Shown one piece after another: positions 1 to 64,000 of a stretch of DNA of 64,000 bases. The DNA is taken from NCBI RefSeq assembly GCF_002160895.1, contig NZ_NFLL01000012.1:1-64000 (forward strand). The letters run 5' to 3'. The notes under the pieces are model-generated. The model searched no databases. It worked only from the letters and a program-made list of their open reading frames with translations, and was not told the DNA's origin. The stretch's first letter is position 1; every line of letters begins with the position of its first letter. The position numbers and the translations under genes were made by a program. This DNA is from Faecalibacterium sp. An122 (lineage in GTDB: Bacteria > Bacillota > Clostridia > Oscillospirales > Ruminococcaceae).

Positions 1-913
1 GGGCCAGGTGGCACAGGTTGGGGGTGCGGGCCGAAATCTCATTGAACATCTTCAGGTCGATGGGCACCCCTGCCTCGTGGGCGATGGCCAGCAGGTGCAG
101 CACCGTATTGGTGGAGCAGCCCAGAGCCATATCGCAGGTCAGGGCGTTGCGCAGGGACCGCTCGTTGATGATCTGGCGGGCGGTAATGTTCTTGCGCACC
201 AGCTCCATCACCGCCATGCCGGCGTGCTTGGCCAGCTGCAGGCGCTTGGAGTACACCGCCGGAATGGTGCCGTTGCCGGGCAGGGCGATGCCCACCGCCT
301 CACACAGGCAGTTCATGCTGTTGGCGGTATACATACCCGAGCAGCTGCCGCAGCTGGGGCAGCAATTGCAGGTGCAGTCCTCCAGCTGGTCGTCCGAGAT
401 CATGCCCGCCTTATAGGCGCCCACCGCCTCGAACATCTTGGACAGGCTGACCTCCTCGCCGCCGTAGCTGCCCGCCAGCATGGGGCCGCCCGAGCAGACC
501 ACCGCCGGCACGTCCAGGCGGACGGCGGCCATCACCATGCCGGGAACGATCTTGTCGCAGTTGGGCACCAGCACCAGGCCGTCCAGCTGGTGGGCCTGGC
601 ACATGGTCTCGACGCTGTCGCAGATCAGCTCACGGCTGGGCAGGCTGTATTTCATGCCCACGTGGCCCATGGCGATGCCGTCGCACACGCCGATAGCCGG
701 CATCAGGATGGGGGTGCCGCCGGCCATCTGGACGCCGGCCTTGACCGCATCCGCGATCTTGTCCAGGTTCATGTGGCCCGGCACAATCTCGCTGTAGGCC
801 GACACCACGCCGATCAGGGGGCGGTCCAGCTCTTCGGGGGTATAGCCCAGGGCATAAAACAGGCTGCGGTTGGGCGCCCGCTCCGAACCCTTCTTCACAT
901 TATCGCTTCTCAT
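1..913 (-). CDS. ilvD: dihydroxy-acid dehydratase, 3' end cut by window
   Basis: Dehydrates 2,3-dihydroxy-isovalerate and -methylvalerate to the 2-oxo acids of valine and isoleucine synthesis, using an Fe-S cluster in the cytoplasm. The reading frame opens with ATG at 913, preceded by an AAGGGAG ribosome site, and stays open to the window edge (about 304 residues of a family usually near 555). Family hallmarks seen are [10 protein letters not shown], a Cys-rich [20 protein letters not shown] stretch and the MALGCSTNT segment. It is last in the ilvB-ilvN-ilvC-ilvD order and is separated from ilvC by a terminator-like hairpin, so it may be expressed at a lower level or partly from its own promoter. 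Confidence 0.97.
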
Positions 914-939
914 GGGGTGTATCTCCCTTCTGCCAAATC

Positions 940-973
940 AAAAAACCGGTCCCGGCGTCGCCACCGGGGCCGG
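940..973 (-). terminator. intrinsic terminator between ilvC and ilvD
   Basis: Read on the minus strand, a stem CCGGCCCCGG / CCGGGACCGG with one mismatch and a short GC-rich loop is followed directly by six T. It sits 15 bases after the ilvC stop and 27 before the ilvD start, so it can end or thin transcription before ilvD. Confidence 0.7.
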
Positions 974-987
974 AAAGAAACAGTCTC

Positions 988-2022
<1,035 letters not shown>

Positions 2023-2096
2023 TTACTGTTTCTCGTTTCAGAATGCCAGAAGATCTATTTCTCTCCGTCCCCCTCTCGAGGAGCGAAAAACCAATG

Positions 2097-2666
2097 TTAT
2101 TTGGGGCAGCTCTGGCCCGGCAGCGGGAACTGGACCGCCCGGATTTCCTGGGGCGGCTTCTGCATCCGCTGGTGCATCCCGCCCCGCTCCATGGCCGTCA
2201 CGCCGGTGCGGCACTGCTCCAGAATGGTGTAGCCCTCGAACATCCGCAGGAAGGCGTCTACCTTGTCGGGCTTGCCGGTCAGCTCAAAGACCATGCTGTC
2301 GGGGGACAGGTCGATGATTTTCGCCTTGTAAATGCTGGCGATCTCCCGCAGCTCGGCCCGGTTGACCACGGTGGCCGCCACCTTCAGCAGCAGCAGCTCC
2401 CGCTGGAGGGCCTTGCGATCGTCCAGCACAAACACCTGGCGGGTCACCTCCAGACGCTCGGTCTGGAGCAAAAGCTGATTGAGGCGGTTTTCATCGCCGT
2501 ACACCGTGACGGTGATGCGGCTGATGGTGGGGTCGTTGGTGGCCGAGACGGTCAGGCTCTCGATATTGAAGCCGCGGCGGGTGAACAGGCTGGACACCCG
2601 TGCCAGAACGCCGGTCTGGTTATCCACCAGCAGGCTGACCACCTTGCGCTGTTCCGTATGTTCCAT
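2097..2666 (-). CDS. ilvN: acetolactate synthase regulatory (small) subunit
   Basis: Regulatory partner of IlvB; it activates the catalytic subunit and confers feedback inhibition by valine. The protein has 189 residues, typical for the longer IlvH-type small subunit. The N-terminal ACT domain carries VSLLVDNQTGVLARVSSLF and RRGFNIESLTV, and is followed by the ALS small-subunit C-terminal domain (about residues 80-160). The start follows AAAGGAGG, 13 bases after the ilvB stop, so the two subunits are co-translated from one message. The C-terminal tail is rich in Pro and Gln and unremarkable. Confidence 0.97.
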   Translation of the reverse strand: MEHTEQRKVVSLLVDNQTGVLARVSSLFTRRGFNIESLTVSATNDPTISRITVTVYGDENRLNQLLLQTERLEVTRQVFVLDDRKALQRELLLLKVAATVVNRAELREIASIYKAKIIDLSPDSMVFELTGKPDKVDAFLRMFEGYTILEQCRTGVTAMERGGMHQRMQKPPQEIRAVQFPLPGQSCPK

Positions 2667-2679
2667 GCTGGTCCCTCCT

Positions 2680-4344
2680 TTATTCCATCATAATATCCCG
2701 GATGTCTCCGCCGCCCGGAATCATGGGCAGCACCTTTTCGTCCTTGCCGATCATGCATTCGATCCAGGTGGGGCCGTCGTTCTTGAGGGCCTCAGCGAAT
2801 GCGGCCTGGAACTGGGCCAGGTTTTCGCAGTGGTAGCCCTTGAGGCCGAAGCCCTCGGCCAGCTTGACGAAATTGGTGTGGCGGTGGGGGTCGGTCTGGG
2901 AGTAGCGCTTGCCGTAGAAGGCGGTCTGCCACTGGCGGACCATGCCCAGAACCTGGTTGTTGAAGATGACGGTGATGATGGGCAGGTTGTAGCTGACGGC
3001 GGTGCAGGCCTCGTTGAGGTTCATATGGAAGGAGCCGTCGCCGGTGAGCATCACCACCCGCTGGTCCCGGCCCAGAGCCATCTGGGCGCCGATGGCGGCG
3101 CCGTAGCCGAAGCCCATGGTGCCCAGGCCGCCGCTGGTGATGAAGCCGCGGCTCTTGGTGTGGCGCAGGTACTGGGCGGCCCACATCTGGTGCTGGCCCA
3201 CGTCGGTGACGTAGACGGCCTCGGGGCCGCACTGGCTGCAGATCTCGCCGATGACCTGATGGGGCATCAGGCGGCTGGGGTCGGACACCGGGTGGTAATC
3301 GTGGGCCTGCCAGTCATGGATCTGGGCCATCCACTCGGGGTGCTGGGCCTCCTTGATCTTGGGGAGCATGGCCTGCAGGATATAGGCTGCGTCGCCCACC
3401 ACCGACAGGTCCACCTGCACGTTCTTGTTGACCTCGCTGGGGTCGATGTCGATCTGGATGATGGTGGCCTTCTTGGCGAAGGTGCTGGGCTTGAGGGCCA
3501 CCCGGTCGGAAAAGCGGGTGCCGATGGCCACCACCACGTCCGCCTCGCTGACCGCCCGGTTGGCGGTGTAGCAGCCGTGCATGCCGATCATGCCCAGGCT
3601 CAGAGGATCGCCGTAGGGCACCACGCCGGCGCCCATCAGGGTGTAGGTGGCGGGGATGCCGGCCTTATGGATCAGGTCCCGCAGGGGCTGGCAGCTGGCC
3701 GCGCTGCGGACGCCGCCGCCGAAGTAGACCAGGGGCCGCTCGGCGCCATTGATGAGGTCCGCCGCCCAGGAGACTTCCTTTTCATCAAAGGTGGTGACGG
3801 TGCGGATGGGCTCGGGCTGCTTGGGGGTGAACTCGCACTTGTTGGCGGTGACGTCCTTGGGGATATCCACCAGGACGGGGCCCTTGCGGCCGCTCTGGGC
3901 GATGCGGAAGGCCGCCCGCATGGTGTCGGCCAGGTCCTCCACCCGGCGGACGGTGAAGTTGTGCTTGGTGATGGGCATGGTGATGCCCTCGATGTAGGCC
4001 TCCTGGAAGCTGTCGCGGCCCAGCAGGTCGGTGGAGACGTTGCCGGTGAAGGCCACCATGGGGATACTGTCCATATAGGCGGTGGCGATACCGGTGACCA
4101 GGTTGGTGGCGCCCGGACCGCTGGTGGCCAGCACCACGCCGGTGCGCCCGGTGGCCCGGGCGTAGCCGTCCGCCGCATGGGACGCGCCCTGCTCGTGGGC
4201 GGTCAGCACATGGGTGATCCGGTCTGCATTTTTATACAGTTCGTCGTATAGGTTCAGCACTGCGCCCCCAGGGTAGCCGAAAATGGTATCGACGCCCTGC
4301 TCGCAGAGGACCTCGACGAAAATTTGAGAACCGTTGAGCAGCAT
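2680..4344 (-). CDS. ilvB: acetolactate synthase catalytic (large) subunit
   Basis: ThDP-dependent enzyme condensing two pyruvates, or pyruvate with 2-oxobutyrate, in the first step of branched-chain amino acid synthesis. It has 554 residues in the usual order: N-terminal ThDP-binding domain with IFGYPGGAVLNLYDELY and the catalytic Glu in HEQGASHAADGYAR, central FAD-binding domain, C-terminal domain with the ThDP motif starting GDGSFHMNLNEA and ending in NN. The ATG follows GAGGAGG. It is the first gene of the operon, with its start about 57 bases after the leader terminator, so it is the direct target of T-box control. Confidence 0.98.
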   Translation of the reverse strand: MLLNGSQIFVEVLCEQGVDTIFGYPGGAVLNLYDELYKNADRITHVLTAHEQGASHAADGYARATGRTGVVLATSGPGATNLVTGIATAYMDSIPMVAFTGNVSTDLLGRDSFQEAYIEGITMPITKHNFTVRRVEDLADTMRAAFRIAQSGRKGPVLVDIPKDVTANKCEFTPKQPEPIRTVTTFDEKEVSWAADLINGAERPLVYFGGGVRSAASCQPLRDLIHKAGIPATYTLMGAGVVPYGDPLSLGMIGMHGCYTANRAVSEADVVVAIGTRFSDRVALKPSTFAKKATIIQIDIDPSEVNKNVQVDLSVVGDAAYILQAMLPKIKEAQHPEWMAQIHDWQAHDYHPVSDPSRLMPHQVIGEICSQCGPEAVYVTDVGQHQMWAAQYLRHTKSRGFITSGGLGTMGFGYGAAIGAQMALGRDQRVVMLTGDGSFHMNLNEACTAVSYNLPIITVIFNNQVLGMVRQWQTAFYGKRYSQTDPHRHTNFVKLAEGFGLKGYHCENLAQFQAAFAEALKNDGPTWIECMIGKDEKVLPMIPGGGDIRDIMME

Positions 4345-4400
4345 GTTTTTCCCTCCTCTTTACTCCTAACCAAAGCCAACGTCCAGGGGCCGGCCGCGAT

Positions 4401-4443
4401 AAATAAAAAAGCCCTCGTCCCCTGTTGCCCAAGAGACAAAGAC
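4401..4443 (-). terminator. T-box terminator
   Basis: On the minus strand GTCTTTGTCTC pairs with GGGACGAGGGC across a TTGGGCAACA-type loop, and a six-T run follows. The 5' arm follows the T-box sequence within 20 bases, as expected for a terminator competing with the antiterminator. Confidence 0.85.
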
Positions 4444-4721
4444 CTTAATACGTAAGTTCTCTGCGGTACCACTCTCGTTGACACGGCGTTGGCCGCGCCC
4501 TCTCACGGGCCTCACTTCCCCTCTGGTTCCGATAAGGCCCTGCACGATAACGGGTGCACCCGGCACTGCTTACGGGACCCGCGACGGGCTGCTCAGCAGG
4601 CTGCTCCGGGAGGACTTGGCGCGCGGGCCGCCGGCCGCCTTGCACCGTCCGGCGGCTCTCTGAGCAGCAAATCTCCCGCGGGTTACTTGTTCCCATCCAC
4701 GCATTTTTGTTGTTTGTGTTG
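4401..4721 (-). promoter_or_regulatory. T-box leader (tRNA-sensing riboswitch) of the ilv operon
   Basis: Read on the minus strand, the leader contains AGAGTGGTACCGCAG (4461-4475), a close match to the conserved T-box bulge that pairs with the uncharged tRNA acceptor end. Upstream are the Stem I hallmarks CAGAGAGCC and GGTGCAAGGC, with paired arms GCTGCTCA and TGAGCAGC and a base helix ACCCGCG / CGCGGGT. Downstream is a classic terminator. By family knowledge, uncharged tRNA stabilises an antiterminator and turns on transcription. The downstream genes suggest a branched-chain tRNA (Leu, Ile or Val). I could not place the specifier codon with certainty. Confidence 0.88.
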
Positions 4722-4727
4722 AAATTT

Positions 4728-4756
4728 ACTATACTAGAAAAAGGGCGTCTTGTCAA
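4728..4756 (-). promoter_or_regulatory. sigma-A promoter of the ilv T-box operon
   Basis: Minus strand: TTGACA (4756-4751), 17-base spacer, TATAGT (4733-4728). This is nearly consensus. Initiation near 4721 gives a leader of about 375 bases before ilvB. Confidence 0.88.
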
Positions 4757-4893
4757 TCAATATATTTTGCAACGCGATTCGTCTTTCACATGAAAATAAT
4801 TCACTGTGCTAAATTCCCCCGCACCGCTCCAAAACCCAGTCTCCGGGCCGAAAAACCGGTTTTCTCCGCCTCTGTGGCCTCCGGCCGCCGGGC

Positions 4894-4922
4894 TGGACTT
4901 TTCCCCTGCCCTGCACTATACT
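4894..4922 (+). promoter_or_regulatory. probable promoter of the AAA ATPase gene
   Basis: TGGACT, 17 bases, TATACT, about 50 bases before the start codon and divergent from the ilv promoter. The -35 box matches four of six positions. Confidence 0.55.
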
Positions 4923-4972
4923 TAGAAGGTATATATACCATTTCCACTGTTTGATGCGAGGGGGATATTCCA

Positions 4973-6190
4973 ATGAAAATACAGGATCTCAGCGCGCGGC
5001 TGGGAGGGTTGGCGGTCTTTCGCGGGCTGCTGGAAGACCCTGTGATTGCGGCCTACGCGCATTTTGTCCAGGCCCTGGCCGACGGGGCGGGCCGCGGTGC
5101 GGTATGCCAGGCGGCGGGGCAGTTTGAGGCGCTGCTGTTCGGGGCCGACACCGACGATTTCAGCGAGTATCTGACGGCGGCGGTGCTGGAATGCGAAAAC
5201 ATCTGCGCCCGCCGGGCGGCCCGGGGCGCTTTGTCCCCGGCCCTGGAAAAGGCCCTGGACAGCGAGCTGCACTTTCTGGAGGAGCTGTCGGGGCTGGGCC
5301 TGGACCAGCTGCTGCTGGCCGCCGGCCTGACCCCGGCCCAGCGGGAAGAACTGGCCTTCCTGCCCCGGTGGACCGCCCATCCCACCGGCCTGGCGGCCAG
5401 CTACGAGGCCCGTCTGTCCGAGATGGGCCGGCTGGGATACGGCATGTTTGCCCGCCACCACGTCTTTACATTGAATGAGGAGGGCAGGCTGACCCCGGTG
5501 CGGCATCCCGATCCCCAGCGGCTGGCCGACCTGCCCGGCTACGAGCGGGAGCGGGAAAAGATCCTGGCCAACACCAAGGCCCTGCTGGCGGGCCTGCCGG
5601 CCAACAACGTCCTTCTGTACGGCGACGCCGGCACCGGCAAGTCCAGCGCGGTGAAAGCCATCGTCAACGAGTACGCCCCCGAGGGACTGCGTCTGGTGGA
5701 GGTGAAGAAAAACCAGCTCTACCTGCTGCCCGACCTGATGGACCAGCTGGCGGCCAACCCGCTCAAGTTCATCCTGTTCATCGACGACCTGAGCTTTGCC
5801 TCCAACGACGACAATTTCGCCGCCCTCAAGGCCATTCTGGAGGGCAGCGCCGGAGGCCGGGCCGCCAACATTGCGGTGTACGCCACCTCCAACCGCCGCC
5901 ATCTGGTGAAGGAAACCATGACCGACCGCACCGGCGACGACATCCACGAGGCCGACACCCGCCAGGAAATGATGAGCCTGTCGGCCCGGTTTGGTCTGGT
6001 GGTCACCTTCCAGCGGCCCGACAAGGCCCTCTACAGCCAGATTCTGCTGGAGCTGGCCCGTCAGTATCAGCTGACCATCCCGGAACAGCAGCTGGTCACC
6101 ATGGGCGAGGCCTTCGCCATCCGGGCCGGCGGCCGCAGCCCCCGGGCCGCCAAGCAGTTCATCGAACAGTGCCGCGCCGGGGTGGTCTGA
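4973..6190 (+). CDS. DUF815-type AAA ATPase
   Basis: Cytoplasmic P-loop ATPase of 405 residues. Residues 1-200 form a mainly helical N-terminal part. Walker A is GDAGTGKS (217-224) and Walker B is FILFIDDLSF (acidic pair at 271-272), followed by a YATSNRRHLV sensor-1-like segment and an arginine-rich C-terminal lid. This arrangement matches the DUF815 family, which resembles a DnaA/DnaC-like loader by fold but has no settled function. The start follows a GAGGGGG site. The gene stands alone, with its own promoter upstream and a two-way terminator downstream. Confidence 0.9.
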   Translation: MKIQDLSARLGGLAVFRGLLEDPVIAAYAHFVQALADGAGRGAVCQAAGQFEALLFGADTDDFSEYLTAAVLECENICARRAARGALSPALEKALDSELHFLEELSGLGLDQLLLAAGLTPAQREELAFLPRWTAHPTGLAASYEARLSEMGRLGYGMFARHHVFTLNEEGRLTPVRHPDPQRLADLPGYEREREKILANTKALLAGLPANNVLLYGDAGTGKSSAVKAIVNEYAPEGLRLVEVKKNQLYLLPDLMDQLAANPLKFILFIDDLSFASNDDNFAALKAILEGSAGGRAANIAVYATSNRRHLVKETMTDRTGDDIHEADTRQEMMSLSARFGLVVTFQRPDKALYSQILLELARQYQLTIPEQQLVTMGEAFAIRAGGRSPRAAKQFIEQCRAGVV

Positions 6191-6215
6191 GCCGCCCGCT
6201 CCCATCCATATAAAA

Positions 6216-6264
6216 CAAAAATCCGCACGCTCTCCGGTTCAGTCCGGGGAACGGCGGATTTTTT
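6216..6264. terminator. bidirectional terminator
   Basis: AAAAATCCGC at one end and GCGGATTTTTT at the other enclose an inner CCGG/CCGG hairpin. The site lies between two convergent genes, and both strands carry a T run after the stem. Confidence 0.8.
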
Positions 6265-6271
6265 GTTTGGG

Positions 6272-7801
6272 TCAGGATTCTTCGGGGGTCTCGATGAGGG
6301 GGGCCACGGCGTAGCGGCCTTTGCCAGCCCGCTTGGCCTGATAGAGGGCCTTGTCGGCGGCGGCGTACAGGTCCGGATAGGAGGTGCCGCCGGTACAGAC
6401 CGCAATGCCGATGCTGCAGGCCACCGGCAGGTCCTGGCTGGCCCACCGGATGTTGGTGACCTCCTGAATCAGCCGGGCGGCGTAATCCTCCGCCGCCTGG
6501 ACCTCATTGGACAGGTCCAGGATGGCCCCGAACTCATCCCCGCCCAGCCGTCCCACGCGGGTGCGGCCGGGGGCCAGGCTATTCATCAGCTCGCCCAGCT
6601 GCACCAGCACATAGTCCCCGCACAGGTGCCCATAGGTGTCGTTGATGTTCTTGAAGTCGTCCATGTCCAGCACCAGCATCCCCAGCCGCTCGCCCGGGCC
6701 CATCTCATGGAGCCGGCGGGCCGCATAGCTCTCCAGGGCGGTCTTGTTGAGGGTCTTGGTGAAGTTGTCCATCAGCAGCTCTTTCTGCAGCTCGATGATC
6801 CGGCTTTTCTGGTCCATGATGTCGAACAGCAGGCCCACACCCAGCACCGGATTGCCGTCCCCGTCGCACTGAAGGGCCAGCTGCAGCTCGAACCACCGCT
6901 GTTCCCCGGTTTTCACCGGCAGGAACAGGTCTTTTTTCTGATAGGCCAGCCTGCGGCGGGCGTTCTTCATGCACTGGAAAATCTCGTCCTTCTGGCGCCG
7001 CTTGAGGGAGGGGGCGTTCTCGATGTATTCCTTGATGTTCTCGATCCGCTGGGGACCGTTGAAAATCTCCTTCCAGGCGTGGGTGAACCGCACCACGTCG
7101 GTGCGGATGTCCCACTCAAAGGCGATGAGCCGCCCTTTCTGGAGCAGCAGCTCATACTGTTCGTTGGTCAGGAGGAATTTTTCCTCGTTTTCCTCCAGGG
7201 TCCGGTTCATGCTCTCGATCTCGCTCTGCTGCAGCAGCTCCACCCGGATATGCTCGATCCGGGCAAAGTAGATCACAAAGCTCACCAGGGCCACCAGCGC
7301 ATAATTGAACACCGCCTCGGCGTCCCCCAGGGTGGACAAAAACAGCATCAGGGTCCCATAGCTCAGAGCCAGATTGACCACCGCGTACAGCGGCTCCACC
7401 ATGGGCAGGGCCGCAAAGGCCACCAGGGCGGTCACCGTCCCGATTTTGCCGATGGAAATGGAACGGCTGATGTCGTAGATCCCGAACAGGGTCTGCCACA
7501 CCACCAGCAGGCTGGCCAGCACCATCTGCATCCGGTAGTTCTCCTCCACCGGCTGGTCCTTCATCAGCCAGCCCCCCGCCAGGAACACCGCCGACAGCGC
7601 CAGCAGCGCCGCATAAAATCCAAAGTAAATCCGATTGTTCAGGGTGCCCAGGCCCACATGGTTCCACAGCAGCACCCGCGCTATATTGACGATCTGGGTC
7701 ACAATCCCGTAAATCCCCAGCAAACGCATCAGGTTCCAGTTGAACCGGACCGCTTTGTTCACAAACCGGGTCCGAATCCGGGGTTCCAGATAGCGGCTCA
7801 T
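6272..7801 (-). CDS. membrane PAS-GGDEF diguanylate cyclase
   Basis: Predicted to make cyclic di-GMP from two GTP at the membrane. The 509-residue protein has about six hydrophobic segments between residues 20 and 195, then a short helical linker, a PAS-like sensor (about 205-330) and a C-terminal GGDEF domain. The signature GGDEF itself is intact at residues 420-424, and the usual DMDDFKNINDTYGH metal/GTP motif is present. The RxxD inhibitory site normally found five residues before GGDEF is absent, so product inhibition there is not expected. The ATG follows CAGGAGGAAACGGG. No other cyclic di-GMP gene is in the window. Confidence 0.93.
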   Translation of the reverse strand: MSRYLEPRIRTRFVNKAVRFNWNLMRLLGIYGIVTQIVNIARVLLWNHVGLGTLNNRIYFGFYAALLALSAVFLAGGWLMKDQPVEENYRMQMVLASLLVVWQTLFGIYDISRSISIGKIGTVTALVAFAALPMVEPLYAVVNLALSYGTLMLFLSTLGDAEAVFNYALVALVSFVIYFARIEHIRVELLQQSEIESMNRTLEENEEKFLLTNEQYELLLQKGRLIAFEWDIRTDVVRFTHAWKEIFNGPQRIENIKEYIENAPSLKRRQKDEIFQCMKNARRRLAYQKKDLFLPVKTGEQRWFELQLALQCDGDGNPVLGVGLLFDIMDQKSRIIELQKELLMDNFTKTLNKTALESYAARRLHEMGPGERLGMLVLDMDDFKNINDTYGHLCGDYVLVQLGELMNSLAPGRTRVGRLGGDEFGAILDLSNEVQAAEDYAARLIQEVTNIRWASQDLPVACSIGIAVCTGGTSYPDLYAAADKALYQAKRAGKGRYAVAPLIETPEES

Positions 7802-7877
7802 CCCGTTTCCTCCTGTTCTGTCGTATGGGCGGCAGCCCCTCCCTGCCCCCTGCTATGTAATTACAGTTACCATTCTT

Positions 7878-7907
7878 ATTATAACAAACCCCAAAACCGT
7901 TTGTCGA
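7878..7907 (-). promoter_or_regulatory. promoter of the GGDEF gene
   Basis: Minus strand: TCGACA (7907-7902), 18 bases, TATAAT (7883-7878), about 77 bases before the start codon. Confidence 0.7.
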
Positions 7908-8182
7908 GAGTCATTCTTTTTTTATGGATAAAAATACATCACTTTTCCCGGGGGCAAAAACCTGTCCCCTTCACCTGTTTCCTCCCAGCGTATGCAGCCC
8001 GCCGCCCGGGGGTGCATACGGCCGCCTTTTCGCCGGAACACCGGGGCGGAAGAGGGTTTTTCCGGCGCGGGGACGCGGCTTTTGTTGCAGAGCGAACGGC
8101 TCCGTCATTTGTGACAAATTTAACAGAGAATTTTTGTGCAAGAGTATATGTGAAAAAAAGGTGAAAGTTCTATGGACCATTC

Positions 8183-8211
8183 TTGACAATCCTAAGAAAA
8201 GCCGCTAATCT
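8183..8211 (+). promoter_or_regulatory. promoter of the first MarR/ABC operon
   Basis: TTGACA, 17 bases, TAATCT. The -35 box is consensus and the -10 box is weak. It lies immediately upstream of a perfect palindrome. Confidence 0.6.
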
Positions 8212-8214
8212 GTT

Positions 8215-8228
8215 GTTCGTAAGCGAAC
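8215..8228 (+). promoter_or_regulatory. candidate MarR operator
   Basis: Perfect inverted repeat GTTCG-TAAG-CGAAC, starting three bases after the -10 box and overlapping the likely transcription start. The placement is that of an autoregulatory operator for the MarR protein encoded just downstream. Confidence 0.6.
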
Positions 8229-8271
8229 TATAAAACAGGGCTTTTCCGGCCCGAAAGGGGGTGGGATCAAA

Positions 8272-8724
8272 TTGGAAAAAGACTGCGGTGCTCTGGTCAA
8301 CCTGGTGTCGCGCAAGGTCAAACGGAGGCTGAACGTCACCCTCCAGGGTCTTGGCATCACCGCCATCCAAAGCCGGGTCATCTACTATATCCTGGTCCAC
8401 TGCCAGCAGGGGCCGGTGTTCCAGCGGGACATCGAACAGGTGTTCGGCATGAGCCGCTCCACCGCCACCGGCATCCTGCAGCAGCTGGAAAAGAAGGATA
8501 TCATCCGGCGGGAGAGCGTTTCCACCGATGCCAGGCTGAAAAGCCTGGTGCCCACCGAGCGGGCCGCCGAGCTGGACGCTCAGGTCCGCGCCTGCCTGCG
8601 GCAGACCGATGCGGTTTTGACCCGCGGGCTGTCGGAGGGGCAGGTGCAGCTGTTCAAGGAGATTGCGGCCGCCATGGCCCAGAACCTGGAACAGGCCGAG
8701 GACGTCCCGCCCGCCGAGCCGTGA
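8272..8724 (+). CDS. MarR-family transcriptional regulator
   Basis: Winged-helix dimeric repressor of 150 residues. The central helix-turn-helix includes FQRDIEQVFGMSRSTATGIL and is followed by the wing region with DARLKSLVPTERA. The start is TTG at 8272, chosen because AAGGGGGTGG lies seven bases upstream and no in-frame ATG fits the family alignment. The gene is followed after 111 bases by two ABC exporter half-transporter genes, a common layout in which MarR represses a drug or peptide exporter. The effector ligand cannot be read from sequence. Confidence 0.92.
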   Translation: MEKDCGALVNLVSRKVKRRLNVTLQGLGITAIQSRVIYYILVHCQQGPVFQRDIEQVFGMSRSTATGILQQLEKKDIIRRESVSTDARLKSLVPTERAAELDAQVRACLRQTDAVLTRGLSEGQVQLFKEIAAAMAQNLEQAEDVPPAEP

Positions 8725-8835
8725 CCGGCGTTGATCCGGCTTGCAACAATCCGGCTCTGAACAGTTCGTACAGGAACAAAGGGATGGCGCTGCGGCGCCG
8801 TCCCCCACACTATTTTAAGGAGGAATCCACGAGGA

Positions 8836-10608
8836 ATGACTCACATCATCAAGACCTTGTCTCACTCGATCCGTGAGTACAAGAAAACCTCGATCCTGAC
8901 CCCTCTGCTGGTCACGGTGGAGGTGATTCTGGAGTGTGCGATCCCCTTTGTGATCGCCAACCTGGTCAACCAGATGCAGGCCGGCTGCTCCATGGACGTC
9001 ATCGTGCGGTACGGTGTGTCCCTGCTGGTCATGGCGGTGGTGTCCCTGATCTTCGGCGCCGCCGCCGGCGCCACCTGCGCCAACGCCTCCGCCGGCTTTG
9101 GCCGCAACCTGCGCAAGGATATGTTCTACAAGATCCAGGACTATTCCTTTGAAAACATCGACAAGTTCTCGGTGTCCAGCCTGGTCACCCGTCTGACCAC
9201 CGACATCACCAACGTCCAGATGGCCTACATGCTGATCATCCGCGTGGCCATCCGCTGCCCCCTGATGCTGGTGTTCTCCTTCGTCATGGGCTTTGTGATG
9301 GGCGGCCGTCTGGCCGTGATCTTCCTGTTCACCATCCCGGTGCTGCTGATCGCCCTGCTGCTGGTCATCCGGGCCGCCACCCCCCTGTTCCGCCGGGTGT
9401 TCCGCAAGTACGACGCCCTGAACGACTCGGTACAGGAAAACGTCCAGGCCATGCGGGTGGTCAAGAGCTACGTCCGTGAGGACTACGAGAAGAAAAAGTT
9501 TGCCGCTGCCGCCGAGGACGTCCAGAAGGACTTCACCAAGGCCGAGCGGATCATGGCCCTGAACGGACCCATGATGCAGTTCTGCATCTACGTGGGCATG
9601 GTGTTCGTCATGTCCTACGGCTCCTACACCGTCATCACCACCCAGGGCCTGGACCTGAACGTGGGCCAGATGTCCTCCATGCTGACCTACAGCTTCCAGA
9701 TCCTGATGAGCCTGATGATGCTGTCCATGGTGTTCGCCATGATCACCATGTCCCAGGAATCGGCCGAGCGTATCGTGGAGGTGCTGGACGAGGAGAGCAC
9801 CCTCCACAGCCCCGAAAACGCCCTGACCGAGGTGAAGGACGGCTCCATCGACTTTGACCACGTCAGCTTCAAGTATTCCAAGAAGGCCGAGCGCTTCGCT
9901 CTGTCCGACATCGACCTGCACATCAAGTCGGGCGAGGTCATCGGCATTCTGGGCGGCACCGGCTCGTCCAAGTCCAGCCTGATCCAGCTGATCCCCCGTC
10001 TGTACGACGTCACCGAGGGCAGCGTCAAGGTGGGCGGCGTGGACGTCCGCAAGTACGACCTGGAAACCCTGCGCAACCAGGTGGCCGTGGTGCTGCAGAA
10101 GAACGTCCTGTTCTCGGGCACCATCAAGGACAACCTGCGCTGGGGCAACCCCAACGCCACCGACGCCGAGATGGAGGAGGCCTGCCGCCTGGCCCAGGCC
10201 GACGAATTCATCCAGCTGTTCCCCGACAAGTACGACACCTGGATTGAGCAGGGCGGCTCCAACGTGTCGGGCGGCCAGAAGCAGCGCCTGTGCATCGCCC
10301 GTGCCCTGCTGAAGAAGCCCAAGATCCTGATTCTGGACGACTCCACCTCCGCCGTGGATACCCGCACCGACGCGCTGATCCGCCAGGGCTTCCGGGAGTT
10401 CATCCCCGAGACCACCAAGATCATCATCGCCCAGCGTGTGGCCAGCGTCCAGGACGCCGACCGCATCATCATGATGGAGGGCGGCCGCATCACCGCCATC
10501 GGCTCCCACGAGGAACTGATGCAGACCAATGCGGTCTACCGCGATATCTATACATCCCAGAACCGTGCATCGCAGAATCCGGCAGGAGGTGACAAGGATG
10601 CCGAATAA
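8836..10608 (+). CDS. ABC exporter half-transporter, degenerate-site subunit
   Basis: Type IV (MDR-like) ABC exporter half of 590 residues: six-helix membrane domain (about 15-310) and a nucleotide-binding domain. Walker A is GGTGSSKSS and the signature is VSGGQKQR. Two catalytic positions are atypical: after Walker B the usual Glu is Asp (ILILDDSTSAVD), and the H-loop His is Gln (IIAQRVASV). This is what is known for the inactive-site partner of heterodimeric exporters such as TM287/288 and BmrCD. It overlaps the next half-transporter gene by 11 bases, so the two are made together. AAGGAGG lies 12 bases before the ATG. Confidence 0.95.
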   Translation: MTHIIKTLSHSIREYKKTSILTPLLVTVEVILECAIPFVIANLVNQMQAGCSMDVIVRYGVSLLVMAVVSLIFGAAAGATCANASAGFGRNLRKDMFYKIQDYSFENIDKFSVSSLVTRLTTDITNVQMAYMLIIRVAIRCPLMLVFSFVMGFVMGGRLAVIFLFTIPVLLIALLLVIRAATPLFRRVFRKYDALNDSVQENVQAMRVVKSYVREDYEKKKFAAAAEDVQKDFTKAERIMALNGPMMQFCIYVGMVFVMSYGSYTVITTQGLDLNVGQMSSMLTYSFQILMSLMMLSMVFAMITMSQESAERIVEVLDEESTLHSPENALTEVKDGSIDFDHVSFKYSKKAERFALSDIDLHIKSGEVIGILGGTGSSKSSLIQLIPRLYDVTEGSVKVGGVDVRKYDLETLRNQVAVVLQKNVLFSGTIKDNLRWGNPNATDAEMEEACRLAQADEFIQLFPDKYDTWIEQGGSNVSGGQKQRLCIARALLKKPKILILDDSTSAVDTRTDALIRQGFREFIPETTKIIIAQRVASVQDADRIIMMEGGRITAIGSHEELMQTNAVYRDIYTSQNRASQNPAGGDKDAE

Positions 10609-12514
10609 CACCACCAGCACCGGGCGCGGCAAGCGCGCCCCCAAGGGCGTCGCTGCCCGCCTGATCCGCACCATCTTTTCGTTCTATCCGGTCCTGCTGC
10701 CCATCACCCTGTGCTGCATCCTGGTCAACGCCATCGTCAGCTCGCTGCCCTCGGTGTTCATGCAGAACGCCATCGCCGTGGTGGAGGCCACCTACCGCAC
10801 CGGCGACTGGGCCTCGGCTTCGGGCACCATCTTCCGCCTGCTGACCATCCTGGTGTCCATGTATGTGGTCAGCCTGGCCGCCAGCTTTGCCTTCAACCAG
10901 CTGATGGCCATCATCACCCAGGGCACCCTGGCCAAACTCCGCGAAAAGATGTTTGACCACATGCAGGACCTGCCCATCCGCTATTTCGACACCCACAGCC
11001 ACGGCGATATCATGAGTTTCTACACCAACGATATCGACACCCTGCGCCAGCTCATCAGCCAGAGCCTGCCCCAGCTGATGATTTCGGGCGTCACCCTGCT
11101 GAGCGTCTTCTGCATCATGATCTACTACAGCATCTGGCTGGCCCTGGTGGTGCTGTTCGGCGTCATCATCATGTTCTTCACCGCCCGCTACGTCAGCGGC
11201 CACTCCTCCAGCTACTTCCTCCAGCAGCAGATCACCATCGCCAAAACCGAGGGCTTCATGGAGGAGATGATGAGCGGCCAGAAGGTCATCAAGGTCTTCT
11301 GCCACGAGGACGGCGCCAAGGCCGACTTTGACAAGGTCAACGACGAGCTGTTCGAGAACAGCGAAAAGGCCAACCGCTACGCCAACATCCTGATGCCCCT
11401 GCTGGCCAACATGGGCAACGTGACCTACGTTCTGGTGGCCCTGGTGGGCGGCAGCCTGCTGCTGTGGGGCACCCCCAACCTGAGCCTGTCGGGCATGGCC
11501 CTGAGCATCAGCATCGTGGTGCCCTTCCTGAACATGACCAAGCAGTTCGCCGGCGCCATCGGCCAGGTGTCCAACCAGGTGAACATGGTGGTCATGGGCC
11601 TGGCCGGCGCCCACCGGATCTTTGCCCTGCTGGACGAGGAGCCCGAGGTGGACGAGGGCTACGTCACCCTGGTGAACGCCCGCGAGAAAGAGGACGGCAC
11701 CCTGGAGGAATACCCCGAGCGGACCAACGTCTGGGCCTGGAAGCATCCCCACCACGACGGCACCATCACCTACACCCGCCTGCAGGGCGACGTGCGGTTC
11801 TATGACGTGGACTTCGGCTATGTGCCCGAAAAGACCGTCCTGCACGACATCTCCCTGTACGCCAAGCCGGGCCAGAAGGTGGCCTTTGTGGGCTCCACCG
11901 GCGCCGGCAAGACCACCATCACCAACCTGATCAACCGGTTCTACGACATCCAGGACGGCAAGATCCGTTACGACGGCATCAACATCCGCAAGATCAAGAA
12001 GGCCGACCTGCGCCACTCCCTGGGCATCGTGCTGCAGGACACCAACCTGTTCACCGGCACCGTCATGGAGAACATCCGCTACGGCAACCTGGACGCCCAC
12101 GACGAGGAGTGCATCGCCGCCGCCAAGCTGGCGGGTGCGGATGACTTCATCCGCCGCCTGCCCGACGGCTACAACACCATGCTGACCGGCAACGGCGCCA
12201 ACCTGTCCCAGGGCCAGCGCCAGCTGCTGGCCATTGCCCGGGCCGCCGTGGCGGACCCCCCGGTCATGATCATGGACGAGGCCACCAGCTCCATCGACAC
12301 CCACACCGAGGCCATTGTCCAGCGCGGCATGGACGCCCTGATGAGCGGCCGTACCACCTTCGTCATCGCCCACCGTCTGTCCACCGTCCAGAACGCCGAC
12401 GCCATCATGGTGCTGGACCATGGCCGGATCATCGAGCGCGGCACCCACGAACAGCTGATCGCCCTCAAGGGCACCTACTACCAGCTGTACACCGGCGCTC
12501 TGGAACTGGACTAA
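10598..12514 (+). CDS. ABC exporter half-transporter, catalytic subunit
   Basis: Partner of the preceding gene, 638 residues. The start at ATG 10598 is preceded by AGGAGGT at seven bases; an upstream in-frame ATG at 10529 lacks a ribosome site and lies inside the previous gene. The membrane domain is followed by an insertion of about 60 residues before the nucleotide-binding domain. That domain has canonical Walker A (STGAGKTT), LSQGQRQ signature, Walker B with Glu (MIMDEATSSID) and H-loop His (VIAHRLSTV). The heterodimer therefore has one good and one degenerate ATP site. Substrate unknown; MarR control suggests a drug, bile-acid or peptide-like compound. Confidence 0.95.
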   Translation: MPNNTTSTGRGKRAPKGVAARLIRTIFSFYPVLLPITLCCILVNAIVSSLPSVFMQNAIAVVEATYRTGDWASASGTIFRLLTILVSMYVVSLAASFAFNQLMAIITQGTLAKLREKMFDHMQDLPIRYFDTHSHGDIMSFYTNDIDTLRQLISQSLPQLMISGVTLLSVFCIMIYYSIWLALVVLFGVIIMFFTARYVSGHSSSYFLQQQITIAKTEGFMEEMMSGQKVIKVFCHEDGAKADFDKVNDELFENSEKANRYANILMPLLANMGNVTYVLVALVGGSLLLWGTPNLSLSGMALSISIVVPFLNMTKQFAGAIGQVSNQVNMVVMGLAGAHRIFALLDEEPEVDEGYVTLVNAREKEDGTLEEYPERTNVWAWKHPHHDGTITYTRLQGDVRFYDVDFGYVPEKTVLHDISLYAKPGQKVAFVGSTGAGKTTITNLINRFYDIQDGKIRYDGINIRKIKKADLRHSLGIVLQDTNLFTGTVMENIRYGNLDAHDEECIAAAKLAGADDFIRRLPDGYNTMLTGNGANLSQGQRQLLAIARAAVADPPVMIMDEATSSIDTHTEAIVQRGMDALMSGRTTFVIAHRLSTVQNADAIMVLDHGRIIERGTHEQLIALKGTYYQLYTGALELD

Positions 12515-12547
12515 TTCTCCTGTACAGGCATCCATATTCCCAAAGTC

Positions 12548-12592
12548 AAAGCGGCGTTTCCCGCAGCCTCACCGGCCGGGAAGCGCCGCTTT
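12548..12592 (+). terminator. terminator-like hairpin after the exporter operon
   Basis: AAAGCGGCGTTTCCCG pairs with CGGGAAGCGCCGCTTT. A weak T-rich tail follows. It lies 34 bases after the ABC stop codon and could also serve the opposing small gene. Confidence 0.65.
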
Positions 12593-12642
12593 CCGTTTGT
12601 GTGCGGGCCCGCCGGCCTGTGCTCTGCCCCGGGGCGGCGCCG

Positions 12643-12861
12643 TCACCCCAGCAGCGCCCCCAGCCCATCCAGCAGCCAAGCAAACCACGCCAGACCTGCC
12701 ACAGCCAGAACCACCCCCAGCCCGCACAGCAGGCATCCCAGGCCGCCCCCCGGCCCGCCGGTCTGAGGCTTGCCGGGTTTCTGCGTTCGGTCAAACGCCT
12801 GCTTGTAGTGGGCGTAGCCCCAGGCGCCCTTGCCGTAAAACCCGAAATCCCAGTCCTTCAT
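12643..12861 (-). CDS. small membrane protein of unknown function
   Basis: A 72-residue protein starting at ATG 12861, chosen because GGAGGAGGAAGG lies just upstream; longer in-frame versions run into GC-rich sequence without a ribosome site. It begins MKDWDFGFYGKGAWGYAHYK, aromatic and charged, followed by a Gly/Pro linker. The C-terminal half is one strongly hydrophobic segment (about residues 45-68). I do not recognise a family with a known function; similar small proteins seem to occur in related gut clostridia, but that is memory and not a search. Confidence 0.6.
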   Translation of the reverse strand: MKDWDFGFYGKGAWGYAHYKQAFDRTQKPGKPQTGGPGGGLGCLLCGLGVVLAVAGLAWFAWLLDGLGALLG

Positions 12862-13084
12862 CCTGCCTTCCTCCTCCGCATGGGCGGCGCTCCGCCCTTT
12901 TCTGTCGGTCTGATTGTACCACAGGCCCGGTCCCTTTGGCAGGACTTTTTCCTCCCCTGCGGCTGCCGTCTCTGCCCGTTTTCCGCCGCCGCGGTTCGTC
13001 ATCCCGTTCTCTGTCGCGTTTTCCGCCGCCGGGCTTCTCTCCGGGCCGCCCGGATGCCCCCGGCCGGACAGGACACCCCTGTCG

Positions 13085-13168
13085 GTCAAGCAAATGCTTC
13101 ATTTGCCAGGCAAACGCAAGCAAATCAAGCAAATGCTACTTTTGCTAAGCAAACGGTAGCAAATCAAG
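13085..13168. repeat. AAGCAAAT-rich short repeats
   Basis: Several near copies of AAGCAAATGCT, AGCAAATCAAG and GCAAACG within 84 bases, immediately before the first long repeat. Inverted pairs such as GCAAATG / CATTTGC allow folding. Confidence 0.55.
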
Positions 13169-13437
13169 CTGTAACTGTTCCTGTAACTGTCCCTGTAACT
13201 GTCCCTGTAACTGTAACTGTACATGTTCCTGTCTCTCTCATAGAGAGAGTTAAAGAGAGAGGCAAAAGACGCTGTGCGCCGGTGGCGGCGCATACCGCCT
13301 TTTGCGAAGAGAGACGACTTCCACCGGTTTGGGATAGAACTCGATGACCAGCCCCGCCGGGAATCCCAAGGACCCGTCCTGCTTGCAGGTCCTGCGGGAG
13401 CGGGCGGCGGGCGCGGGGGCCATTGGAGGCCCGCCGG
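13169..13437. repeat. long direct repeat, copy 1
   Basis: Starts with a run of CTGTAACTGT/CCTGTAACTGT units, then a CTCTCTCATAGAGAGAG palindrome, then GGCAAAAGACGCTGTGCGCC and a GC-rich tail ending GGAGGCCCGCCGG. Copy 2 follows 126 bases later. Differences are mainly in microsatellite length and scattered substitutions. Confidence 0.85.
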
Positions 13438-13563
13438 AAACCATGGGCAGAGCGGCCGGGGGCCTTTCCGCCGGATATTTCCGGCAAAAAGCGGCAAAAG
13501 TCGGCAAAGGGCGGCAAAAGCGGCAAATGCCGGATTTGCCGCTTTGGTTTTCGGCAAAACCGG

Positions 13564-13822
13564 CTGTAACTGTAACTGTTCCTGTAACTGTCCCTGTCCC
13601 TGTAACTGTACATGTAACTGTTCCTGTCTCTCTCATAGAGAGAGGCAAAAGACGCTGTGCGCCGATGACGGCGCATACCGCCTTTTGCGAAGAGGGAGAC
13701 GACTTCCACCGGTTTGGGATAGAACCCGATGACCGGCCCGGCCGGGAACCCCAAGGGCCCGTCCTCCTTGCAGGTCCCGCGGGAGCGGGCGGCGGGCGCG
13801 GGGGCCATTGGAGGCCCGCCGG
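13564..13822. repeat. long direct repeat, copy 2
   Basis: Same order as copy 1: CTGTAACTGT microsatellite, CTCTCTCATAGAGAGAG palindrome, GGCAAAAGACGCTGTGCGCC, and the same GC-rich tail ending GGAGGCCCGCCGG. The spacer between copies carries GGCAAA-rich sequence and an inverted GCGGCAAATGCCGGATTTGCCGC. Confidence 0.85.
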
Positions 13823-14079
13823 GGCCGTTCAAGGCCGACAGGGAAAGCCAGGGCCGTCAGGGCGGCCCGGAACCCGGCCCAGAGCCGCAAGGGAGCGGCC
13901 GGAGGCCTTTGGGTGACCCGCGGGAACAGCCAGGGGCCGACAAGGCGGGGCCGGACAAAACCGGGAGGGCGGCTTTTTGCGGCGCGGCAGGGCCGCAGGA
14001 CGCCCCGTGCAGCAGAAAGGAAAACGAGGCCCCTGGAAGGGTTTTGCCTCCCGGGCATAACTTTTCCCATCCAAACAAC

Positions 14080-14123
14080 AAAAAAACCCGCACAGAGGCT
14101 CCAAAGCCTCCATGCGGGGTTTT
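14080..14123 (-). terminator. terminator of tRNA-Gln
   Basis: Minus strand: ACCCCGCATGGAGGC pairs with GCCTCTGTGCGGGT, followed by seven T. It starts three bases after the tRNA 3' end. Confidence 0.88.
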
Positions 14124-14126
14124 CAG

Positions 14127-14197
14127 TTGCGCCAGCAGGAGTCGAACCTGCGATGGGGGAGTCAAAGTCCCCTGCCTTACCGCTTGGCGATGGCGCA
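14127..14197 (-). tRNA. tRNA-Gln (anticodon TTG)
   Basis: Cloverleaf on the minus strand: acceptor TGCGCCA pairs with TGGCGCA with A as discriminator. The D arm contains GCCAAGCGGTAAGGC, the anticodon arm is GGGGA-CTTTGAC-TCCCC with TTG at positions 34-36, and the T arm is GCAGG-TTCGACT-CCTGC. CCA is not encoded. A promoter and leader hairpin lie upstream and a strong terminator downstream. Confidence 0.95.
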
Positions 14198-14202
14198 TCG
14201 GA

Positions 14203-14240
14203 CTGCACGGCGGTCCGCCAAAAGCGGACGCACCGTGCAG
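14203..14240 (-). other. leader hairpin upstream of tRNA-Gln
   Basis: CTGCACGG pairs with CCGTGCAG and GTCCGC with GCGGAC around an AAAA loop. The stem begins about where transcription from the 14247 -10 box would start, so it may be a processing leader of the tRNA precursor. Confidence 0.5.
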
Positions 14241-14246
14241 ATAATT

Positions 14247-14274
14247 ATTATACCGTGTCTGCTAGAGCAGACAA
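14247..14274 (-). promoter_or_regulatory. promoter of tRNA-Gln
   Basis: Minus strand: TTGTCT (14274-14269), 16 bases, TATAAT (14252-14247). Confidence 0.65.
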
Positions 14275-14328
14275 AAACCAATCCGTGCGAAGCACATTCC
14301 TCTGGGTCAAATAACCGCTTTGGCGGTT

Positions 14329-14357
14329 ATTATACCATATTTGAGCACTCTGTGCAA
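14329..14357 (-). promoter_or_regulatory. second possible promoter upstream of tRNA-Gln
   Basis: Minus strand: TTGCAC (14357-14352), 17 bases, TATAAT (14334-14329). It is followed by an AATAACCGC/GCGGTTATT hairpin at 14310-14331, so its transcripts may be terminated or attenuated. Confidence 0.45.
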
Positions 14358-14382
14358 GTGGGCCGGGGCGTTTGGCCCGGCA

Positions 14383-15774
<1,392 letters not shown>

Positions 15775-15818
15775 ATTTCTCTCTCCTTTTTGCTCCAGAG
15801 GTCAGGCGGCGGGGCGGT

Positions 15819-16787
15819 TCAAATCACCAGCCCGCCATTTACGCCGAACACCTGCCCCGTGATATACCCGGCCTCTTCCCCTGCCAGGAACAGCAGGGCC
15901 CGGGCCACCTCCTCTGCGCTGCCCAGGCGGCCCACCGGGGTTTCTTCCGCCAGGGCCTCCCGGTCCGCATCGGTAAAGGACGCCATCATATCGGTGTCGA
16001 TGACGCCGGGGGCCACACAGTTGGCCGTGATGCCGCTGGGCCCCTCCTCCCGGGCCAGGGCTTTGGTCAGGCCGATCAGGCCGGCCTTGGCCGCCGAATA
16101 ATGGACCTCACAGCTGCCGCCGGTCTGGCCCCACATGCTGCTCACCGTGAGAATCCGCCCCCACTTGCGGCGGATCATCCCGGGCAGCGCCAGCTGGCAC
16201 AGGTGGAAGGCACCGGTCAGGTTGACGTCCAGCATACGCTGCCACTCGTCGGGGGCGATGTCGGTGAAGAGCTTCTGCTGGGCGATGCCGGCGTTGCAGA
16301 CCAGAATGTCCACATGGCCCAGAGCCGCGGCGGCCGCGGCAAACGCCGCCTCACAGGCCGAACGGCTGGCCACGTCGCACTGGAGGGCGATGCAGCCGGG
16401 CAGGCTGGCCTCCAGGGCTGCGGCGGCCTGGGTGTTGGTGTGGTAGAGCACCGCCACCCGATACCCCGCCTGATAAAAGGCGCGGGCTGCCGCTGCGCCG
16501 ATGCCCCGGTCGCCCCCCGAGATCAACACCCCGCGGGCGGGGGTATGGCAGGGCTGCGGGGCGGAAGGTTCCGCCGCCGGCCGGGCCGGTGCGGGACAGG
16601 GCTCCGATGCAGTCGCTGCAGGGGGCTCCTCCACAGGCAGTTCAGGCGGCTCGGCTGCAGCCGGAATCTCTGCGGCGGGAGCTTTTTCCTGCTCCGGCGC
16701 AAAGGACGCAGGCACGTCCTGTTTGGGCTGCGGGGCCGGTGCGGGTGGTTCCAGCTCAAAAGTCAGCTCAAATTCGTCTTCGTGCAT
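15819..16787 (-). CDS. SDR reductase with long acidic Pro-rich N-terminus (EF-P 5-aminopentanone reductase type)
   Basis: NAD(P)H-dependent short-chain reductase. The start at ATG 16787 follows GGAGAAACAGCCT, giving 322 residues; an upstream in-frame ATG lacks a ribosome site. Residues 1-85 are a low-complexity Pro/Ala/Glu tail. The Rossmann domain then shows ISGGDRGIG, CNAGIAQQKLFTDI, the catalytic SSMWG serine and HYSAAKAG tyrosine/lysine, and a GQVFGVNGG end. The AQQKLFTDI and SSMWGQ-GSCEVHYSA segments resemble the YmfI group that modifies elongation factor P. FabG (3-oxoacyl-ACP reductase) is the alternative; the absence of other fab genes nearby argues against it. Confidence 0.8.
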   Translation of the reverse strand: MHEDEFELTFELEPPAPAPQPKQDVPASFAPEQEKAPAAEIPAAAEPPELPVEEPPAATASEPCPAPARPAAEPSAPQPCHTPARGVLISGGDRGIGAAAARAFYQAGYRVAVLYHTNTQAAAALEASLPGCIALQCDVASRSACEAAFAAAAAALGHVDILVCNAGIAQQKLFTDIAPDEWQRMLDVNLTGAFHLCQLALPGMIRRKWGRILTVSSMWGQTGGSCEVHYSAAKAGLIGLTKALAREEGPSGITANCVAPGVIDTDMMASFTDADREALAEETPVGRLGSAEEVARALLFLAGEEAGYITGQVFGVNGGLVI

Positions 16788-16985
16788 AGGCTGTTTCTCC
16801 TGAAAGGTCGTTGGATACCCTGCCGCCCGCCGCCGCGCCGCCAATACTTTCCCTGCCGGAATCGCCGGCACTGCGGCATTTTTGGGCAAAAAAGCGGGCA
16901 TTTTCGGCAAAATACCATCGTATATTATACACCACCGGCGCGAAAAAGGGAAGTGTCTGGCGGAAAATATTTTTTTCGGGGGCTT

Positions 16986-17474
16986 TCAGGGACGGCCGGG
17001 CGGGGTCCAGCGGGGCTTTTTGCCCCGTTCGGCCCGCAGCCGGGCAAAGAACGCGGCCAGCAGTTCCCCGGCCTCCTCGGCCCGCAGGCCCTTTTCCACC
17101 ACCGGGTGATGGTTGAAGGGCAGCGCGAACAGGTCGGTCACCGACCCGCAGCACCCGGCCTTGGTATCGGCGGCGCCATACACCACCCGACGGAGCCGGC
17201 TGTTGATGATGGCCCCGGCGCACATGGGGCAGGGTTCCAGGGTGACGAACAGCTCGCACTCCCACAGACGCCAGCCGCCCAGGGCCTTGCAGGCGGCGTC
17301 GATGGCCAGCAGTTCGGCGTGATGGGTGGCGTTGCGCTGGGTTTCCCGGGTATTATGGGCCGCCGCCACGATTTCGCCCCGGCGGACGATCACCGCCCCC
17401 ACCGGCACCTCTCCCAGTTCCGCCGCCTTTCTGGCTTCCTCCAGGGCAGCGCCCATCCATTCATAGTCACCCAT
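16986..17474 (-). CDS. tadA: tRNA(adenine34) deaminase
   Basis: Deaminates A34 of tRNA-Arg(ACG) to inosine. The 162-residue protein has the zinc-dependent cytidine/adenosine deaminase core: HAE at residues 52-54 with the catalytic Glu, and PCPMCAGA with zinc Cys 81 and 84. ATG at 17474 follows AAAGGAGAGG. The C-terminus, LRAERGKKPRWTPPGRP, is basic. It is monocistronic, with a long gene-free stretch upstream. Confidence 0.96.
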   Translation of the reverse strand: MGDYEWMGAALEEARKAAELGEVPVGAVIVRRGEIVAAAHNTRETQRNATHHAELLAIDAACKALGGWRLWECELFVTLEPCPMCAGAIINSRLRRVVYGAADTKAGCCGSVTDLFALPFNHHPVVEKGLRAEEAGELLAAFFARLRAERGKKPRWTPPGRP

Positions 17475-18211
17475 TGGGGGCCTCTCCTTTCTTTATGATA
17501 CAAAAACGGCGCTGATGCGCCACATCTACAGTTTGGCACAACAAGCGCCGCGACAAACATATACACCATGTCCTGCGGACGAAGGCGGCAGGATGCTGGT
17601 TTACCTTAAGCACGCACTCTCTTTTCGGCTTTGTTCGCTGCGCTGGGGCCGCCATGCAAATTTTCAAGCGGACCGCGTCCGGCACAGAAAATTGGAGCAG
17701 CTGCGACCCAAAGGAGGGAGGGTTCTTTTGTGCTTTGCCGCCCTACCCTTTAACACTCTGTCTCTTTTCCTTTTTGTTCGCTGCGCTAGGCCCAGAGGGG
17801 GAGGGAGGGGGTTTCGACTCCCCCTCCCTACCCCCTCTGGACTCCCTACCCTCCCTAACGACCAGGGTCTGAACCCTGGACCCAGACGAGGAAGTCGCGG
17901 CGTTCAAAAGCCTAAAAAACACTGTCATGCCTGGCCCGTTTAAACTTTCAAGGCCTCAAACGGCGGCACGGGTGTTTTTCTTAACGGCTTTTACCCGCCG
18001 CTCCGATTGGTGCCACATGCTCGCCTCAGCGGGCTGGCGGTTCGGTGAGTCTTTTACTTATCAGTGAATCTTTCACTCAGTAATCAGGCCAGAAAAAACT
18101 TTGCATCGTACCGCGCCGCAGGCGCAAACGTAACGAGCGAGCGGGGGCGTAACGGCCCCGCGGAAGTGTCGGAGACCCGCGAACTGAATGGTACACAGTG
18201 AAAGTCTTTTG
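17475..18211. other. gene-free intergenic stretch with hairpins and short repeats
   Basis: No convincing coding sequence or known RNA seen. It contains two near copies of TTTGTTCGCTGCGCT (near 17631 and 17773), a long G/C hairpin at 17792-17840, a CCAGGGTTCAGACCCTGG-type palindrome near 17865, and AGTGAATCTTTCACT near 18065. I looked for signal recognition particle RNA, often near tadA, and did not find its conserved loop. Confidence 0.5.
17792..17840. repeat. long purine/pyrimidine hairpin
   Basis: CCAGAGGGGGAGGGAGGGGG is followed by an 8-base loop and its near-perfect complement. One arm is almost pure purine, so it can also form G-rich four-strand or triplex structures. Confidence 0.7.
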
Positions 18212-18236
18212 CCGACTTTTCTTCCAGAAAAGTCGG
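18212..18236 (-). terminator. hairpin directly after the TauE gene
   Basis: CCGACTTTTCT-TCC-AGAAAAGTCGG begins at the base next to the TGA stop. There is no clear T run on the minus strand, so it may protect the message end more than terminate. Confidence 0.5.
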
Positions 18237-19013
18237 TCAGGCGACGGCTTCCATGGTGAGGCGGCCAAGGAGCAGAACCAGGACCACCATCATCATGGGG
18301 CGGATCACCTTGGCGCCGCCCTTGAGGGCCAGACGGGACCCGATGAGGTTCCCCACAATGCCGCTGATGGCGCAGGGAATGGCGATATGGAACACCACCA
18401 ACCCCGAAGCCAGATAGGTCACCAGGCTGGCGTAGTTGCTGGCCATGTTCAGGACCTTGGCGTTGCCGCTGGCCCGCCGCATATCAAACCCCATGATGGT
18501 GCTGAAGGCAATGATGGCAAAGGTCCCGGTTCCCGGGCCGAACAGGCCGTCGTAACACCCGATGCCCACGCCGATGGCCAGGGCCTGAACCGCCCGCAGC
18601 CGGGTCAGGGCGCAGTCGCCGCAATCCCGGTCGGGGGCCTTCCACTGGGTCAGGATGATGACCGCCGCCACCGGCAGGATGCACAGCATCATCAGCCGCA
18701 GGGCCCCGTCACTGAGCCAGACCGCAATGTGGCTGCCGGCGGCGCTGCCCACAAAGCTGCCGGCCGCCGCCAGCAATCCCACCTTCACGTCCAGAGCGCC
18801 GCTGCGCAGAAACTTGCCGGTGGCAAAGGTGGTGCCGCAGGCGGCGCTGAACTTGTTGGTGCCGTAAGTATAATGGACCGGCAGCCCCGCAAACAGGTAG
18901 GCCGGCAGGCTGATGAGTCCGCCGCCGCCCGCCGCCGAGTCCACAATCCCCGCAAAACCCGCCATGCAGATCAGAAAAAGCAGCATGGGGCCGCTTACCG
19001 TGATTTCTCCCAT
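18237..19013 (-). CDS. TauE/SafE-family membrane transporter
   Basis: Predicted anion exporter or permease of 258 residues with about eight membrane segments in two repeats. Family features include the first-helix GFAGIVDSAAGGGGLISLPA and the second-repeat IGCYDGLFGPGTGTF. The start at ATG 19013 follows GAGGGGAAACATTTT; a longer version from an upstream ATG is basic and lacks a ribosome site. TauE/SafE proteins move sulfite, sulfoacetate or other small organic anions; the substrate here is unknown. It lies 31 bases after the serine hydrolase gene and is likely the last gene of that operon. Confidence 0.88.
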   Translation of the reverse strand: MGEITVSGPMLLFLICMAGFAGIVDSAAGGGGLISLPAYLFAGLPVHYTYGTNKFSAACGTTFATGKFLRSGALDVKVGLLAAAGSFVGSAAGSHIAVWLSDGALRLMMLCILPVAAVIILTQWKAPDRDCGDCALTRLRAVQALAIGVGIGCYDGLFGPGTGTFAIIAFSTIMGFDMRRASGNAKVLNMASNYASLVTYLASGLVVFHIAIPCAISGIVGNLIGSRLALKGGAKVIRPMMMVVLVLLLGRLTMEAVA

Positions 19014-19044
19014 AAAATGTTTCCCCTCTCGTTTTTGTCTTCCC

Positions 19045-19893
19045 TTACAGCCACAGCCGGCCCTCACAGGCCAGCACCTGGTCCAGGATCATCCGGCTCA
19101 CCTTCGCACCGTATACCATGGCGGGGTGAGCGTTGTATTCAATGATGTCGTCAAAATTTTTATTCATCAGGACGATGACGTACTCCCCGTAGGGGGTGTG
19201 GACGATGCCGCCGTCGTTGCGGCATGCGTTCATGCTGCCGCTCTTGCTGGCCACCCAGATCAGCTCCTCCTCCCCGGTCTCCTCGCAGTCCAGGTAGTAG
19301 GGCGGGAAATTCCCGGTCAGCATGGTGTTGTAGTGCTGGGCCCGAAAGATGGCCAGCATGTCGGCGCTGGCCTCCCGGCTCACCAGGGTTCCGCGGGCCA
19401 CCCGGGCGAACAGGCCCGCATAATCCCGGGGTGTGGTGGTGCCCAGCTTGTCGTACCGGTCAAAGTGGAGGGGGTTGTGGAGCACCGTATGCTCAAACCC
19501 CAGCTCCTGAATGCACCGGTTGATCTCCTCCAGGCCCAGGTAGTCGATGATCATGTTGGTGGCGATGTTGTCCGAACAGATAATCATCATGGTGGCGGCA
19601 TCCTTCACCTTGAGGGCCGCCCCCACTCCCAGGGCCCGCAGCATCCCCGAGCCGTCCACAAAGTGTTCCGGCCGGTAGGTGACGGTGTCCTCCAGGCTGG
19701 CCTTGCCCCGGCTGGCCTGCAGGTACAAAGCCGCCAGGATATACGCCTTGATGGTGGAGGCCGTCTCAAAGGGTTCGTCGGCCCCCATCTCCACCGTATG
19801 GCCCTGCAGGTCGTCCACAAAGACGCTCATCTGGCCATGATAGGAATAGAGCTCCGCCGCAATCCGCTTTTCCAGGGTCATGTTCTGATCCAT
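19045..19893 (-). CDS. class A beta-lactamase-like serine hydrolase, no signal peptide
   Basis: Penicillin-binding/beta-lactamase fold protein of 282 residues. All three active-site motifs are present: STIK (Ser46, Lys49), SDN (107-109) and KSG (217-219), plus GTTTPRDYA in the omega-loop region. The Glu166 of true class A beta-lactamases is not evident in that loop. There is no N-terminal signal, so a cytoplasmic peptidase or esterase acting on cell-wall fragments is more likely than antibiotic resistance. It lies in a run with an M19 dipeptidase and an NlpC/P60 hydrolase, which supports a role in muropeptide breakdown. This role is an inference. Confidence 0.85.
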   Translation of the reverse strand: MDQNMTLEKRIAAELYSYHGQMSVFVDDLQGHTVEMGADEPFETASTIKAYILAALYLQASRGKASLEDTVTYRPEHFVDGSGMLRALGVGAALKVKDAATMMIICSDNIATNMIIDYLGLEEINRCIQELGFEHTVLHNPLHFDRYDKLGTTTPRDYAGLFARVARGTLVSREASADMLAIFRAQHYNTMLTGNFPPYYLDCEETGEEELIWVASKSGSMNACRNDGGIVHTPYGEYVIVLMNKNFDDIIEYNAHPAMVYGAKVSRMILDQVLACEGRLWL

Positions 19894-19978
19894 CTTGTAT
19901 CATTCCTCGTCCGTTTTTCAGTTTGTAAATTTTATCCGTATCCAGCCGGTAGAATTCCGCCCGGATATTGCGCTCCGG

Positions 19979-20968
19979 TCACAGATTTTCCTCAAAGAAC
20001 CGCCGGGCGTTGCGCCAGAAGATCCCTTCCACCTCGTCCTCGGTGAAGCCTTCTTTCCGCAGGGCGTCGGCCAGCAGGGGCATTTTGTCGCAGCTGTCCA
20101 GTTCCAGCGGCCCGCCGATGCCGTCAAAGTCGCTGCCCAGGGCGATCATCTGCACCCCGCCCACCTGCTTGAAGTGGGCCGCGTGTTTGGCGATGAGGGA
20201 TGTGGTGCTGCGGCAGAGAGCCGGGGCGGGCTGGTCGTCCAGGAAGGCGGTGCAGTAGTTCAGGCCCGCGATGCAGCCCCGTTCGGCCATGGCCCGGATC
20301 ATCTCGTCGGTGAGGTTGCGGCAGTGAGGGGCCAGCGCCCGGCAGTTGGAATGGCTGGCCGCAAAGGGCCGGGTGCTGTGTTCCACCACGTCCCAGAATC
20401 CCCGGTCGGACAGGTGGCTCACGTCCACGATCATGCGGAGCCGCTCCATCTCGGCCAGGAAGGCCAGGCCGGTCCCGGTGAGGCCGTGGTGGGCGTCGGG
20501 CGGGCAGGGCCACAGCTGGGGCCCCTCCGCCTTGACGTTGGAGGCCGCCAGCTGGTTGTCGTAGTTCCAGGTGAGGGTCATCATCCGGACCCCCAGCTCA
20601 TACAGCCGCCGCAGGACTCCCAGGCTCCCCTTGCAGCAGCCGCCCTCCTCCACCGTCAGCAGGGCGCTGATCTTGCCGGCGGCAGCGTTGCGGGCGATGT
20701 CGGCGGCAGTGTACACCGGGGCGATCCGGTCGGGATAGGCCGCCATGATCCGCTTGAAGATATCGATTTCTTCCAGGGCGGTGACCAGAGGGTCCTCCCC
20801 CGAGCCCAGGTTCACAAAGGCCGCCAGGCACTGGAGCATATAGTCCCCGGCCTCCAGCCGGGTCAGGTCGATGTGGAGGTCGTTGCGTTCAAAATTCGCC
20901 GGCCGGCCTTCCTTTTCGGCGTGGCGCAGCTCGCTGAGGGTATCGCAGTGCAGATCCCATACTTTCAT
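19979..20968 (-). CDS. membrane-dipeptidase family (M19) zinc dipeptidase
   Basis: Two-zinc dipeptidase of 329 residues. Metal ligands and shell are visible: DLHCDTLSE near the N-terminus, LLTVEEGG bridging Glu, VDVSHLS, ASHSNCRAL and GSDFDG. M19 enzymes cleave L-X/D-Y and D-Ala-containing dipeptides. ATG 20968 follows AAGGGGAG at nine bases; a GTG 21 bases upstream would overlap that site. The gene is 24 bases after an NlpC/P60 gene and has no signal peptide, so it is cytoplasmic and fits the last step of peptide recycling from the wall. Confidence 0.92.
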   Translation of the reverse strand: MKVWDLHCDTLSELRHAEKEGRPANFERNDLHIDLTRLEAGDYMLQCLAAFVNLGSGEDPLVTALEEIDIFKRIMAAYPDRIAPVYTAADIARNAAAGKISALLTVEEGGCCKGSLGVLRRLYELGVRMMTLTWNYDNQLAASNVKAEGPQLWPCPPDAHHGLTGTGLAFLAEMERLRMIVDVSHLSDRGFWDVVEHSTRPFAASHSNCRALAPHCRNLTDEMIRAMAERGCIAGLNYCTAFLDDQPAPALCRSTTSLIAKHAAHFKQVGGVQMIALGSDFDGIGGPLELDSCDKMPLLADALRKEGFTEDEVEGIFWRNARRFFEENL

Positions 20969-20992
20969 GGTGGGCGTCTCCCCTTTCACCGT

Positions 20993-21952
20993 TCAAAATA
21001 TCGTGCCCACGGCTGTGAGCTTCCGGTCCAGGTCCTCCCGGTAGAGGGGGCTGGCCGGGTCCAGGCTGTTGTACACCACCCCGCCGCTGGCCGCCGCCCC
21101 GGTGGAGTGGATGTACAGCCCCTCCCCCAGATAGAGGGCCACATGGCCGGGGAAATACAGGGTATCTCCCGGCTGCATGGCGGCGCGGGGGATTTCCCGC
21201 ACCGGCCAGCCCGGCTTGATGCTGGCGTTGCGGTAGATGAGGACCCCGTTCTGCATATAGACGTTGCTCACCAGGCCCGAGCAGTCCACCCCGGCCCCGG
21301 CCTTGCCGCCCCAGCGGTACTGGGCCCCCAGATACTTCCGGGCCGTCTCGCAGACCGCCCGGCGGAAGGCTCCTTCGTTCCCGCCGTGCCACCGGTCCAG
21401 CGCCCGCTGGACCAGCTGGCCGGGCTGAATGCCCAGAGCCTGGGCCAAAGCGTCGTCAAAGGGCAGGCCCTCCCGCTGGGTAAAGACGGCGTCCTCCTCC
21501 CAGGCCAGGGGTTCCAGAGACTGGTTCCAGGCCCAGGCGGGCCGGCCGTCCGCCAGCAGAACCCGGGTCCAGCCCTCCACCGGTTCCCCTTCAGGGGCCA
21601 GGCGGAGCCGGCTGCCCCGGCCCACCGTCAAGAGCCGGACCCCCGCCACTTTGGGGCAGGTCAGCAGGTCGGTCTCCCGGGCCGCCATCACCGACGGCGC
21701 GGACAGATAGGCCCGCAGCTGTTCCTCGGTCAGGAACAGCAGGTCTTCCCGGTCCACATAGCCGGGATAGCCGTAAAAGGTGCAGACCCGGACCATTCCC
21801 TCCCCGTCCGGGTCCTCCACCACCTGGCAGCTCTGGCCGTAGAGGCCCTCGTCCCCGATGGCGGACAGCAGCTGCCCGTCCTCGCCCGGACGGGTTTTCT
21901 CCGGCAGGTCGTAAATGGTGGCCGCCGGGCGGATAAACAGCGCGTATTGCAC
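20993..21952 (-). CDS. cytoplasmic NlpC/P60 peptidase (YkfC-like)
   Basis: Cysteine peptidase of 319 residues. Residues 1-150 contain two SH3-like segments; the C-terminal NlpC/P60 domain has catalytic Cys224 (VDCSGLV), His270 (FPGHVALYLG) and His282 (YIHSTG). By family knowledge it cleaves gamma-D-Glu-diamino acid bonds in muropeptides. There is no signal peptide. GTG at 21952 follows AAGGAGG at eight bases. A good promoter lies just upstream, making this the first gene of a likely four-gene operon (NlpC/P60, M19 dipeptidase, serine hydrolase, TauE). B. subtilis ykfABCD pairs a similar enzyme with peptide recycling. Confidence 0.92.
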   Translation of the reverse strand: MQYALFIRPAATIYDLPEKTRPGEDGQLLSAIGDEGLYGQSCQVVEDPDGEGMVRVCTFYGYPGYVDREDLLFLTEEQLRAYLSAPSVMAARETDLLTCPKVAGVRLLTVGRGSRLRLAPEGEPVEGWTRVLLADGRPAWAWNQSLEPLAWEEDAVFTQREGLPFDDALAQALGIQPGQLVQRALDRWHGGNEGAFRRAVCETARKYLGAQYRWGGKAGAGVDCSGLVSNVYMQNGVLIYRNASIKPGWPVREIPRAAMQPGDTLYFPGHVALYLGEGLYIHSTGAAASGGVVYNSLDPASPLYREDLDRKLTAVGTIF

Positions 21953-21985
21953 AGTGCAGCCCTCCTTTGTTTCACTCGGTCTATC

Positions 21986-22014
21986 ATTGTAGCATCACGG
22001 GGCGAAAAATGCAA
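21986..22014 (-). promoter_or_regulatory. promoter of the NlpC/P60 operon
   Basis: Minus strand: TTGCAT (22014-22009), 17 bases, TACAAT (21991-21986), about 35 bases before the GTG start. Confidence 0.72.
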
Positions 22015-22057
22015 CAAAACCGCGGACTTTTCCCTCTTTGGCCCCCGGCGGGGCCGC

Positions 22058-22085
22058 TTGACATCCGCCGCCGCTGCGCTATAAT
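22058..22085 (+). promoter_or_regulatory. promoter of the second MarR/ABC operon
   Basis: TTGACA, 16 bases, TATAAT, both boxes consensus. It is followed at once by two operator-like palindromes. Confidence 0.85.
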
Positions 22086-22106
22086 GAAAAAGCTGTGGCA
22101 CAATCA

Positions 22107-22133
22107 TTGACATATCAACCATTGACGCATCAA
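22107..22133 (+). promoter_or_regulatory. tandem MarR-type operators TTGA-N4-TCAA
   Basis: Two perfect palindromes, TTGA-CATA-TCAA and TTGA-CGCA-TCAA, start 15 bases apart, downstream of the -10 box and before the marR ribosome site. The same-face spacing and position suggest cooperative autorepression by the MarR protein encoded next. Confidence 0.7.
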
Positions 22134-22149
22134 GAAAGGAGCCTTTTCC

Positions 22150-22593
22150 ATGGAAAACGGCTTTCACATGCTGCTGTACCGGGCGTTCCACGCCCAGCGC
22201 GCCTGGCTGCGGCCGGGCCGCGCCGCCCTGGGCCTGGGCCCCGGCCAGCCCAAGCTGATCTGTTATCTGGCCCGGAAGGGTCCCTGCAGCCAGAAGCATC
22301 TGGCCTGTTACTTTGAGGTGGACCCGGCGGCGGTCTGCCGGATGCTGGACTCGCTGGAAAAAGGCGGGTTCATCACCCGCCGGGTGGACCAGAACGACCG
22401 CCGCACCGGCATCGTCCAGCTGACCGAGGCGGGCCGGGCCGCCGCCGACGCCTGGCAGGAGGACTGCCAGGCCATGGAACAGCAGATGCTGCGGGGCTTT
22501 TCGGACCAGGAGGCCCGGCAGTTTGCCGACTACCTGCGCCGGGCCCGGGAAAATCTGCGGGCCGCACCGGCCCCCAAGGAGGAAACGCCGTGA
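22150..22593 (+). CDS. MarR-family transcriptional regulator, second copy
   Basis: Winged-helix regulator of 147 residues. The helix-turn-helix is CSQKHLACYFEVDPAAVCRM, and the wing has the typical DQNDRRTGIVQLTEAG. ATG 22150 follows AAAGGAG at eight bases. The stop overlaps the next start by four bases (GTGA), so regulator and exporter are translationally coupled. It is a distant paralogue of the regulator at 8272 and heads the same gene order, with different operators. Confidence 0.94.
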   Translation: MENGFHMLLYRAFHAQRAWLRPGRAALGLGPGQPKLICYLARKGPCSQKHLACYFEVDPAAVCRMLDSLEKGGFITRRVDQNDRRTGIVQLTEAGRAAADAWQEDCQAMEQQMLRGFSDQEARQFADYLRRARENLRAAPAPKEETP

Positions 22594-24344
22594 AGGATTT
22601 GAAACGCCTGCTTCAATACATGGGCCCCTACCGCCGGGACATGGCCCTGGGGATGCTGCTGGTGGTGATCGAGAGCGCCTTTGAGATGTTCATTCCCATT
22701 CTCATGAGCCAGATCATCGACGCAGGGGTAGCCCAGCGGGATGTGGCCGTCATCCTGCGGATCGGCCTGGAGATGGCCGCCTGCGCCCTGCTGGCCCTCA
22801 TCACCGGCCTGCTGTACGCCAAATACGCCGCCCGGGCCTCCTACGGCTTCGGCGCCCGGATCCGCCAGGCCCAATACGCCAAAGTCCAGGCCTACGCCTT
22901 CGGCAACCTGGACCACTTTGAGACCTCTTCCCTCATCACCCGGATGACCACCGACGTGTCGGTGGTGCAGAACGCCATCAACGGCGGATTCCGGCCCATG
23001 GTGCGGGGCCCCGCCATGCTGGTGCTGGGTGTGGCTTTGTCCTTCTATATGAGCCCCCGGCTGGCGGTGGTGTTCTTTGTCTGCGCCCCCATTCTGGGCC
23101 TGGTGCTGGTGTTGGTGGTGCGGCGGATCGCCCCCATGTACACCCGGCTCCAGCAGGCCATGGACCACCTGAACACGGTGGTGCAGGAATGCCTCACCGC
23201 CATCCGGGCGGTAAAAGCCTTTGTCCGGGGCCAGTACGAGGAGGAAAAGTTCCGCCAGGTCAACACCGAACTGATGAACGTGAGCCTCTCCACCTTCCGC
23301 ACGGCGGTGCTCAACCTGCCGGCCTTCCAGCTGACCATGTACGCCGCCATGGTGATGATTCTTTGGTTCGGCGGGCAGATGATTCTGGCCGGGACGTTGA
23401 CGGTGGGCCGGCTCACCAGCTTCCTCAGCTATGTGCTGCAGGTGATGAACTCCCTGATGATGATTTCCAACGTCTTTCTGCTGATGACCCGTTCCCTGGC
23501 CAGCGCCCACCGGATCGCCGAGGTGCTGGACGAGGAGGTGGAGCTCACCTCCCCCCAAGACGCCGTGAAGGAAATCCCCGACGGGGGCGTGGTCTTTGAG
23601 AACGTCTCCTTCAAGTACCACCCCGACGCCGCCGAATACGCCCTGGCGGGAATCAACCTGACCATCCGGCCGGGGCAGACGGTGGGGATTCTGGGAGGCA
23701 CCGGCTCGGCCAAGTCCACCCTGGTGCAGCTGATTCCCCGTCTGTACGACGCCACCGAGGGCCGGGTGCTGGTGGGCGGACAGGACGTCCGCCGCTACGA
23801 TTTGACCGCCCTGCGGGACGCCGTGGGCATCGTCTTGCAGAAAAACGTGCTGTTTTCGGGGACGGTGCGGGACAACCTGAAATGGGGCAATCCCGACGCC
23901 GACGACGAGACCCTGTGGGCCGCCTGCCGGGCCGCCCAGGCGGAGGAATTTCTCCGCCGGATGCCCGGGGGCCTGGACGCCGACCTGGGCCAGGGCGGCG
24001 TCAACGTGTCGGGCGGCCAGAAACAGCGCCTGTGTATCGCCCGCACCCTGCTGAAAAAGCCCAAGATCCTGATTTTTGACGACTCGGTCAGCGCGGTGGA
24101 CACCGCCACCGAGGCCAAAATCCGCAAAGCCCTCAGCGACCTGACCGGCGTCACCAAAATCATCATCGCCCAGCGGGTCACTTCGGTGATGGGCACCGAC
24201 CAGATTGTGGTGCTGGAGGACGGACAGATTCACGCTGTGGGCACCCACAGCCAGCTGCTGGCCTCCGACCCCATCTACCAGGAAATCTATCACTCTCAGA
24301 TGAAAGGAGGCGGCGCGGATGCCGGCACGGCAGATCACGGGTAA
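22590..24344 (+). CDS. ABC exporter half-transporter, degenerate-site subunit, second copy
   Basis: Half-transporter of 584 residues, closely resembling the gene at 8836. GTG start overlaps the marR stop and follows AAGGAGG. It has a six-helix membrane domain and a nucleotide-binding domain with Walker A GGTGSAKST and signature VSGGQKQR. The catalytic Glu is replaced by Asp (ILIFDDSVSAVD) and the H-loop His by Gln (IIAQRVTSV), the same two changes as in the first cluster. It overlaps the next gene by 26 bases. Confidence 0.95.
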   Translation: MKDLKRLLQYMGPYRRDMALGMLLVVIESAFEMFIPILMSQIIDAGVAQRDVAVILRIGLEMAACALLALITGLLYAKYAARASYGFGARIRQAQYAKVQAYAFGNLDHFETSSLITRMTTDVSVVQNAINGGFRPMVRGPAMLVLGVALSFYMSPRLAVVFFVCAPILGLVLVLVVRRIAPMYTRLQQAMDHLNTVVQECLTAIRAVKAFVRGQYEEEKFRQVNTELMNVSLSTFRTAVLNLPAFQLTMYAAMVMILWFGGQMILAGTLTVGRLTSFLSYVLQVMNSLMMISNVFLLMTRSLASAHRIAEVLDEEVELTSPQDAVKEIPDGGVVFENVSFKYHPDAAEYALAGINLTIRPGQTVGILGGTGSAKSTLVQLIPRLYDATEGRVLVGGQDVRRYDLTALRDAVGIVLQKNVLFSGTVRDNLKWGNPDADDETLWAACRAAQAEEFLRRMPGGLDADLGQGGVNVSGGQKQRLCIARTLLKKPKILIFDDSVSAVDTATEAKIRKALSDLTGVTKIIIAQRVTSVMGTDQIVVLEDGQIHAVGTHSQLLASDPIYQEIYHSQMKGGGADAGTADHG

Positions 24345-26163
24345 AAAGCCCAAGAACTTCTGGCGCACCCTGAAAACCCTGCTGTCCTACATGGGGCAGC
24401 ACAAATTCCTGTTTCTTGCGGTGGCGTTGCTGGTGACCATCAGCGCCCTGGGCAACCTGCTGGGCACCTATATGATCCGCCCGGTGGTGAACAGCGTGGG
24501 CGCCGGGGACGCCGACGCCCTGGCCCGGGGTGTGCTGCTCACCGCCCTCATCTGCGGCATAGGCGCTCTGGCCGCCTTTGGCTACACCCAGACCATGGTC
24601 TACGCCGCCCAGAAGGTCCTGTACGACATCCGGCGGGACCTGTTCGCCCACATCCAGTCCCTGCCCCTGCGGTTCTTTGACACCCAGCTCCACGGGGACA
24701 TCATGAGCTATTTCACCAACGACGTGGACACGGTGGCCGACGCCCTGAACAACAGTTTCGCCATGACCATCCAGAGCTTCATCCAGATGACCGGCACCCT
24801 AGTGATGCTGTTTGTGCTGAACTGGCGTCTGTCCCTGATCGTAGTGGTGGGCTACGCGGCCATGTTCCTGTACATCCGGTTCAGCGCCAAACGCAGTACC
24901 TCCTACTACACCACCCAGCAGGCGGCCCTGGGGGACGTCAACGGCTACATTGAGGAGATGGTCAGCGGCCAGAAGGTGGTGAAGGTGTTCAACCACGAGC
25001 CGGAAAACCTCCGGATCTTCGGGGAGAAAAACGAGACCCTCCGCAAGGCCGGCACCGGCGCCCAGAGCTACGCCGCCACCATGGTGCCGGCGGTGGTGAG
25101 CATCTCCTATATCAATTACGCCGTGGTGGCGGTGGTGGGGGGCCTGATGGTTTTGAACGGCATGACCGACATCGGCAGCCTGTCCAGCTATCTGGTGTTT
25201 GTCCGCCAGGCCGCCATGCCCATCAACCAGTTCACCCAGCAGAGCAATTTCCTGCTGGCGGCCATGGCGGGCGCCGAGCGGATTTTTGAGGCCATGCGGC
25301 TGGACCCCGAGGTGGACGAGGGGAAAATCCGCCTGGTGAACGTCCAGGAGAAGGACGGCGTCCTCACCGCCTGCGACCAAAAGACGGGGCTGTGGGCCTG
25401 GCAGAAGCCGGACGGCGAACTGGTGCCCCTGCGGGGGGATGTGCGGTTCCACGACGTGAGTTTCGGCTATGAGCCGGGCCATCCCATCCTGAAAAACGTC
25501 AGCCTCTACGCAAAGCCGGGCCAGAAGATCGCCTTTGTGGGCTCCACCGGCGCCGGCAAGACCACCATCACCAACCTGATCAACCGGTTCTATGACATCG
25601 ACGCCGGCAGCGTCACCTACGACGGCATCGACGTGCGGGACATCGCCAAGGATTCCCTCCGCCGGTCTTTGGGCATCGTCCTGCAGGACACCCACCTGTT
25701 CACCGGCACCATCGCCGACAACATCCGTTTCGGCAAGCTGGACGCCACCCGGGAGGAGATCATCCGGGCGGCCAAGGTGGCCAACGCCGACTCCTTCATC
25801 CGCCGCCTGCCCCAGGGCTACGACACCCGCATCACCTCGGACGGCGCCAGCCTGTCCCAGGGCCAGCGGCAGCTGCTGGCCATCGCCCGGGCGGCGGTGG
25901 CCGACCCGCCGGTGCTGATTCTGGACGAGGCCACCAGCTCCATCGACACCCGCACCGAGTCCCTGATCGAAAAGGGCATGGACCAGCTGATGGAGGGCCG
26001 CACCGTCTTTGTGATCGCCCACCGCCTGTCCACCGTCCGCAACGCCAACGCCATCATGGTGCTGGAACAGGGCCAGATTGTGGAGCGGGGCGACCACGAC
26101 GCCCTGCTGGCCCAGAAGGGCGAATACTACCAGCTCTACAACGGCATGTTTGAGCTGTCCTGA
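24319..26163 (+). CDS. ABC exporter half-transporter, catalytic subunit, second copy
   Basis: Half-transporter of 614 residues and partner of the preceding gene. ATG 24319 follows AAAGGAGG at eight bases. The nucleotide-binding domain is canonical: Walker A STGAGKTT, LSQGQRQ signature, Walker B LILDEATSSID with Glu, H-loop VIAHRLSTV. Like the 10598 gene it carries an extra stretch of about 50 residues, with a WAWQKPDGE-like segment, between the membrane and ATPase domains. The two catalytic subunits thus share an unusual linker as well as context. Substrate unknown. Confidence 0.95.
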   Translation: MPARQITGKKPKNFWRTLKTLLSYMGQHKFLFLAVALLVTISALGNLLGTYMIRPVVNSVGAGDADALARGVLLTALICGIGALAAFGYTQTMVYAAQKVLYDIRRDLFAHIQSLPLRFFDTQLHGDIMSYFTNDVDTVADALNNSFAMTIQSFIQMTGTLVMLFVLNWRLSLIVVVGYAAMFLYIRFSAKRSTSYYTTQQAALGDVNGYIEEMVSGQKVVKVFNHEPENLRIFGEKNETLRKAGTGAQSYAATMVPAVVSISYINYAVVAVVGGLMVLNGMTDIGSLSSYLVFVRQAAMPINQFTQQSNFLLAAMAGAERIFEAMRLDPEVDEGKIRLVNVQEKDGVLTACDQKTGLWAWQKPDGELVPLRGDVRFHDVSFGYEPGHPILKNVSLYAKPGQKIAFVGSTGAGKTTITNLINRFYDIDAGSVTYDGIDVRDIAKDSLRRSLGIVLQDTHLFTGTIADNIRFGKLDATREEIIRAAKVANADSFIRRLPQGYDTRITSDGASLSQGQRQLLAIARAAVADPPVLILDEATSSIDTRTESLIEKGMDQLMEGRTVFVIAHRLSTVRNANAIMVLEQGQIVERGDHDALLAQKGEYYQLYNGMFELS

Positions 26164-26173
26164 CCTGGATACG

Positions 26174-26221
26174 CCAAAGCGCCCGCCTCCGGGAAACCGG
26201 GGACGGGCGCTTTGGTTTTTT
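26174..26221 (+). terminator. terminator of the second exporter operon
   Basis: CCAAAGCGCCCG pairs with CGGGCGCTTTGG with an inner CCGGGAAACCGG hairpin, followed by six T. Confidence 0.9.
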
Positions 26222-26232
26222 GGACCGACACG

Positions 26233-26271
26233 AAGCCCCCCGCAGAGACGTGCACTCTCTGCGGGGGGCTT
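26233..26271. terminator. hairpin between convergent transcripts
   Basis: AAGCCCCCCGCAGAGA pairs perfectly with TCTCTGCGGGGGGCTT around a seven-base loop. No T run follows on either side. It could end the PTS operon or block read-through. Confidence 0.55.
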
Positions 26272-26349
26272 CGGGCTAAGAGGAAAGACAGCCGGCGCGG
26301 CCGGACCGGTCCACGCAGTCAGGGCGCAGGCTGGCGGAGATGGCGTGCA

Positions 26350-27249
26350 TCAGCCCCGGCGCTGGACGTAATAGGCGTATGCGCCGATGAGGTTGGCGTC
26401 GTTGTAGTACTTGCAGGTGACCACCTGGGCCTCGGGCATCCCGTAGATGGCGGCCATCCGGTGGAGCTGGTCCAGGTTCTTCTGGAGGGATTCCATCAGC
26501 TTGGGCTGCTGGGAGATGCCGCCGCCGATGGCCACCCGCTCGGGGTCATAGATCAGCTGCAGGTTGCGGATCATCACCGCCAGCTGGGCGGTGAACCGGT
26601 CCAGGGCCATGCAGACGGCGGGGTCCCCCTCGTTCACCCAGCGGAACACGTCCTCGCCGTTGATGGAAGCGGGGTCCACCCCTTTGGCATAGGCGGCGGT
26701 GGTGATCAGCTTGCTGCTGCCGTTGAGGCCGCACCAGGTGTGCTCGATGGTCTCCACGTGCTCGTCCATGCTGATGGTGCTGAACTCACCCGCCGAAAAG
26801 TGCTTGCCCATACGGACCTTGCCGTCCTGGATCAGGGCGCCGCCGATGCCGGTGCCCAGCACAATCACCACGCCGTCGGCGCAGCCGGCCAGGGCGCCCC
26901 AGGAGGCCTCCGCCAGGGCGGCGGCCTTGGCGTCGTTCATCACCGTCACCGGCACGCCGCAGCGGGCTTCCAGCTCCTGCACCAGCGGGAAGTCCAGGCC
27001 CAGTTCCAGGGCGCCGGTGGTCTTGCAGATGCCGGCCTCGCTGTCGATGATGCCGGGATAGGAGATGGCGATGCCCTCCACCTGGCCCCGGAACTGCTCA
27101 TAAATCCCCGCCATGGCGTCCAGATGGGCGCTGCGGGAGCCGTGGGGCGAGGGGACCTTGCCGTGATGGGTCAGGTTCCGGTCCGAATCAATCAGCGCGT
27201 ATTTGATGGAGCTGCCGCCCACATCCAATGTAAGACAAATCCCTGCCAT
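26350..27249 (-). CDS. ROK-family sugar kinase
   Basis: Probable glucose or related hexose kinase of 299 residues. The ATP phosphate-binding motif LTLDVGGSSIKYALID opens the protein, the catalytic Asp is in VMNDAKAAALAE, and VLGTGIGGALI completes the ROK core. The CxCGxxGC zinc motif of many ROK kinases is not seen; a single WCGLNGSSK segment occupies that place. It lies 13 bases after the 6-phospho-beta-glucosidase gene, so it would phosphorylate the free glucose released when GH1 splits the phosphorylated disaccharide. Confidence 0.92.
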   Translation of the reverse strand: MAGICLTLDVGGSSIKYALIDSDRNLTHHGKVPSPHGSRSAHLDAMAGIYEQFRGQVEGIAISYPGIIDSEAGICKTTGALELGLDFPLVQELEARCGVPVTVMNDAKAAALAEASWGALAGCADGVVIVLGTGIGGALIQDGKVRMGKHFSAGEFSTISMDEHVETIEHTWCGLNGSSKLITTAAYAKGVDPASINGEDVFRWVNEGDPAVCMALDRFTAQLAVMIRNLQLIYDPERVAIGGGISQQPKLMESLQKNLDQLHRMAAIYGMPEAQVVTCKYYNDANLIGAYAYYVQRRG

Positions 27250-27262
27250 GATGTCCCCTCTC

Positions 27263-28822
<1,560 letters not shown>

Positions 28823-30154
28823 TTAGTTCTCGGCCTCGGCCTCGCGGGCGATGTTGGCCTTGGCAGCTGCCCGGACGAAGGGCATGTAGATCAGGGTGCT
28901 GACGCAGACGCACAGCACGCCGATCAGCAGGGACAGGGGGTTGTGGCCGCCCGAGCCCAGGAAGGGAATCAGGAAGCCGGGGGTGGTCCAGCCCACGTCC
29001 AGGGTGACGGGCGGGATGATCTGGAACACGATGGTGCACAGGTAGCCGATGATGTTGCAGACCAGCGGGGTTGCGATGAAGGGAATGGCATAGATGGGGT
29101 TCATGACGATGGGCAGACCGAACATCAGGGGCTCATTGATGTTGAACAGGCCGGGGGCAAAAGCCAGCTTGGCGATGGTCATCTGGGTCTTGTCCTTGCG
29201 GGCCACCAGGAAGATGGCGATGATCAGGCCCAGGGTAGCGCCCGAGCCGCCGGTGTTGCCGAAAGCGTCGTTGATGGAGGCCCAGGTCAGGGGGAAGGGG
29301 CAGCCGATGGTGGTGCCCATCTCGCCGTAGTAGGCCAGGTTGGCCACGCCCTGCTCAGCAAACATGACGCTGCGGATGGCGCTGAGGGTGTTGGGGCCAT
29401 GGATGCCCAGGATCCACAGGAACTGCTGAGCCAGAGCAAAGAGCAGGACGGTGAAGATGTTGCTGCCCAGGCTGCGGAAGGGAACCTGGATCATGTTGTA
29501 GATGATGTACTGGACGCCGCCGTCGGTGATGTTGCCAAAGACAAAGCTCAGGACGCTGGCGATGACGAACACGATGATGATGGGGATGACCAGGTTGAAG
29601 GACTGTGCCACAGCGGGGGGCACGCCGTCGGGCATCTTGATCCGCAGTTTTTCATTCTTGGACAGGGCGGGGATGGCCTCGCCCACCAGCAGGCCCACGA
29701 TGATGGCCACGAACAGGCCCTGGGCGCCCATGAAGGTCATGGACAGGGCGCCGTTCTCGTCGTAGGGCGGGTAGATGATGAAGAACACGCCCACAGCGCA
29801 GATGGCGCTCAGCAGGGTGTCGCCGTTTTTGGCCTCAGCCAGCTTGTAGGCGCACAGGAACACGATCAGCAGCGCCATGATATTGGTGGTGCCCTGCAGG
29901 ATGGGGGTCAGGGCGGCCTGGTAGTCGGCCAGGTTGGGGATCAGAGCGCCCAGGTGCAGGATCTTGGCGATGAAGCCGTTGGGGTCCAGCACAGCGTAGT
30001 TGACCAGCATAACCAGCGAACCGGCCAGGGTCATGGGGAACGCCAGGGTGAATGCGTCACGGACGGCCGCCACGTGGCGCTGGCCATTGATTTTGGCCGC
30101 AACAGGCACCAGGGTAGCTTCCATGGCGGCCTGCATTTTATCCATCATAGCCAT
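28823..30154 (-). CDS. PTS lactose/cellobiose-family EIIC permease
   Basis: Membrane channel of the lactose/cellobiose PTS family, 443 residues, about ten membrane segments. Family landmarks include FLWILGIHGPNTLSAIRSVM, the FNINEPLMFGLPIVMNP loop and the GWTTPGFLIPFLGSGG end. It takes up a beta-glucoside while EIIB phosphorylates it. The start follows GAGGAAATCTGAAACA. The gene is third in the operon, 46 bases after the EIIB gene. Confidence 0.96.
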   Translation of the reverse strand: MAMMDKMQAAMEATLVPVAAKINGQRHVAAVRDAFTLAFPMTLAGSLVMLVNYAVLDPNGFIAKILHLGALIPNLADYQAALTPILQGTTNIMALLIVFLCAYKLAEAKNGDTLLSAICAVGVFFIIYPPYDENGALSMTFMGAQGLFVAIIVGLLVGEAIPALSKNEKLRIKMPDGVPPAVAQSFNLVIPIIIVFVIASVLSFVFGNITDGGVQYIIYNMIQVPFRSLGSNIFTVLLFALAQQFLWILGIHGPNTLSAIRSVMFAEQGVANLAYYGEMGTTIGCPFPLTWASINDAFGNTGGSGATLGLIIAIFLVARKDKTQMTIAKLAFAPGLFNINEPLMFGLPIVMNPIYAIPFIATPLVCNIIGYLCTIVFQIIPPVTLDVGWTTPGFLIPFLGSGGHNPLSLLIGVLCVCVSTLIYMPFVRAAAKANIAREAEAEN

Positions 30155-30200
30155 TGTTTCAGATTTCCTCCTCGGTATGGTGTTTCGGCGGGGGCAAAGC

Positions 30201-30512
30201 TTACTTCTTGCCGGCCAGCTTGAGAGCGAACTCCACGACCTTCTTGCCGTTCATGGTGCCGTAGTCCACCATGGGGATCACGTCCACGGGCACGCCCTTG
30301 GGCTCGCAGATCTTCTTGGCGTCGGCCAGCTTGTAGCGGATCTGGGGGCCCAGCAGAGCCACGTCAATGCCGTCGGTCTCCTCGCGCATCTTGGTCTCGC
30401 CGGCGGCCTCGATGTCGGCCTCAATGCCCATTTCCTTGGCGGCGGCGCGCATCTTGGTGACCAGTAGGCTGGTGGACATACCGGCGGCGCAGAACAGACG
30501 AATCTTAAACAT
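30201..30512 (-). CDS. PTS lactose/cellobiose-family EIIB
   Basis: Phosphocarrier of 103 residues. It begins MFKIRLFCAAGMSTSLLVTK with the phosphorylated Cys near residue 8 in the usual P-loop. ATG 30512 was chosen because AAGGAGAG lies just upstream; an ATG three codons earlier is less well spaced. It transfers phosphate from EIIA to the sugar in the EIIC channel. Confidence 0.96.
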   Translation of the reverse strand: MFKIRLFCAAGMSTSLLVTKMRAAAKEMGIEADIEAAGETKMREETDGIDVALLGPQIRYKLADAKKICEPKGVPVDVIPMVDYGTMNGKKVVEFALKLAGKK

Positions 30513-30565
30513 AGAACACACTCTCCTTATCTTCTTCTCAAAGGTAAACCTTTTGCCAGACAGGT

Positions 30566-30883
30566 TCAGCCGGCCATCTTCTTGTACACTTCGATGAACT
30601 TCTCGGCCAGATCAATGACCACCATGGCGGTCATCAGGTGATCCTGGCCGTGGCACATCAGCAGACTCATCGGCACCGCATCGCCGTTGATCTCCTTCTG
30701 CACCAGTTCCGTCTGGAAGTTGTGGGCCGCGTTGATGGTGTCGCGGGCGGCAGCGATCTTGGCGACAGCCTCCTCGAACTGGCCCTGCTCGGCCAGGCCG
30801 ATGGCCTCCATGGCCAGGCTGCGGGCTTCGCCGCTGTTCACCACCAGATTCATTACGATGGCATCGGTGAGATTCTCGTCCAT
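30566..30883 (-). CDS. PTS lactose/cellobiose-family EIIA
   Basis: Helical phosphocarrier of 105 residues, first gene of the operon. The active His is in LLMCHGQDHLMTAM near residue 79; the trimer-interface Asp is also in this motif. The start follows GAAAGGAGAAACGTGCA. It receives phosphate from HPr. A promoter with an overlapping palindrome lies about 75-100 bases upstream. Confidence 0.96.
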   Translation of the reverse strand: MDENLTDAIVMNLVVNSGEARSLAMEAIGLAEQGQFEEAVAKIAAARDTINAAHNFQTELVQKEINGDAVPMSLLMCHGQDHLMTAMVVIDLAEKFIEVYKKMAG

Positions 30884-30955
30884 TGCACGTTTCTCCTTTC
30901 TGTTTTTTGTTTTTTGTGGACCTTGGCGGGGCGCCCGGCCCCGCTTGCTGAAGCC

Positions 30956-30984
30956 AGTATAATCCGTTTTTTTGCCCTTGTCAT
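30956..30984 (-). promoter_or_regulatory. promoter of the PTS operon
   Basis: Minus strand: ATGACA (30984-30979), 17 bases, TATACT (30961-30956). A GC-rich GGGGC/GCCCC hairpin lies in the 5' leader. Confidence 0.72.
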
Positions 30985-31002
30985 CGGTTTTCAGGGCAAA
31001 AA
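30969..31002. promoter_or_regulatory. palindromic operator over the PTS promoter
   Basis: TTTTTGCCCT and AGGGCAAAAA form a perfect 10-base inverted repeat with a 14-base spacer that covers the -35 box. This is the position of a repressor or activator site; the RpiR regulator encoded next door is the natural candidate. Confidence 0.6.
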
Positions 31003-31161
31003 TAACCGGTCAACCCCAAGATAACTTGTTTTTGAACGGCAACGATTCGTTTTTTCTTTTGTGCAATGTCTGCAATTCCACTTCCTGCCGTTCGATACTT
31101 TTGACCAATTTCTTCACAGCCTGTTTTTTGGGCGGGCGGTTTTGTTTTTGTTCCGGTGCAT

Positions 31162-31189
31162 AAAAAAACACCCCGGGGCTCCGGGGTGG
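31162..31189 (-). terminator. terminator of the RpiR gene
   Basis: Minus strand: CACCCCGGAGCCCCGGGGTG stem-loop followed by seven T, shortly after the stop codon. Confidence 0.88.
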
Positions 31190-31200
31190 CGGGTGTGTTT

Positions 31201-31986
31201 TCAGGTTGCGGGCAGCACGGCCAGGCCGGAAGCGCCGTCCTGATCGGGCCGGGCCTGGTACATCCGGCGGCCGATCATCTCCAGCAGGCAGAGCACCGGC
31301 GCCTGGCAGGTGAGCTGAAAGTATCCATCCACCCGCACGTCGGCCATATAATAGTTGAGGTTCAGATCGCTGATCTGGGCCAGGGTGCAACTGGCGCTGT
31401 TGGTGAGGGAGATGAGGGTACAGCCCCGCTCCTTGAGCTGGCGGGCCATGTCGATGACCTGGCGGGTCTCCCCCGACACCGACAGGGCGATGACCACCAC
31501 GCTGTCAAAGCGGGCCTGGGTGGTCATGCAGGTATTGATGGGGGTGAAGGGGTCGTCGATGAAGGTGGCGAAATACCCCACGTTGCACAGGTACCGGGCG
31601 CCGTACTGGGCCAGGATGCTGCTGGTGCCCACCCCGATGAACAGGATGTGTCCCGCGCCCCGCAGCAGCTGGACCGCCCGGTCCACCTGGCTCTGGATGG
31701 CGGGGGAGGACAGCCGCACCAGGAAATCCTGCAGCGCGGCGATGTCCAGGTCGGCCACATCCTTTTTGTCCTGCAGCAGCTCCTGTTTGAGCTGGAGCTT
31801 GAACTCGGTGTAGCCGTCGCAGCCGAACTTTTTGCACATATGCAGCACCGTGGTGGTGGAAACATGCGCCTGGGCCGCCAGCTCCCGGATCTTCATGTAG
31901 ATGACTTTTTCGCGGTTTTTGGTGACGTAGTTGTAGACGGCCATTTCCAGCGCGTTCAGGCTCTGGATTTCTTCGTGGGAAAACAA
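31201..31986 (-). CDS. RpiR/MurR-family sugar-phosphate-responsive regulator
   Basis: Transcription factor of 261 residues. The N-terminal RpiR helix-turn-helix contains KIRELAAQAHVSTTTVLHMC. The C-terminal SIS domain (about 95-235) binds a sugar phosphate, with HILFIGVGTSSILAQ and VIALSVSGETRQVIDMA. The start is TTG at 31986 with GAGGGGGTCGAGG upstream. It is transcribed toward the PTS operon but ends at its own terminator, so it is a separate unit that probably controls the PTS genes in response to a phosphorylated beta-glucoside or glucose 6-phosphate. Confidence 0.93.
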   Translation of the reverse strand: MFSHEEIQSLNALEMAVYNYVTKNREKVIYMKIRELAAQAHVSTTTVLHMCKKFGCDGYTEFKLQLKQELLQDKKDVADLDIAALQDFLVRLSSPAIQSQVDRAVQLLRGAGHILFIGVGTSSILAQYGARYLCNVGYFATFIDDPFTPINTCMTTQARFDSVVVIALSVSGETRQVIDMARQLKERGCTLISLTNSASCTLAQISDLNLNYYMADVRVDGYFQLTCQAPVLCLLEMIGRRMYQARPDQDGASGLAVLPAT

Positions 31987-32056
31987 CAGTCCTCGACCCC
32001 CTCGCCCCGCGGGCGCCCCGCCCCCGGGTCATTTTTACACCCATTGGGTAGATTTC

Positions 32057-32074
32057 GAAACATTTTTCTGTTTC
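32057..32074 (-). promoter_or_regulatory. candidate RpiR autoregulatory operator
   Basis: GAAACA-N6-TGTTTC, a perfect six-base inverted repeat directly downstream of the -10 box and spanning the expected transcription start. Confidence 0.55.
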
Positions 32075-32103
32075 ATTTTAACATAACCGCCCTGTTTTGA
32101 CAA
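32075..32103 (-). promoter_or_regulatory. promoter of the RpiR gene
   Basis: Minus strand: TTGTCA (32103-32098), 17 bases, TAAAAT (32080-32075). Confidence 0.75.
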
Positions 32104-32108
32104 CCGCC

Positions 32109-33482
32109 CTACTTTTCTCCGATCCAGATGGTGACGGTCAAACCGTGGGGGGAGGTGTTGGAGAAGGACAGGCGGCCCCGGTGGGCCTGGACAATCTGGC
32201 GGACAATCCGCAGGCCCAGGCCGTGTTCTCCGGCGGGGTCGGCGGGCTGGGTGCTGGCCAGCGGCCCGCCCCGGTTGAGGGTCTGGAGCTGGGCGGGGCT
32301 GACCCCGCAGCCGTCGTCGGCGATGATGAACAGGCAGCCCGCCGCGGTGGCGGGGGCGGGAGCCACCGTCACGGTGATCCGGCAGCCGCCGGGGTTGTGG
32401 CGGATGCAGTTGCGCAGCAGGTTGGAGAGCATCCGGTCCAGCAGGGCCGGGTCCCCCGCCACCGGCAGATGGCGGCCCGGGTGGGCCTCCATGAAGGTCA
32501 GGGTGTAGCAGTCGGCCAGGCCGTCGTTGAGCACCTCGCTCACCGCCTGGCGGGCCAGCTCCACCCCGTCCAGCTTTTTCTGGTCGATGGGCCGCAGGGC
32601 GTATTCCAGCCGGGTGGTCAGGTTCAGGTCGGCCACCAGGCTGGTGAGCTTTTCGCTCTGGCGGCGGATGGCCCCCGCCTGTTCCCGGGCCCAGGGCGGC
32701 AGTTCCCCGCTCTCCTCCAGCTCGCTGGCATACCCCAGAATCACCGACAGCGGGGTGCGGATGTCGTGGGAGATGCCCCGAATCCATTCGGCCCGGGTGT
32801 TATCCTTGCGGGTGATGTAGGCGGCGGCCCGGTTGAGGCTGGTGTTGATTTCGGCCAGCTCGCCGTCCTCCTGGAGGCGGACCGGCTTGCCGTCGGCCAG
32901 GCTGCGGATGGCGTTGAGGATGGGGCCCATGGCCTTTTCCACCCGCCGGGCGCTGTGGATGAACAGCACCACCACCAGCAGTACATTGATATAAAAGATG
33001 CCGCAGGCCAGGGTGGTGAGAAAATCGTAGTAGTCCCGGCCCAGGGAGACGTAATACTTGGCCATGGAGCCCTTGGGCCGGCCCACCACCGCCAGGCTGC
33101 CGTCGTCCAGGGCCCAGACGGTGACCGGCCAGTCCTCCAGATACCACCGGCTGAACTGGGCGATGTCGCCGGAGGAATAGGCCCGGGGCAGCTCGGCGGG
33201 CATCTGGTATTCCCAGGCCACCTGTCCCGCCGGGCTGAGGACCATGGCCCAGGCCCGCTCCTCCTTCAGCATCCCGATGGCCTCGGGGTCGGCCTGCCAG
33301 CTGCTGCCGCCGCCCTGGAGATGGGCGCAGAAATCCACAATTTGAAACCGGTCCGAAGGGCCTTTCACCTCGCTGATCCCCAGCAGCACCACCAGCACCG
33401 CAATGTTGGTGAACAGCAGCAGGGCCAGCAGGCCCACGGTGGAAAAGACATACCGGCGGAAAAAGCGTCGTACGGGATTCAT
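32109..33482 (-). CDS. two-component sensor histidine kinase
   Basis: Membrane kinase of 457 residues. ATG 33482 overlaps the response-regulator stop by four bases (ATGA). Membrane segments lie near residues 11-36 and 150-175 and flank an extracellular sensor of about 115 residues. A HAMP-like linker follows, then HisKA with the phospho-acceptor His in GISHDIRTPLSVILGYASEL, and HATPase_c with NLLRNCIRHNPGG, IADDGCGVS and GEHGLGLRIV. It phosphorylates the upstream-encoded OmpR-type regulator. The signal is unknown; the GT51 and prenyltransferase genes nearby make an envelope signal possible but unproven. Confidence 0.95.
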   Translation of the reverse strand: MNPVRRFFRRYVFSTVGLLALLLFTNIAVLVVLLGISEVKGPSDRFQIVDFCAHLQGGGSSWQADPEAIGMLKEERAWAMVLSPAGQVAWEYQMPAELPRAYSSGDIAQFSRWYLEDWPVTVWALDDGSLAVVGRPKGSMAKYYVSLGRDYYDFLTTLACGIFYINVLLVVVLFIHSARRVEKAMGPILNAIRSLADGKPVRLQEDGELAEINTSLNRAAAYITRKDNTRAEWIRGISHDIRTPLSVILGYASELEESGELPPWAREQAGAIRRQSEKLTSLVADLNLTTRLEYALRPIDQKKLDGVELARQAVSEVLNDGLADCYTLTFMEAHPGRHLPVAGDPALLDRMLSNLLRNCIRHNPGGCRITVTVAPAPATAAGCLFIIADDGCGVSPAQLQTLNRGGPLASTQPADPAGEHGLGLRIVRQIVQAHRGRLSFSNTSPHGLTVTIWIGEK

Positions 33483-34186
33483 CGGCCCGCCCCCTTGGCG
33501 TCGGGCAGATCCAGCCGGTAGCCCAGCCCCTTCACCGTCACAATGGACACCGGACGGGAGGGGTTCGCCTCCATTTTTTCCCGCAGATGGCGGATGTGGG
33601 TGGCCAGGGTGCACTCGTAACCCTGCCAGACCGGCCCGCAGACCGTCTCGCACAGGGCGCCGGTGGTGACGATGCGGCCGGCGTTCTCGTACAGCTTGCG
33701 GAACAGCTGCAGTTCCTTGGCGGTCAGGGGGAAAGTCTGGCCGTCCCGGCGGACGGCGGCGTTCTCGATGTCCACCTCGGCGGCGGCCAGCCGGACCCGG
33801 TGCCCGGTGGCGGGGCTGGTGCGCCGCAGGATGGCCTGGGCCCGGAACAGCAGTTCCCGGGGCAGGAAGGGCTTGGCCAGATAGTCGTCGGCCCCGCTCT
33901 CAAAGCCGGTGAACTTGTCCTCGGCCTCGCTGCGGGCGGTGAGCATCAGCACCGGCACGCTGCTGGTGCGGCGCAGTTCCCGCAGCACCGAAAACCCGTC
34001 CATTCCCGGCATCATCACGTCCAGAATCACCAGATCCGGCCGCCGGGCGGCGCACAGGGCCAGGGCCTGGGGGCCGTTCCCTGCCGTCATCACCTGGCCG
34101 TAGCCGGCCCGGACAAAAATCCCCCGCACCATCTCCAGCAGTTCCGCTTCGTCGTCCACGATCAGGATGGTTTTGTCCTCATTCAT
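33479..34186 (-). CDS. OmpR/PhoB-family response regulator
   Basis: DNA-binding response regulator of 235 residues. The receiver domain has the acidic pair VDDE, the phospho-acceptor Asp in LVILDVMMPGMDG, and Lys in YLAKPF. The C-terminal winged helix includes LTAKELQLFRKLYENAGRIV and THIRHLREKMEANPSRPVSI, then GLGYRLD. ATG follows GGAGGTGAAACGGG. It is first of a two-gene unit with the histidine kinase and is divergent from the GT51 gene. Confidence 0.96.
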   Translation of the reverse strand: MNEDKTILIVDDEAELLEMVRGIFVRAGYGQVMTAGNGPQALALCAARRPDLVILDVMMPGMDGFSVLRELRRTSSVPVLMLTARSEAEDKFTGFESGADDYLAKPFLPRELLFRAQAILRRTSPATGHRVRLAAAEVDIENAAVRRDGQTFPLTAKELQLFRKLYENAGRIVTTGALCETVCGPVWQGYECTLATHIRHLREKMEANPSRPVSIVTVKGLGYRLDLPDAKGAGR

Positions 34187-34279
34187 CCCGTTTCACCTCC
34201 AGCCCGATGGCATCCGCCCCTTCCCGGGGGCCGGCCGGGAGGGGCTGCGGCGGCCCAATCTGCCGCCTGAATCAAATCC

Positions 34280-34308
34280 ATTGTACCACAAGGGCCGCCC
34301 CCTGCCTA
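34280..34308 (-). promoter_or_regulatory. promoter of the two-component operon
   Basis: Minus strand: TAGGCA (34308-34303), 17 bases, TACAAT (34285-34280). Confidence 0.55.
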
Positions 34309-34382
34309 CGGCCCCGGGGGAATCTCAAGGGAAAATCAAGACCATCCATCTTTGAGTTTCGCTGGAAATTCCCCCGCCGCCG

Positions 34383-34412
34383 TAGTCAAAACCGCCTGTC
34401 CTGCGTTATAAT
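34383..34412 (+). promoter_or_regulatory. promoter of the GT51 gene
   Basis: TAGTCA, 18 bases, TATAAT, about 125 bases before the start codon. Confidence 0.55.
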
Positions 34413-34536
34413 AAGAGAAGCGGAGCCCTGTTTTCCGGACGGGCCCGCCCGGACGTCCCGCAGAGCTGCGGCCTGCGGGCAAAGGGAGCCCGTCTCCCCA
34501 TTCTGTCAAAACGCCTACATACGAGGTATGATTGTT

Positions 34537-35232
34537 ATGCGATTTTTCCTGAACCTGCTCAAGCGGCTGCTGGTGCTGGCGCTGGCGGCCGCGCTGGTGG
34601 CGGGCGGCCTGCTGACCGTCCGGGGCTACCAGCTGTACCGCCGGGCCCTGGAGGACCAGAGCCTGGAAGCCACGGTGGACGCCATCCGCTCCGCCCCCGA
34701 TTACGCCCCCCTGAGCGACCTGCCCCAGCTGTATCTCAACGCAGTCATCGCGGTGGAGGACCACCGCTTCACCCAGCACGGCGGCATCGACCTCATCGCC
34801 ATCACCCGGGCGGCCATCTACGACCTGGCCACCGGCACCCTGGACCAGGGCGGCAGCACCATCACCCAGCAGGTGGCCAAAAACCTGTTCTTCACCCAGG
34901 AGAAGGAGTTCACCCGCAAGATCGCCGAGGTGTTCATGGCCTTCGCCCTGGAGCGCCATTACACCAAGGGGGAAATTCTGGAGCTGTACGTCAACACCAT
35001 CTATTTCGGCGACGGCTACTACGGGGTCACCGAGGCCTGCGCCGGCTATTTCGGCAAGACCCCCGCCGAGATCACCCCCTACGAGGCCACCCTTCTGGCG
35101 GGCATCCCCAACGCGCCCTCGGTCTACTCCCTCAGCGCCAACCCCGACCTGGCCGACCAGCGCCAGGACTATGTGGTGCGCCAGATGGTGAAATACGGCT
35201 ACCTCACCGACGAGGAGGCCGCCGCCCTCTGA
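34537..35232 (+). CDS. monofunctional peptidoglycan glycosyltransferase (GT51)
   Basis: Polymerises lipid II glycan strands at the outer membrane face. ATG 34537 was preferred over the in-frame ATG at 34528 because GAGG then has ten bases of spacing. The 231-residue protein has one N-terminal membrane anchor (about 5-27) and a GT51 domain with catalytic Glu in VEDHRFTQHGGID, QGGSTITQQVAKN, RKIAEVFMAFALE and YVNTIYFGDGYYGV. There is no transpeptidase domain, so it resembles MtgA/SgtB proteins and not bifunctional PBPs. It stands alone between a divergent two-component operon and a terminator. Confidence 0.94.
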   Translation: MRFFLNLLKRLLVLALAAALVAGGLLTVRGYQLYRRALEDQSLEATVDAIRSAPDYAPLSDLPQLYLNAVIAVEDHRFTQHGGIDLIAITRAAIYDLATGTLDQGGSTITQQVAKNLFFTQEKEFTRKIAEVFMAFALERHYTKGEILELYVNTIYFGDGYYGVTEACAGYFGKTPAEITPYEATLLAGIPNAPSVYSLSANPDLADQRQDYVVRQMVKYGYLTDEEAAAL

Positions 35233-35266
35233 CCGGCCCCCTCCTCCCATCCAAAGCAAAACCGCC

Positions 35267-35298
35267 GCCCCGGTTTTGGCCGGGCACGGCGGTTTTTT
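35267..35298. terminator. terminator between GT51 and prenyltransferase genes
   Basis: AAAACCGCCG pairs with CGGCGGTTTT around an inner CCGG/CCGG hairpin with six T following on the plus strand. It lies between convergent genes. Confidence 0.8.
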
Positions 35299-35349
35299 GT
35301 TGTTTTTCTTTGCGCCGGGCTGCGTCCGATGAGCGGGGCCTCCCCCGCT

Positions 35350-35991
35350 TCACCCGCCCCTGGTCACATCCTGCTTCTGATACCACGCCAGCGCGGCGGC
35401 GAAGTCCTCGGGCTGGAAGTCGGGCCACAGCCGGTCCACCACATAAAAGTCCGCATACACCGCCTGCACCGGCAAAAATCCCGACAGACGCCGCATGCCG
35501 CCCCAGCGGATCACCAGATCCACCCGGGAGATATCCCGGCTGCGGAGGCTCTCGGTGATTTTCCGGCGGCTGGACCCGGGCCGGTCCAGATCGGCCAGAT
35601 CCCATTCCCAGCCGTAATTCACCAGAAAGTTCACCCGGATGCCCCCGCCGTTCAGGTCGGTACGGGTGCGGTACTGCCGCAGCGGCTCGGGAAAGGCCGC
35701 AGCCCGGTCGTCCCCTGCCACCAGCAGGGACACCGGCTCGGCGGCAATCCGTTCCACCGCCTCCACGCAGGCCCTGGAAAAGGCCGCCACCTGTTCCGCC
35801 GGGCGGCGGCAGTTGTCGGTGGTGAAGCCGTAATAGGTAATCTCCTCCACCCCGGCCTGCCGGGCCAGATGCAGCACCTCCACCCCCGGCGCCAGACCGT
35901 GGGTGTAGCCGTCCTGTTTGGGCATCCCCGCCCCCTGGGCCCAGCGGCGGTTGCCGTCCGGGATGATCCCGATATGCTTTGGTATGCGCAT
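35350..35991 (-). CDS. short, divergent cis-prenyltransferase (UppS family)
   Basis: Isoprenyl diphosphate synthase family protein of 213 residues, shorter than the usual 240-260. ATG 35991 follows GGGAGGGAG. It has HIGIIPDGNRRWA with the catalytic Asp12, YYGFTTDNCRRP in place of FSTENWKRP, and VDLVIRWGGMRRLSGFLPVQ near the end. The Glu normally in the GGExRxS motif is Met here, and the later AYAELY-type Glu is replaced by Asp (YADFY). It may therefore make a shorter product or be an accessory homologue of the main undecaprenyl synthase. A terminator follows on one side and an element on the other. Confidence 0.85.
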   Translation of the reverse strand: MRIPKHIGIIPDGNRRWAQGAGMPKQDGYTHGLAPGVEVLHLARQAGVEEITYYGFTTDNCRRPAEQVAAFSRACVEAVERIAAEPVSLLVAGDDRAAAFPEPLRQYRTRTDLNGGGIRVNFLVNYGWEWDLADLDRPGSSRRKITESLRSRDISRVDLVIRWGGMRRLSGFLPVQAVYADFYVVDRLWPDFQPEDFAAALAWYQKQDVTRGG

Positions 35992-36111
35992 GGAAAACTC
36001 CCTCCCTTTCTCCTCCCAGCTTGGGCCGGACGGGCGGGGGTTATGCAGCCAAAGCAAAAACCGCGCGGGATTCCCGGAAGATTCCCACATCCGGATGCGC
36101 TCCTCTCACAC

Positions 36112-36147
36112 AAAAAAGCCCCTGAAATCAAGCGATTTCAGAGGCTT
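36112..36147 (-). terminator. terminator overlapping the recombinase 3' end
   Basis: Minus strand: AGCCTCTGAAATC pairs with GATTTCAGGGGCT around GCTT, followed by six T. The stem includes the last codons and stop of the recombinase gene. Confidence 0.85.
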
Positions 36148-37612
36148 CTGGTCGAGCGAGAGAAGATAAATCCGAACGTTCAATCTGGTCAAAGGTGATC
36201 TGCTCTGCCCCTTCCTTATAATTGAAGGTCACCAGAATGGAGTCATCATACACTACCACGCTGTTGACAAAGCTGTCAATCAACCGCCTCCGGCCTTCCA
36301 GGGTGTTGATGTCCACTTTGCGGAACTGGAGGATATAGAACTGAATTTGCTCTCGGGTAAACTGAGGCTTTTTCATTTCTTCCTTGACAATGCTCAGTTC
36401 CAGCTTTTCCTTGGTTTCCTCCATTTCATCCAACCGACGCTTCACAGAGGCATTGAAAGCGCCGGCCTGGATGGCGTTCAGCAGATTGTCGATTGCTTTC
36501 TCAGTGTCTGCGAGCTGCCGGCGCAGGGCAGGCAGCTCGCTGCTCTCCTGCCCCTGCAAGGCCAATGCCTGATCGGTAAAATACTCCACAAAGGCATCGT
36601 CCATGATGTTTCTCATAACGGAATCCACCACGGCCCGCTCCAAAGGCTCCTTCCTGACGCTCCTGTGCTTGGCTGTACAGATCTTCTTCTTTTTGCTGTT
36701 GACGCAGCGGTAATAGTGATATACCCTTCCTTTGCTGGAGCTTCTGCCGGACTCGCCCACCATCATCGCCTTGCAGGAGCCGCAAAACAATTTGGTAGTC
36801 AGCAGGTAATCATCCTCGGCCTTGTGACGGGCCGGGGCCTTTTTGTTTTTCTGCATCTGGCTCTGCACTCGCTCAAACAAATCCGTCGGGACCAGAGCCG
36901 GAATGCCATCCGGCACCACGATATCGCGATACTTGTATTCACCGATATACTTTCGGTTGTGGAGAATCCCCGAGATGAAATTCAGGTCCGCCACTTTGCC
37001 CCGCACCGTTGTAACCCCCAGACCATTCAGATGATCCACGATCTCTTTCATGGTGGAGCCTGTGTCGTACATTTTGAAAATATCCAACACTATAGGGGCT
37101 CTGACCGGGTCGGGCTGGTATTGCTTATTGGCATCAATGATAAACCCAAACGTGGGTGTGCCGCCATTATATTTGCACTTGAGGGCATTTTCGGTATGGC
37201 CGCGGATGACCTTTACAGACAGTTCCGCGGAATAATATTCTGCCATGCCTTCCAGCATGGACTCCAGGATGATGCCCTCCGGGCCATCGGCAATGTTTTC
37301 TTTTGCCGAAATCACCCGCACGCCATTCTTTTTCAGGACAGCTTTATAATGGGCACTGTCATAGCGGTTGCGGGCAAAGCGGTCCAGCTTCCAGACTACG
37401 ACCACGTCAAACAGACCTTTGGCGCTGTCTTTAATCATCCGCTGGAAGTCGGGGCGATTGTCTGTTTTGGCAGAAAGGGCACGGTCAATATATTCCTTTA
37501 TGACGGTCATCCCATTCCGGCTGCAATATTCCATGCACTCCCGGAGCTGGCCTTCAATGGACTCTTCCCGTTGGTTGTCGGAGGAGTAGCGGGCATAGAT
37601 TACAGCGTTCAT
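36128..37612 (-). CDS. large serine recombinase (site-specific integrase)
   Basis: Serine integrase of 494 residues. ATG 37612 follows GAGGAGGTGACAGG. The N-terminal resolvase domain has catalytic Ser10 in YARYSSDNQ and the Arg pair in WKLDRFARNR. A recombinase domain with GFIIDANKQYQPDPVRAPIV follows, then a zinc ribbon (CGSC and a later C-x-C pair, about 285-330) and a C-terminal coiled coil rich in Glu/Lys. Such enzymes insert and excise mobile elements at short att sites. No att core is recognisable here, and the only companion genes are an IS110 element and an XRE gene. Lower GC than the flanks supports transfer. Confidence 0.95.
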   Translation of the reverse strand: MNAVIYARYSSDNQREESIEGQLRECMEYCSRNGMTVIKEYIDRALSAKTDNRPDFQRMIKDSAKGLFDVVVVWKLDRFARNRYDSAHYKAVLKKNGVRVISAKENIADGPEGIILESMLEGMAEYYSAELSVKVIRGHTENALKCKYNGGTPTFGFIIDANKQYQPDPVRAPIVLDIFKMYDTGSTMKEIVDHLNGLGVTTVRGKVADLNFISGILHNRKYIGEYKYRDIVVPDGIPALVPTDLFERVQSQMQKNKKAPARHKAEDDYLLTTKLFCGSCKAMMVGESGRSSSKGRVYHYYRCVNSKKKKICTAKHRSVRKEPLERAVVDSVMRNIMDDAFVEYFTDQALALQGQESSELPALRRQLADTEKAIDNLLNAIQAGAFNASVKRRLDEMEETKEKLELSIVKEEMKKPQFTREQIQFYILQFRKVDINTLEGRRRLIDSFVNSVVVYDDSILVTFNYKEGAEQITFDQIERSDLSSLARPEASEIA

Positions 37613-37684
37613 CCTGTCACCTCCTCGTATAATAAGTTTCAAAGTTAATAATTTAGGTATCAGCAGGCTTAGAGATGCCCGTGA

Positions 37685-37953
37685 TACAATAGCTGTAGGA
37701 CAGCAGGGTCAAGTTCTATCACCTCCAGTTGAGCCGCAAGGCTGCTTCAAACAAAGTCCGTTCCCCTGAGCCGGAAGTTAGCTGCAAACTCATTGGCTGT
37801 TTGCCGGAGACAAGGCCGCCCTTTCAGCAGTGAGGGATATCGCATTGGCTTTCTCTGGAATGATTCTGATAAGCGAGGTTGCCAGATGCTCCGGTTATCA
37901 TGGGTATCTCAAAGCCTGCTGGCCTGAAATCCCCATGTGGGGAGGTGAAAATT
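37685..37953 (+). ncRNA. candidate IS110 bridge RNA
   Basis: The non-coding 5' part of the IS starts with an extended -10 (TGATACAAT at 37682-37690) without a good -35 box, as known for IS110 elements whose -35 comes from the right end after circle formation. A 5' stem-loop GCTGT-AGG-ACAGC follows. A later helix GCAAAC / GTTTGC lies inside CCGG / CCGG arms with unpaired sides, the layout of a guide loop. By knowledge of IS621, one loop pairs with the target and the other with the donor ends. The precise loops are not assigned. Confidence 0.5.
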
Positions 37954-39180
37954 GTGAATCCATTATTCGTTGGCATTGATGTAAGCAGCAAGAACAATGT
38001 GGTCTACCTAATGAAACCGGACGGTAGTAAACACTCCAGCTTCTCCGTGCAGAATAACCTTGGCGGTGCTAAACTGTTATCAGAGAGAATCGTGTCGGCA
38101 CTTGGCTCCATGCAGCTTGAGCGTGTGGTGATTGGCCTGGAGGCCACCTCCATCTACGGGGACAGCTTGGTTTACGCTCTTCGTGAGGATGGCCACTTGG
38201 GACGGTTTCAGAGGAAAATCCATGTTCTGAATCCAAAGCAGGTGCGGAAATTCAAGGAAGCCTATCCTGACTTGCCAAAGAACGACTGGGTGGATGCCTT
38301 TGTAATTGCCGACCATCTCCGTTTCGGCAGAATTGCCAGGGAAGTCTACATGGACGATTACCGCTACAAGGCCCTGCAAACCCTTACCAGAGCCAGATTT
38401 GATGTTATTCAGAATCTGACCCGTGAAAAGCAGAGGTTTGCCAACTACCTGTTTCTCAAATGCTCCGGTATGGCTCAGGACAAGGGTATTCAGAATACCA
38501 GCTCCACCACGATTGCACTCATGGAACGGTTTGAAACGGTGGACGACCTGGCAAATGTCGACCTGGATGAACTAACTGCCTTTGTTGCTAAAGCGGGACA
38601 TGGCAGATTTGTAGACCCAGAATCCACTGCTAAGGCGGTACGAGCTGCGGCCAGAGGGTCTTACCGTCTGCCCAAGACAGTGAACGACACCGTGAACCAG
38701 GCCATGTCTGTTTCTATCGCCTCCATGCGAGCACTGAAAGAACAGATCAAGGTTCTGGAGAAGGCCATTGAGCAACAGTTTGAAATCATTCCGAACACTC
38801 TGACATCCGTCCCCGGTATTGGAAAGGTTTACTCCGCTGGTATTATCGCTGAAATTGGCGATATTCACCGCTTTGAATCCCAAGCCTCTGTCGCCAAATT
38901 CGCTGGCCTTGTCTGGAACAGGAACCAGTCCGGTGACTTTGAGGCGGAGCATTCCAGGATGATTAAATCCGGCAATCGCTATCTCCGCTACTACCTGCTG
39001 GAAGCCGCCAACTCTGTGAGAAGATGCGACTCCGAGTTCCGGCGCTACTATGACCTTAAATTCAAAGAGGTCAACAAGTACCAGCACAAACGAGCACTCG
39101 CTTTAACTGCCAGAAAACTGGTCCGGTTGGTCTTTCGACTGCTGAAGGACAACCGCCTGTATATCCCGCCAGAGGGCTGA
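37954..39180 (+). CDS. IS110-family transposase (DEDD/RuvC-like plus Tnp_20)
   Basis: RNA-guided recombinase of 408 residues. GTG 37954 follows GGAGG at eight bases and gives the usual family length. The N-terminal RuvC-like DEDD domain has LFVGIDVSSKNNVV, VVIGLEATSIY and KNDWVDAFVIAD. A coiled linker precedes the C-terminal Tnp_20 domain with TSVPGIGKVYSAGIIAEIGD and a conserved Ser region near SGDFEAEHSRMIKSGN. The gene is intact and probably active, so the element may still move. Confidence 0.96.
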   Translation: MNPLFVGIDVSSKNNVVYLMKPDGSKHSSFSVQNNLGGAKLLSERIVSALGSMQLERVVIGLEATSIYGDSLVYALREDGHLGRFQRKIHVLNPKQVRKFKEAYPDLPKNDWVDAFVIADHLRFGRIAREVYMDDYRYKALQTLTRARFDVIQNLTREKQRFANYLFLKCSGMAQDKGIQNTSSTTIALMERFETVDDLANVDLDELTAFVAKAGHGRFVDPESTAKAVRAAARGSYRLPKTVNDTVNQAMSVSIASMRALKEQIKVLEKAIEQQFEIIPNTLTSVPGIGKVYSAGIIAEIGDIHRFESQASVAKFAGLVWNRNQSGDFEAEHSRMIKSGNRYLRYYLLEAANSVRRCDSEFRRYYDLKFKEVNKYQHKRALALTARKLVRLVFRLLKDNRLYIPPEG

Positions 39181-39292
39181 GCACACCGCTTGCCGCTTTG
39201 GTGTCCAAGCCCTGTTTCAAAAATTGCAGAGGCAGGGCTTAGTTTGGTGTTGCATTTTTGCTGTCTACACAGTGCTTCTTATTCTGTTTCGC

Positions 39293-39703
39293 CTAATTTT
39301 TTTCTTCATCACTACTTGACTTCATACCATTGGACTTTTCCTCATCTGCCTTTTCTGCAAACATCTGCAAGACAGATTCTTTCATCCGGTTGTAATAAGG
39401 CGACTTGGGGTCAAAGCACATCTCCACGAACTGCTCCATCTCAGCACCGTTTTTCCACACCTTCGGCTGATAGCGGTACAGCTTTCCCTGCGGTTTATCG
39501 CAGCGGGCAAAGATGTAATCCATCGAGACATCGAAAAAGTCCGCGTACCTTCGGAATACTTCCACCGTTGGGGTTGACTGCCCGTTTTCGTATCGGTTGA
39601 GGCTGGACTGGGTGATCCCCAAAAGCTCCGCCAACTTTGCCTGGGACAGGGACAGGCTCTCCCGCAGTGTACGCAACCGTTTGCCGACTTCTTTCAACGC
39701 CAT
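39293..39703 (-). CDS. XRE-family helix-turn-helix regulator
   Basis: DNA-binding protein of 136 residues. The XRE domain contains LSQAKLAELLGITQSSLNRY and ends near residue 65. The C-terminal half is charged and of unknown fold, with MEQFVEMCFDPKSPYYNRMK. ATG 39703 has AGGAGG only two bases away; a TTG two codons later has eight bases and may be the true start. The gene has its own consensus-like promoter and probably regulates the element that contains the serine recombinase. Confidence 0.88.
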   Translation of the reverse strand: MALKEVGKRLRTLRESLSLSQAKLAELLGITQSSLNRYENGQSTPTVEVFRRYADFFDVSMDYIFARCDKPQGKLYRYQPKVWKNGAEMEQFVEMCFDPKSPYYNRMKESVLQMFAEKADEEKSNGMKSSSDEEKN

Positions 39704-39720
39704 CGCCTCCTTCCACGCCC

Positions 39721-39748
39721 ATTATACCATATATCGAATTATTTTCAA
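39721..39748 (-). promoter_or_regulatory. promoter of the XRE gene
   Basis: Minus strand: TTGAAA (39748-39743), 16 bases, TATAAT (39726-39721). The spacer holds ATTCGATATAT, similar to the ATTCGA half-site seen in front of the other XRE gene at 56650. Confidence 0.7.
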
Positions 39749-39875
39749 CTCATCATGTGACTTGTAGAATAAAAATATCACGTAGTATCTTCATAGGACT
39801 ATCGAAAAGCCCTTCGCTTGTAAAAATAAAAGTTCCGTACTCTTCTCATTTCTGAATCACCCCTATCAAACTATA

Positions 39876-39933
39876 AAAATACCTGGAACACGTCCATTCA
39901 TTGCAGGAAGCCCTTTCATGAACGTATTCCAGG
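39876..39933 (-). terminator. terminator of the GH3 gene
   Basis: Minus strand: CCTGGAATACG pairs with CGTGTTCCAGG across a 30-base loop, followed by TATTTTTATAG. Confidence 0.65.
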
Positions 39934-39996
39934 ATTTTGATTCATTCTATAAAATTTTCTCCAAAAGCATCTCTTTGGAATCTCTCATTTGCCTGC

Positions 39997-42456
39997 TCAG
40001 AACAGGGTGATCTGCGGGTGGAATGTCCGCCGCTCCACCACAAGGCGCGGCCCGGTCAGGGTAAAGCTGCCCTCCAGGCGGATATCGGCGGCGGAGGAGC
40101 CGACCATCACTTCACGTCTGCCGGGCTGGATGGCAAGCTGCATATCCGCCCCATGATAGGCCAGCTGGTGGCTGTCCAGTACCACCTGCACGGTGCGTTC
40201 TTCTCCGGGCTGCAGCGTCAGCCGCACAAAGGCCCCCAGCTGGCGCATGGGCCGCACCAGCGTGCCCTGGCAGTCATGCCAGTAGAGCTGCGCCACTTCG
40301 TCGCCGGCTGCTGCGCCGGTGTTCTTTACCTGAAAGCGAATTTGAATGTTCCCGCCGCAGGGCGTCTCCGGCGTCACCTGCAGGCTGCTGTAGGCAAAGC
40401 TGGTATAGGACAACCCATGGCCAAAGGGATACAGGGGCTGGTTGCTGGGCCGGTCCAGGTATTCCGCCATGGCGGTTCTGCTTTCAAACAGGGGCTGCAA
40501 ATCGTGGCGCAGCGGGATCTGGCCGGCATGGCGCAGCACCGTCACCGGCATTTTGCCGCCGGGATTCACCTTTCCCAGAAGGACGTTCACGATGGCCTGC
40601 CCACCCTGTTCCCCGGGCAGCCAGCCATACAGCACGGCGGCACTGTGGGCGTCCTCCTCTGTCAGCGCCAGGGGTCGCCCATCCACCAGGACGGTCACCA
40701 CCGGTTTGCCGACTGCAAACAGTGCCCGAAGCAAAGCCCGCTGCGGCTCTTCCAGGCCAATGTTGGCGTTGTCCTTGTTTTCACCGCAGGTGGCATCTGC
40801 CGAGCGCATGCTCTCCTGGCCGCCCACAACGGCTACCACCACATCCGCCTGCCGGGCCGCCGCCACGGCTGCCTCGATGCCGCCCTCCAGCGGGCGCTTG
40901 ATCTCACAACCGGGCGCATACAGGACATGGTCCTTTTCCACCGCCTCTTCCAGGGCCTGGCGCACCGTCTTGCAGCCGGGATAGAAACGGTCCATAAATT
41001 CCTCCTGGCCGTGGTAGACTTTATAACTGTCCTGCCGGGCAAAGTTCTCTTTGACAATGGCCAGAATCTGCTCTTCCTGGGCGGGTGTGGGCGCATCCTC
41101 CCAGACAATGCCCTTTTCCCGCAGTTCCTCCCGGCGCTGGGTGGTATAGATGGACAGCATCATCCGGCGGAACTGGTCAAACTCACTGCGGTTGAAATCC
41201 AGGCTGGTGGCGTTTACCGTTCCCACGCTGGAATAGCCCCCAAAAAAGACCACCTTCGCATCCGCAGAAGGCCCTACCAGCGCAATCCTGCATCCGCCGG
41301 ACAGGGGCAGAATCCCATCGTTTTTGGCCAGGACCATGCTTTTCTCAGCGCTGATTCGGGACAGCTGCTGCACCGCCGGGTCGGCGGTGAGGGCTGCAAA
41401 GTCCCCCTGGGGGGCGCTGTTCTCAAACAGGCCCAGGGTAAATTTGAGGGTCAGCACCCGGCGCACCGCCTGGTCCACTGCCGATTCTTCCACCAGCCCT
41501 TCCTCCACAGCCTGAACCAGGTGGGAGAAGCAGGTCCCGCTGGGCTGATCCACATCCATGCCAGCCCGCAGAGCCTGGACTGCGGCGTCCATTTCTGACA
41601 CAGCCGTCCCAAACCGGTTGCAGGTGCGCTCGATACTGCCGTAGTCCGAGACCACCGGCCCGGCAAAACCCAGCTTGTCCCGCAGGATTTCGGTGAGCAG
41701 ATGATGGGAGGTGACCACAGGCTCCCCGTTCAGGGTGCCGTAGCAATTCATGACCGCCATCACGCCGCCTTCCTGGATGGCGGCTTCAAATGGCAGGCAG
41801 TATTCATCCAGCAGGGTGCGCTCGGAGCAATCCGCCTGGCCGCCGTTTCGTCCGCCCAGCGCGTTGCCGTAAGCCAGGAAGTGCTTGGCGGTGGCCATGA
41901 CTTCCTGCCGGCCCTGCAGACCCTGGATGAAAGCGGTGGCCATCCGGGCCGTCAGCAGCGGCGCTTCGCCGTAGGTTTCCCCCACCCGGCCCCAGCGGGG
42001 GTCGCGCCCCAAATCCAGCAGCGGGGAATGGGCCCCATAGATACCGTAGCTTTTGAGCTGTGCCCGCACAGCGCTGCCGATGTCCCGGGCCAGATCGGGC
42101 TGCCAGGTGGCTGCTATCCCCAGGGACTGGGGGAATGTCGTGGCCCCAGGGATCTGCGCCCCTGCAATGGCCTCACTGTGGACCAGAACCGGGATGCCCC
42201 AGCGGGTGTGTTCCCGCAGATAGGCCTGGACCTGCTGCAAGGTATCCACATCCTGCTGCTGGTCGCCGCTGAGGGCGGAATTCAGATAGCTGACGGTGCC
42301 CATCCCGTAGCGGAGCAGCTTGTCCAGCGCGGCGTCATCCAGCGGATGGGGCAGGGTGCAGCAGCACAGCTGTGCCACCTTCTCCCGAAGATTCATCCGG
42401 GCGATCAGGTCTTCCACTCTTTGGGGGACGGTCAGGGCGGGGTTGCGATAATCCAT
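39997..42456 (-). CDS. GH3 beta-glycosidase with fibronectin III-like domain
   Basis: Exo-acting glycosidase of 819 residues, no signal peptide. N-terminal GH3 barrel (about 40-330) with KHFLAYG and the nucleophile Asp in VVSDYGSIERT. The second GH3 domain (about 370-640) carries the insert region with GIVWEDAPTPAQEEQI; the C-terminal FnIII-like domain runs from about 690. It begins MDYRNPALTVPQRVEDLIAR after GTAAGGAGGAAAGAACC. Closest known activities are beta-glucosidase, beta-xylosidase or glucuronidase-like. It is transcribed away from the ABC permease genes and probably belongs to the same glycan-use locus. Confidence 0.93.
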   Translation of the reverse strand: MDYRNPALTVPQRVEDLIARMNLREKVAQLCCCTLPHPLDDAALDKLLRYGMGTVSYLNSALSGDQQQDVDTLQQVQAYLREHTRWGIPVLVHSEAIAGAQIPGATTFPQSLGIAATWQPDLARDIGSAVRAQLKSYGIYGAHSPLLDLGRDPRWGRVGETYGEAPLLTARMATAFIQGLQGRQEVMATAKHFLAYGNALGGRNGGQADCSERTLLDEYCLPFEAAIQEGGVMAVMNCYGTLNGEPVVTSHHLLTEILRDKLGFAGPVVSDYGSIERTCNRFGTAVSEMDAAVQALRAGMDVDQPSGTCFSHLVQAVEEGLVEESAVDQAVRRVLTLKFTLGLFENSAPQGDFAALTADPAVQQLSRISAEKSMVLAKNDGILPLSGGCRIALVGPSADAKVVFFGGYSSVGTVNATSLDFNRSEFDQFRRMMLSIYTTQRREELREKGIVWEDAPTPAQEEQILAIVKENFARQDSYKVYHGQEEFMDRFYPGCKTVRQALEEAVEKDHVLYAPGCEIKRPLEGGIEAAVAAARQADVVVAVVGGQESMRSADATCGENKDNANIGLEEPQRALLRALFAVGKPVVTVLVDGRPLALTEEDAHSAAVLYGWLPGEQGGQAIVNVLLGKVNPGGKMPVTVLRHAGQIPLRHDLQPLFESRTAMAEYLDRPSNQPLYPFGHGLSYTSFAYSSLQVTPETPCGGNIQIRFQVKNTGAAAGDEVAQLYWHDCQGTLVRPMRQLGAFVRLTLQPGEERTVQVVLDSHQLAYHGADMQLAIQPGRREVMVGSSAADIRLEGSFTLTGPRLVVERRTFHPQITLF

Positions 42457-42640
42457 GGTTCTTTCCTCCTTACCATTTTTGTATTCTTTTCAGCAAAAGG
42501 ATACCATAGGGCACGCCGACCGATAAATCTACAAGTTTTTTGCATAGAACGCCGGTACCCTGCCACAAAAAAGGAATAGCCAGCCAAAAAAATGCAGGGT
42601 TCAAAAACCGCCCCCGCCGCCAAATCCAACGAAGTGCAGA

Positions 42641-42669
42641 TGGAAAGCCTCCCACCGCAGGACTATACT
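42641..42669 (+). promoter_or_regulatory. promoter of the ABC permease pair
   Basis: TGGAAA, 17 bases, TATACT, about 65 bases before the first permease start. Confidence 0.55.
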
Positions 42670-42735
42670 GGTTGCAACAACGCAAGACCCCCATCTTGCA
42701 GAGGAGAACGACAATCAAAGCGGGAGGAAAACAAG

Positions 42736-43710
42736 ATGACTCTACCAAAAATGCTGCACAAAAAAGACCAGCCGGCCGCTGCGCTGGCCATGCCGCAAAA
42801 ACCATTCCGGGAACGGCTGGTGAACGACCTGAAGTCCAACTGGATTCTTTACCTGATGGCCCTGCCGGCCCTGATCTACTTTGTAGTGTACTGCTACGCC
42901 CCCATGGCCGGCCTGTACATTGCCTTTTCGGACTACAAAATCACCGGGAGCCTCTTCTCAGGAAAGTTTGTCGGCCTTGAATATTTCATTGACTTTTTCA
43001 ACAGCTACTACTTTGGCCGACTGATCCGCAACACCCTGGTTCTGAGCCTGGAGACCCTGATCTTCGGCTTCCCCATTCCCATCATCTTCGCCCTTGTCCT
43101 CAATGAGGTCCGCAGCCGCGGCTTCAAAAAGCTGGCCCAGACCGTCACCTACATGCCCCACTTCATCAGCATTGTGGTCATCTGCGGCCTGGTGGTGGAC
43201 TTTGTCAGCCTGGACGGCCTGTTCAACACCATCATCCAGGCCTTTGGCGGGGAGCCCATCGCCTTCCTGTCCGACCCGGCCTGGTTCCGGCCCATCTATG
43301 TGGCCTCCGAAATCTGGCAGAATTTCGGCTGGGACAGTGTGGTCTTCCTGGCAGCCCTTTCTTCCATCGACCTCCAGCAGTTTGAGGCCGCCAAACTGGA
43401 CGGCGCTTCCCGCTGGCAAACCATCTGGCACATCTCTCTGCCCAGCATCCTGCCCACCATCGTCACCATCCTTCTGATGCGGCTGGGCCATGTGATGAGC
43501 ATCGGCTTTGAAAAGGTCTTCAACCTCTACAGCCCTGCCACCTATGAGACCGCCGATATCATTGCAACCTTTGTCTACCGCCAGGGCGTGCTGGGTGCCA
43601 ACTACAGTTCGGCAGCTGCCATCGGCCTGTTCAACAGCGTCATCAATCTGATCATCGTTTTTATCATGAACAAGGTCAGCCGCAAACTGGCCGAAACCAG
43701 CCTGTGGTAA
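42736..43710 (+). CDS. carbohydrate ABC transporter permease (LplB type)
   Basis: Inner-membrane permease of 324 residues; ATG 42736 follows GGGAGGAAAACAAG. About six membrane segments start near residue 40 (LYLMALPALIYFVVYCYAPM). The EAA loop that docks the ATPase is EAAKLDGASRWQTIWHISLP. LplB/YtcP-type systems import oligosaccharides. The second permease follows after 28 bases; no ATPase gene is present nearby, so a shared MsmK-like ATPase is inferred. Confidence 0.95.
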   Translation: MTLPKMLHKKDQPAAALAMPQKPFRERLVNDLKSNWILYLMALPALIYFVVYCYAPMAGLYIAFSDYKITGSLFSGKFVGLEYFIDFFNSYYFGRLIRNTLVLSLETLIFGFPIPIIFALVLNEVRSRGFKKLAQTVTYMPHFISIVVICGLVVDFVSLDGLFNTIIQAFGGEPIAFLSDPAWFRPIYVASEIWQNFGWDSVVFLAALSSIDLQQFEAAKLDGASRWQTIWHISLPSILPTIVTILLMRLGHVMSIGFEKVFNLYSPATYETADIIATFVYRQGVLGANYSSAAAIGLFNSVINLIIVFIMNKVSRKLAETSLW

Positions 43711-43738
43711 ACCATCTGCAAAAAGGAGGAAGTCCTAT

Positions 43739-44632
43739 ATGGCCCGCACCAAGAACAAAATCAAATCCACCACCGAAGACCGCGTTTTTGACGGCGTATC
43801 CTTTGTCGTCATTGCAATTCTGATCTTCATCTGCTTTTATCCCATCTGGTACGTCTTATGTGCCTCACTGACCGATCCCACCATCGTGGCGGGTGCAGGC
43901 GGCATCCTGCTGTTCCCCCAGGACATCACCCTGGACGCCTACAAGCGGGTGTTCGCCGACGCTGAAATCTGGCGCGGTTTGCTGAACACCATTTTTTATA
44001 CCGTCGTGGGCACCGCACTCAATGTGATCCTCACAGCCATGCTGGCCTACACCCTGTCCCGCAAAAACCTGTTGTTCAAAAAGCCGCTCACCGTCTTTGT
44101 CACCTTTACCATGTTCTTCAACGGCGGCATGATCCCCACCTATCTGGTGATCCGGGACCTGGGCCTGCTGGACAGCCGCGTTGCCGTCCTGCTGCCCGGC
44201 CTGGTGTCGGTGTTCAACTTCATCAACATGCGCACCCACTTTGAATCCCTGCCGGCCGAGCTGGAAGAATCCGCCAAGCTGGATGGCGCCAACCACTGGA
44301 CCATCTTCACCCGGGTGATCCTGCCCATCAGCGGCGCAACCATGGCCGTGATGGTCCTGTTCTACGGCGTGGCCCACTGGAACAGCTGGTTCCGCGAGAT
44401 GCTGTACCTGCCCAACAGCCGCGATCTGTGGCCCCTGGCCCTGATCACCCGTGAAATCATCCTTTCCAGCTCCAACGCCGCCATGTCGGACGGCGCCGTC
44501 ATGACCCAGGAAATGGCCGACGCCATCAAGTATGCCACCATCATCGTCACCACCCTGCCGATTCTGTGCCTGTATCCCTTCCTGCAGAAGTACTTTGCCA
44601 AGGGTGTGACCGTCGGCGCCGTCAAGGGCTGA
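43739..44632 (+). CDS. carbohydrate ABC transporter permease (YtcP/LplC type)
   Basis: Partner permease of 297 residues; ATG follows AAAAAGGAGGAAGTCCTAT. Six membrane segments, with the EAA loop ESAKLDGANHWTIFTRVILP and the family end YPFLQKYFAKGVTVGAVKG. Together with the preceding gene it forms the channel for the sugar bound by the lipoprotein at 47247. A strong terminator follows, so the two permeases can be made independently of the binding protein. Confidence 0.95.
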   Translation: MARTKNKIKSTTEDRVFDGVSFVVIAILIFICFYPIWYVLCASLTDPTIVAGAGGILLFPQDITLDAYKRVFADAEIWRGLLNTIFYTVVGTALNVILTAMLAYTLSRKNLLFKKPLTVFVTFTMFFNGGMIPTYLVIRDLGLLDSRVAVLLPGLVSVFNFINMRTHFESLPAELEESAKLDGANHWTIFTRVILPISGATMAVMVLFYGVAHWNSWFREMLYLPNSRDLWPLALITREIILSSSNAAMSDGAVMTQEMADAIKYATIIVTTLPILCLYPFLQKYFAKGVTVGAVKG

Positions 44633-44655
44633 TCCCGCTCCGATCCATGTGAATC

Positions 44656-44686
44656 AAAGCCGCCGCAGTTGCCTGCGGCGGCTTTT
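44656..44686 (+). terminator. terminator after the permease pair
   Basis: AAAGCCGCCGCA pairs with TGCGGCGGCTTT, followed by T residues. Confidence 0.88.
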
Positions 44687-44701
44687 GGCGCCCCTGGATC
44701 T

Positions 44702-44730
44702 TTGACGAATGCCGCAAGATCTGGTATATT
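44702..44730 (+). promoter_or_regulatory. promoter of the AraC-type regulator
   Basis: TTGACG, 17 bases, TATATT (44725-44730). An overlapping TATAAT at 44730-44735 is an alternative -10. Confidence 0.65.
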
Positions 44731-44761
44731 ATAATAAACTGTGACGAAGGAGAGATGGTGC

Positions 44762-47050
44762 GTGCAAATGACCCGGCGTTTTGCTTTGCGGCAGATTCTG
44801 GCCCGGAAACAGTCTTTTTATAAGCTGCTGGCCTCGTTTTTTGTGATGCTTATCCTGCCATTGGTCCTTGTGCTGGCCAACTATTTTTATGCCCGCGGCC
44901 TGCTGCAGCAAGAGAATATCAACTATCAGAACGCCGTGCTCACCCAGGCACAGATGTCGATGGATGAGCGTTTGCAGACCATCCAGCTCTATGCCATTGA
45001 CCTGAGCAATGATACAGTCCTCAATGCCACCCTGAGCCAGCGGCAGGCCGATGACAGCCAGGGCAACTTCGAGTTATGGGAGCTGTCCCGGCATCTCCAG
45101 AGCTACAGCGCCACAGCCGGCAGCTTTTGCGATACCACCATCTACTCCCGGCTGTACGACTGCATGGTCAGCGGCAGTTACGTTAACTACCGCGTATCCC
45201 AGGGAAACCTTCGGATGCCGTCGGAGGAAATGAACCGCAGCCTGCTGGAGCTGCTGCAAAACGAGCGGTCCTACTGCCAGTTCTATCTGCTGGGGGACAG
45301 CCAGGGTCACAGCCAGCTGGTGATGCTTCATTCCGTTCCCCTGTGGAGCTCCGGCGCTGCCTCCTATGGAACCATCTGCCTGCGGATTGACGGCGATGGT
45401 TTGTTCTCCACCATCCGGGATATGGAGGAACTTCAATCCGGCCTTGTCTGTCTGCTGGACCCCAGCGGCACGCCGGCCGTCTGGGCGGGCAGCGAGGCCA
45501 TGCTGGATTTTGTGCCCCAGGTCAGCGGCCAGCCCATTCAGGACTGGCACGGGGCCAGCTACACCGTCTCCCGGGCGGATTCCAATCTAAAAGGCTGGTC
45601 CTATCTGTCTATCCAGCCGGTCCACCGGATGCAGAGCGAGCTGCGGGTTGCCCGCAACCTGAGCCTGCTGGCCCTGGCCCTAGTGCTGGTGGTGGGCGCC
45701 GGCATCGTCTATTACCTCACCTGGCGCAACTACCGCCCGGTGGAGCACCTTTTGGCCGAGCTGCGCCGCCGCTCTGTGATTCTGGAGAGCCCCGAAGGGA
45801 CCGGCTTCAACGAATTCCGGCTGATTGAAAAGTCGGTGGCAGATATGCAGCACTCGATGAAAGAGGTGCAGGAAGCCTTGCGGCAGGAAATCCCCCGCAT
45901 TCAGGAAAGCATTCTGCTCCAGCTGCTGAAAAATGACGTGAGCAACTATGAAACCTACCGGAAGCTGCTGGAGGAAGTGGGTATCCTCTTCCCCTACCCG
46001 CAGTTCCGGGTGGTGCTGGCCCGGCAGGTGCCCAGCGAATCCCGTGAGCTGTCCGAGCAGGCCCTCACCAACATTGTGCTGCGGGACCAGCTGTCCCAGC
46101 TTGTGCCCGGCGGCATCACCTACACCGCCGTGACCCTGGACAATGACAGCATCGTGTGGATTCTGAACGGCAGCGGAGCCCGCTTCGACCAGGACACCCA
46201 GGACATCCTGGGCCGGCTGCAGGATACCATGCGGGAGCAATACGGCCAGCTGCTGTGGCTCTATGTCAGCTGGATCGACCAGGGCCTGGAGTCGGTGCCC
46301 CAGGGATATTATGCCGTGACCCAAACCCAGGCCCAGCAGCCCGGCGGCGGCATCCGGTACCTGCAAAAGGAAAAGGATGTCTGGCCCATGGATCGCAGCC
46401 TGAACAGCATTGCGGCTCAGCTGCAGAACTTCATTGCCACCGGCGACGCCGCCCAGGCTTCCGCGCTGCTGCACGAGAACCTGGACGCCAACTTGCGCCG
46501 CCGCACGGTGGAGCTGTACCAGGCCCAGGGCTACTGCATTGGCATGCTCAACATCATCCTGGAGGCCTACCGTGTGGAGGACCCCGCTGTGCTGCGGGTG
46601 GAGGATGCTTCCCCCTTGCAGCAGATCTTCCAGCGCAGGAACATCAACGAGCTGGAAGAACTCCTCCAAACCCTCATCTGCCAGCTGTGCCGCTATGTGG
46701 AGGAGAACCGCACCAGCCCCGCTTCCCAGCTCATCCAGAAAATTCAGGCCTATATGCAGGAAAATTACGGGGATGTGGATCTCACCCTGACCTGTGTGGC
46801 CGACCAGTTCAACCTGACGCCCAATTACCTTTCCATCTTTTTCAAGGAAAATGCCCATGATACCTTCCTGAACTACCTGACACGGCTGCGGCTGGAAGAG
46901 GCCAAACGCCTGATGCGGGACACCCGCCTTTCCATCACTGAAATTTCCGAGCGCGTGGGCTATGCCAGCGCCAACAGCTTCACCCGCGCGTTCAAAAAAA
47001 TCGAGCATGTCACCCCCACCCAGTACCGGGAAAGCAGCGTTCATTCGTAA
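44762..47050 (+). CDS. membrane-bound AraC-family regulator
   Basis: One-component sensor-regulator of 762 residues. GTG 44762 follows AAGGAG at nine bases; an ATG two codons later is possible. Membrane segments near residues 23-45 and 300-320 flank an extracellular sensor of about 250 residues. A HAMP-like helix (YYLTWRNYRPVEHLLAELRR) and a long cytoplasmic domain follow. The C-terminal AraC domain has two helix-turn-helix units with LTCVADQFNLTPNYLSIFFK and ITEISERVGYASANSFTRAF. It probably senses the outside glycan or its binding protein and activates the flanking transport and hydrolase genes. Confidence 0.94.
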   Translation: MQMTRRFALRQILARKQSFYKLLASFFVMLILPLVLVLANYFYARGLLQQENINYQNAVLTQAQMSMDERLQTIQLYAIDLSNDTVLNATLSQRQADDSQGNFELWELSRHLQSYSATAGSFCDTTIYSRLYDCMVSGSYVNYRVSQGNLRMPSEEMNRSLLELLQNERSYCQFYLLGDSQGHSQLVMLHSVPLWSSGAASYGTICLRIDGDGLFSTIRDMEELQSGLVCLLDPSGTPAVWAGSEAMLDFVPQVSGQPIQDWHGASYTVSRADSNLKGWSYLSIQPVHRMQSELRVARNLSLLALALVLVVGAGIVYYLTWRNYRPVEHLLAELRRRSVILESPEGTGFNEFRLIEKSVADMQHSMKEVQEALRQEIPRIQESILLQLLKNDVSNYETYRKLLEEVGILFPYPQFRVVLARQVPSESRELSEQALTNIVLRDQLSQLVPGGITYTAVTLDNDSIVWILNGSGARFDQDTQDILGRLQDTMREQYGQLLWLYVSWIDQGLESVPQGYYAVTQTQAQQPGGGIRYLQKEKDVWPMDRSLNSIAAQLQNFIATGDAAQASALLHENLDANLRRRTVELYQAQGYCIGMLNIILEAYRVEDPAVLRVEDASPLQQIFQRRNINELEELLQTLICQLCRYVEENRTSPASQLIQKIQAYMQENYGDVDLTLTCVADQFNLTPNYLSIFFKENAHDTFLNYLTRLRLEEAKRLMRDTRLSITEISERVGYASANSFTRAFKKIEHVTPTQYRESSVHS

Positions 47051-47054
47051 TATT

Positions 47055-47095
47055 TACGCCCGTCGCACAAAATTGTGTGACGGGCGTAATTTTTG
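47055..47095 (+). terminator. terminator of the AraC-type regulator
   Basis: TTACGCCCGTC-GCACA pairs with TGTGT-GACGGGCGTAA, then five T. It begins within five bases of the stop codon. Confidence 0.88.
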
Positions 47096-47246
47096 CATAG
47101 GCCCTTTTTCGGCGCAAAACACAAAACCGCGGTGCTTTCCAACATAATGCAGATATACAAGCTCCGGCGGGTCGTGTATCATAATGACCAGAAAGAGCGC
47201 AACGCTCAACCCCACGAATTCCAGCACGAAGAAGGAGGATTTCCCT

Positions 47247-48875
47247 ATGAAACGCATCTCCCGCCGCAACTTTATGAAAATCGTCGGTGCAGGCGCCGCC
47301 GCTCTCGGCCTGGCTGCCTGCGGCGGCAGCGAGTCGGAAAGCGCCGCATCCACCGCTGCATCCCAGTTTACGGGTGAAGCCGTCACCGCCACCTATCCCC
47401 TGGCCAACGGGGACAAGACCCTGAACATTTATATCCGCAATGCCACCTCCGGCGTGGTGCAGAACTATCATGACATCAAAGCCTTCCAGGTCGCAGAAGA
47501 AAAGCTGGGCGTCAACCTGACCTTTACCCATCCCGCCGTGGGCAGCGAGTCCGACCAGTTCAACCTGATGATCGCCTCCGGCGAGTACCCTGATATCATC
47601 ATCTGGTCCTACAGCACCAGCCCCATGGGCGTTGATGAACTGATCGACGAAGGCGTCCTGATGGATATGGACAGCTGCATCCGCCAGTACGCCCCCAACT
47701 ATCTGGCGGCGGTGGACACCCCTGCCCATGAAAAGGAAGTCCTCTCCAACAGCGGCACTTACCAGGGCATCTACTGCTTTACCCTGGGCGTGCCTGTCTC
47801 CTCCGGCCCCTCCATCCGCGCCGACCTGCTGGAAAAGTACGGCCTGGATGTCCCCGTCACGGTGGACGACTGGGAGAACGTCATGACCACCATCCGGGAC
47901 AACGAGCCCGGCGTCACCTATCCCTTCACCACCTACCGCAACTACATTGGCAACGCCAACCTCAACCTGCTTCTGCCCGCCTATAAGACCAGCACCGAGT
48001 TCTGCTCTGACGGCAACGGTGGCGTGGTGTTCGGTCCCTCTACCGACAACTACCGCCAGTTTGTCACCAAGCTGAACGATTGGTACAACAAGGGCCTGCT
48101 GGACCCCGAGTTCATGTCCAACGACAGCGCCGCCAACAACGCCAAGCTGGTCAACGGCAGCAGCATTGCTTCCGTCCTCTCCCTCAACAGCGGCATTGGC
48201 AACGTGACCACCACCGCCCGGGCCAATAACCCCGACTTTGAACTGGTGGGCGTGGCCTGGCCGGTGCTGAACGAGGGGGACACCCCCTACTTCCACCTGG
48301 ACGGCGGCGTTGCCCAGGTGGGCGTCCAGGCTGTGGTGACCTCCTCCTGTGCCGACCCCGCTCTGGCCACCCAGGTGCTGGATTACTTCTTCTCGGAAGA
48401 GGGCAACAACCTGCTGTGCTGGGGCATCGAAGGGGAAAGCTACACCGTCAATGCAGACGGCAGCAAGACCTTCACCGATGCCGTCATGAACAACCCCGAG
48501 GGCAAAACCCCCTCTGAGGCTGTCCTGGCCTACGCCCTGCCCTCCTACGGCTTCGTCAACCCCATGGACGAGGACGCCTATATGCAGATCACCCTCACCA
48601 TGCCCGAGCAGGTGGAAGCCCGCACCCTGTGGCACAGCCTGGACCAGGGCGTCTGCCTGCCCCAGCTGACCATCGCGCCCGAACGCCAGAACGACTACAA
48701 CATGATTATGAACGAGGTGGACACCTACGTGCAGGAAATGCTGATCCGTTTTGTCACCGGCCAGTCCAACATCGACGAAAGCTGGGACACCTATGTCAAC
48801 ACCCTGAACGGCATGGGCCTGGATGTAGCCACCCAGTATGTGACCGACGCTTACAACGCTTTCCAGCAGCGCTGA
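47247..48875 (+). CDS. extracellular solute-binding lipoprotein (sugar ABC transporter)
   Basis: Binding protein of 542 residues, LplA/YtcQ type. ATG 47247 follows GAAGGAGGATTTCCCT. The signal peptide MKRISRRNFMKIVGAGAAAL leads to a lipobox LAAC, so the mature protein is a lipoprotein; SRRNFMK also looks like a twin-arginine motif. The mature part has the type 1 binding fold with FQVAEEKLGVNLTF near the start. It delivers an oligosaccharide to the two permeases encoded upstream. It is first of a five-gene run with GH2, esterase, GH3 and HAD genes. Confidence 0.95.
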   Translation: MKRISRRNFMKIVGAGAAALGLAACGGSESESAASTAASQFTGEAVTATYPLANGDKTLNIYIRNATSGVVQNYHDIKAFQVAEEKLGVNLTFTHPAVGSESDQFNLMIASGEYPDIIIWSYSTSPMGVDELIDEGVLMDMDSCIRQYAPNYLAAVDTPAHEKEVLSNSGTYQGIYCFTLGVPVSSGPSIRADLLEKYGLDVPVTVDDWENVMTTIRDNEPGVTYPFTTYRNYIGNANLNLLLPAYKTSTEFCSDGNGGVVFGPSTDNYRQFVTKLNDWYNKGLLDPEFMSNDSAANNAKLVNGSSIASVLSLNSGIGNVTTTARANNPDFELVGVAWPVLNEGDTPYFHLDGGVAQVGVQAVVTSSCADPALATQVLDYFFSEEGNNLLCWGIEGESYTVNADGSKTFTDAVMNNPEGKTPSEAVLAYALPSYGFVNPMDEDAYMQITLTMPEQVEARTLWHSLDQGVCLPQLTIAPERQNDYNMIMNEVDTYVQEMLIRFVTGQSNIDESWDTYVNTLNGMGLDVATQYVTDAYNAFQQR

Positions 48876-48948
48876 TTTCTTTTACATTCCGGCAGTGTCT
48901 GCAGGTTTTCCTGCAGGCACTTATTTTTACAGACCCAAGGAGGTTTTT

Positions 48949-51174
48949 ATGCGCACTGTTACTCTGCTGCGGGAGGGCTGGCAATTCAGCAGCTGCTCCT
49001 GGGACGGCACCTACCAGACCCTTCCCACCGGCCAGGACTGGGTGGACGTCACCCTGCCCCATGTGTGGAACGGGGACGATCCCAAACAGGAAGGGCCCAG
49101 GCTCTACCGCTGCACCCTGGCCCTGGCGGACGCCGCCCGGCCTGCGTTTGTGGATTTCGGCGCGGTGGCCGGCATCTGCCACGCCTGGCTGAACGGCTGC
49201 TATCTCGGCTGCCACAAGGGCGGCTATGCCCGTTTTCGCTTTGCCCTCAGCGGTGCCCGGGCGGGCAGCAACGAGCTGTTGGTTTTGGCCGACAACACCC
49301 ATCGGGACTACATTCCCCTGGGCGGTGACTTCAACAATTACGGCGGCATCTACCGCCCCGTCCACCTGATCCAGACCGGGGCCACCCACTTTGACCTGCT
49401 CTATTACGGCACTTCCGGCCTGACGGTGGAGCCCGGTCCCGACGGGAAGGTACAGGTCAGCGCCCGCATTGCGGGCCCGACGGAGGGCGTCCAGATCCAG
49501 TATGAGGTACTGGACCAGGGAGAGGCCTGTGCCTGCGTGACCCGCCCCGCCTCGGCCCCCCAGGCCTGCCTCCAGGTCTCCCGGCCCCACAGCTGGGACG
49601 GGCGCAAAGACCCCTATCTCTACGCCTGCCGGGCCCGCCTCCTGCGGGACGGCGTCTGTCTGGATGAGGCAAGCCTGCCCTTCGGGTTCCGCTCCATCCA
49701 ACTCTCCCCGGAACAGGGCTTTTTCCTCAACGGCCAGCACCTGAAGCTGCGGGGCGCCGCCAAACATCAGGATTGGGAGGGCTGCCGCTGCGCGGTTTCA
49801 GAGGCACAGCAGCGGCAGGACATCCAGCTGTTCTGCGGGATGGGGGCCAACGCGGTGCGCCTGTCCCACTACCAGCACCCCGACCTGACCTATGACCTGT
49901 GCGATCAGGCAGGCCTTGTGGTCTGGGCCGAGATCCCGCTGCTGGCCCTGCCGGATGGCAACGAGGCCGTCTTTGAAAACGCCAAACAGCAGCTCACCGA
50001 GCTGATTTTGCAGCTCAAGCACCACCCGTCCATCTGCTTCTGGGGGGTGGAAAACGAGATTTCGATGGCTGGCGAGAGCCTGGAAATGTACCGCAAGATC
50101 GGCCAGCTGCACCAGCTGGCCAAGGAGCTGGACCCCACCCGCTTCACCACCCTGGCCAACATCAACGCCGTCAAGCTGAACAGCCAGCTCAACCATCTGA
50201 CCGACGCCGTGGGCTATAACATCTACTTTGGCTGGTACTACGGTGAAGCCACCGACTACGGCCCCTTCTTTGACCGCTTCCACAAGAAAAATCCCGACAT
50301 GCCCCTCTGCCTGTCCGAGTACGGCGCAGACAGCCTGATTACCCTCCACCGGGATGACCCCAAGCCCGGCGACTGCTCCGAGGAATTCCAGTGCCGCTGG
50401 CACGAAACGGCCTATCCCCAGATCGAGGCCCGGGACTTTGTGTGGGGCAGCTTTGTGTGGAATATGTTTGACTTCGGCAGCGCCAACCGGGCGATGGCCA
50501 CCTCCAAAGGGCGCAACTGCAAAGGCCTTGTCACCTATGACCGCTCGGTCTGCAAGGATGCCTATTATTTCTACAAAGCCTGCTGGAGCGAGGAGCCCTT
50601 TGTCTATCTGACCGGCCGGCGTTATGCCCGCCGCTGCGGCGAGACCACCACCGTCAAGGTGTACTCCAACGCGCCCTCCGTCACCCTCACCGTTAACGGG
50701 CAGGTCTTCGCTTCTCAGGAAGGAAACCGGGTCTTTGTCTTTGACCAGGTGCCTCTGGCCGAAGGAGACAACCGGATTGCCGCTTCGGCGGGCAGTCTCA
50801 CCGATGCCATTACCCTGACCCGTGTGGCACAGCCGGAACAAAGCTACATCTATGACGATCCCAACCCCGGCTTCAATGTGAAAAACTGGTTCACCCTCCA
50901 GGAGAGCAAGGAGGATCTGTTCCCCGCCGACCACTACTCCATCATGGACGAGATGGGCGATCTGATGAAGAGCCCTGAGGCCTGGGCCCTGCTGGAACAG
51001 GAAGTCCCCCGCATTACATCCGACCCTCTGACCCGGATTTTGACCTACGTCACCCTCCTGCGTAAGATCAACACCAAGAGCAGCCAGTATTCCGAGGACT
51101 TCGTCAAGGAGCTGAACCGCAAGCTCAACGCCATCCCCAAGCCCCAGGAACTGGTCTCCAGGGACGAGGACTGA
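48949..51174 (+). CDS. GH2 glycosidase (beta-galactosidase/beta-glucuronidase family)
   Basis: Cytoplasmic glycosidase of 741 residues; ATG 48949 follows CAAGGAGGTTTTT. Domain order: sugar-binding jelly roll (1-170), immunoglobulin-like domain (170-265), catalytic barrel (265-560) and a C-terminal beta domain with extra tail. Acid/base Glu is in GVENEIS and the nucleophile in LSEYGAD. RGAAKHQDWEG matches the usual RGVNHHED-type metal and substrate loop. Whether it takes beta-galactosides, glucuronides or mannosides cannot be told. It probably degrades the oligosaccharide imported by the adjacent ABC system. Confidence 0.93.
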   Translation: MRTVTLLREGWQFSSCSWDGTYQTLPTGQDWVDVTLPHVWNGDDPKQEGPRLYRCTLALADAARPAFVDFGAVAGICHAWLNGCYLGCHKGGYARFRFALSGARAGSNELLVLADNTHRDYIPLGGDFNNYGGIYRPVHLIQTGATHFDLLYYGTSGLTVEPGPDGKVQVSARIAGPTEGVQIQYEVLDQGEACACVTRPASAPQACLQVSRPHSWDGRKDPYLYACRARLLRDGVCLDEASLPFGFRSIQLSPEQGFFLNGQHLKLRGAAKHQDWEGCRCAVSEAQQRQDIQLFCGMGANAVRLSHYQHPDLTYDLCDQAGLVVWAEIPLLALPDGNEAVFENAKQQLTELILQLKHHPSICFWGVENEISMAGESLEMYRKIGQLHQLAKELDPTRFTTLANINAVKLNSQLNHLTDAVGYNIYFGWYYGEATDYGPFFDRFHKKNPDMPLCLSEYGADSLITLHRDDPKPGDCSEEFQCRWHETAYPQIEARDFVWGSFVWNMFDFGSANRAMATSKGRNCKGLVTYDRSVCKDAYYFYKACWSEEPFVYLTGRRYARRCGETTTVKVYSNAPSVTLTVNGQVFASQEGNRVFVFDQVPLAEGDNRIAASAGSLTDAITLTRVAQPEQSYIYDDPNPGFNVKNWFTLQESKEDLFPADHYSIMDEMGDLMKSPEAWALLEQEVPRITSDPLTRILTYVTLLRKINTKSSQYSEDFVKELNRKLNAIPKPQELVSRDED

Positions 51175-51190
51175 AAAGGAGCGATTTTCC

Positions 51191-52516
51191 ATGATACAAC
51201 AGCATGTTTGCTCCACCCCCTGCGGCGACATCCGGGGCGTAGCGGCTGCCGCCCCCGGCGTCACCGCCTTCAAGGGCATCCGCTATGCCGCCGCCGGCCG
51301 CTGGGAATATCCCAAGCAGGTCACCCACTGGGAGGGCGTCTACGATGCCTCCCGCTTCGGCCCCAACGCCATGCAGGATGCCGCCTTCACCCCCGAAGAC
51401 CAAAACGGCCGCTCCCCCTTCTACTACCATGAGTTTCGGGAAGGGCTGGACTACAGCTACAGCGAGGACTGCCAGTATCTGAATATCTGGGCCCCCGACA
51501 ACGCCGAAAAGGCCCCGGTGATCGTCTACATCCACGGCGGCGCCTTCCTCAGCGGTTCCGGCTGGGACAAGGCCTTTGACGAACCGGCCTGGCCCCGGAA
51601 GGGGGTCATCGGCGTCACCCTCAACTACCGGCTGGGTCTGTTCGGCTACGCCTGCCTGCCCGAGCTGGCCGCCGAGGCCGGCCACACTGGCAACTACGGT
51701 CTGTATGACCAGCTGTGTGCATTACAGTGGGTACACGACAACATTGCCGCTTTCGGCGGTGACCCCGACAACATCACGGTGATGGGCCAGAGCGCCGGCG
51801 CCCACAGCGTCCAGATGCTGTGCAGTACCAGGGCCGCCCAGGGCCTGATCGCCAAAGCCGTCATGTCCAGCGGCGCCGGGGATGATTCGGTGCTTTTTGC
51901 CGGGGACTGGGTGATGGAACACAAATACCCCTTCTGGACTGCCTGGAAGGAGGCCACTGGAGCTTCCACCCTGGCCCAGCTGCGGGCTCTGCCTCCCCAG
52001 GCCCTGCTGGGTGCCGTGGGCAAGCAGTTTGCCACCCAGGGCTTCGGTACCGTGATGGCCAACATGGGCCCGGTGTGGGACACCGCCCTGTTCCCCGACG
52101 AAGGCTTCACCCTGCCCATCCCCTATCTGGCCGGCGGCAACACCCAGGACATGAAGCCTGAGATGACCGCCGACGCCCTTCGGTGGTGTCAGAAACAGCC
52201 GGCGGACAGCTATGCCTGGTGCTTTGCCCGGCAGCTGCCCGGGGACGACAAGGGTGCCTGGCACAGCGCCGATCTGTGGTACTGGTTCGGCACCCTGACC
52301 AACAGCTGGCGGCCTTTCAACGATGGGGACCGGGCCCTGTCCGGCGCCATGGTATCCTACCTGACCCATTTTGCCGCCTCCGGCAATCCCAACGGCGCCG
52401 GGTTGCCGGTGTGGGAAACCGCCCGGCACAGCGGCCAGGTACTGCGGCTGGATGTCCCCGCCCCTGCCATGGCCGGCCTGGGCAAAGAAGCGAAAGCCAA
52501 CGTTTTTGGATGGTAA
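51191..52516 (+). CDS. type-B carboxylesterase
   Basis: Alpha/beta hydrolase of 441 residues; ATG follows AAAAGGAGCGATTTTCC. The oxyanion hole is IHGGAF, the nucleophile Ser is in VMGQSAGAHS, the acidic residue follows in the middle part, and the likely catalytic His is in KGAWHSADLWYWFG. Carboxylesterase-B proteins cleave small esters. Placed among GH2 and GH3 genes in one transcript, it may remove acetyl or aromatic ester groups from the imported glycan. No signal peptide, so it acts inside the cell. Confidence 0.92.
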   Translation: MIQQHVCSTPCGDIRGVAAAAPGVTAFKGIRYAAAGRWEYPKQVTHWEGVYDASRFGPNAMQDAAFTPEDQNGRSPFYYHEFREGLDYSYSEDCQYLNIWAPDNAEKAPVIVYIHGGAFLSGSGWDKAFDEPAWPRKGVIGVTLNYRLGLFGYACLPELAAEAGHTGNYGLYDQLCALQWVHDNIAAFGGDPDNITVMGQSAGAHSVQMLCSTRAAQGLIAKAVMSSGAGDDSVLFAGDWVMEHKYPFWTAWKEATGASTLAQLRALPPQALLGAVGKQFATQGFGTVMANMGPVWDTALFPDEGFTLPIPYLAGGNTQDMKPEMTADALRWCQKQPADSYAWCFARQLPGDDKGAWHSADLWYWFGTLTNSWRPFNDGDRALSGAMVSYLTHFAASGNPNGAGLPVWETARHSGQVLRLDVPAPAMAGLGKEAKANVFGW

Positions 52517-52541
52517 TGATGACGGAAAGGAGCGCACCCTT

Positions 52542-54290
52542 ATGGTTGACCTGAAAGCCAAGCCCTTTTATCTGACCGATGCACAAATCCAGTGGGTGGA
52601 AGATACCATTGCCGGCATGACCCTGGAGGAAAAACTGGGCCAGCTGCTGGTGGTTTTGCAGGCCCAGCCCGGGTTCCAGGAAAAGCAGGTGGAAGGCCTG
52701 CTGAACCAGTCCCACATGGGCGGCCTGCGCTGGCAGAACGGCGGGAACAAGCAGCAGATTTACAACCAGCTGACCACCTTCCAGAAGCACAGCAAAATTC
52801 CTCTGCTGATCGCCGCCAACTGCGACGACGGCGGCAACGGTGCAGCCCCCGAGGGTACCTTTGTGGCCACCGCCGTGGAGTGCGGCGCCGGCCAGGGCAC
52901 CGAAAACGCCTATCATGTGGGCCTGGTGGCCGGCCGTGAGGCCAGCGCCCTGGGGGCAAACTGGATGTTCAACCCGGTGTGCGATGTTTACATGAACTGG
53001 CGGAACACCATCGTCAACACCCGGTCCTTCGGCTCCGACCCCGACCAGGTCATCGCCAACGCCAAAGCCTACATCCAGGGCATCAAGGACGCCAACCCCA
53101 ACATGGCCTGCGCCGCCAAACATTTCCCCGGCGACGGCGTAGAAGAGCTGGACCAGCACCTGGCCATGGGGGTCAATAACCTGAGCGTGGAGGACTGGGA
53201 GGCCACCTTTGGCAAGGTCTACCGGGCTCTCATCGAGGACGGCCTGGAATCGGTCATGGTGGGCCACATCGCCCTGCCTGAAATGAGCCGGAAGCTCTGC
53301 CCCGGCATCCAGGACAAGGACATCAAGCCCGCCACCATGGCCCCCGAACTGATCACCGGCCTGCTGCGGGGGGAACTGGGCTTCAACGGCGTGGTGATCA
53401 CCGACGCCACCCACATGGTGGGCATGACCGCCACCGCCAAGCGGAAGGATGCCATCCCCGGCGCCATCATCGCCGGCTGCGACATGATCCTGTTTGCCAA
53501 CGACATCGACGAGGACATCGCCTACCTGAAAGCCGCCTATGACAAGGGCGACCTCACCGAGGAGCGGCTGTCCGATGCATTGCATCGGATTCTGGGCCTG
53601 AAAGCCCACCTGCACCTCTATGAGGAGGCTGTCCGCATCCCGGACAAGGCCGGCCTGGACTGCATCGGCTGCGCCGAGCACCAGGCCTACAGCGACCAGG
53701 CCGCCGACAGCTGCATCACCTTGGTGAAGGATACCCGCGGCACCCTGCCGGTGAACCCCGCCGAGAAAAAGCGGGTGTTCCTGGTGTACGTGGGCTCCAC
53801 CCCCACCTCCAAGGGCTACAAGGGCGACCCCGTGAAACAGGTGGTGAAGGAGGAACTGGAAAAGGCCGGCTTTGAGGTGGACCTGTGCCCCAACTTCCAC
53901 GCCCTGGAAGTAGAAAACGGCGTCTCCCCCATGAACTTTGTCAAGATGCTGGGCCATTCCAGCCGGGAGGAATTTATTAAGACTCACGACTGGGCCCTGA
54001 TTGTGGTGAACGTCAAGGGCTATGCCCAGGAAAACGATGTCCGGGTTCGGTGGAGCTGCAACCACAGTCTGGAACTGCCGTGGTATAATGAAGAAATCCC
54101 CACTGTGGCCATCAGCCTCAACTATACCAACCATCTGATTGACCTGCCCCAGATTCACACCTTCATCAATGCCTACGGCCCCAAGCGCAACCACATCCGG
54201 GCCGCCATCGAGAAGATCACCGGCCAGAGCGAATTCCGCGGCACCGCCGAGGACAACGTGTTCTGTGACCGCTGGGACACCCGCCTGTAA
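52542..54290 (+). CDS. GH3 glycosidase, NagZ-like
   Basis: Cytoplasmic glycosidase of 582 residues; ATG 52542 follows AAAGGAG at nine bases. The barrel domain has AAKHFPGDG and, shortly after, ELDQHLAMG, resembling the NagZ loop with a His acid/base, and the nucleophile Asp in VVITDATHMVGM. The C-terminal alpha/beta domain (about 400-560) follows. NagZ-type enzymes act on beta-N-acetylhexosaminides; some GH3 members of this shape are phosphorylases or beta-glucosidases. It is different in subfamily from the divergent GH3 at 39997. Confidence 0.9.
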   Translation: MVDLKAKPFYLTDAQIQWVEDTIAGMTLEEKLGQLLVVLQAQPGFQEKQVEGLLNQSHMGGLRWQNGGNKQQIYNQLTTFQKHSKIPLLIAANCDDGGNGAAPEGTFVATAVECGAGQGTENAYHVGLVAGREASALGANWMFNPVCDVYMNWRNTIVNTRSFGSDPDQVIANAKAYIQGIKDANPNMACAAKHFPGDGVEELDQHLAMGVNNLSVEDWEATFGKVYRALIEDGLESVMVGHIALPEMSRKLCPGIQDKDIKPATMAPELITGLLRGELGFNGVVITDATHMVGMTATAKRKDAIPGAIIAGCDMILFANDIDEDIAYLKAAYDKGDLTEERLSDALHRILGLKAHLHLYEEAVRIPDKAGLDCIGCAEHQAYSDQAADSCITLVKDTRGTLPVNPAEKKRVFLVYVGSTPTSKGYKGDPVKQVVKEELEKAGFEVDLCPNFHALEVENGVSPMNFVKMLGHSSREEFIKTHDWALIVVNVKGYAQENDVRVRWSCNHSLELPWYNEEIPTVAISLNYTNHLIDLPQIHTFINAYGPKRNHIRAAIEKITGQSEFRGTAEDNVFCDRWDTRL

Positions 54291-54302
54291 GGAGGAACCG
54301 CT

Positions 54303-55136
54303 GTGACCCTGCAAGCATTTGCCAAACAAAAAGATTACCTGATCTGCGTGGACTCGGACGGCTGTGCCATGGATACCATGGACATCAAGCATTTCCGCTG
54401 CTTCGGGCCCTGCATGGTGGAGGAATGGGGGCTGGAACAGTGGTCCGAGCCCATCCTGAACCGCTGGAACGCCATCAACCTCTATTCCGGCACCCGCGGC
54501 ATCAACCGGTTCAAGGGCCTGGCTATGGCCCTCACCGAGATCGACAAGGTTTACCGCCCCATCGAAGGGGTGGCCGAGCTGGCCGCCTGGGCCGAACACG
54601 CCCCCGAGCTGTCCAACCAGGCCATCGCAGAGGCGGCCAAAACCGCAAAAGGCCCCTGCCTGGCCAAGGCTCTGTCCTGGTCCCAGAAGGTGAACGCCGC
54701 CATCGACGCCCTGCCCGAGAGCGATAAGAAGCCTTTCCCCGGGGTGGCCGAAGCCTTGGCTGCCGCCCATCAAGCGGCGGACGTGGCTATTGTGTCCAGC
54801 GCCAACCGGGAAGCTGTGGAAGAAGAATGGACCCGCTGCGGCCTGCTGCCCTCGGTGGACGTGCTCTGCTGCCAGGACAGCGGCTCCAAGGCCGCCTGCA
54901 TTGCCCAGCTGAAAGCCAAGGGCTATGACCCCGCCCACATCCTGATGGTGGGGGACGCCCCCGGCGACCAGGCCGCCGCCCAGAAAAACGGGGTTCTGTT
55001 CTACCCCATCCTGGCCCGCCACGAGGCGGACAGCTGGGCCGAGTTCACCGCCAAAGCCCTGCCCGCCCTGCTGAGCGGCGGTTATGGCCCCTACGGCGAG
55101 GAAATGGCCAGGCGTTTTGAGAAGAACCTGCTGTAA
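54303..55136 (+). CDS. HAD-superfamily hydrolase
   Basis: Phosphatase-like protein of 277 residues with GTG start after AAGGAGG. Motif I is VDSDGCAMD with two Asp, motif II is IVSSANREAV, the Lys is in GSKAACIAQL and motif III is MVGDAPGD. A helical cap sits between motifs I and II (about residues 25-150). It is the last gene of the glycan operon, 12 bases after GH3, so it may dephosphorylate a sugar phosphate or nucleotide formed during catabolism. The exact substrate is unknown. Confidence 0.9.
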   Translation: MTLQAFAKQKDYLICVDSDGCAMDTMDIKHFRCFGPCMVEEWGLEQWSEPILNRWNAINLYSGTRGINRFKGLAMALTEIDKVYRPIEGVAELAAWAEHAPELSNQAIAEAAKTAKGPCLAKALSWSQKVNAAIDALPESDKKPFPGVAEALAAAHQAADVAIVSSANREAVEEEWTRCGLLPSVDVLCCQDSGSKAACIAQLKAKGYDPAHILMVGDAPGDQAAAQKNGVLFYPILARHEADSWAEFTAKALPALLSGGYGPYGEEMARRFEKNLL

Positions 55137-55281
55137 TCTTCTCCTTTTCTCACCCATGGCCGGCAGGCTGCACCGCCCGCCGGCGGAGACCGGCTCCTTC
55201 TGACATTTTCTCAACTCTTTTTATCCTTTTTTCTTCTCTTTCTGACTGAGGACACATCCCCATTCTGTTCTCAAAACAGAG

Positions 55282-55327
55282 AAACCCGGACTCCCCTTTC
55301 CATGCCTTGGGTGAGTCCGGGTTTTTT
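55282..55327 (+). terminator. terminator of the glycan-use operon
   Basis: AAACCCGGACTC pairs with GAGTCCGGGTTT across a 22-base loop and is followed by T residues. Confidence 0.88.
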
Positions 55328-55807
55328 ATTTGGTTTCACTTCTGCAACAACACCGCACTTTTGAGCATGAATGGGAATGGGTGGAGATATGGGCAATCTG
55401 GATTTCGTGCCCGCACAGAATAGCACCGGAAAAATACATTGACCGGTGCTGAGGGCTTTGTGTATTCGATGCTTGATCTGGAATACGAAAAGGCCGGGGT
55501 GATTTCAAAGAGAGGTATCCCCTCTTTGGCTCTGGGTTTCCAATAGGGGCGAGCAGCATCCCTGTTGGCACACGACTTTGGAACCAAAGTCTAGTGTGTT
55601 ATACCTTTGTGCAGCAGACGGCAGCTGCGTGGGGCAGTTCCGCTCTGCTCTCCTCACAACAAGGTGCCCCCGCGGGGCAGCAGAAGCGGCAAAGAAAGGC
55701 TGACAGTTTGTGCCTAAAAGCACAGGTTGCCAGCCTTTTGCTGTCTGCGGAACAAAGGTATATAAAGCCCCGCCGCAGCGGATTATCTTACGTCTGGTAC
55801 TCCCCTA
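55328..55807. other. gene-free start of the mobile region
   Basis: About 480 bases without a convincing gene. Short open stretches lack ribosome sites. A terminator-like hairpin AAAGGCTG...CAGCCTTTTG lies at 55696-55741. GC content and codon style change here from the flanking glycan operon to the mobile region. Confidence 0.5.
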
Positions 55808-56617
55808 TCACTTTCTTGGGTGCTTTCCCCTCTGACTGGTCCCGCTTTTCAGGAGGCTCGATTTTCGGCTTATTTGAATCAGCCACTGCTTTTCGGTGTC
55901 GGTTAGTTTGTTGTAAGGCAGGTGAATTTGCTTACAGAAAATCATAATCCATTTCTGGAAATCGCTGCCTTCCGTTTCGGAGATGCTTTCAATGTACTCT
56001 TTGAGCGAGGCGGCATCATCCGCAGCAGCACTCCCCTGATCTCCGCTGTGTGCCTGTTTCAGATCCTTTAGGATGCGCTCCACATCGTCGCTGACCACTC
56101 GGGCAAAGTATTCATCCTCGTCAATTTGGGCAGCCTTTAATGTCAATAGGGTGTTGTCCTCTTCGGGGTGGTACTTTTCCAGAATAGCGGTTCGGGCGGA
56201 TTCCAGCAAGCTGTTCAGATTGCGGATCTGCATAGACACTATGCCATCCACGTAGATCTCCATATCCGCCATCAGCCGGGCAAATTCAGGGTGGGCGATT
56301 AGCTCCGACAGGAGCCGGTTGTTGACCTTTCCACTGCTCAATACGTCCACTGCGTCATCACTCAGATGCAGGTCTGCAAGACTTGTCCCTGAGTGTTTTT
56401 TATTTTCGGTCAAACCCAGCAGATAATCCAAGCCTACGCCGTAGAGCGCCGCCAGCTTCTCCAATGCCCCCAGGTTGATATCCGGCTTTTTGTCGTTTTC
56501 GTAGTTGCTCAGCGTGGACTTTACAATCCCCGTCTGTTCAGATACCTGTTCCAGCGTCAGGTTATGTTCCCGCCTCAGATCGGTGAGTCGTTCTCCCGTG
56601 GTTAGTTTCGTCTGCAT
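55808..56617 (-). CDS. XRE-family regulator with long C-terminal domain
   Basis: DNA-binding regulator of 269 residues. ATG 56617 follows GGAGGTGAATCA; the longer frame upstream lacks a ribosome site. The XRE domain contains LTLEQVSEQTGIVKSTLSNY with the usual LAALYGVGLDYLLG end near residue 75. The remaining 190 residues are helical and charged, of unknown function, with a Lys/Arg-rich tail. It faces away from the palindrome array and MobV gene and has a palindrome in its promoter, as expected for an element-borne repressor. Confidence 0.88.
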   Translation of the reverse strand: MQTKLTTGERLTDLRREHNLTLEQVSEQTGIVKSTLSNYENDKKPDINLGALEKLAALYGVGLDYLLGLTENKKHSGTSLADLHLSDDAVDVLSSGKVNNRLLSELIAHPEFARLMADMEIYVDGIVSMQIRNLNSLLESARTAILEKYHPEEDNTLLTLKAAQIDEDEYFARVVSDDVERILKDLKQAHSGDQGSAAADDAASLKEYIESISETEGSDFQKWIMIFCKQIHLPYNKLTDTEKQWLIQISRKSSLLKSGTSQRGKHPRK

Positions 56618-56649
56618 TGATTCACCTCCATTGTTTTTTATTTTACCAT

Positions 56650-56665
56650 ATTCGATCTGTCGAAT
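56650..56665. promoter_or_regulatory. palindromic operator at the XRE promoter
   Basis: ATTCGA-TCTG-TCGAAT, a perfect six-base inverted repeat 33 bases before the start codon, within the likely promoter. A looser TCGAAGGAA...TTCCTCGA repeat lies at 56670-56690. Confidence 0.6.
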
Positions 56666-56783
56666 TGGGTCGAAGGAACGAATTCCTCGATGTTTTGAAC
56701 ACATATCCGTTTCGTCCATAATCGTGGAAAACGGCTGTCAGAGCGCCTTTACTTTAATTTATGGAAAAATCAGGAAATCAAAA

Positions 56784-56798
56784 TTTTCCTGCTATAAT
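56784..56798 (+). promoter_or_regulatory. extended -10 promoter
   Basis: TTTTCCTGCTATAAT: TGnTATAAT extended -10 with TATAAT at 56793-56798. No good -35 box is seen. It fires toward the palindrome array. Confidence 0.55.
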
Positions 56799-56804
56799 AG
56801 CCTT

Positions 56805-57055
56805 CACAGATAAGTGAATGACCGTCCTCACCGCCCAAACCGCGACGACCTCCACCCGGAGCGAGCGCCCGAAAGGGATGGCACAGCGCCCTCAGAAATG
56901 AGCGGTTGCCTGTCAGAAGCGATGAGGGAGACCGGCAGAGATTGATGAAAAGGAGGTATGTAACGAAATGTTACGCACCTGGCAGGACCGGCACAGCTCC
57001 CATCCAGACATAAAAGGAGGTGTACCCCGAATCAGGGTACACCTTCTCTTTTCCG
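56805..57055 (+). ncRNA. candidate untranslated or leader RNA
   Basis: Between the extended -10 and a terminator-like hairpin (57018-57044, AGGTGTACCC / GGGTACACCT then a T-rich tail) lies about 210 bases rich in short complementary blocks. Two AAGGAGGT-like sites occur but only tiny frames follow (a 42-codon frame from 56969 runs through the hairpin). A short regulatory RNA is possible; I do not recognise a family. Confidence 0.35.
57018..57044 (+). terminator. terminator-like hairpin before the palindrome array
   Basis: AGGTGTACCC-CGAATCA-GGGTACACCT followed by TCTCTTTTCC. Confidence 0.6.
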
Positions 57056-57158
57056 ACACCACAGTCAAATGGGCCGCCGCGTATGGAGCTATCTGATAAT
57101 CGAAGTACCTGCACGGCCTAAGCCTGCTCCCCCATCCTCGGGCCGGTAATTCTGTATA

Positions 57159-57651
57159 TGGGAAAACTTGGCCTTTTCGCTATGTACGTATGTACAAGGT
57201 CAGTACAAACCTATTTGGTGAAAGGCTCCAGAGGGTGTAACCGTTTGTTACTCCCTTGAATTGGTTGTGACCAATTTGGTCACAACCAAATGAAAAATCA
57301 CCCCCACTGTTCCGGATTAGATGGAAATCGTGAAGCACGACATCCTTACCATGCCAGAAAGGGGACGGCGAATCACCGACCCCATCATTTTACAGAGGAT
57401 TTCCTTTATATGGGAGAATGGGAGAACTTGCCCTTTTTGTTGTGTACCTATGTACGAGATTCGTACAATGGCTACGGCAAATATCCTCCAGGCACAGCGC
57501 TTTATGAGTCTAAAGTAGGCGTGTTCAAATTGAACACACCTATAAAATCCACAGTCTGAGTTCTGAATCAAGCAGCCAAAATCCGATAGATGAGAGGATT
57601 TCGCCCTTTTGCTATGTACGTGCGTACAGAACCTGTACATACGTACATAGC
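57159..57651. repeat. three related GTAC-rich modules
   Basis: Three near copies (about 57159-57208, 57413-57468, 57590-57651) of a block reading ACTTGSCCTTTT then GCTATGTACGTATGTAC and a second GTAC. Each ends in an inverted repeat such as TGTACGA-GAT-TCGTACA or GTACAG-AAC-CTGTAC. The third is extended to a 19-base inverted repeat with two mismatches. Confidence 0.75.
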
Positions 57652-58324
57652 GAAATCCCCAAAACGTGCTATATACGCAATCCTTTACGTTCCTGAAGTG
57701 GTTGTGGACATTTTGTCCACAACCACTCGGATTTGACCAGGTTGTCACGGTGACAACTCGGTTTTGATGGCACTGGACAAAATGTCCTGTGCCACTGAAG
57801 ATCTCCGAAAGCTTTAAGACTCTGAACTAGGTGTCGACAAAATGTCCACGGTCTTTTTATTGGATAACCTTTTCGGAAGTGCATTTGCGTTGATCCCAAT
57901 TCTTGTAATCAAGTGGTCATTTTGACCACTTGATCTTGCACAATATCTGTATGCACGTATATAGCGAAACCCCCAAAACGCGCTATATACACAATGCTTT
58001 ATGATACTGAACTGGTCTGGGTCATTTTGACCCAGACCAACCGGGTTCCGATTAAGTCCCTATTTGGACTTACTAAAAACCAGGTTGTTTCATCTCAAAA
58101 GCAAATCAGTAAGTTAAAGTAGTCGGATTCATTTGAATCCGACTACTTTATTTGCGTAAAGTTCGGACAGCAACTCTATCATACTGTGCCCGTTGGATCA
58201 AGTTATCATTTTGATAACTTGATTTTGAGAGCACGGTTGTCTCAGTTATTAGACTTATAATCAAGTGCTCAAAATGAACACTTGATTTTGGTTCAGTTGG
58301 TGCTGGATAAAATGTCCAGCACCA
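57261..58324. repeat. array of 14 diverse short palindromes with a shared core
   Basis: Inverted repeats at 57261-57289, 57521-57537, 57697-57727, 57741-57757, 57768-57794, about 57831-57850, 57908-57934, 58013-58039, 58053-58072, 58115-58150, 58197-58223, 58259-58287 and 58298-58324, plus the GTAC one at 57611-57651. Arms are 7-17 bases, mostly perfect, and differ from one another. Most have the centre WCA-TTT-TGW or its complement WCA-AAA-TGW. No gene lies between them. A further member is at 59628-59653 after the relaxase operon. Confidence 0.9.
57653..58015. repeat. pair of 55-base direct repeats inside the array
   Basis: AAATCCCCAAAACGTGCTAT with its continuation at 57653-57707 is repeated with substitutions from 57966 to 58015. 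Each copy is followed by one of the palindromes. The second copy contains GTATATAGCG / CGCTATATAC, a perfect 10-base inverted repeat. Confidence 0.7.
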
Positions 58325-58374
58325 CTTTTATAGTCGAAGCTCATCCACCTACCTAAAAGAAAGGAGTTTTTACT

Positions 58375-58497
58375 ATGCCCGTCATCAATACGATTGAATT
58401 GCCAAAAAGGAGGGCCGTCATTGAGCCAACCACAATACGCTATCATGCGCTTTGCCAAGTACAAGGGGCCGGAGATCACCAACATCGAAGCCCATAA
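58375..58497 (+). CDS. leader peptide overlapping the relaxase start
   Basis: A 40-codon frame starting ATG at 58375 with a strong AAAGGAG site at nine bases, encoding a basic peptide that begins MPVINTIELPKRRAVIEP. It ends at 58497 inside the MobV gene in another frame. The arrangement suggests translational coupling or attenuation of the relaxase; it may be only a leader and not a functional protein. Confidence 0.45.
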   Translation: MPVINTIELPKRRAVIEPTTIRYHALCQVQGAGDHQHRSP

Positions 58498-59407
58498 CGA
58501 GCGCAGAAAAGAAAAGTACGCCAGCAACCCCGATATTGACCTTTCCCGCAGCAAGCAAAACTTCCACCTGATTAAGCCGCCCCAGCGCTACCGGGCCGAG
58601 GCCGAGCGACAAATCAGCGCTGCCGGCTGCCGCACCCGAAAGGACAGTGTTCGGGTGGTGGAGGTGCTGTTCACCGCCACACCGGAATTCTTTCAGGGCA
58701 AGAAGCTGCCTGAAATCCGGCAGTACTTTGAAGAAGCGCTCCACTTCCTGGAGCAGTATCAACCCAAAGAAACGATCATTTCCGCCGTGGTGCATATGGA
58801 CGAGAAGACGCCCCATATGCACCTTTCTTTTGTCCCCTTGACGCCAGATGGGAGACTCAGCGCCAAAGAAATTGTAGGCAACAAAAAGAAGCTGAGCTGG
58901 TGGCAGGACAAGTTCTGGGAGCACATGGTCGTCAAATACTCCGACCTGGAACGCGGTGAGAGCGCCAGCCAAACGGGCCGCGACCATATCCCGCCCCGCA
59001 TTTTCAAGGAGATGGCTCACCTGACCAAGCAGCGCCAGAAGCTGGACCAGCTGCTCGCTGGCATCGGTCCCTTGAACAGCAAGAAGCGGGCCACCGAGAT
59101 TTCAGAATTGCTGGACGGTTATATCCCGGCCGTGGAGAAGATGCGGACCCAGCTCAAAAAGTACAGTACAGCCTTTACCAGTACCAAGGCTGAGAATGAA
59201 AAGCTCAAGAAGAAAAATAAAAAGCTCTCGGAGTCCCTGGACGAGGCGACTCACGAGAGCGTTCTGAAGCAGCTGAAGGATGCCAAGCTCCAACGGGAGT
59301 ATCAGGAGACCGTAGTCATTCTTGAACGCATTCCCAAAGAGATTCTGGATGCGTATACCCACATGGGAACCACAGAACGTGATCACCCCATGAAACAGGG
59401 CTTATGA
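58421..59407 (+). CDS. MobV-family relaxase
   Basis: Nicks oriT and pilots DNA during mobilization. TTG 58421 follows AGGAGG at seven bases, giving 328 residues that begin MSQPQYAIMRFAKYKG, the family start. Conserved features are HNERRKEKYASNPDI, RVVEVLFTATPEFF and the His-rich metal motif VVHMDEKTPHMHLSFVPL. The C-terminal 110 residues form a coiled coil. MobV elements need a helper conjugation system, and none is in the window. An oriT is expected close upstream, in or beside the palindrome array. Confidence 0.95.
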   Translation: MSQPQYAIMRFAKYKGPEITNIEAHNERRKEKYASNPDIDLSRSKQNFHLIKPPQRYRAEAERQISAAGCRTRKDSVRVVEVLFTATPEFFQGKKLPEIRQYFEEALHFLEQYQPKETIISAVVHMDEKTPHMHLSFVPLTPDGRLSAKEIVGNKKKLSWWQDKFWEHMVVKYSDLERGESASQTGRDHIPPRIFKEMAHLTKQRQKLDQLLAGIGPLNSKKRATEISELLDGYIPAVEKMRTQLKKYSTAFTSTKAENEKLKKKNKKLSESLDEATHESVLKQLKDAKLQREYQETVVILERIPKEILDAYTHMGTTERDHPMKQGL

Positions 59408-59425
59408 GCATTGGGAGGTAATCAT

Positions 59426-59611
59426 TTGGCAAAAAAGAAAGCGATCAATGATTACGGCACCGGCATTCCACAGCGCGAGATGGAAGCGCTGGCTCGAGTC
59501 CTGCTGCCGGAAATTGAAAAATTTTACGCCAGCGAAGAAGGTCAGCGCCAGTTTGCTCAGTGGAAAGAGGAACAGCAGCTAAAACAGCAGAACCTCCCTA
59601 TGGCTGGGTAA
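59426..59611 (+). CDS. small hypothetical protein after MobV
   Basis: A 61-residue protein from TTG 59426, with GGGAGG seven bases upstream, 18 bases after the relaxase stop. It begins MAKKKAINDYGTGIPQREME and is highly charged and Gln-rich, mostly helical. I do not recognise the family. Its position suggests an accessory mobilization or regulatory role. Confidence 0.65.
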   Translation: MAKKKAINDYGTGIPQREMEALARVLLPEIEKFYASEEGQRQFAQWKEEQQLKQQNLPMAG

Positions 59612-59627
59612 GTAAATTAATTTTCAA

Positions 59628-59653
59628 GTCTAGTGCTCAAGTGAGCACTGGAC
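59628..59653. repeat. outlying member of the palindrome family
   Basis: AGTGCTCA-AG-TGAGCACT with flanking GTC/GAC pairs. The arm matches that of the palindrome at 58259-58287. Confidence 0.65.
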
Positions 59654-59702
59654 CTACATAATACTAAATCATCGTATATCAAAGGTAACCCTCAAAATAG
59701 AA

Positions 59703-59744
59703 AATGTGCCTTCTTTCAATCAGGGAAGAAGGCACATCTTTTTT
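59703..59744. terminator. bidirectional terminator after the MobV operon
   Basis: ATGTGCCTTCTT pairs with AAGAAGGCACAT, with six T on the plus side and a T-rich tail on the minus side. It lies between convergent genes. Confidence 0.85.
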
Positions 59745-59772
59745 ACCGGACTGGGAACTATTTTAGGGAAGA

Positions 59773-60534
59773 TCAGGATGCTGCAAACAATTGCAAATTA
59801 CTGTCCTTGTTTCGCTCACTCCATCGAACTACTTTTGCTTCATAATTTAAGAATGCATCCTCAATTCCTTTGGCAATTGTATTTTGATCGTTCAAAATTA
59901 CAATCAATTGGCTATCATTTCTTCTTGCAGGTTTCGTATCATTCCAGGCAAACAAAATATTTCCCATACTTGATTTATTTGGATTATTAACTGCTTGGCA
60001 AAGCCTTTCTGGCTTTGTTTTACTTCTTTGCAACAAGAAATCATAGTTATGAGAAAATCCGGAAATTCCAGTAAACTGAACATTGTCCGAATAAAAAATA
60101 TCCTTTTCTGAAAAGAATTCCTGAATATCATCAAGAAAAAGCGAGCTCACCTTGGCTTTAGAAATTGTGAACATATCATCAATTCGCAGCATTGCCTGAA
60201 TAAATAGGTGCTTTTTCTGTGCAAAAGAACTTACAGGAGCCTTACAAGTCAATTCATCTCCTTCAAGTTTTACACCGTACTGATTTAATATTCGTTGTAG
60301 ATGCTTTTTCCGTGCCGCTGTAAATTGAAATCCTTCCATCTTCAAATTTCGAATTGTGGCACTATCATCTGTAAAGTAAATATCATTTTCGATTTGACGC
60401 ACATAAATTTGAAGATAGTCATTCGCATTATCCAAATAAGGAGTTGTAATCTCGTAATACTCTCCTACTTTTTCAAATGTAATCTCCTGTTTCAGCCATG
60501 ATGCGTAATCATCAATAAGTTTTTGAATATCCAA
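59773..60534 (-). CDS. DUF1828/DUF1829 domain protein
   Basis: A 253-residue protein. TTG 60534 was chosen because AAAGGAGG lies seven bases upstream. The N-terminal half has IYFTDDSATIRNLKMEGF, the hallmark of DUF1828, and the C-terminal half matches the DUF1829 extension (about 130-250). Its biochemical function is not known. It starts 17 bases after the end of the DUF6978 gene, so the pair forms one transcript; such pairs sit in variable regions and may be a toxin-antitoxin or defence pair, which is speculation. Low GC. Confidence 0.85.
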   Translation of the reverse strand: MDIQKLIDDYASWLKQEITFEKVGEYYEITTPYLDNANDYLQIYVRQIENDIYFTDDSATIRNLKMEGFQFTAARKKHLQRILNQYGVKLEGDELTCKAPVSSFAQKKHLFIQAMLRIDDMFTISKAKVSSLFLDDIQEFFSEKDIFYSDNVQFTGISGFSHNYDFLLQRSKTKPERLCQAVNNPNKSSMGNILFAWNDTKPARRNDSQLIVILNDQNTIAKGIEDAFLNYEAKVVRWSERNKDSNLQLFAAS

Positions 60535-60551
60535 GATTCTCCCTCCTTTCA

Positions 60552-61000
60552 TTACAATACTTCAAGTTGATAATTGATTTGTGGTTGCTCAACAACATTA
60601 AACTTTGTCAAAAAAGCAATCGTATTTTCCACAAAAGTATCTTCTCGGATATCTTCTGCTGGAAAAGCATAACCCCGCCCATATTCTTCTGTATATATAT
60701 ATGCCAGTGACTACCACAAATCTTTTTGCCATCCGGGTTATAATGAATGGTAGTTGGATTGATATGAAGCTCCAACAGCATTGTTCCATTTTTTCTGATG
60801 CGGGCTCCAATATTATACTTAAAAGGTTTGATTCTGCCTCGGTATATTTTTACGGCAAAAACATCCTTTTTAGTATCCCCAATAACATCAAATTCTTCCT
60901 CGCCGCCACAGCTGGGGAATCCCACTTCAGCAACCAGAGAACGCTTTGTCATTTCAAGGAGTCTATGCGCTTCTTCATTGGTAAGTTTAGGAACGCTCAT
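60552..61000 (-). pseudogene. DUF6978-family gene with frameshift in a TA repeat
   Basis: ATG 61000 follows GGGGAGG at seven bases and begins MSVPKLTNEEAHRLLEMTKR. The frame is good until SHWHIY, where a TATATATATAT run (60692-60702) shifts it. With two bases fewer in that run, the frame continues YTEEYGRGYAFPAEDIRE to a stop at 60552, giving 148 residues, with a well-placed partner gene after it. As given, the frame instead ends near 60608 with an unrelated tail. It may be a switchable repeat, a true pseudogene or a sequencing error. The product resembles DUF6978 proteins of unknown role. Confidence 0.75.
60692..60702. repeat. TA dinucleotide repeat in coding sequence
   Basis: TATATATATAT inside the DUF6978 gene; a change by one TA unit would restore the full frame. 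Confidence 0.85.
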
Positions 61001-61024
61001 CTGATTACCTCCCCTATTTTGTTT

Positions 61025-61053
61025 AGTGTAGCACATAATCCCTGTTCATTCAA
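61025..61053 (-). promoter_or_regulatory. promoter of the DUF6978/DUF1828 pair
   Basis: Minus strand: TTGAAT (61053-61048), 17 bases, TACACT (61030-61025), about 25 bases before the start codon. Confidence 0.75.
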
Positions 61054-61255
61054 TACATGGCAATTATTTAGTAAGGTTTCTTTTTCGACAAATACTGTCC
61101 TATGAAACCTATAGACTATGGTTTTGAAACTTTTCTCTTCCCAAGACAGCACAGCGAATAACAAGTTCTAAAAGGCTTATGTCATCGGTCAAGAAAAGTC
61201 CCTTGAGCAATGGAAAAGTGCCTCTGTGCCCCTTAAAATCCGGTCACTGCGCCGC

Positions 61256-61298
61256 AAAGGCGGGCTCTCCCCTTTCCTCGGAGGAAAGCCCGCCCTTT
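61256..61298. repeat. GC-rich hairpin near the tRNA-Pro junction
   Basis: AAAGGCGGGCT pairs with AGCCCGCCTTT-like sequence around an inner TTTCCTCGGAGGAAA hairpin. Possibly a terminator of a chromosomal transcript. Confidence 0.55.
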
Positions 61299-61336
61299 CC
61301 GCTCACCGCGTCAAATCCAGGTTCTCGGTAGAAAGA

Positions 61337-61383
61337 AGAAATCCGAACCCGTCTCCCACCGGGAAGATCAAGTTCGGATTTCT
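61337..61383 (-). terminator. tRNA-Pro terminator
   Basis: AGAAATCCGAAC pairs with GTTCGGATTTCT, followed on the minus strand by a T-rich tail. It begins seven bases after the CCA end of the tRNA-Pro fragment. Confidence 0.75.
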
Positions 61384-61389
61384 ATCTCT

Positions 61390-61436
61390 TGGTCGGAGTG
61401 GCGAGACTCGAACTCGCGGCCTCCTGCTCCCAAACG
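61390..61436 (-). tRNA. 3' half of tRNA-Pro (TGG), integration junction
   Basis: Minus strand reads from the anticodon loop (TTTGGGA with TGG) through the 3' anticodon strand GCAGG, the T arm GCGAG-TTCGAGT-CTCGC, the acceptor strand CACTCCG, discriminator A and an encoded CCA. The matching 5' anticodon strand CCTGC, D arm and 5' acceptor strand are missing; unrelated sequence begins right at the anticodon loop. This is the usual remnant left when an element integrates into a tRNA gene, the full gene being rebuilt at the other end. Confidence 0.85.
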
Positions 61437-61603
61437 TGTGTCAGAACTTTCAAACAGCACTCTGCCGCCCTCTTTGACGCTTTCTGTTGCTCCGCCAGTT
61501 CCTCTTTAGAACTCTTTTGCCCTGCTTGTTTCAAGAAAATCTTTCGTCTTTTGGGATTTGTGTGGGATTGGATTCTGTATATTAAAAGATGTTCCGTCCG
61601 GTT

Positions 61604-61720
61604 TTAGGGGGCGATGACAGGACGGTTCATCTCAGAGCAGAGGCGCAGGAAATACGCCGCATAAACAAAGAAATACTCTGGACCGTGGGCTTTGACAACA
61701 CGGAATAATTCTCTTGTCAG
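61604..61720 (-). pseudogene. possible C-terminal coding remnant
   Basis: A minus-strand frame ending at 61604 encodes a stretch with LFRVVKAHGPEYFFVYAAYF then CSEMNRPVIAP, protein-like in composition, but there is no start or ribosome site. It could be the tail of a gene cut by the insertion. Family not recognised. Confidence 0.25.
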
Positions 61721-61731
61721 ATGAATACAAA

Positions 61732-61760
61732 TTGACAAGAATGACAAGAATGATTATAAT
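61732..61760 (+). promoter_or_regulatory. promoter of the AlbA_2 gene
   Basis: TTGACA, 17 bases, TATAAT. The spacer and flanks carry repeated GACAAGAAT and TGACAA units, possible operator half-sites. Confidence 0.85.
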
Positions 61761-61787
61761 GACAACTAAGAAAAGGAGGCGCTGTGT

Positions 61788-63092
61788 ATGGCATTTGTTG
61801 AGAGTGAAGTTGTTGAACTGAAAGCAGAGGTCGTGGGAGATATCTGCAAAGAAGTCATTGCCTTTGCCAATACAAAAGGCGGTACGCTGTATATTGGCGT
61901 CAGCAACGATGGAAATGTCTTGGGGGTCAAAAACGCCGACCAAGTCATTTTGCAGCTAAACAATATGATTCGAGATTCCATCAAGCCTGATGTGACAATG
62001 TTTGTGGGCTACGAAAACCAACACGTCGGCGACAAGGATATCATTGCTGTGACCATTCAAAAAGGAACCGACCGGCCCTATTATCTGGGCAGTAAGGGAT
62101 TGAAACCCAGTGGGGTCTATGTCAGAAACGGCACATCTTCTGACCCGGCTACAGATACTGCGATCCGAAGAATGATCAAAGAAACCGATGGTGACAGCTT
62201 CGAATCCATGCGTTCGCTGGAACAGAACCTCAGCTTTGAAGCGGCAGAGAAGCAATTTGAAAAGCAGAATATCCCATTTGATGCTGCAAAAATGCAGACC
62301 CTTGGGATGATTTCTGCAGATGGTATCTACTCCAATGTGGCGCTGCTCCTGTCCGATCAGTGTCCCAGCACCATTAAGGCGGCGACCTTCTCGGGAGAAG
62401 ATAAAGGAACTTTTCAGGACAGAAGGGAATTTGACGGTTCGCTGTTTCAGCAAATGGAGGAGCTGTACAGCTATCTGGATATGCGTAACCAGACAAAGGC
62501 AACTTTTGATGGGCTATACCGAATCGACACACGGGATTATCCGGAAGATGCACTGCGGGAAGCGCTGCTGAACTCGCTGGTCCACAGAGACTATTCCTTC
62601 CGTGCAAGCACCCTGGTCAGTGTATATGCCGACAGAATTGAATTTGTCTCTGTAGGCGGACTGCTTTCCGGCATTGAACTGGATGACATTATGCTGGGAC
62701 TCTCGGTTTGCCGAAATCCCAAGCTGGCAGCCATATTTTATCGTCTGCAGCTGATTGAGGCATACGGCACGGGTATGCCTAAAATTATGAACGCCTATGG
62801 GGAGACGGAATTGAAACCAAAAATCGAGGTATCAAGCAACGCATTCAAAATCACGCTGCCAAACAGGAACGCCGGCGCAAATCATACAGAGACATTGATT
62901 GGCACGGTCAAAGGCGATGAAAAGCGGATTCTGGATTTCATTGGTTCCCATGGCCATATCGTACGCCGTGATGTGGATCAGCTGCTGGATGTAAGCCAAG
63001 CCACAGCCAACCGAATTCTGAAACACATGGTCGCCAAGGGCCTGATTTATCAGGATGGAAACGGCAGGAAAACAAAGTATAGACGGAAGTGA
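61788..63092 (+). CDS. Schlafen AlbA_2 / divergent-AAA (HATPase_c_4) protein
   Basis: A 434-residue protein; ATG 61788 follows AGGAGG at eight bases. The N-terminal AlbA_2 domain includes VIAFANTKGGTLYIGVSNDG and GVYVRNGTSSDPA. A central HATPase_c_4 (divergent AAA_4) region has REALLNSLVHRDYSF and IEAYGTGMPKIM. The C-terminal winged helix has VRRDVDQLLDVSQATANRIL. Proteins of this build are putative transcriptional regulators, and AlbA_2 also occurs in nuclease-like Schlafen proteins of defence systems. It has a strong promoter and is followed after 26 bases by the TOTE gene, so the two are probably co-expressed. Confidence 0.93.
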   Translation: MAFVESEVVELKAEVVGDICKEVIAFANTKGGTLYIGVSNDGNVLGVKNADQVILQLNNMIRDSIKPDVTMFVGYENQHVGDKDIIAVTIQKGTDRPYYLGSKGLKPSGVYVRNGTSSDPATDTAIRRMIKETDGDSFESMRSLEQNLSFEAAEKQFEKQNIPFDAAKMQTLGMISADGIYSNVALLLSDQCPSTIKAATFSGEDKGTFQDRREFDGSLFQQMEELYSYLDMRNQTKATFDGLYRIDTRDYPEDALREALLNSLVHRDYSFRASTLVSVYADRIEFVSVGGLLSGIELDDIMLGLSVCRNPKLAAIFYRLQLIEAYGTGMPKIMNAYGETELKPKIEVSSNAFKITLPNRNAGANHTETLIGTVKGDEKRILDFIGSHGHIVRRDVDQLLDVSQATANRILKHMVAKGLIYQDGNGRKTKYRRK

Positions 63093-63118
63093 CTGTGGGT
63101 GTGGAGGGGGGACTGTGT

Positions 63119-64000
63119 ATGAATAGAAAAGCGATCATCAATAACCGGGAGTATGCGCTTCTTGAAATTGTCCCGTCTCTGGATGGAGGGCAGGCGCTGC
63201 TTCTCTGTGAAGATGAAAACGGCAAAAGGGCGGTATGCTCCGAGCCGCTGTGGCGCAGCTGTGCGCTAACGGATGTGCAGTCTGCTCCGGTTCACGCACA
63301 CAGCTCCTCACAGGAGAAAATCGAGTATTTCCTCTCTGTTTTCAAAGGGCGGGAAGATGTATATGCACGCCGATATCACAGCACGACCACCGGGAAAACC
63401 GGTTACACCCCAGTCTGTAAAAATGAATGGGCGCATGGCCTGTGTGATAAAAAGAAATACAGGTGCGTAGAGTGCCCCAACCGTGAGTTTCGGCCACTCA
63501 CGGCCGATGTGGTCAAGGCGCATTTGATGGGCCGTGATGCTTTGTGTAGAGATGTGGCGGCAATCTATCCGATGCTGGAGGACAACAGGACCTGGCTGTT
63601 GGCTGCGGATTTTGATGAAGAAAACTGGAAGCTTGATGTGACTGCATTTTGCAAATCCTGCAAAGAAGCAGGACTTGTACCAGCAGTGGAACGCTCCCGT
63701 TCCGGAAACGGCGCACATATCTGGTTTTTCTTTTCGGAGCCTGTTTCTGCCGCCGATGCCAGGCGCTTGGGGACCGGTTTGCTGACCCGAACCATGTCGT
63801 GCAGACATGAGCTATCCTTTTCATCCTATGACCGGTTGTTCCCGTCTCAGGATATTGTGCCGAAGGGCGGCTTTGGGAATTTGATTGCCCTGCCATTTCA
63901 AGGCCAGGCGCAGAAAGACGGAAATTCTCTGTTTGTGGATGATCACTTTGAGCCTTATCCCGATCAGTGGGCGTTTCTGTCCTCCCTGCCCAAAATTACA
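63119..64000 (+). CDS. TOTE-type archaeo-eukaryotic primase/helicase protein, 3' end beyond window
   Basis: First 294 residues of a larger protein. ATG 63119 follows a GGAGGGGGGA site. After about 80 residues of N-terminal sequence comes a Cys-rich segment (VCKNEWAHGLCDKKKYRCVE) likely to bind zinc, then the primase core with the metal motif LLAADFDEENW, RSRSGNGAHIWFFF, TGLLTRTM and VPKGGFGNLIALPFQ. This matches the archaeo-eukaryotic primase domain of TOTE conflict systems, proposed antiviral or mobile-element conflict proteins that usually continue with a DEAD/DEAH helicase and a nuclease. These later domains are not visible. Confidence 0.88.
   Translation, partial: MNRKAIINNREYALLEIVPSLDGGQALLLCEDENGKRAVCSEPLWRSCALTDVQSAPVHAHSSSQEKIEYFLSVFKGREDVYARRYHSTTTGKTGYTPVCKNEWAHGLCDKKKYRCVECPNREFRPLTADVVKAHLMGRDALCRDVAAIYPMLEDNRTWLLAADFDEENWKLDVTAFCKSCKEAGLVPAVERSRSGNGAHIWFFFSEPVSAADARRLGTGLLTRTMSCRHELSFSSYDRLFPSQDIVPKGGFGNLIALPFQGQAQKDGNSLFVDDHFEPYPDQWAFLSSLPKIT

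Follow-up and report, generated by a model that had tools for sequence, protein, structure and literature searches.

The window (the whole 64,000-nucleotide stretch of Faecalibacterium DNA that was analysed) contains a mobile element whose copy here keeps an oriT, an XRE-family regulator gene, a palindrome array and a MobV relaxase gene, together with only a stub of a helicase gene (Table 1). The stub matches the relative L140 at 82% from position 12520 of that locus, where the ORF ends at 12594, and its counterpart in L146 (9496-10953) is a DUF5906/Pox_D5 gene. L146 is a complete relative, with oriT region, XRE, CHC2 primase, DUF5906/D5-type helicase, array, MobV, an excisionase-like HTH_17 gene and a tyrosine integrase. 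Since the window element is without primase, helicase and integrase genes (no integrase was found among the neighbouring ORFs scanned in the window), its array may be a relic there. The shorter relative L144 has no room for the DUF1828/DUF1829 and DUF6978 cargo. The right end of the element is common to L144 and L145 (about 83%) and by eye resembles the 3' half of a tRNA gene; ARAGORN finds no tRNA gene in 54000-64000.

An intact MobV-type oriT core lies at 55589-55609, 1.7 kb upstream of the array, as the single match in the window at up to two mismatches, and the same core precedes the close array-less MobV copies L120, L043 and L012. We take the whole site to resemble the pMV158 oriT, and assume the hallmark of a MobV oriT to be an inverted repeat followed by a TAGTGTG/TTA nick region. 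The first-pass annotation had offered an oriT or origin-control region as one reading of the array, which gives way to this separate oriT outside it. A related idea, that the array consists of degenerate oriTs, was first suggested by CTTTA-N-TAAAGT-like flanks shared by slots near 57500, 57682, 57811 and 57996, which to us recall the pMV158 oriT; it was dropped because the intact oriT was found elsewhere.

Table 1. Features of the mobile element and its palindrome array, in window positions. Scores out of 24 are arm positions shared with in-gene sites of ParB-like genes, for the window palindrome (own) or the best of its slot class (class best).
Feature	Position	Strand	Pairing	Remarks
Mobile element, approximate extent	~55391-61426			homology with L144 over 55391-57246, 57332-59667, 61257-61426
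MobV-type oriT: inverted repeat ACTTTGGAACCAAAGT then TAGTGTGTTATACC	55574-55609	+		outside array
XRE-family regulator (HTH_19/HTH_3)	55808-56719	-
Helicase 3' stub	57072-57146, end approximate	+		gene preceding array in complete relatives
GTACGTATGTAC-rich repeat, three copies	57158-57208, 57418-57468, 57590-57640	+ (first copy)		iteron-like; presumed role
Slot A	57261-57289		14 pairs, perfect	nearest in-gene site L162, 22/24
Slot B	57516-57542		12/13 pairs	own 17, class best 18/24; no close in-gene partner
Slot D	57697-57727		14 pairs, perfect	best 20/24 (L188); inner seven bases as in L327
Slot E	57741-57757		8 pairs, centre CGG	class best 22/24 (L144 variant against genes L238/L221)
Slot F	57768-57794		11/12 pairs	own 19, class best 20/24 (L188)
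Slot F2, degenerate, TAGGTGTCGACA AAA TGTCCACGGTCT	57828-57854		6/7 pairs at 57833-57849, by eye	16/24
Slot G	57908-57934		12 pairs, perfect	nearest L154 gene, 22/24
Slot H	58013-58039		12 pairs, perfect	nearest L250 gene, 22/24
Weak palindrome TAAGTCC/GGACTTA	58053-58072		7 pairs, 6-base loop	by eye
Slot K	58115-58150		17 pairs, perfect, TT loop	class best 19/24; no close in-gene partner
Slot L	58197-58223		12 pairs, perfect	own 22/24; L144 variant equals the L139/L141 ParB-like gene site, 24/24
Slot M	58259-58287		12/13 pairs	own 20/24; class best L154, 22/24
Slot N	58298-58324		11/12 pairs	own 23/24
MobV relaxase (Mob_Pre, E 3.5e-53)	58394-59407	+
Small ORF 3' of MobV	59411-59611	+		no Pfam match at E 0.01
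Extra palindrome, 2-base centre	59628-59653			3' of MobV; arms changed in L144 and L145
Cargo, DUF1828/DUF1829 and DUF6978 genes	59773-61036			between small ORF and right end
Right end	61257-61426
Schlafen/AlbA_2 protein, RecG-like C-terminal part	61788-63092			just beyond element

Palindromes upstream of mobV

The array occupies 57261-58324, as first delimited, and the initial figure of at least thirteen inverted repeats agrees with our count of 13, eleven found by scan (slots A, B, D, E, F, G, H, K, L, M and N) and two weak ones by eye. Their description as nearly all perfect was too strong, since seven of the 13 are perfect and four others among the eleven scanned carry one mismatch. The proposed common centre holds: a CA-TTT/AAA-TG core occupies most slots, the exceptions being 57741 (CGG) and 58115 (TT loop), and the commonest palindrome measures 27 bp (12 + 3 + 12) around CA-TTT-TG or CA-AAA-TG. 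The palindrome TGTACGA-GAT-TCGTACA at 57451, also scanned, was excluded from the count because it belongs to another repeat. The array has six palindromes with a loop of at most 4 and perfectly paired arms of 9 or more, and the whole 64-kb window has 13; when the region was dinucleotide-shuffled 500 times, the mean was 0.024 and the maximum 1. With arms of at least 7 there are nine in the array, against a shuffled mean of 0.33 and a maximum of 3. The array is real and far above chance. Units of a GTACGTAC motif plus a palindrome have seemingly been duplicated within it (57626-57733 and 57940-58047). These two 108-nt units are 76% alike and enclose different palindromes, and such alike flanks around unlike palindromes suggest that the array may have grown by duplication and change of specificity.

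Absence from all relatives had been named at the outset as evidence against the array, and this is not what was seen: six distinct arrays stand upstream of MobV in Faecalibacterium, with slot order conserved and most slots single-copy within each array. These are the window, G000:C11 (palindromes identical in G021:C7), G000:C1, G004:C68, G016:C16 (which ends at a contig end) and G015:C2 (identical in G012:C1). MobV relatives were drawn from 61 genomes and from the best 80 of 368 contig-search matches, and the palindrome scan reached at most 1700 bp upstream of MobV, contig ends having shortened some loci. Among those best 80 of 368 loci, at least six core palindromes occur in 4, one or two in 10 (L048, L061-L063, L065-L067, L073, L077 and L084) and none in 66; in the six of these that were examined outside L048, they lie 600-720 bp upstream of MobV. 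The G000:C1 array holds two insertion sequences, presumably IS1182-like and IS3-like (L140 12840-14177 and ~14700-16330), the second of which breaks slot G right after the centre.

The claim that both arms change together stands between slots and is weaker within a slot across relatives. Between slots, 98.6% of cells are paired and covariation reaches 0.899 against 0.164 when shuffled, in a set of 23 distinct palindromes pre-picked as near-palindromes. Within slots, 147 of 168 pair positions are invariant, 5 show two Watson-Crick pairs and 16 have changed in one arm only (14 slot classes, assigned by hand, one class being a single variant). The random decay of one arm that had been named as counter-evidence is thus seen in part, at 16 one-arm against 5 two-arm positions, and 5 of the 14 classes include both AAA and TTT centres. 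A looser slot clustering was set aside because it merged different slots. The within-slot pattern suits putative protein sites, in which single changes would be tolerated, better than it suits a strict hairpin. The initial view that selection acts on the palindrome as such, one option being DNA sites bound by dimeric proteins, was in our judgement right.

If single-stranded DNA extruded hairpins during MobV transfer or replication, for priming or processing, this would account for the near-perfect pairing, for a strong fold predicted for the single strand (with no shuffled sequences of that length as control) and for the clustering of palindromes between helicase and relaxase genes. We consider this structural role improbable, as one-arm changes are tolerated and as it does not predict the likeness of slots to sites in ParB-like genes, or the link of those sites to recognition helices, described below. 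A function as RNA hairpins, or as operators of the element's own XRE protein, whose gene adjoins the array, is highly improbable. G-U pairs fill 3 of 276 cells in the 23-palindrome set, a near-absence that speaks for DNA rather than RNA. Together with the lack of any Rfam family at the cut-off and the presence of like palindromes inside coding genes, this disfavours the small hairpin RNAs once suggested; at gathering score Rfam has no match in 54000-64000, and one sub-threshold match lies outside the array (57015-57088). For the operators, a dozen different sequences would be an unlikely target set for one protein.

Palindromes inside genes for ParB-like proteins

When 31 genomes of the genus were searched with a covariance model built from the palindromes, many matches turned up outside MobV arrays (a minimum, as part of the candidates were scored). 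Among 40 chosen outside loci, 13 palindromes fall inside one gene family, at one palindrome per gene and in a fixed place with arms that differ between genes, and most others lie in mobilizable elements or are unassigned. Across the order, 31 of 295 genomes have a match at E 1e-4. In the loci from this search, 3 of 28 matches lie in a recognised ParB-like gene and two clusters occur, both in other families of the order: several like palindromes at L394 871-1137, and palindromes at L395 1501-1742 between a gene for a canonical ParB (PF02195) and one for a MobA/VirD2-type relaxase. The remaining loci are mostly single palindromes without assignment.

We collected the family by protein search in bacteria and viral contigs (best 80 of 499), which gave 90 bacterial genes (96 distinct ones minus 6 weak matches) and, with the 80 viral ones, 170 genes, some of them near-identical. 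A palindrome scoring at least 8 lies within the 26 aa before the HTH in 99 of the 170 ParB-like genes and is absent at that place in 71; the same test on six shifted stretches gave 0/151, 0/168, 1/168, 8/170, 3/168 and 2/167. The viral genes, gathered by protein search alone and hence blind to palindromes, show the same placement, with 34 of 80 before the HTH and 4 elsewhere in the gene at a score of at least 8, and 27 and 0 at a score of at least 10. An earlier count at the latter threshold was confined to genes in which an HTH motif could be recognised (70, after 20 of the 90 were dropped) and found 49 before the HTH and 0 elsewhere. The in-gene centre AAA codes for Gln-Asn and the TTT of L154 and L261 for His-Phe, so the protein tolerates both. 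One reading frame is kept in 61 of 62 distinct in-gene sites, which makes some protein-level constraint possible. No extra copy of a gene's own site (at least 18/24) was found in the same fetched locus for any of the 99 genes, and two exact array palindromes had no match in the viral contigs scanned.

Pfam and NCBIfam give the family no name and no ParB domain match. Its AlphaFold model (L314, mean pLDDT 84) has a ParB N-terminal (CTPase-type) fold, to which a sequence profile match to 5k5d over columns 4-80 (E 0.008) adds, and a central HTH, with helices from residue 135 in a block of pLDDT at least 90. The top Foldseek matches are Spo0J, pNOB8-like ParB-N, Noc and Caulobacter ParB (1vz0, 5k5d, 7ol9, 6t1f) at E 1.3e-4 to 1.6e-3, with a low TM by query (0.23-0.37) and with 196-213 columns spanned in Spo0J/Noc. 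By this predicted structure the family appears ParB-like, resembling Spo0J and Noc. In L314 the palindrome encodes residues 121-130, which lie after the N-terminal domain and ahead of the HTH; residues 111-130 have pLDDT 53-55 and the flanking domains mostly above 90, so that in the model the palindrome codons encode a predicted disordered (low-confidence) linker right before the HTH.

The neighbours of these genes were inspected closely at two loci: L139 has an XRE gene, DUF6551 and a PemK/MazF-like gene beside it, and L190 has DUF6551 and, by eye, excisionase-like, integrase-like and XRE-like ORFs. In 8 genomes, 48 of the 59 family matches were examined (those left out were mostly fragments), and none of these 48 ParB-like genes has an AAA_31 ParA gene within 3 kb, the nearest being 5.1 kb away, which makes plain partition unlikely. 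By eye, the family consensus also begins without the N-terminal ParA-binding motif as described in PMC12704722. Both observations weigh against a hitch-hiking form of partition, in which the array sites would be centromeres served by a helper's ParAB. SGI1 is described as doing so with the ParABS of IncC (PMC10954446), the array sites lie at a presumed origin and the L395 palindromes adjoin a canonical ParB gene, but we rate this explanation as quite improbable here.

Recognition helices and half-sites go together in several groups when compared by eye: KNTV or KNSV with TTCCCA or TACCCA, SEGYVQRA with GATCA or GACCA, NEKYV/NEKTV with GGACA, and DSFVRRA/DSYVRRA/ESFVRRA with GGTCA. These pairings also hold when proteins from viral contigs are compared with those from chromosomal elements; for other helices, such as SESYV, the pairing is by eye less tidy. 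Over 75 unique pairs, the inner half-site tracks the recognition helix given the N-terminal domain (partial Mantel 0.22, p 0.0005), the outer half-site hardly does (0.061, p 0.04), and no such tracking is seen for the N-terminal domain once the helix is accounted for (0.031); an earlier test on 43 pairs of helix and half-site agrees. When prediction from the nearest neighbour was restricted to genes less than 60% alike in the N-terminal domain, the nearest helix predicted the inner five bases with 2.14 mismatches, against 3.09 at random, 2.96 by N-terminal domain and 3.16 by the region after the HTH. The correlation with the helix is modest, and recombination between neighbouring codons could contribute to it. 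The inner half of the in-gene site follows the cognate HTH, as a parS-like site should, and the specificity residues of ParB and Noc are placed in the HTH region by PMC7383237.

Some family members vary the arrangement. The more distant ParB-like genes L265 and L266 have a perfect palindrome with arms of 16 just before the HTH, where a TA centre stands in place of CA-NNN-TG. L180, L182, L181 and L183 share an identical in-gene site and have different N- or C-terminal protein parts, as though the HTH and its site had been swapped together as a cassette.

Array slots as candidate sites for foreign ParB-like proteins

We compared 16 slot classes (12 present in the window) with 63 in-gene sites, using as null 500 draws of random palindromes of the same composition. 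At least 20 of 24 arm positions are shared by 12 of the 16 classes (null 4.9), at least 22 by 9 (null 0.80, maximum 4 in the 500 draws) and at least 23 by 4 (null 0.06); classes B, C, F2 and K have no in-gene partner above 19/24. Identity of the inner seven bases (14/14) is a weak test, with 11 of 16 classes against a null of 7.7, a value reached in 37 of 500 draws. All arm positions are identical in 5 of 81 array variants, against a null of 0.015, the variants not being independent. Classes J, L and N have arms identical to an in-gene site in at least one array, the best in the window being 23/24; the slot N variants of L144, L145 and L146 carry the arms of the L188 ParB-like gene site (24/24). 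Genome G021 contains both an array and a ParB-like gene whose site matches, for slot N. In five site groups, the flanks of array and gene sites agree at no more than 40% identity, so what they share is limited to the site; no capture of gene fragments into the array was seen.

Arrays also accompany a second relaxase family. In G006 and G030, 11-12 palindromes within 1.1-1.3 kb (L185, L187) stand next to a VapE-like gene and to a divergent relaxase whose Mob_Pre match (E 6.8e-5) falls slightly short of the Pfam cut-off, and a related element, L204, has four palindromes, a DUF5906 helicase and a like relaxase. The 31-bp site of this integrative mobilizable element (IME) at L204 4764-4794 equals the in-gene site of L224, mismatch and centre included, between unlike flanks. 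The identity of sites that SGI1-type mimicry involves, with the site on a mobilizable element equal to that of its partner, is seen in classes J, L and N and in the L204/L224 pair.

The fixed in-gene palindromes, the tracking of the helix, the slot matches beyond the null and the second relaxase family are the reasons why we consider it likely that the array collects parS-like sites of many specificities, to be bound by ParB-like proteins from other elements or phages. Each slot would then be, or lie near, the site of one specificity class of orphan ParB-like proteins, which, as dimers, would bind there and load in the manner of Spo0J, Noc or VirB. Standing between the helicase gene and mobV, the sites could recruit the ParB-like protein of a co-resident element or phage, and replication or mobV expression would thereby respond to the neighbour. 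It is with some hesitation that we propose such recruitment, for the control of replication or of mobV, as the purpose of the array. The same sites might instead serve as decoys or in incompatibility, titrating or displacing the ParB-like proteins of competitors. Many specificities per array would suit a weapon or shield against many competitors, and there is a precedent in the parS mimics of SGI1 that are reported to destabilise IncC plasmids (PMC10954446), whereas most slots occur once per array and titration would usually need many copies; we regard a decoy function as rather unlikely. Decoy and recruitment are indistinguishable by sequence.

Related systems and implications

The closest parallel to a collection of foreign sites is SGI1, an integrative mobilizable element described as carrying parS mimics of its IncC helper, the mimics being inverted repeats that correspond to sites of the other element's ParB (PMC10954446). 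According to the same source, the two sites of SGI1 share a single specificity and its helper supplies ParAB, whereas the array here combines many specificities in about 13 sites, and no ParA lies near the ParB-like genes that were tested. Orphan ParB-fold proteins are described as common on mobile elements (PMC12704722), and VirB as loading at virS sites and controlling transcription (PMC10770331). The present family resembles both the orphan proteins with a ParB-CTPase fold and VirB/virS in joining a ParB fold to an HTH, away from parA and on mobile elements, and differs from them in that the candidate site lies inside the protein's own gene, beside the HTH codons; the string 'palindrom' is absent from the main text of PMC12704722. 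On NAH7, parS sites are likewise reported near conjugation genes, whose transcription ParB raises, but those sites match one ParB encoded by the same plasmid (PMC12421886). Inverted repeats upstream of a MobV relaxase gene are described for the pMV158-type oriT (PMC5863519), although here the MobV oriT is a separate site at 55589 of which the array is no part. Some streptococcal IMEs encode ParB-related proteins according to PMC5704250. In a literature search confined to open-licence papers, no precedent was found for in-gene parS sites or for arrays of parS mimics.

A wider and still speculative proposal, to which we give somewhat less than even weight, is that elements of gut Clostridia share an identity system. 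The ParB-like protein of each would carry its own palindrome address in the linker codons beside its HTH, such that site and specificity travel together, and small mobilizable elements would hold arrays of these addresses by their origin and relaxase gene to read, exploit or disturb their neighbours. If the array is such a set of sites, its sequence alone would list the ParB-like proteins with which an element interacts, and parS mimicry would be extended from one helper to many. The ParB-like genes would provide dozens of natural pairs of helix and site from which the code of DNA recognition by the ParB fold could be worked out, and a handle on the role of orphan ParB proteins on mobile elements and phages, which PMC12704722 treats as an open matter.

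Palindromes with the half-site GTTGTTTCCA occur at L179 5266-5294, L196 5322-5348 and L200 5329-5355. The one in L179 lies in a gene that is not ParB-like, directly after what by eye is an HTH-like stretch, possibly the same arrangement in another protein family.
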